From Euryarchaeota archaeon UBA175 (GTDB lineage: Archaea; Thermoplasmatota; Poseidoniia; Poseidoniales; Thalassarchaeaceae), in assembly GCA_002497895.1 (NCBI GenBank), contig DAFD01000004.1:1-18720 (forward strand): a stretch of 18,720 nucleotides of DNA, read 5' to 3'. Position 1 is the stretch's first letter. Every line of letters begins with the position of its first letter. A program made the position numbers and the translations under genes. Under the pieces are notes generated by a model. The model did no database searches. It saw only the letters and a program-made list of their open reading frames with translations, and was not told the origin of the DNA. Of the stretch, positions 1 through 18,720 are shown one piece after another.

Positions 1-484
1 CGGAGCAGCCATCATGGCGAACAATCTCAAGTAATTTCATGATTGGAACCGGATTGAAGAAGTGCATCCCGATAACCCTGTCAGCACAGGTAGTGGCCTC
101 TGCGATTGTACTAATTGGGAGTCCCGAAGTATTCGTCGCAAGTATAGCGTGGGCCGGAGCCTTCGATACGAGATCACGGAAGATGCTCTGCTTCAATTCC
201 ATAATCTCAGGAACAGCCTCGATAACCAAGTCAGCTCCTGAAACGGCTTCAGCCATATCCGCGCATGCGCTTAGATTTCCTTTCCACTCTGCCTTCTGCT
301 CAGCAGTGGTCTTGCCACGAGCAATTCCCTTGTCCCAGAAGGAGTCGACAGCAGCCATCCCATTCGCTAATCCTTCAGGAAAAGCATCGAACAACCGAGT
401 CTCCCAACCTGTTTGGGCGCAGACTTGAGCAATTCCAGCGCCCATCGTACCGGCGCCGATTACGGCGACGGTACGAATGTCCAT
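1..484 (-). CDS. 3-hydroxyacyl-CoA dehydrogenase, N-terminal part (cut by window edge)
   Basis: The first 161 codons of a gene that runs off the left edge. The enzyme oxidises 3-hydroxyacyl-CoA to 3-ketoacyl-CoA with NAD+ in the cytoplasm, as in beta-oxidation and the late steps of phenylacetate degradation (PaaH family). Residues 5-17 form an NAD-binding Rossmann turn (VAVIGAGTMGAG). ATNTS (116-120) carries the expected catalytic serine, and HFFNPVP (141-147) is the family's HFFNP signature. The ATG at 484 lies 4 bases after the stop of the upstream 186-residue gene, so the two are almost certainly co-transcribed and perhaps translationally coupled. The C-terminal domain is outside the window, so I cannot tell whether it is a single-domain enzyme or a fusion. 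Family assignment is firm. The substrate is inferred only from the neighbouring BoxB-like oxygenase and hydratase. Confidence 0.93.
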   Translation of the reverse strand, partial: MDIRTVAVIGAGTMGAGIAQVCAQTGWETRLFDAFPEGLANGMAAVDSFWDKGIARGKTTAEQKAEWKGNLSACADMAEAVSGADLVIEAVPEIMELKQSIFRDLVSKAPAHAILATNTSGLPISTIAEATTCADRVIGMHFFNPVPIMKLLEIVRHDGCS

Positions 485-488
485 CGTT

Positions 489-1049
489 TCACTCCCTACC
501 ATATGCTGCTAGTGCAGCCTGAAACAGTCGCTGCCGAGGAACATCATGCTCCAAGAAGCAAGTGAAAGGAGCCACATCTTTGAGCAATTCAATCGCCGAG
601 ACATAAGCGCCGTAAATGAAGGGGTCAGCGACCTCAGTCGCTGGAATTTCAATTCCTAACTTAGCCAATCCCTTCCGCGTATCTTCGTCCCAAATCGCAT
701 AGGTATGTTGAGTGAAGTGGAGGTAGGAGGAGAGCCTGACTATGTCGGATCGAGCATTGGGAGTGAAGGAGTCAAGCAGCAGTGTGTCAGGGTAACGAAT
801 CGCATACATCGCGAGTTTCACTTCGCGCGTAGTCTCTTCTCGCCAATCGCGCTTGTCTAATCCCATCCATTCATCGACCATATCGAGCATGCCATTGGTG
901 TAAGGTCGATGCACTTTGTAGAGTAGCACTTCGTAGCCTTCAGCGTCTTGATCGGCCGAATGGTGGTGCTCGTGGAAGAGGTCGGTTAATCTGTCAAAAA
1001 ATGGCTTGCAGCGTTCCTTATCGAAGGCAAGAAGTGATAGATGTTGCAT
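489..1049 (-). CDS. Unrecognised 186-residue protein in the CoA-ester catabolism cluster
   Basis: I do not recognise this family. The open frame extends upstream to 1178, but that part overlaps the BoxB-like gene. The ATG at 1049 has a near-perfect ribosome site (GAGGTGATC) just before it, so I start there, giving 186 residues. It is soluble-looking, acidic and mostly helical, with no signal peptide or membrane segment. A histidine cluster HEHHH (26-30), close to an acidic stretch, could bind metal, but that is a guess. The gene sits 17 bases after the oxygenase stop and 4 bases before the dehydrogenase start. The tight packing suggests a role tied to that pathway, for example an accessory subunit or chaperone for the di-iron enzyme. 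Nothing in the sequence proves this. Confidence 0.8.
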   Translation of the reverse strand: MQHLSLLAFDKERCKPFFDRLTDLFHEHHHSADQDAEGYEVLLYKVHRPYTNGMLDMVDEWMGLDKRDWREETTREVKLAMYAIRYPDTLLLDSFTPNARSDIVRLSSYLHFTQHTYAIWDEDTRKGLAKLGIEIPATEVADPFIYGAYVSAIELLKDVAPFTCFLEHDVPRQRLFQAALAAYGRE

Positions 1050-1050
1050 G

Positions 1051-1060
1051 AGATCACCTC
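1051..1060 (-). promoter_or_regulatory. Strong ribosome binding site fixing the start at 1049
   Basis: On the minus strand this reads GAGGTGATCT, an almost complete match to the complement of an archaeal 16S rRNA 3' tail, one base before the ATG at 1049. It lies in the 17-base gap after the BoxB-like stop. It is the reason to reject the longer overlapping reading frame. Confidence 0.8.
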
Positions 1061-1066
1061 TGAGGC

Positions 1067-2209
1067 TCAGTCGCCCTTCCATTCGCGGTATTGAATCCAT
1101 TCTTCTTGCATGTATTCGTTCATCAGGCGTTCTTCGTCTGCATCGGTGGGAAGAACGTCGTCGAGGTAAGCCTGCCAATCATCGTCACTTCCTTCGAAGT
1201 CGTCGCCTTCAAGTGTGTAACGCTCTGCAGAGTATTTTCCGATTCCTCGATTGAATTTATCAGACGGAATAAACAACTCTGGCTCACCTTCCTTTCGAGC
1301 TTGACTAATTCTGCGCATCTCATCGCGAAGTTCCTGGAAATAGAGCTCACGGCTCGCTTCGTTGAGGTGAGCGCGGTCTGCATCATCGCTGGACTCGCGC
1401 TCATCATAGCGCCCCTTGATTCCGTAAACATAGGCCCACTGGGCGCTTGTCGAGTCGTCAGTTCCAAACAGGTCGAGACCAGTACTGACCCACTTGTTGA
1501 CGTATTTCTGGAGAAGAGCGCAGGGGATTACTCCCTGCTTGACGACTCTGCGTAGTCCATTGGCTCCGGTGCCGAGATGGAAGGATTCCTCCTTCAGCAT
1601 AGGCCCCATCGAGGCAGCGAGTGGCTGGAAAGAAGATGTGCTGAGCATCTTCAGTTGGTACTTACCGTCTCGGTCGATAAAGTGAGTGAAGCAGAAGAAG
1701 TCCAACCAGTGGTCAATCGGTGCGTTGAACGAACCTAGGATGCGAGTTCCTTCCTGCGCATTGCGCTCGAGCAACTTTGCTGCCTCGCGCACTCCGTGCT
1801 CGCCGAAGTAAGTGCAGAGAAGGTAAGCCATCTGCCATCCGTGGCGCTGTTCTTCGCACATGATTCGCAGGGCTGACTTGCGGTCATACTCTGTCGGGGC
1901 GGTCGCCAACAGGTGGTTCTGCTGCTCGACGCTGGCGAATTCTGTATCGCCCTGCACGCTGACCATCGAGATGATTGCATCACGGATGTTTTGCTGTGGA
2001 ATCTGCATTCGTCGCTGCCACTTGGGCATACCTTGGAAATCACCGAATTCGATCTGTGAACCAGCGGTGTCCCAGTCGAACTTGATGTCGAATCGGTAAT
2101 CACCCAGCCACGACGGGTCAAATCCGATTCGTGTCTGCCAATCGCTGAAATCTTGTATCCACGCCTCGAAGTTCGGGGAGTAGTCCTGTACGATCTCTGT
2201 ATCTGTCAT
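1067..2209 (-). CDS. BoxB/PaaA-like class I di-iron CoA-ester oxygenase (epoxidase)
   Basis: A 380-residue ferritin-fold oxygenase most like BoxB, the benzoyl-CoA 2,3-epoxidase oxygenase subunit, and more distantly PaaA of the phenylacetyl-CoA epoxidase. Such enzymes insert oxygen into an aromatic ring carried as a CoA thioester, using a di-iron centre and electrons from a separate reductase. The ligand pattern is complete: E90, E120-x2-H123, D179 (or D181), E208-x2-H211. Other BoxB-like stretches are FDPSWLGDYRFD (30-41) and FFCFTHFIDRDGKYQL (171-186). It is shorter than typical BoxB as I recall it (about 470) and longer than PaaA (about 310-330). I prefer the ATG at 2209. An upstream GTG (2248) and ATG (2245) in the same frame overlap an inverted repeat and would add 13 or 12 residues; neither start has a clear ribosome site. 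It follows the hydratase and precedes the 186-residue gene. The exact substrate is unknown. Confidence 0.82.
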   Translation of the reverse strand: MTDTEIVQDYSPNFEAWIQDFSDWQTRIGFDPSWLGDYRFDIKFDWDTAGSQIEFGDFQGMPKWQRRMQIPQQNIRDAIISMVSVQGDTEFASVEQQNHLLATAPTEYDRKSALRIMCEEQRHGWQMAYLLCTYFGEHGVREAAKLLERNAQEGTRILGSFNAPIDHWLDFFCFTHFIDRDGKYQLKMLSTSSFQPLAASMGPMLKEESFHLGTGANGLRRVVKQGVIPCALLQKYVNKWVSTGLDLFGTDDSTSAQWAYVYGIKGRYDERESSDDADRAHLNEASRELYFQELRDEMRRISQARKEGEPELFIPSDKFNRGIGKYSAERYTLEGDDFEGSDDDWQAYLDDVLPTDADEERLMNEYMQEEWIQYREWKGD

Positions 2210-2246
2210 GAGGTGGGGCAGAAGGGACCTGTATTTCAACCACATC

Positions 2247-2267
2247 ACCGAAGACGTAGTCTTCGGT
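2247..2267 (-). repeat. Perfect inverted repeat with TAC loop between hydratase and oxygenase genes
   Basis: Nine-base arms (ACCGAAGAC on the minus strand and its exact complement) flank a TAC loop in the 83-base gap between the hydratase stop and the preferred oxygenase start. It overlaps possible upstream starts of the oxygenase gene. It could be an mRNA hairpin acting as a partial terminator, a stability element or a processing site. Similar TAC-loop repeats occur at 3158-3170, 17309-17325 and 18695-18713. Confidence 0.75.
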
Positions 2268-2292
2268 CGCCCGAAATTTTTGGATGATAAGT

Positions 2293-3150
2293 TCAGTTAC
2301 CTTCGAAGCGAGGGGTGCGGCGCTCGACGTAAGCGGCGATTCCTTCCTTCGCGTCAGCGCTGTTGAACAGAGCCGCTTGCAACTCGCGCTCAAGCGCAAG
2401 GTGATACTCGAAAGGCATCTCAGGTCCTGATTGGACTGAGCGCTTGATGTTACCAACTGCCATAGTAGCCTTGTATGGTAAGCAGAACTGGCTGGCGTAG
2501 TCGAGAATATCCTGCCGGAAATCGTCTAGTGATCCATCCCAGACGTCGTTGAAGAGGTCGATTTCCTTAGCCTTCTCGAAGGCCATCAGCTCGCCGCTGA
2601 CCATGTATTCGAGAGCACGCGACTTGCCGATGAGGCGAGTTAGTCGCGCAGTGCCGCCTGTTCCTGCAAGCACACCGAGGTTAATTTCAGGAAGTCCACA
2701 CTTGCCTGCATCCTTGCGAGCGATGCGAATGTCGCAGGCCATTGCGATCTCAAGTCCGCCGCCGACAGCGTGACCATTGATTGCACAAATGACGAGCTTC
2801 GGAGTCTGCTCGAGGCGGCTCAGAGTCTCGTTAGCGTGAAGGCAGAAATTGTACTTGAATCCCGGCGTGACCGAGTTCAACATCTGGATGCTTGCACCGG
2901 CAGAGAAGAACTTGTGTCCATTGCCGGTGAAGACGATGACGCTGACGTCGTCATCAAAGCGAGCCTTGACGACAGCGGTATCGATGTCTCGCATCATTTC
3001 GTGTGTGTATGTGTTCGGGCCGACTTCGTCGCCCTCAAGTGGAGCGCCCGCCGAATTCGAAGCAAGTTCGATGATGGCGATTCCGTTTTCTGTGACTCCG
3101 TAGTTTACCAAGCGGTTTGGCATTGGTTCGAGTTCAGGCCATGAGGTCAT
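2293..3150 (-). CDS. Enoyl-CoA hydratase/isomerase (crotonase family)
   Basis: A 285-residue crotonase that adds water to, or isomerises, the double bond of an enoyl-CoA. Both oxyanion-hole segments are present (FSAGASI 82-88 and GHAVGGG 126-132). Both glutamates used by hydratases are in place: E134 in GGGLE and E155 in LPEINLGV. An active hydratase is therefore more likely than a lyase or isomerase variant. AGTGGTARLTRLIGKSRA (162-179) is typical of the family. I start at the ATG at 3150. The frame stays open to 3207 but would have to run through the small inverted repeat at 3158-3170. No ribosome site is obvious. With the di-iron oxygenase and the 3-hydroxyacyl-CoA dehydrogenase downstream it forms an epoxidation/hydration/oxidation series like the paa or box pathways. 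The precise step it serves is inferred. Confidence 0.92.
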   Translation of the reverse strand: MTSWPELEPMPNRLVNYGVTENGIAIIELASNSAGAPLEGDEVGPNTYTHEMMRDIDTAVVKARFDDDVSVIVFTGNGHKFFSAGASIQMLNSVTPGFKYNFCLHANETLSRLEQTPKLVICAINGHAVGGGLEIAMACDIRIARKDAGKCGLPEINLGVLAGTGGTARLTRLIGKSRALEYMVSGELMAFEKAKEIDLFNDVWDGSLDDFRQDILDYASQFCLPYKATMAVGNIKRSVQSGPEMPFEYHLALERELQAALFNSADAKEGIAAYVERRTPRFEGN

Positions 3151-3157
3151 GGCGCTT

Positions 3158-3170
3158 CGACCGTAGGTCG
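3158..3170 (-). repeat. Short inverted repeat with TAC loop upstream of the hydratase start
   Basis: Five-base arms (CGACC/GGTCG) around TAC, read on the minus strand, end 8 bases before the hydratase ATG. It has the same loop and C-G closing pair as the longer repeats at 2247-2267, 17309-17325 and 18695-18713. The stem is short, so chance cannot be excluded. Confidence 0.45.
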
Positions 3171-3213
3171 GATTATGAATCAAACGGGTAACGCTTGGAG
3201 ACTCCAAACTCGC

Positions 3214-4437
3214 TCAAGCGTCGTTTTCAGAGAAGGAAGTATGACCTCCTCCTCGCTGGTGGGACTTCCACTGAACCCCTATTTCTTCGGCCCGTGGGCT
3301 TGCTTCCCAGACATCTCTTGAGAGAGCTTTTCGGAACGGCATGCGAGAGACCATTCGACCGTCTGCGAGTTGTTTTCGGCGGAGCATGCCGATTTTGACG
3401 ATGGGCCATAATGCTCGGCGAAATAGTCCAGGTTGGTAGACCCATTTCATGAAGGCGAGCCCATCTCCTTTGCGAGCTTGGTCACGCATCCAATAGCGTG
3501 CGACCATCTTGAATCCACGATCACCAATTCGGTTCATCAAAAATCGGTTTATAGCGCTCGCTCGAATAAGTGGAATCAAACGATTGCGGACTTGTTTCTC
3601 GTAATCATTCGAGCCCACAATCGAGTTGGCGGCCATCACTCCACTAGTGATTGCATAACGCATCCCAAAGCCCCACATGAAGTCCTGCAAACCGCCGGCT
3701 TCACCGACATAATGCCTGTCTTCGTGGATGTAGCGATCGGGTAGTGAGAAGTCACCTTTTCCGCCGACGCGTTTTATCGGCTGGCGGTTGAGTTCGTAGT
3801 GTTCCTCATACCATGCGATTGTCTCGTTGAGGTATCTGCTGGATTTCTTTTGCTGACGCCAGAGGCAGGTGCAGATGAGACCTATTCCATCAATGATTAT
3901 CAGGTAGGAATAGGCTCCAGGAGCGAGTTTGTCGTTGAGTTGGAAAGCGACGTGGTTGGGGTGGTCGGTATGAAAAATCTCTCCGAAGGCAACAGCACTG
4001 GATTCCTTTGGCCCAGCAGCGATTATGTCGCATTCACTGGGGTCCTTGCGCGTCTCATAGTGGATATTTGCACCAGCAGCAAGGGCCATTCGCTTGAATC
4101 CTTGATCGATGCAATGTTCGTCGGTTCCACGCTCGACGACTCTGAATGCAACTCCATTGGTTACTGGATTACTGATTTCGTCATCTGGGTGGATGAGGTC
4201 GATGATGCTGAATGCATCCGACTTGAATTCGTCAGGATCCAAACCCCATCCACGCATCTCGTCGAAGAAGTCGGTATCACTGGTCCAATTCTCAATACCT
4301 TGGAAATCGCCGTCGAAGCGCGCGCCTGAGTCCTTACGAATCTCGTGCACATGGACCTCGTACCCTTGATGCGCAAGTATGGTCGCAGCCGAGAGCCCCG
4401 AAAGTCCAGCCCCGAGGATGTCAATGCGGCGGGTCAC
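3214..4437 (-). CDS. FAD-dependent oxidoreductase, geranylgeranyl-reductase-like
   Basis: A 407-residue flavoprotein. The N-terminal FAD-binding turn (ILGAGLSGLSAA, 7-18) and acidic residue E32 match the group that includes geranylgeranyl reductases. The second FAD motif, VGEAGGLQDFMWGFG (244-258), corresponds to the GDAAG...GEGI segment of that family. Geranylgeranyl reductases saturate double bonds in archaeal lipid chains. Other members act on aromatic or CoA-linked substrates, so the reaction cannot be fixed here. The start is taken as the GTG at 4437 because the FAD motif begins right after it. The longer frame (to 4803) would overlap divergent moaE and its extra residues look random. 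The gene lies 63 bases before the hydratase on the same strand, so it may belong to the CoA-ester operon or simply precede it. Confidence 0.78.
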   Translation of the reverse strand: MTRRIDILGAGLSGLSAATILAHQGYEVHVHEIRKDSGARFDGDFQGIENWTSDTDFFDEMRGWGLDPDEFKSDAFSIIDLIHPDDEISNPVTNGVAFRVVERGTDEHCIDQGFKRMALAAGANIHYETRKDPSECDIIAAGPKESSAVAFGEIFHTDHPNHVAFQLNDKLAPGAYSYLIIIDGIGLICTCLWRQQKKSSRYLNETIAWYEEHYELNRQPIKRVGGKGDFSLPDRYIHEDRHYVGEAGGLQDFMWGFGMRYAITSGVMAANSIVGSNDYEKQVRNRLIPLIRASAINRFLMNRIGDRGFKMVARYWMRDQARKGDGLAFMKWVYQPGLFRRALWPIVKIGMLRRKQLADGRMVSRMPFRKALSRDVWEASPRAEEIGVQWKSHQRGGGHTSFSENDA

Positions 4438-4516
4438 GTCGCGTCGACCCTGATGCCGTGTTTGAATGGTTCCTTGTCTGGCGAGGCATTGAAGCGCTGA
4501 GAGGGGATGGGGCTTC

Positions 4517-4939
4517 ATGCCTCGAGTCGTGGTTCGCGTCGAGTCCGAGAAACTCGAACCTGAGAATCTTCGAGGGCTGGTCGACCTACAGGGCTGTGGT
4601 AGCGTGGTATCCTTCGTTGGTCTGACTAGGGGTGTGGACGACGACGTCGAGGTTGAGAGACTGGAATTCGACGCCTGGGAGGAGAAGCTTCCGTCAGTGC
4701 TCAACCGATTGGCATTCGACGCGGTTGAGCGTTTTGGCGTCTCATCGGTGGTAATTGCGCATCGTACAGGTGTAGTATTACCCGCCGAACCAATCGTTTG
4801 CATTCACGTTGGAAGCCCACATCGAGCTGAGGGCTTTGAGGCCTGTTCTTGGCTCATAAGTGAACTCAAGGCGCAAGCGCCGTTATGGAAGAAGGAAGTT
4901 CGAGCCGACGGTGAGTTATGGAAGGCTGGACTAGGCTGA
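4517..4939 (+). CDS. moaE: Molybdopterin synthase catalytic subunit MoaE
   Basis: MoaE is the large subunit of molybdopterin synthase. It transfers two sulfurs from MoaD thiocarboxylate to cyclic pyranopterin monophosphate to make molybdopterin. At 140 residues it is a normal length. Conserved blocks are GCGSVVSFVGLTR (26-38), AHRTG (81-85), PHRAEGFEA (101-109) and the catalytic lysine block APLWKKE (121-127). The start at 4517 follows a purine-rich stretch (GAGAGGGGATGGGG). It diverges from the flavoprotein at 4437, leaving a 79-base shared promoter region. moaC lies 1.7 kb downstream on the same strand, with two minus-strand genes between. No moaD, moaA or moaB is visible here. Confidence 0.93.
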   Translation: MPRVVVRVESEKLEPENLRGLVDLQGCGSVVSFVGLTRGVDDDVEVERLEFDAWEEKLPSVLNRLAFDAVERFGVSSVVIAHRTGVVLPAEPIVCIHVGSPHRAEGFEACSWLISELKAQAPLWKKEVRADGELWKAGLG

Positions 4940-4956
4940 GTGATTCGACTGCTCAT

Positions 4957-6294
4957 TCATCGCATCGAAGCGGCGATGTCGTTTACAGCATGAGGCACAT
5001 TTGAGGCGATTCCCTCGACCATCATCCAGCCGTGACCCTTGACTCCGTCGCCAACACAGCGGATGCCTTCAACTCCGACATCCATCGGCAGTTCGGCACC
5101 TTGCGGTGCGCGATTACACGGCCAGTTCCGATGATATGTATGGACGCAGATTTCCTCGCCATGATCGGCGAGCCAAGGGATTGACTCGTAGAGGTCCTCG
5201 CGCCCTTTGCTAATCTCGGATTTGACCGAGGCGTCGGGTACGAATTGGTGAGTGATCATCAGATGCTTTCCTTCAGGCGCGAGGGTCGGGTCGGAGAAGG
5301 TTGGAATGACAAAGCCTCCGACCCGCTCAAGATTAGGCAACATTGTCACCCCGCTACTACGTACCGGAATGTCATCGTCGAGCGCGAAGCAGAACCCGAT
5401 TCCACCCACTGCTTGAGTGTTTTTGACCTGCTCTCGCACGCTGTCGGCCACTTCGAAATCGTCTGATAGCGCCTTCAGCAAATTTGGGTGGCCGCCATTG
5501 TGAATGATTGAATCCGCGCCGACCCAACTTGCTTCATCCCGGCCACGTCGTCGCACTCCGACGCAGAATCGGTGCTCTTTCGTCGATTCCTCCGCAGTTC
5601 CCGGAAGAATCTCAGTCACTTCATGACTCAATTTGACGCGCGCACCATTCTCCCGAAGGTCCGCGCGCAATCCATCGATTACACCCTTACATCCTCCCTT
5701 CGGAATGTGCGGCCGATCTGACCAGAAGGAATTCTGCAATATCCGAACCACAGTCGAGGCCGGCATCTGATCGAAGCGCAGACTCACAGCAAAATTCGAG
5801 AAAGCATCGAGAAAATCGATGAACTCGTCGCTGAACCTCCTCTGAAGCCAAGTCCGTCCATCTACGGTTTCGTCTCCCCATGCTTGCTTGGCACCCTTGG
5901 CAAGAAGTCTTGGAAGATTGATTGCATCCTTTGCAGAGAACCACGGCAATAACCCATAAGCGGAGTTTGCGGACTGAAAATTTCCATCTTTTATTCGACA
6001 CGCAAAGTGGCTGGTAGGTAGGAATTCTACTCCATGACGACCGAGGTCTAACCCACCTTTCGAACGAGGGCCAAGTATCAGGTCTGAGAACGGTCCTTTG
6101 CGTCCGTGCGGAATCATGTGGACCGCACCAGTGGGAATCTGATATCCGTCGTGATCATGTTGTGTGAATCGACCACCTGCAAAGGACATCCGCTCGTAAA
6201 CAGTGACGTCGAAGTCACCCGTTTGGGCAAGCCGAGCAGCGGAGCCAAGCCCACCGACTCCAGCTCCGACAACGAGTGCCTTCGGCTTTCCCAT
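4957..6294 (-). CDS. Phytoene-desaturase-like (CrtI family) FAD oxidoreductase
   Basis: A 445-residue NAD(P)/FAD-dependent amine-oxidase-fold protein. It has an N-terminal dinucleotide motif (VVGAGVGGLGSAARL, 8-22), the YERMSFAGGRF block (33-43) of CrtI/polyprenoid oxidoreductases, and a C-terminal FAD segment (IRCVGDGVKGHGWMMVEGIA). Family members desaturate, isomerise or saturate carotenoid and other isoprenoid chains. A strong ribosome site, GGTGATC (6306-6300 on the minus strand), sits just before the ATG at 6294. It overlaps the end of the ferredoxin gene's message, 14 bases after that stop. Tight pairing with a 2[4Fe-4S] ferredoxin suggests a ferredoxin-dependent redox reaction, possibly hydrogenation of an isoprenoid lipid, but the direction and substrate are inference. 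It converges with moaE, 17 bases apart. Confidence 0.82.
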   Translation of the reverse strand: MGKPKALVVGAGVGGLGSAARLAQTGDFDVTVYERMSFAGGRFTQHDHDGYQIPTGAVHMIPHGRKGPFSDLILGPRSKGGLDLGRHGVEFLPTSHFACRIKDGNFQSANSAYGLLPWFSAKDAINLPRLLAKGAKQAWGDETVDGRTWLQRRFSDEFIDFLDAFSNFAVSLRFDQMPASTVVRILQNSFWSDRPHIPKGGCKGVIDGLRADLRENGARVKLSHEVTEILPGTAEESTKEHRFCVGVRRRGRDEASWVGADSIIHNGGHPNLLKALSDDFEVADSVREQVKNTQAVGGIGFCFALDDDIPVRSSGVTMLPNLERVGGFVIPTFSDPTLAPEGKHLMITHQFVPDASVKSEISKGREDLYESIPWLADHGEEICVHTYHRNWPCNRAPQGAELPMDVGVEGIRCVGDGVKGHGWMMVEGIASNVPHAVNDIAASMR

Positions 6295-6308
6295 TCATAG
6301 ATCACCAC

Positions 6309-6569
6309 TCAGGCGTAGACCAGAGCCCCAGTTGGGCACCAGAGAAGACAGCGAAGGCAATCAGTGCAATTTTTTTCAATGACCTCGCATAATCCTTCGA
6401 CGATGAGGGCATCGTCTTGGCAAGCCATTAGACAATAGGAACATCCGACGCACAAGTCGTTGATGACCTGCAGTTTCTTGCCCTCTTCACTTGGCCTGTC
6501 ATGGTCGACCCCCGACTCGAGTTGTGGAACTACCCCTGGAGTAGCCTTGTCGCGGAATGCCTCTGCCAC
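6309..6569 (-). CDS. Small 2[4Fe-4S] ferredoxin
   Basis: An 86-residue electron carrier with two classic cluster motifs: C40-x2-C43-x2-C46-x3-C50 and C68-x2-C71-x2-C74-x3-C78. The residue after the fourth cysteine is proline in the second motif as usual, but glutamine (Q51) in the first. About 35 residues precede the first cluster, longer than in minimal bacterial ferredoxins and without any recognisable domain. The start is a GTG at 6569; no in-frame ATG exists before the first cluster. An A/T-rich element (AAATACTAG on the minus strand, around 6590-6598) could be its TATA box, which would imply a very short or absent leader. It is the first gene of a two-gene unit with the CrtI-like flavoprotein, to which it probably donates or from which it accepts electrons. 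Confidence 0.93.
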   Translation of the reverse strand: MAEAFRDKATPGVVPQLESGVDHDRPSEEGKKLQVINDLCVGCSYCLMACQDDALIVEGLCEVIEKNCTDCLRCLLWCPTGALVYA

Positions 6570-6662
6570 GGTTTGTAGTAATCAATCTAGTATTTCAGAA
6601 CCACGTTCCTCTTCCGAGTCTCTGATTAGGGATACACACCTCCGCCATCCTGAGGCAGAGGG

Positions 6663-7139
6663 ATGGAGGAATCGTTCACGGGGATAATCGATGTCGGTTC
6701 GAAGCCTGTCGTTTCCCGCGAAGCTGTCGCAACGGGACTGCTTCGTCTCTCACCTGAAAGTCTGGATGTAGTAGCGAATGGCCGCTCGGTCAAAGGAGAT
6801 GTTCGGGAGGCCTCCACTATCGCAGCGATTCAGGCTGTGAAAGAGACGCCACGTATGCTCCCTCACTGCCATCCAATCCCTATCGAGGGCTGCACAATAG
6901 ATTGGGCGGTCGAACAAGATGCAGAGGGCGGTGTCGGAGGAGGTGCTTTGCGTTGCACGGTCACCGTTCGAACGCACTGGACAACCGGCGTGGAAATGGA
7001 GGCACTTTGTGGAGTAAACGCAGGGCTGCTCTGTGCTTGGGATATGCTAAAATCAATCGAGAAGGACTCTGAGGGGCAGTATCCGAGCGCGCAAATCGAT
7101 GGGGTTCGCGTAATTCGTAAGAGCAAAGGTTCCGCTTAA
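6663..7139 (+). CDS. moaC: Cyclic pyranopterin monophosphate synthase MoaC
   Basis: MoaC converts the 3',8-cyclo-GTP product of MoaA into cyclic pyranopterin monophosphate, an early step of molybdenum cofactor synthesis. The 158-residue length is normal. Visible signatures are IDVGSKPVVSREAVATG (9-25), KGDV (44-47), HCHP (68-71), TGVEMEAL (108-115) and WDMLK (126-130), which carry the expected active-site lysines, histidine, glutamate and aspartate. The ATG at 6663 follows GGCAGAGGG. It diverges from the ferredoxin gene across a 93-base gap and is followed by glpX on the same strand. Confidence 0.95.
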   Translation: MEESFTGIIDVGSKPVVSREAVATGLLRLSPESLDVVANGRSVKGDVREASTIAAIQAVKETPRMLPHCHPIPIEGCTIDWAVEQDAEGGVGGGALRCTVTVRTHWTTGVEMEALCGVNAGLLCAWDMLKSIEKDSEGQYPSAQIDGVRVIRKSKGSA

Positions 7140-7206
7140 TTTTCGGTCGCTGAGTCGAGCCTTGTCGACCCGTATGATTGAATGCCGAACGCTATTCGCA
7201 GCGGTC

Positions 7207-8160
7207 ATGGCGACCATCGATTTGGAGAGTCATTTCCTCGATGCGACTGAGTCTGCTGCGATTGCTGCTTCGGCTTGGAGAGGCAAGGGAGATGGAAAGG
7301 CCGCTGACGGTGCCGCGGTAGAAGCGATGCGCGCTGTGTTCGATGGCGTGCCTTTCGATGGGCGCGTAGCAATTGGTGAAGGGGAGCGCGACGACGCACC
7401 TATGCTTTGGATCGGCGAACCACTGGGTTCGATGCAAGGTGATCCGAATGCCCCATCGATCGACATTGCAGTTGACCCGCTCGAATGTACCAATCATGTT
7501 GCCAAGGATTTGCCGAATGCGATGGCGGTTCTCGCCGCAGCCCCACGCGGGACTCTGCTTCACGCACCGGATTGTTACATGGACAAAATCTCAGGACCAG
7601 CTGAGTTGGATGGTGTGATCAGCCTCGACGCCTCAACCTCATACAATGTCGAGGCTGCGGCCTCGGCCCTTGGGAAGAAAGAGTCTGAACTCAATATCGT
7701 CGTAATGGATAGACCGAGGCATGAGAAGCTGATTTCAGAACTTCGAGCACATGACGTAAATGTCGTACTGATAGGCGACGGCGACGTCTCGGCTGCGCTC
7801 AACGCGGCCGACCCAAACTCAGAGATTGACATGCTAATGGGAATTGGCGCAGCACCAGAAGGCGTCATCACAGCCACTGCACTTCGCGGTCTCGGCGCCC
7901 CATTCGAGGGTCGACTCGTGTTCAAGGACGAGGGTCATCGAGAGCGCGCAGAGAATATGATTGATGGTGATATTGAGAGGCTCTGGGATAGAGATCAACT
8001 CTGTGCTAGCGATGATGCTGTATTCATCGGGACTGGAGTTTGTCCAGGCCGAACCTTCGGTGTAGAGACTCTTTCGGACGGACGTTACTCGGTTCAGTCC
8101 GAGGTTATCGACGTGGCGAGTGGGGGCCACAGATTCGTCGATAATATCCGTTCAGCCTGA
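7207..8160 (+). CDS. glpX: Class II fructose-1,6-bisphosphatase (GlpX family)
   Basis: A 317-residue enzyme that removes the 1-phosphate of fructose-1,6-bisphosphate, a committed gluconeogenic step. GlpX signatures are ASAWRGKGDGKAADGAAVEAM (21-41), GEGERDDAPML (57-67), DIAVDPLECTN (86-96) and TGVCPG near the C-terminus. The family normally has glycine in the DPxEGT phosphate/metal loop; here it is cysteine (C94), an unusual substitution. I choose the ATG at 7207 because homology begins there. In-frame ATG (7174) and TTG (7162) starts would add 11 or 15 residues that do not look like GlpX. No start has a clear ribosome site. The aldolase gene follows after 69 bases on the same strand, so both probably serve sugar synthesis together. 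Confidence 0.93.
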   Translation: MATIDLESHFLDATESAAIAASAWRGKGDGKAADGAAVEAMRAVFDGVPFDGRVAIGEGERDDAPMLWIGEPLGSMQGDPNAPSIDIAVDPLECTNHVAKDLPNAMAVLAAAPRGTLLHAPDCYMDKISGPAELDGVISLDASTSYNVEAAASALGKKESELNIVVMDRPRHEKLISELRAHDVNVVLIGDGDVSAALNAADPNSEIDMLMGIGAAPEGVITATALRGLGAPFEGRLVFKDEGHRERAENMIDGDIERLWDRDQLCASDDAVFIGTGVCPGRTFGVETLSDGRYSVQSEVIDVASGGHRFVDNIRSA

Positions 8161-8229
8161 ATCTGAATCCATAATTCGTGGGCAAAGGTTTCATCTCTCA
8201 AACCCACCACGTCGAGTCGAGGTTCGTTC

Positions 8230-9240
8230 ATGGACACCGAATTACTTGAGAAAACAGCGCGAGAACTTGTTGCACCTGGACGAGGAATCCTCGCCGCCGA
8301 TGAGAGCAATGGAACGATGTCTAACCGCCTTGCAGCTGTCGGCGTCGAACCATCTCCAGAGGCTCGTAGATCTTACCGTTCCAACATCTTCGCAACCTCT
8401 GACTACCAATCGGCAATTAGTGGTGTAATTCTCTTCGATGAGACAATCCGTCAGAAGATGAACGATGGAACTCCGATCCCAGAATATCTCGCTAGCCGTG
8501 GCGTTCACCCAGGAATCAAAGTAGATACTGGAGCCAAGGAATTAGCACACCACTCCGGCGAGAAAATCACAGAAGGTTTAGACGGACTTCGCGAGCGCTG
8601 TGCTGAATACTTCGCCATGGGAGCCCGCTTTGCAAAGTGGCGCGCAGTCATTCGAATTGGAGATGGGATGCCGAGTGATGCCAACCTCTCAACCAATGCT
8701 CATGCCCTCGCTCGCTACGCAGCGATTTGCCAAGAACAAGGCCTCGTTCCAATCATTGAGCCGGAGGTTTTGATGGATGGTGAGCACGATGCTCAGACTT
8801 GCTACGATGTTACTGCGAGAATTCTCGATGAGACATTCGCAGCTTGCGAAGTTCAGGGAGTGCACATTCCTGGGGCCTTACTGAAACCGAACATGATTCT
8901 ACCTGGAAAGTCCTGCTCTGACCAAGGTAGTCGAGAACAGGCGGCTCAGTTGACTGTGGATTGCCTGACTAACCACGTCCCGCACAACTTGCCTGGAATC
9001 GTCTTCCTTTCTGGCGGTCAGTCCGACGAGGACGCGACCGCCCATCTCAATCTGATGAATGGCATGGATGTTGAGCATCCATGGCAGCTTTCATACTCTT
9101 ACGGCCGAGCTTTGCTCGCTCACGCGTTACAGACTTGGGCAAGTGGTTCAAACGAAGATAGCCAAGGAGCTTTTGCTCACCGCGCTGCGATGAATAGCCT
9201 AGCTCGAACTGGAGCTTGGTCAGCCGAGCTTGAAAGCTGA
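8230..9240 (+). CDS. Class I fructose-bisphosphate aldolase (animal/plant/bacterial type)
   Basis: This 336-residue Schiff-base aldolase interconverts fructose-1,6-bisphosphate with dihydroxyacetone phosphate and glyceraldehyde-3-phosphate. It belongs to the aldolase family of animals, plants and some bacteria. Key residues are visible: D24 in GILAADES, K97 in GIKVDTG, K136 and R138 in FAKWR, E177/E179 in IEPE, and the Schiff-base lysine K219 in GALLKPNM. The start is the ATG at 8230, where the family homology begins; the ribosome site is weak (GAGGTTC). This is not the DhnA-type archaeal class I aldolase, nor the bifunctional archaeal aldolase/phosphatase. The presence of glpX directly upstream supports a bacterial-style two-enzyme gluconeogenic module, which suggests acquisition by transfer. 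Confidence 0.94.
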   Translation: MDTELLEKTARELVAPGRGILAADESNGTMSNRLAAVGVEPSPEARRSYRSNIFATSDYQSAISGVILFDETIRQKMNDGTPIPEYLASRGVHPGIKVDTGAKELAHHSGEKITEGLDGLRERCAEYFAMGARFAKWRAVIRIGDGMPSDANLSTNAHALARYAAICQEQGLVPIIEPEVLMDGEHDAQTCYDVTARILDETFAACEVQGVHIPGALLKPNMILPGKSCSDQGSREQAAQLTVDCLTNHVPHNLPGIVFLSGGQSDEDATAHLNLMNGMDVEHPWQLSYSYGRALLAHALQTWASGSNEDSQGAFAHRAAMNSLARTGAWSAELES

Positions 9241-9254
9241 ACAATGTTCCATCG

Positions 9255-9277
9255 CCTAGGGCGAATCGCACGCTAGG
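9255..9277. terminator. Nested hairpin between convergent aldolase and small helix-turn-helix genes
   Basis: CCTAG (9255-9259) pairs with CTAGG (9273-9277), and inside it GCG-AAT-CGC (9261-9269) forms a second stem. It lies in the 59-base gap between the two convergent stops, where a two-way terminator would be expected. No long T tract follows, so function is uncertain. Confidence 0.4.
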
Positions 9278-9299
9278 TGCATAATCGCTTGAAGCGTGA

Positions 9300-9554
9300 T
9301 CAGTTCTCGCCGTCGAGCACACCTGGTCGCAGAGTCCAGACACAGATTTCGTAGCGGCCGGAGAGTGCGCCGCCGCGCTTAGTTGTAGCAACCTTGAGTA
9401 TGTCTTTGTCCTTTGATAGGACGTTGCCCAATTGTTGCGGGGTGGTGCCGTGACGCATCGTCGAGTTGACGTGCTCGAGGATTTCGGTCGTGTTTGCCTC
9501 GCCCCTCTCGTTCAGGAATTTCTTAATCTTCTGTCGTAGTCTTGTTGTGCGCAT
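9300..9554 (-). CDS. Small winged-helix-like DNA-binding protein B
   Basis: An 84-residue basic protein. The ATG at 9554 is preceded by a strong ribosome site (GAAAGGAGAG, 9570-9561 on the minus strand), so I reject the longer frame to 9623. The helical start (LRQKIKKFLNERG, 6-18), the T-T-E-I-L-E-H-V helix (22-29), a second helix (QLGNVLSKDKDIL, 41-53) and a strand-rich end (KVATTKRGGALSGRYEICVW) look like a winged-helix domain. It resembles the upstream neighbour in layout: L-R-x2-I-x2-F/Y-L-x-E-R near the start, T-x-E-I, D-x2-I, T-x-[KR]-x-G and a terminal W. The two are therefore probably a tandem duplication. It starts 2 bases after that gene's stop. Target unknown. Confidence 0.78.
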   Translation of the reverse strand: MRTTRLRQKIKKFLNERGEANTTEILEHVNSTMRHGTTPQQLGNVLSKDKDILKVATTKRGGALSGRYEICVWTLRPGVLDGEN

Positions 9555-9556
9555 AT

Positions 9557-9835
9557 TTAGCTCTCCTTTCGTTGTTCGGACCGTTTCCTCTCGTGATGCT
9601 TGACCCAAGTGTTTGACGCCCATTCCGAGACTGGTGACTCGGAGCGCCTCATACCGCTCTTGCGAACAGTACCGATTCGGACAATCTGATCATCCGCTTC
9701 TAGGATGCTCGTGATGTCCACGGGGCTGTTCGTTGGGTCGATCTGGCTAGAGAGCCAGGTCGATATCTCGATGGTGTTTCGCGGCCGCTCAGAGAGGTAG
9801 TTTCGAATCAGTTCACGCAGGTTTTGCGAGTTCAT
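9557..9835 (-). CDS. Small winged-helix-like DNA-binding protein A
   Basis: A 92-residue basic protein. The ATG at 9835 has GGAGG about 14 bases upstream; the longer frame to 9874 starts with TTG and is less likely. N-L-R-E-L-I-R-N-Y-L-S-E-R (5-17), T-I-E-I-S-T-W-L (21-28) and DDQIVRIGTVRKSG (48-61) parallel the downstream 84-residue protein. The two are probably paralogs that could form a heterodimer. The C-terminal tail is rich in lysine, arginine and glutamate (HHERKRSEQRKES), as in nucleic-acid binders. It is the first gene of the minus-strand pair and diverges from the 874-residue gene across a shared regulatory gap. It may control that gap, but this is inference. Confidence 0.76.
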   Translation of the reverse strand: MNSQNLRELIRNYLSERPRNTIEISTWLSSQIDPTNSPVDITSILEADDQIVRIGTVRKSGMRRSESPVSEWASNTWVKHHERKRSEQRKES

Positions 9836-9905
9836 TTCCGTCTCATCCTCCGTCTCATTCCGGCCGCTTAACAAGTCCGTTACCGACAGGACGGCAGACG
9901 TTGAT

Positions 9906-10004
9906 ATAACAGTTCTGCACCTCTCAGGCTGTCTTAGTTACAAATAGTTGCATTAATCTCGCCTGATTTCACAATTCAACTCGGTGTGGAAATGAAACTG
10001 TTAT
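9906..10004. promoter_or_regulatory. Divergent control region with 9-bp inverted repeat pair
   Basis: ATAACAGTT (9906-9914) and its exact complement AACTGTTAT (9996-10004) lie 81 bases apart in the 259-base gap between the divergent helix-turn-helix genes. This spacing suits two operator half-sites bridged by a regulator, or matching elements of the two divergent promoters. Chance is possible, but the placement is suggestive. Confidence 0.45.
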
Positions 10005-10021
10005 GTTTTCCATAGGAAATG

Positions 10022-10040
10022 TGTAATGAAATGTAATGAA
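10022..10040 (+). repeat. Direct repeat TGTAATGAA, 10-base period, before TATA box
   Basis: TGTAATGAA occurs at 10022-10030 and again at 10032-10040, so both copies face the same side of the helix. They lie immediately upstream of the TATA-like element at 10043, where an activator or the BRE-binding factor TFB would contact DNA. Confidence 0.5.
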
Positions 10041-10042
10041 GT

Positions 10043-10093
10043 AGTATAATTTAATTAGGACATTCTAACTAATTGAATCAGGAGGGGGTGATT
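10043..10093 (+). promoter_or_regulatory. Archaeal promoter, operator-like inverted repeat and ribosome site of the 874-residue gene
   Basis: An A/T-rich TATA-like box (10043-10056) is followed about 25 bases later by a likely start of transcription near 10075-10080. AATTAG (10053-10058) and CTAATT (10069-10074) form an inverted repeat between the TATA box and the start point, a typical repressor position. AGGAGGGGGTGATT (10080-10093) is an unusually complete ribosome site that fixes the GTG start at 10095. Confidence 0.6.
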
Positions 10094-10094
10094 A

Positions 10095-12719
10095 GTGTCG
10101 GATGACTTGCAAATCGACGTTTCATCAGTTGATTCCGCTAATCTGAAACGGATTCGTAGCGCTCACCGTCGTCGACTTCTCGATCGGCTCACTGATGGTG
10201 GTGCGACAGTGAGTATACTCGCTCGCGATTCTGGATTACGAATTCCGCACGCTTCAGCAGAGCTAAGGAGAATGAGAAACGATGGACTGGTCTCCAGCGA
10301 CCAAGTAGCCGGAGCCCGAGGTGCTCGCCTGCACCTGACCCAATCTGGATGGGAGGCGATCCGTTCCGACGAGCTGGCTAGGGCGATGGAGGCTCTACCT
10401 CTACCCTCACCCTCGTACAGATGCTGCTTACTCGCACGAGATGGAGCCAACCTACTGTTCGGCCTTTTGGCTCCAATCGACTCTCCACTCATCCTGATTC
10501 CCGACCGCCCTGCTCGTGCACCAATTGGGGAAGGAGGCTCCACCGGAAGAGAAGGGGTCTCTTGGGCTTGGGCGGCCCTCAGGGAGAGATCTCCGCGTTG
10601 GTTCGATCTCAGAACGCTTGAGATGCTCCCAGAACCTCCTTCTAGCCATGATCCTGAGAGCATCTCGGCCTATGCCGGAGAGAATCACACACTCGGTATC
10701 GTCAGAGCCCGATTAGTCGATGCAGATAGGCCGGTAGCACTAGCTCCTGGAATCTGGTTTGAGGCACCTACCCAAAGACCTGACACCCCGCTACCGGAAG
10801 CCAGCCACCACCGTGGTAACTGGGTACTCGGCAATTGTCACGAACAATCTCCAGAAATCCGTCCGAAAGATCCAGTTTGTGCGGTTATGGAGGAGAGGCT
10901 ACCCCGCTCAATGCTGCTTCGGACAGCTAGAGCAAATGCCCTCGTCATCGCTGACCTTGGTGGCCTCGATGCAGGAGGTCACGAATATCCCATATCATGT
11001 CTCGATCACTGGATACAACGGGCTCATCCCCGGCTCATCCCTTCGGAACGCAAGCGTCGCCTCAACAGTCTGAGAGAACGCCTGACATCAACGAGACGTG
11101 TGCGCACGGAGGAGTCGACTTGGAGGAGATTTAGGAAAGATTGGGGTGAGTCAACTTTCTCGACGGAAGAGCGTGGATTACGAATGTTCGATACGCGCGG
11201 GCTTGGGGCGACTGCAGTAACTTCGCTAATTGAATGGGCGGTTGGTGAAGAGGAGAGGCCCCCGTTGGTTCTGGAGATTTCCGATGGACTACCCGACGAT
11301 GTTCTGACTGCTGTAATTTCACATCCATCACTTCGCCTCACACTCTCGCATTCTACACGTTCTTCTCTGGCTATATTCGATGAATTGACCGTCGACCCAC
11401 TCAGGCCTCTACCGTGGTTACGACTTCGAACCCGAGGTGGGAGAGACCTACCTGTTCGCCTCGTTGATCCAGTGCCGATGAGCCCAGAATCGATTGTCGA
11501 TAGTGAAGAGGCACCATCTCCTTGGGCTGTGCTAGGTCTGGAGGTTGGCGGCGCTGGCGCTGGTACCACTGCTGATGATTCTTCGATGATTGGTTCTGCA
11601 ATCGCTCAATTTCCAGAAGGGAATGAGGATTGGTCGAATATGATGGAGGCGAGCTATCCGGTTGCTGCTTGGATTGCTTCGCCACCGCGGACGCGATGGC
11701 ATCGATGGCAGCGATTGCGGTCACGGCTGGATACTGAGTGGATTGCTCTGCTCGATCTTGATTTCATTCCACTCGAGCGTTTGGCTGAAATTGCTGACGA
11801 GGCTCCAGTGAGTGTATTGGAGATGTTCGCTGAGAAATTGCGGGCGATGCTTCGAGATGACCCAGAGATTGCTCTGAGGACGAGGCCAGCGACCGATCCA
11901 TCACAGGCCACTGAAGGAGCTTCGTGGGTAGCGGCTCAATTGCTGAGCAATGCAGCGTGGTTGCCCGATGACATGCAGGATGACCTGATCCGTTGGGCTC
12001 TCGAGGCTTGGTTGGTGCATCCTCCTGCAGATTCGCTTGCTGCATTACAGGCAGTCGATTGGATTCACGGGGGTGAGAGTGCTGATGCGATTGGATACGC
12101 TCCTGTTCTGCAAGGTGTTTTGCGACGCTCGACCGGATTTGAGTTGGATCACGACCTCAAGATATGGTCACTACTGGTCGAGCGGATACGTGATGGTAAG
12201 AAATTGGATATCGAGGGAGTTGAGGCAATCGTGGAGAATCTCCCTCTCGATTGGTGGGCGCTACTCGCGCCGGAACTACTGACAAATCTGCTTGCGGAGG
12301 ATGGCTCGCTCGAATGGCTACTAGAGAATCCGATTCCATGGGCAGCGGCCGTGTTACGGCCGCAGGGCGAGGCGAGCAGTGCTCCGGGTTTACGAGATAG
12401 GGTGCATCCAGGATGCTCGCCGGATATTCGTAACACCCTCGCGCGACGCTTACGTGCGCGTTACGAGAGAGGAACTCTTCCAGAGGCAACGGCCCCTCTC
12501 CTCGACTTGCTTGATTCATTAGACCGAGCTATCGAAGGCGGCTCGCCAGCTACCGGCAGAACCCATCCACTCGTAGGATGGCTGGCCCAACCGATCGAGA
12601 AATGGCCACCGCTGAGCACAGAGATGGCGATGAGCGGTGAGCCACACATCAGCGAGAGGCTGATTCTGCGCAGTTCCGGTTGGCATCAAGACCTCTCACG
12701 TGATCACAGAACATTCTGA
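10095..12719 (+). CDS. Large 874-residue protein with N-terminal winged helix-turn-helix, function unknown
   Basis: Residues about 15-95 look like a MarR/ArsR-type winged helix-turn-helix. RRRLLDRLTDGGATVSIL is followed by a recognition-helix-like PHASAELRRMRNDGLV and a wing ending GARGARLHLTQSGWEAI. The remaining 780 residues match nothing I know. They hold a tryptophan- and proline-rich middle part and an acidic, helical C-terminal half that looks like irregular alpha repeats (for example DLIRWALEAWLVHPP and SLAALQAVDWIHGG). There is no signal peptide, membrane helix, Walker motif or metal-binding cysteine set. The GTG at 10095 is fixed by a very strong ribosome site. It is monocistronic, followed by T6, and divergent from two small probable winged-helix genes. 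A large transcription regulator or scaffold is the best guess. Confidence 0.88.
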   Translation: MSDDLQIDVSSVDSANLKRIRSAHRRRLLDRLTDGGATVSILARDSGLRIPHASAELRRMRNDGLVSSDQVAGARGARLHLTQSGWEAIRSDELARAMEALPLPSPSYRCCLLARDGANLLFGLLAPIDSPLILIPDRPARAPIGEGGSTGREGVSWAWAALRERSPRWFDLRTLEMLPEPPSSHDPESISAYAGENHTLGIVRARLVDADRPVALAPGIWFEAPTQRPDTPLPEASHHRGNWVLGNCHEQSPEIRPKDPVCAVMEERLPRSMLLRTARANALVIADLGGLDAGGHEYPISCLDHWIQRAHPRLIPSERKRRLNSLRERLTSTRRVRTEESTWRRFRKDWGESTFSTEERGLRMFDTRGLGATAVTSLIEWAVGEEERPPLVLEISDGLPDDVLTAVISHPSLRLTLSHSTRSSLAIFDELTVDPLRPLPWLRLRTRGGRDLPVRLVDPVPMSPESIVDSEEAPSPWAVLGLEVGGAGAGTTADDSSMIGSAIAQFPEGNEDWSNMMEASYPVAAWIASPPRTRWHRWQRLRSRLDTEWIALLDLDFIPLERLAEIADEAPVSVLEMFAEKLRAMLRDDPEIALRTRPATDPSQATEGASWVAAQLLSNAAWLPDDMQDDLIRWALEAWLVHPPADSLAALQAVDWIHGGESADAIGYAPVLQGVLRRSTGFELDHDLKIWSLLVERIRDGKKLDIEGVEAIVENLPLDWWALLAPELLTNLLAEDGSLEWLLENPIPWAAAVLRPQGEASSAPGLRDRVHPGCSPDIRNTLARRLRARYERGTLPEATAPLLDLLDSLDRAIEGGSPATGRTHPLVGWLAQPIEKWPPLSTEMAMSGEPHISERLILRSSGWHQDLSRDHRTF

Positions 12720-12751
12720 ACGAAACAATTGAAATAATGCCAATTTCGACG

Positions 12752-12757
12752 TTTTTT
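12752..12757 (+). terminator. Oligo-T terminator after the 874-residue gene
   Basis: A run of six T lies 33 bases after the stop at 12719. Short T runs on the coding strand are the usual archaeal intrinsic termination signal. It separates this gene from the structured RNA region that follows. Confidence 0.5.
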
Positions 12758-12786
12758 CTCGCTTCCCAACCACTCTCCCGCTATAC

Positions 12787-13113
12787 GAGGGGTTCATGAA
12801 GGGTCCACCGGACGAATCGACGCCCGACCGGCAACACCGTGCCGACGAAAGCCCCAGCCGGAGTTAGTAGGATGAACCACGGTACCACGGAACGGGATTT
12901 GCCGTATGTCGAAGACCGGAATGAGCCACTGCTGCGCTGTGACCTCCGGAGCAACACATACGGTCGGATTGTGATGGGTCCCCGGACGACTGCGACCGGA
13001 AGAGAGCGGAATGACTTACGGGACAACCACACGGTCCAACAGACGTCCCGGGGTGGGTCAGGTGCCTGAGCATTGCGATGAAGGTCACCGTTACGCCCCG
13101 GGGCACACCCCTT
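12787..13113 (+). ncRNA. Candidate large structured RNA, family unresolved
   Basis: This stretch has no convincing gene but dense base-pairing. The ends pair with each other: GAGGGGT (12787-12793) with ACCCCTT (13107-13113, last pair G-U), followed by TTTT (13112-13115) as a terminator. Internal stems include CGGCA/TGCCG (12829-12833 with 12840-12844), CCGTATGT/ACATACGG (12902-12909 with 12956-12963) enclosing CCGGA/TCCGG (12916-12920 with 12945-12949), CGGTCG/CGACCG (12961-12966 with 12993-12998) and CGGGAC/GTCCCG (13019-13024 with 13045-13050). Not all can form at once. The base composition is visibly richer in G and C than the flanking gap. The size of about 330 nt and the closed ends fit RNase P RNA or the signal-recognition-particle RNA. 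I could not find their hallmark boxes (GAGGAAAGTCC, or the GGAAGGAAGCAGC loop), so no name is given. The plus strand is preferred because of the terminal T run. Confidence 0.55.
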
Positions 13114-13153
13114 TTCCAAAGTCCTCAAGACTTCACACACTGGCTGGTTGACG

Positions 13154-14167
13154 ATGCACTCACTAGGATTGGTCGGCGGTACCTTCGACAGATTCCATTC
13201 TGGACATCGCGCACTCATCGAACGTGGATTGGCTGAGTGCGTGCGTTTGGAGCTGTGGCTTACGAGCGATCACATAGCGAATTCGAAGGATTCACGGATC
13301 GAGCCTTGGGCCGATCGCTCGTCAAAAATTCTCACATCGCTTGGTGATTCAGCGGATCGAGTCAGCCTGCACGTGCTGGAGGATGAGGATGGGCCTGCTC
13401 CTTGGCACGAAACTGCTAACGCGATTCTTTGCACTCCTGAGACTCTTCCTGGTTGTGAGAGAATCAATCAAGCTCGCGCCGCCAATTCCTTGGGCGCTCT
13501 CGAGGTTATCGTGGTCAAGCACGTGATTGCCCATGATGGCACTCCGATTTCGAGTTCTCGAGTGCGAGCGGGTGAAATTGACTTGGACGGTGAGCCCTAT
13601 CTTCCTGCCGATACGGGGTTGGTCTCGATGATTATGACGCACGAGGTTGAAGCCAATCTAAAGGACCCGTTCGGTCAATTATTCGAGGGTCCTGAGGATG
13701 ACCCGAGCGTTGCTATGCGGGCCGTCCTGGAGGAAATCTTCGGTAGTCCCGGCCCGGTAATTGCTGTGGGTGATGTCACTGTCAAGACTCTACAAGATCT
13801 TGGCAGCCCAGCCGATATTGCCCTTATCGATGGTAAAACAAAGCGCGAAGAGTGGGAACACGCTTCGACAATCGATCATTCTCTGTACAACGATACGCGT
13901 ACATGTGAGAATCCTGCAGGCCAACTCTCCGCTGGACTTTACCTCGCCTGCGCTGCTGCGATGCAGGCCTGGCGTGAAGATGGCCGAAGTTGCCTCATCA
14001 ATGTCGATGGCGAGGAGGATCTTGCTCCGCTCCTACTGCATCCGCTGGCTCCACTTGGGGCGGTTGTACTCTACGGTCAACCGGGGCGGGGAGTTGTTCT
14101 TCGTTGGACTGGTGCGGATTCAAAGTCGCGCTGCCGTGATTTGCTTACAGCAATGGTTCGCGATTGA
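13154..14167 (+). CDS. Fused phosphopantetheine adenylyltransferase and GTP-dependent dephospho-CoA kinase
   Basis: A 337-residue bifunctional enzyme for the last two steps of coenzyme A synthesis. Residues 1-160 are an archaeal-type phosphopantetheine adenylyltransferase. They carry the nucleotidyltransferase signature GGTFDRFHSGH (8-18) and ISSSRVRAG (132-140), equivalent to the ISSTxxR motif, and would make dephospho-CoA from 4'-phosphopantetheine and ATP. Residues about 165-337 are the DUF359 kinase that phosphorylates dephospho-CoA with GTP. Its motifs are LKDPFGQLFEG (169-179), GDVT (206-209), DGKTKR (226-231), NPAG (253-256), GEEDLA (286-291) and YGQPGRGVV (307-315). The domains abut with almost no linker. 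ATG 13154 is the start; a TTG two codons earlier is possible. It converges with the membrane protein gene, 36 bases away. Confidence 0.95.
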   Translation: MHSLGLVGGTFDRFHSGHRALIERGLAECVRLELWLTSDHIANSKDSRIEPWADRSSKILTSLGDSADRVSLHVLEDEDGPAPWHETANAILCTPETLPGCERINQARAANSLGALEVIVVKHVIAHDGTPISSSRVRAGEIDLDGEPYLPADTGLVSMIMTHEVEANLKDPFGQLFEGPEDDPSVAMRAVLEEIFGSPGPVIAVGDVTVKTLQDLGSPADIALIDGKTKREEWEHASTIDHSLYNDTRTCENPAGQLSAGLYLACAAAMQAWREDGRSCLINVDGEEDLAPLLLHPLAPLGAVVLYGQPGRGVVLRWTGADSKSRCRDLLTAMVRD

Positions 14168-14203
14168 GAAAGCAAGGTGGCTTGAGGAGCCAGCCGCCTA
14201 AAA

Positions 14204-14734
14204 TCAGGCTTCAGCCTTGTCGAGTAAGTTCAGCCCGATTCCGAATGAGAACGGGGCCACACTGACTGCGAAGACACCGGGGTCGACCCAGGTATTGTTC
14301 TGTATCGACCAAGCCAGATAGAAGAGGACACCGACAACGATCATCCAGTCGGCAAGGGTCTTGCGGATTCCGTTCTCGGTGGAACTGAGTCCTGAGAGGC
14401 AGTTTGGTAGGTCACGAATTGCGGCGAGTGAGCCACCCTCTACGGCCTGTGCCATCCCTACATAGCCGAGTCCAGTTACGGCGAGGCCGAGAACTGCAAA
14501 CACGATATCGTCGAGAACAATCGTGATTCCATCGTGAGCAACATACACCTCGCCAAATGCTCCATTACTGAGGAATCCGAGCCAAAGCACCTTGAATCCG
14601 GGTGAGTAAGCCCCGATGACGATGTTGACGATGGTCAGCAGGAGAACCCATCCGCCGAGCAGCAAGAAGCCGGTTGAGGCTGTGCGGCTCGGGCGAGTCA
14701 AGGCCGAGTACCAGTCGTTGTCAGCGAGGGACAT
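14204..14734 (-). CDS. Four-helix integral membrane protein, function unknown
   Basis: A 176-residue membrane protein of no family I recognise. Hydrophobic segments lie at about 22-42, 76-98, 128-146 and 150-171, with a short soluble N-terminus and a polar loop (99-127). No catalytic motif is evident. The frame is open to 14827, but the first 31 residues of that version are basic and unlike the rest, so I start at the ATG at 14734. Neither start has a clear ribosome site. It lies 99 bases downstream of the orc1/cdc6 stop on the same strand and may be read from that promoter. Confidence 0.72.
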   Translation of the reverse strand: MSLADNDWYSALTRPSRTASTGFLLLGGWVLLLTIVNIVIGAYSPGFKVLWLGFLSNGAFGEVYVAHDGITIVLDDIVFAVLGLAVTGLGYVGMAQAVEGGSLAAIRDLPNCLSGLSSTENGIRKTLADWMIVVGVLFYLAWSIQNNTWVDPGVFAVSVAPFSFGIGLNLLDKAEA

Positions 14735-14833
14735 CGAGTGCGGCGACCTGTGGACTCGGTTTAACCGTTGAGGCCCTGAAAGGCCTCTGTTTCGACAGCA
14801 CTGAGGCTCTATCCTAAGTTCGAACATGCGACT

Positions 14834-16072
14834 TCAGAGATGGCTCTGGAGTCGGTAACGGCAGCGCGCTGCCTCAGCGATTAGTGGATCTGCATCACTC
14901 ATTGTAGTCACCGCATCGATAGTCTTTGGAATCGCCGAGTTGACTTGCTTACTGCGTCCACCTCGACCCTTGCTTACGTTTCGAGCCATAATCATCCCTA
15001 GGGTGTCCAGTTCGTTGAGCAGGGTCGAGATTCGTCGAGGTGTAAGTGGTTCGACATTGACATTGAGACAAGCGTCGGAATAGGTTCGAAACACTTCTCC
15101 GGTGGAAATGTTACGCAAACCATTGTCTTCATTGATGCGGATTGCAAAGAGCACGAGCTTCTGGTGCAGTGGTAGAGTCTGTAGCACTGGCGTGACCTGA
15201 TCATGCTCAAGTTGCGACTGCGCCAGACGGACGTGTCTTGGGTCAACCTTCGTCTGTGATCGCTGTTCTGCCTTCTGTACTGAGATTCGTAGAAGGTCGA
15301 GTGCGCGGCGTGCGTCACCGTGCTCTTGGGCTGCGAGCGCAGCGCACAATTGGATTACTCCATTGTCAAGGACGTCCTCACGTAGACCAGTACTCGCTCG
15401 CGCTGTGAGAATATCCGTAATCTCGGTCGCGCCATACGGATGGAAGATTAGGTCCTCCTGACCGAGTCGACCCGAAACTCTCGGGTCGAGCAATTGTGTG
15501 AAATGCAAGTCATTACTGATTCCAATGATGCAGCAACGCGAGCGCTTGAGAATTGTGTTAAGGCTCGTCAGATTGTACAGCAGATTGTCACCTGCGCGCT
15601 CCACGAGGTTATCGATCTCGTCCAGTACGATGATGTGGACTCCGCCAGCGCGGTCCATCCTCTCGACGAGGTGTTCGAGAACTCGATCGGTCGGCCAACC
15701 TGTGAATGGTATAGGCACATCTCCGCGTTGAGCCAAGCGACTCGCCAGAGTCTGCACTACTCGATAGCGCGTGTCGACTTGCCGACAATTAATCTCGTAC
15801 GTACGCACGGACTTCCCGAGTTCAGTCCCCTTCTCACGCAATTGGCCGAGAACGAATCTGGTTACCACAGTCTTACCGCTTCCAGGTACACCGTAGAGAA
15901 GCATGTTCGAGGGAATGTGCCCGTTGAGAGCGTCGACGAGATTGCGAACTAACGCCTCAACTTCTCTATCGCGGTGAGGGAGCGTGGTAGGTTCGAAAGC
16001 GTGGTCGAAGGCCTTTCTATCGAGGAAGAGGGAATCTTGTCCCAAAATCTTCTCGAAAATATTGCCGTCCAT
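14834..16072 (-). CDS. Orc1/Cdc6 replication initiator
   Basis: A 412-residue archaeal initiator of the Orc1/Cdc6 AAA+ family, which binds origin repeats and helps load the MCM helicase. The AAA+ core shows Walker A GVPGSGKT (61-68), Walker B IIVLDEID (147-154), sensor 1 ISND (185-188), an arginine region DPRVSGRLGQ (196-205), and sensor 2 in GDARRALDLLR. The C-terminal third is the winged-helix DNA-binding domain, containing RISTLLNELDTLGMI. Length is normal. The ATG at 16072 is at the end of a 405-base gene-free gap and has no strong ribosome site, so a short leader is likely. Archaeal initiator genes usually sit beside the origin they bind, which makes the upstream gap of interest. Confidence 0.96.
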   Translation of the reverse strand: MDGNIFEKILGQDSLFLDRKAFDHAFEPTTLPHRDREVEALVRNLVDALNGHIPSNMLLYGVPGSGKTVVTRFVLGQLREKGTELGKSVRTYEINCRQVDTRYRVVQTLASRLAQRGDVPIPFTGWPTDRVLEHLVERMDRAGGVHIIVLDEIDNLVERAGDNLLYNLTSLNTILKRSRCCIIGISNDLHFTQLLDPRVSGRLGQEDLIFHPYGATEITDILTARASTGLREDVLDNGVIQLCAALAAQEHGDARRALDLLRISVQKAEQRSQTKVDPRHVRLAQSQLEHDQVTPVLQTLPLHQKLVLFAIRINEDNGLRNISTGEVFRTYSDACLNVNVEPLTPRRISTLLNELDTLGMIMARNVSKGRGGRSKQVNSAIPKTIDAVTTMSDADPLIAEAARCRYRLQSHL

Positions 16073-16477
16073 TTCTTATCACACAACCGCTGTCCATTCC
16101 ATGTTCGCTACCTCCCAGAGGTTCTGAGTCATCGGCGGCGAACGCGGATTCCTCACGAAGGCGTTAGAGGTAATGAAAGTTCCCGGACTGTTGTTGAGGT
16201 AACGAGTAATTCTTAATCTTCAGTCATCCATTATGATTACTTCTCTCTCCGGCCGGAATCCGGAGGAATTAACAGTTCAGCACAACGTTTTCGTAAAATT
16301 CTTATCACTTCGGTTTCATTTTCTCATCGGAATTTTAGCAGATGAACTGGATGGGATCGGAGAGGTATGTATTCCAGCTTGAAAAAAACTCTTAAATTGA
16401 GCGGAAGTACTGCTCTAATGTGTCTTGAAAGTAGTTTGAGAATGTCAGTTCTTATTTATAGAAGAAAATAATTACAT
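16073..16477. other. Gene-free gap upstream of orc1/cdc6, candidate replication origin
   Basis: No convincing coding frame crosses these 405 bases. The right-hand half is rich in A and T, above all 16450-16477 and into the end of the neighbouring hydrolase gene, and could be an unwinding element. CTCCGG and CCGGAG form an inverted repeat near 16249-16268. TTCCAGCTTGAAAAAAACTC around 16373-16392 and, on the minus strand, GAAAATGAAACCG (16323-16311) recall parts of archaeal origin-recognition boxes, but neither is a full match and no clear repeat set is seen. Promoters for orc1 must also lie here. The origin call rests mainly on position. Confidence 0.4.
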
Positions 16478-17263
16478 TCAATTTTTAACAAATATAAACT
16501 CGCCATTCTCTTCGATTGAGAGTTCATCTCCGTCTTCAAGTTGCACCACGTTTCCAGCCATGTCGGGCATCGGGAATCCCCCGCTTCTGCCCTCACCATC
16601 GGCGTAATTATGAGTCACCAATACCTTCGCTTCAGGATGACGTTCGGCAAGTTCCTGCACCTGTCTAGGATTGTGATGGTTCGGGCTTTCGACGAAATCT
16701 GGAACACCCATTTCGACGAGAATCACATCGGCTTGATCAGCCCATGATTCGATTCCCTCACATGGCCCGGAGTCACCACAATGAAGCAGTTTGAATCCAC
16801 TTTCATGTCTCAAGAAGTAACCGTGGGGGTCAGTCTCTGGTGTGTGAACAACCGGAAATCTCTCAAAGCTCCATCCAGATTCACCAATCGTTCCAGACTC
16901 AGCTTCATTCCAGACGATCTCATCCTCTAAGACATCGCCCAAACTCCCTGGGAATCCCACCTCACTGAGTTGTGAGAGTAACTCTCTGCCACCCGCTCGC
17001 AGGTGAACGGCGAGCGGCGTATCTTGTTTCGAAATGTAGTGCCGCTCGAGAATCAGAAACGGAAAACCGAACATGTGGTCAGCGTGCCAATGAGTGAAGA
17101 GGAGATGTTCAATTTGTCCTGGCGAGGTTCCGACACGCCGCAGTTGTGGAAGCACAGATGGCGGCGCATCGACGAGGATTTTTCCATCGATTAGAACCAG
17201 CGCATGCAGTCTACCGTTGGGTGAGAAAGCATTGCCCGTCCCGAGGAACTGCACGCGCGGCAT
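16478..17263 (-). CDS. Metallo-beta-lactamase-fold hydrolase (RNase Z-like group)
   Basis: A 261-residue metallohydrolase. The zinc motif THWHADH (57-63) is complete. Further ligands are probably the histidine in VVHTPETDPHG, the aspartate in CGDSG and the histidine in VTHNYA. The start FLGTGNAFSPNGRLHA (6-21) and general layout match the RNase Z/phosphodiesterase-like branch. True tRNase Z proteins have an FDCGEGTQ block after the second strand; here it is VDAPPSVLPQ, so a tRNA 3'-processing role is not supported. It may act on a phosphodiester or small cyclic ester. The ATG at 17263 follows GGGCAGGTC. It diverges from the CysJ-like gene, with an inverted repeat between. Confidence 0.87.
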   Translation of the reverse strand: MPRVQFLGTGNAFSPNGRLHALVLIDGKILVDAPPSVLPQLRRVGTSPGQIEHLLFTHWHADHMFGFPFLILERHYISKQDTPLAVHLRAGGRELLSQLSEVGFPGSLGDVLEDEIVWNEAESGTIGESGWSFERFPVVHTPETDPHGYFLRHESGFKLLHCGDSGPCEGIESWADQADVILVEMGVPDFVESPNHHNPRQVQELAERHPEAKVLVTHNYADGEGRSGGFPMPDMAGNVVQLEDGDELSIEENGEFIFVKN

Positions 17264-17308
17264 GACCTGCCCATGATGCGAACATGACTTGAGTCGTTCG
17301 GGTAATCA

Positions 17309-17325
17309 CGCCCGCTACGCGGGCG
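17309..17325. repeat. Perfect inverted repeat with TAC loop between divergent genes
   Basis: Seven-base arms (CGCCCGC and complement) surround TAC. Flanking GTTCG (upstream) and CGAAC (17324-17328) add a possible outer pair. It lies in the 120-base divergent gap between the hydrolase and the flavoreductase, so it may be an operator, or a leader hairpin, rather than a terminator. Confidence 0.75.
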
Positions 17326-17383
17326 AACTACCTCCCCCTTCTTTGATAAATGAACTTCGGCTCCGAGAGGCACTGGTGAGTGT

Positions 17384-18664
17384 TTGTCCGATTGGAGTGC
17401 AAAGAATCCGTACGGCTCAAAGCTGACGGAGAATTACATCCTGAATAGTGAAGGTTCTCGTAAGGAGACTCGCCACATTGTCTTCGACTTGGGAGATTCA
17501 GGCCTTGAATACAAGGCTGGAGATGCTCTCGGAATTATTCCACACTGTCCACCAGAACTCGTCGATGATTTGTTGACGACAGCCAACTTTTCGGGTGACG
17601 AGATGGTCGAGACTCACCTCGGCGAAGCCACACTGAGAGAGGCCTTGGCCAACCACCTCGAAATCCACCGCGTCTCAAAGAAGTGGATTGTGAACCTCGG
17701 TAACCGACTTTCCTCCGACGAAGGACCGGTGGAAATCCGAATTGCTCGCCGGCACAGAGTTTCGACTGAAGACGGAGCACTACTTGTCGATTGGTCTGGC
17801 TCAGGTGAGGGGGAAGATGTACCGACTGGCTACGAGGAAATTGGTATTGCTTGTGATCCTGCTGAGGCTCTCTGGCGCGAATTGACCGAAAATGCTGACT
17901 CGATGGAGGATTACATGTGGTCACGAGATTACATCGACGCACTGGGAGACTTCGGTCATATCGGATTCACAGCTCAACAACTCGTCGATGGAATGGACCG
18001 GCTCAAGCCGCGTCTATACTCGATTGCAAGTAGCCCCGATCATGAGCCGGGAACAGTCCATTTGACGGTTGGAATTGTCCGCTATTCACACCACGGTCGT
18101 GACCGTGCTGGTCTTTGCACAGGATTCCTTTCCGACTACTGCGATGTTGGTGAGACTGAGATTGGAGTTTTCATGTCGCCGACTCGTTCATTCATTCTAC
18201 CCGAGGACGGTGACACGGATTGCATAATGGTCGGTCCAGGAACTGGAATCGCGCCCTTCCGTGCCTATCTCCAGCAGCGAGATATCAACGGCGACAAGGG
18301 TCGCAATTGGCTCTTCTTCGGCGACCGAACCGAGGCGGGAGAGTACTACTACCGCGAAGAGATGGCTGATTGGAAAGAGCGCGGAGTCCTCAACCGCCAC
18401 GACCTCGCTTGGAGCCGTGACGGTGACGAGAAGGTATACGTCCAGCATCTAATGGCAAAGCATGGTGAAGAAATCTGGAATTGGATTGAAGGTGGAGCTA
18501 ACTTCTACGTTTGTGGCGATAAGAATTACATGGCCAAGGATGTCCATTCTACACTAATCGAGATTTGTGCTGAACATGGCGGCATGTCCGCTGATGAGGC
18601 CAAGGAATTCGTTGAAGTTGGAATGATGAAGACCGATAAGAGATATCTGCGTGATGTCTATTGA
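17384..18664 (+). CDS. CysJ/cytochrome P450 reductase-like NADPH flavoreductase without flavodoxin domain
   Basis: A 426-residue diflavin-reductase-type protein holding the FAD, connecting and NADP domains, but not the N-terminal FMN flavodoxin domain of full CysJ. Signatures are KAGDALGIIPHCPPELV (44-60), RLYSIASSP (210-218, FAD), GLCTGFLS (243-250), GPGTGIAPFRAYL (284-296, NADP), FFGDR (311-315) and the typical C-terminal RYLRDVY. It would move electrons from NADPH through FAD to a partner such as a ferredoxin, a flavodoxin, or a sulfite reductase. The reductase partner of BoxB oxygenases (BoxA) has a comparable FAD/NADPH part, so a link to the oxygenase at 1067-2209 is possible but unproven. 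The start is a TTG at 17384, with GGTGA five bases upstream; no in-frame ATG or GTG fits. Confidence 0.9.
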   Translation: MSDWSAKNPYGSKLTENYILNSEGSRKETRHIVFDLGDSGLEYKAGDALGIIPHCPPELVDDLLTTANFSGDEMVETHLGEATLREALANHLEIHRVSKKWIVNLGNRLSSDEGPVEIRIARRHRVSTEDGALLVDWSGSGEGEDVPTGYEEIGIACDPAEALWRELTENADSMEDYMWSRDYIDALGDFGHIGFTAQQLVDGMDRLKPRLYSIASSPDHEPGTVHLTVGIVRYSHHGRDRAGLCTGFLSDYCDVGETEIGVFMSPTRSFILPEDGDTDCIMVGPGTGIAPFRAYLQQRDINGDKGRNWLFFGDRTEAGEYYYREEMADWKERGVLNRHDLAWSRDGDEKVYVQHLMAKHGEEIWNWIEGGANFYVCGDKNYMAKDVHSTLIEICAEHGGMSADEAKEFVEVGMMKTDKRYLRDVY

Positions 18665-18694
18665 ATATCGATCTGATTGAATTCATAATCAAAC

Positions 18695-18713
18695 CGACCG
18701 CCTACGGCGGTCG
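18695..18713 (+). terminator. Inverted repeat with TAC loop after the flavoreductase gene
   Basis: Eight-base arms (CGACCGCC and complement) surround TAC, 31 bases after the stop at 18664. The position suits a transcript-end hairpin, although no T run is visible before the window ends. It is the fourth TAC-loop repeat in the window. Confidence 0.6.
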
Positions 18714-18720
18714 CCGAACC

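Follow-up and report, generated by a model that had tools for sequence, protein, structure and literature searches.

Gene organization of the oxygenase locus

The window analysed here is a stretch of 18,720 nucleotides from a Poseidoniales (Marine Group II) contig. Four core genes, all on the minus strand and separated by intergenic gaps of 83, 17 and 4 bases, lie at its start. These encode a single-domain crotonase (2293..3150; PF00378, 2.5e-42), a BoxB-clade di-iron oxygenase of 380 aa (1067..2209, ATG start), a predicted all-helical protein of 186 aa that belongs to no known family and is denoted here U187 (489..1049), and the N-terminal NAD domain of a 3-hydroxyacyl-CoA dehydrogenase (1..484; PF02737, 1.9e-53; NCBIfam 3-hydroxyacyl-CoA dehydrogenase, 3.3e-50), which is truncated by the window end at base 1. 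From an alternative GTG start, the oxygenase ORF would extend to 2248. The full-length dehydrogenase in L001 (11718-12617) scores 332 bits with NCBIfam PRK09260, under the cut-off of 429. Alignment and profile matches confirm the oxygenase ligand set, the active-looking crotonase and the downstream dehydrogenase recognized in the initial annotation, and support its picture of an archaeal host with CoA-ester gene neighbours. Its three gap lengths are also accurate, but they separate four genes, the U187 gene having been left unnamed.

Upstream of the crotonase, also on the minus strand, is the gene for an FAD-dependent oxidoreductase (3214..4437) with an NAD_binding_8 match and a weak match to the geranylgeranyl-reductase (GGR) superfamily (TIGR02032, 29 bits against a cut-off of 158.8), for which a search for solved relatives gave no informative one. 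In 71 of the 77 evaluable loci, a GGR-like flavoprotein gene lies on the oxygenase strand, at most 3 kb upstream of that gene. It still adjoins the crotonase in the 58-63% relatives where both genes are in view, and it probably opens the operon.

The gene order is nearly fixed across the 80 closest loci, where only those with sufficient flank (78 for the core genes) were counted: U187 and the dehydrogenase are each found downstream of the oxygenase in 78/78 loci, and the crotonase immediately upstream in 74/78. Substitutions relative to the homologous genes fall mostly at third codon positions (for example, 38/17/181 against L005). A four-gene set around an oxygen-using iron enzyme is conserved in common ocean archaea.

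The oxygenase

The oxygenase matches PF05138 (7.1e-13) and the NCBIfam BoxB model TIGR03225 (4.6e-64), the latter with 217 bits, which is under the curated cut-off of 499, so that we do not class it as BoxB itself. Alignment to BoxB, the benzoyl-CoA 2,3-epoxidase (PDB 3PM5, 3Q1G), reveals a complete E/ExxH/D/ExxH set of six di-iron ligands (E90, E120, H123, D179, E208 and H211 of the 380-aa protein). Six of the seven residues that orient the benzoyl group in BoxB, according to the available text of PMC5489048, are present as well (Q116, T119, S123, F193, F203 and F206, in BoxB numbering), and five of these, all except F206, occur in 17/17 long archaeal rows of the alignment. In contrast, T210 of BoxB is replaced by I in this oxygenase and the other MGIIb rows and by V or M in the remaining long archaeal rows. 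The archaeal protein is also shorter than BoxB (380 versus about 475 aa) and shares 37-38% identity with two bacterial BoxB rows.

BoxB is the closest solved structure by both sequence and predicted fold (E 7e-14, TM 0.71, compared to TM 0.44-0.49 for PaaA), the model being of moderate quality (pLDDT 74.9; 44.6-74.9 across five models). In a midpoint-rooted tree of 37 rows, in which long branches were flagged, the long archaeal oxygenases and bacterial BoxB form one group (support 100/99), apart from PaaA and PaaC. The oxygenase thus falls inside the BoxB/PaaA assemblage that the initial annotation had envisaged, on the BoxB side, and the predicted fold agrees. Judging from these comparisons, we assign it to the BoxB clade rather than call it an established benzoyl-CoA epoxidase. 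Database names of its relatives differ, from 'benzoyl-CoA 2,3-dioxygenase component B' (JGI) to, for example, 'phenylacetate-CoA oxygenase subunit PaaI' (NCBI).

With the phenylacetyl-CoA epoxidase PaaABCE, the oxygenase has in common the PF05138 domain and the ligand set, but its pocket differs: of the six benzoyl-orienting residues, the four PaaA rows share only F193. PaaB, noted as missing in the initial annotation, was found in 0/21 related genomes and in 3/14 control genomes. On this result, the separate clade and the missing PaaA pocket residues, we rejected membership in PaaABCE.

The crotonase

The crotonase retains both catalytic glutamates (positions 132 and 153 of the crotonase fragment). 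A midpoint-rooted tree contains a split with 100/99 support (27 versus 28 rows) that places it with the N-terminal domain of BoxC (TIGR03222; PDB 2W3P), 2PPY and oxygenase-linked crotonases, with PaaF, PaaG, FadB, FadJ and CaiD on the opposite side. Within this group, BoxC and the archaeal crotonases are joined only at weak support (80/56; AU p = 0.23 for the two together and 0.064 with haloarchaeal crotonases added). The signature FC[LK][HF]xxE[TA] is common to the crotonase and the BoxC catalytic domain and is missing from 5 of the 27 rows of the group.

Profile scores are more generic. Under the BoxC model TIGR03222 (cut-off 712 bits), the best match per genome scores 64.8-98.6 bits in the 21 related genomes, compared to 839 bits for the true BoxC of L131; in 19/21, this best match is the crotonase encoded no more than 14 kb from the oxygenase gene. 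A generic enoyl-CoA hydratase model gives the crotonase a higher score (175 bits) than BoxC does (about 80 bits in close relatives), and its phmmer match to 2W3P (69.6 bits) is lower than that to 2PPY (218 bits). On balance, the alignment and tree indicate that it belongs to the BoxC catalytic-domain group despite being single-domain, so the earlier statement that BoxC is not in view is half wrong: the second crotonase domain is indeed missing, but the catalytic one has an apparent counterpart next to a BoxB-type gene. The available text of PMC4498308 reports that BoxB and BoxC co-purify and that the active centre of BoxC is confined to its N-terminal domain, which makes a one-domain crotonase partner plausible.

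Related crotonases also adjoin a short oxygenase in four of the five loci inspected (L125-L128) and, in haloarchaea and Thermus, clusters with a PF05138-type, PaaA-like oxygenase (L134, L137, L141, L142). Unlike the Poseidoniales locus, these clusters encode PaaC-like subunits and, in haloarchaea, PaaB-like ones, and the haloarchaeal oxygenase sits on a different branch from that of Poseidoniales. A Persicobacter member of the crotonase group is accompanied by an aldehyde dehydrogenase, with no oxygenase detected in its 8.7-kb stretch.

U187, an obligate companion of the oxygenase

U187 was found in 119 of the 122 Thermoplasmatota genomes carrying the long oxygenase, the three absences coinciding with contig ends, and in 0/267 other genomes; in 118 of the 119, its gene adjoins that of the oxygenase. 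We therefore regard U187 as an obligate partner of this enzyme, which casts doubt on the 'single-subunit' epoxidase of the initial annotation. According to the available text of PMC4498308, bacterial BoxB needs no structural subunit.

No Pfam or NCBIfam family was matched by U187: a search with 39 rows produced scattered weak matches, the best being RNR_Alpha (2.8e-4, three rows) and CpcE (0.0028, one row). The structural model is confident and all-helical, with a weak predicted likeness to HhH-GPD glycosylases; the best among the listed Foldseek matches is an 8-oxoguanine glycosylase (E 2.0). These matches include no PaaC, and we rejected a PaaC-like ferritin bundle. Most likely, U187 is a bound subunit, a chaperone or a metallation or regulatory factor.

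A putative ring-opening pathway and its alternatives

The best reading of these observations, in our view, is a compact archaeal system, related to bacterial Box and built on a variant Box-type epoxidase, a BoxC-like crotonase and U187 as an obligate new partner (probability about 0.58). We infer epoxidation, a ring substrate and the following order of steps. The oxygenase would bind a ring-bearing acyl-CoA, activate O2 at its E/ExxH/D/ExxH site and add one oxygen to the ring, yielding an epoxide; U187 would accompany it in one of the above capacities. The crotonase would hydrate or open the epoxide product, and the hydroxyacyl-CoA dehydrogenase, together with thiolases (over cut-off in 21/21 related genomes), would complete the degradation through beta-oxidation. 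Two further enzymes, a PaaG-like crotonase and an aldehyde dehydrogenase, encoded within about 10 kb in only 31/64 evaluable loci, may contribute in part of the lineage.

The supply of an aromatic substrate is another matter. Among the genes that the initial annotation proposed to look for, thiolases and, in part, the aldehyde dehydrogenase are accounted for, whereas CoA ligases are not: benzoate-CoA ligase is over cut-off in 0/13 related genomes and phenylacetate-CoA ligase (PaaK) in 0/21. BoxA is over cut-off in 0/21 related genomes (completeness not stated), and no control genome passed this cut-off either; a CysJ-like FNR half matches in 13/21. Arylacetyl-CoA supply via IorA was rejected (0/21 genomes and 2/14 controls over cut-off), with other 2-oxoacid dehydrogenases as possible routes. 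Aromatic degradation as such is not borne out by these searches.

Another reading takes the substrate to be a non-aromatic acyl-CoA (fatty, branched, isoprenoid or cyclic), which the oxygenase would hydroxylate or epoxidise as part of core lipid or beta-oxidation metabolism; the crotonase and dehydrogenase would then be ordinary beta-oxidation enzymes, and the GGR-like flavoprotein would work on that isoprenoid or fatty chain too. This is rather unlikely but accommodates much: conservation of the gene set in small genomes, the GGR-superfamily neighbour, the ligase results, the generic crotonase HMM scores, the replacement of T210 and, in the available text of PMC6461757, fatty acid degradation reported in MGII. 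It fits poorly with the invariance of Q116, T119, S123, F193 and F203 in the long archaeal rows and with the clustering of the crotonase away from FadB, FadJ and PaaF.

A true benzoate Box pathway, in which the oxygenase is a benzoyl-CoA 2,3-epoxidase forming the same product as bacterial BoxB, is improbable: the BoxB clade, the benzoyl-orienting residues and the JGI label are as this would predict, but the oxygenase is under the BoxB cut-off, T210 is lost, and BoxA, two-domain BoxC and benzoate-CoA ligase are not over cut-off in the related genomes, on which grounds we rejected the full bacterial pathway. We give equally low credence to U187 being an unrelated housekeeping protein, such as a DNA or nucleoside glycosylase, merely located in the same operon. 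Its top structural matches are HhH-GPD/DUF2419-like, but it has no sequence match to these families. Position 121, which by motif likeness we read as the putative catalytic Asp site, is D in 21/39 rows and so holds no invariant Asp. Least probable is a PaaA-type phenylacetyl-CoA epoxidase cut down to one catalytic subunit with U187 replacing PaaC, which would suit the NCBI names and the PaaG-like crotonase and aldehyde dehydrogenase near some loci, but not the lack of PaaB, the PaaA pocket residues missing from the oxygenase, its position with BoxB in the tree or the Foldseek matches of U187.

Implications for marine archaea

Hydrocarbon surveys, as far as their available text goes, assign to some Poseidoniales genomes alkane, xylene or naphthalene genes or steps below catechol (PMC8166890, PMC9535955), and the four-gene set is not among the Poseidoniales genes credited there. 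Term searches of the available text of MGII papers found no passage on aromatic degradation, and in the accessible portions of the open-access literature we found no description of the crotonase-oxygenase-U187-dehydrogenase set. Our analysis suggests that oxygen-dependent opening of carbon rings may occur in these archaea. The strict pairing with U187 raises a testable question, namely, why the archaeal Box-type oxygenase needs a helical partner when bacterial BoxB reportedly needs no structural subunit. If the compact Box-type reading is true, aerobic opening of ring-acyl-CoA would be a trait conserved in ocean archaea that are uncultured but very abundant, and, more tentatively, these archaea might act in sunlit seawater as a large and so far unrecognised sink for acyl-CoAs that contain rings.

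Gene neighborhood of the oxygenase

Judging from its sequence, we take the window to come from Poseidoniales (Marine Group IIb): the oxygenase shares 97% identity with that of locus L001 (contig JAQXEV010000038.1, 'Candidatus Thalassarchaeaceae archaeon'), and an Orc1/Cdc6 gene (14834-16072) fits an archaeal host. On the minus strand, in the order of transcription, lie the genes for a GGR-superfamily flavoprotein (3214-4437), a crotonase (2293-3150), the PF05138 di-iron oxygenase (1067-2209), the 186-aa protein U187 (489-1049), and a 3-hydroxyacyl-CoA dehydrogenase (from 484, cut by the window end). The gaps of 83, 17 and 4 bases reported in the initial annotation proved exact on recheck. Elsewhere, at 4957-6569, a CrtI-like FAD protein adjoins an 86-aa two-cluster ferredoxin; counterparts, judged by size and place, are present in only 14-16 of 80 related loci.

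We compared the loci of the best 80 of 142 encoded oxygenase relatives, counting only those with enough flanking sequence. Among these, U187 comes after the oxygenase in every locus evaluated (78 of 78), and the dehydrogenase lies within 2 kb of the oxygenase, again in all 78. In 74 of 78 the crotonase is the gene immediately upstream of the oxygenase (in 3 others it is 7-9 kb away, and in 1 it was not found), the flavoprotein is encoded on the same strand within 3 kb in 71 of 77, and an aldehyde dehydrogenase and CROT2, a PaaG-like crotonase, both lie about 10 kb or less downstream in 31 of 64. Third codon positions carry most of the nucleotide changes among related loci.

In L029, L048 and L061 (and L004, by gene order), the crotonase and the oxygenase are set apart by about 7-9 kb of inserted shared genes. 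Among the relatives with 58-63% identity, those with the dehydrogenase in view (within L112-L118) have a gene for a protein of about 306-315 aa that separates U187 from the dehydrogenase, and in L114 this protein yields metabolite transporter matches below the cut-off; a helix-turn-helix-like regulator, recognized by eye, is often encoded upstream of the oxygenase in these relatives.

Relation of the oxygenase to BoxB

The best solved sequence relative of the oxygenase is BoxB (3per, 9.3e-48), followed by Sulfolobus SSO1313 (4mud, 2e-21) and PaaA (1e-5). The predicted fold, a moderate model (pLDDT 74.9; five models, 44.6-74.9), best matches BoxB (3q1g, E 7e-14, TM 0.71 on the query), with TM of 0.44-0.49 for PaaA. 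A 37-row tree, rooted at the midpoint and with long branches flagged, unites the long archaeal rows with three bacterial BoxB (100/99); the short type, PaaA, the haloarchaeal PaaA-like proteins and PaaC lie outside this group. The window protein scores 217 bits, below the curated BoxB cut-off of 499; automatic database names of its relatives are 'benzoyl-CoA 2,3-dioxygenase component B' or 'Phenylacetic acid catabolic protein'.

The iron ligands and benzoyl-orienting residues of BoxB were taken from PMC5489048. The window oxygenase retains the full set of six ligands together with Q116, T119, S123, F193, F203 and F206, and has I in place of T210; in four PaaA rows, by comparison, the seven benzoyl-orienting positions hold H, S, G, F, I/T, I and V. 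Position 210 is also I in the other MGIIb rows and V, with one M, in the MGIIa and int rows, where position 206 is F or Y. In L124, an int row, G replaces the ligand E120.

The crotonases

The top HMM scores of the crotonase come from generic enoyl-CoA hydratase models (PRK07658, 175 bits), and its best solved relative is 2PPY (218 bits), a Geobacillus protein. When the BoxC model is run against 21 genomes, its top hit in 19 of them is the crotonase encoded on the oxygenase contig, within 14 kb of the oxygenase; for G018 and G048, the top hit is on another contig, yet falls within the same crotonase clade. A 55-row tree separates (100/99) PaaF, PaaG, FadB, FadJ, CaiD and others from a group comprising the crotonases of long and short oxygenase loci, BoxC N-domains, haloarchaeal, Thermus and Persicobacter proteins, and 2PPY. 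The haloarchaeal and Thermus members adjoin PaaA-like clusters; the 8.7-kb Persicobacter stretch carries an aldehyde dehydrogenase and, within that length, no oxygenase match. The placement of BoxC inside the group is weak (80/56), and AU tests (p 0.064 and 0.23) neither reject nor show closer clades.

The signature FC[LK][HF]xxE[TA] occurs in 22 of the 55 rows (14 long-type and 4 short-type archaeal, 2PPY, and 3 BoxC) and in none of the remaining 33, including three haloarchaeal rows, Thermus and Persicobacter of the same group. Like PaaG, CROT2 lacks both Glu; scans of three CROT2 proteins ranked PRK05981 or 'oxepin-CoA hydrolase, alternative type' first, followed closely by PaaG, and all of these matches are below cut-off. 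According to PMC4498308, the active centre of BoxC is in the N-terminal domain only, and BoxC and BoxB co-purify.

Distribution of U187

We screened 389 genomes of the phylum for the oxygenase; a match (E<=0.001) is present in 146, which were sorted by hand into 122 long-type, 18 short-type (37-40% identity) and 6 weak ones. The long type comprises classes of 74-97%, 58-63% and 51-56% identity along with partial genes of G042, G117 and G370. The G370 fragment is filed here since it covers residues 288-374, a stretch absent from the short type. U187 is present in 119 of the 389 genomes, all within the 122 long-type ones, and in 0 of the 267 without a long-type oxygenase, including 0 of the 18 short-type genomes (Fisher's p 6e-98, kinship ignored). 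Of these 119 genomes, 118 have it directly downstream of the oxygenase; in the remaining one, G082, it is on another contig. In each of the three long-type genomes without U187, the oxygenase is at a contig end: in G042, the gene extends to base 3835 of 3837; in G303, the minus-strand gene occupies bases from 94 onward on a 3287-base contig; and G207 represents the same place as L029, whose contig stops 2 bases past the match.

A single stop codon falls within the U187 match in each of G343, G374 and G378 (TGA) and G186 (TAA), which may reflect assembly error, gene end or decay. Loci L125-L129 encode a shorter oxygenase (about 275-295 aa by likely starts), adjoined by a related crotonase in 4 of the 5; a hotdog-thioesterase-like ORF, recognized by eye, lies near some of these oxygenases.

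Pathway genes and predicted function

BoxA was found over cut-off in 0 of 21 related genomes and likewise in 0 of 14 controls. PaaB (3 of 14 controls positive), PaaK (1 of 14 over cut-off) and IorA (2 of 14 over cut-off) were each found in 0 of 21, the latter two at their cut-offs, and none of 13 genomes exceeded the benzoate-CoA ligase cut-off of 375 bits (highest score, 186 bits), which 1 of 14 controls passed. Because genome completeness is not stated, these absences are soft, yet repeated. Thiolase is over cut-off in 21 of 21. A CysJ-like flavoprotein reductase (17384-18664) has FAD and NAD domains and no flavodoxin domain match; its FNR half matches the BoxA model (76 bits), as do such halves in 13 of the 21 genomes, and it is a possible electron donor.

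In the accessible parts of the open-access literature, we found no description of the gene module or of U187, term searches for the module including PMC9239135, PMC6461757, PMC6336850, PMC6864105, PMC9723583, PMC13186573, PMC9535955 and PMC8166890. The archaeal PAL-associated pathways that PMC13186573 reports are confined to Halobacteria. Other hydrocarbon genes (alkB, xylM, naphthalene steps and downstream aromatic steps) are described for Poseidoniales genomes in PMC8166890 and PMC9535955, so that aromatic capacity of this group has already been proposed on other grounds.

The main rival reading is that the oxygenase acts on a non-aromatic acyl-CoA in core lipid metabolism. The kept pocket, the kinship of the crotonase and the presence of the dehydrogenase together suggest that the oxygenase is a ring-CoA epoxidase. 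Under the ring-CoA reading, the oxygenase would epoxidise a ring-CoA, the one-domain BoxC-like crotonase would take the product, and beta-oxidation would follow, with U187 presumably serving the oxygenase. We regard the locus as a novel Box-type variant that has U187 as its obligate new partner.
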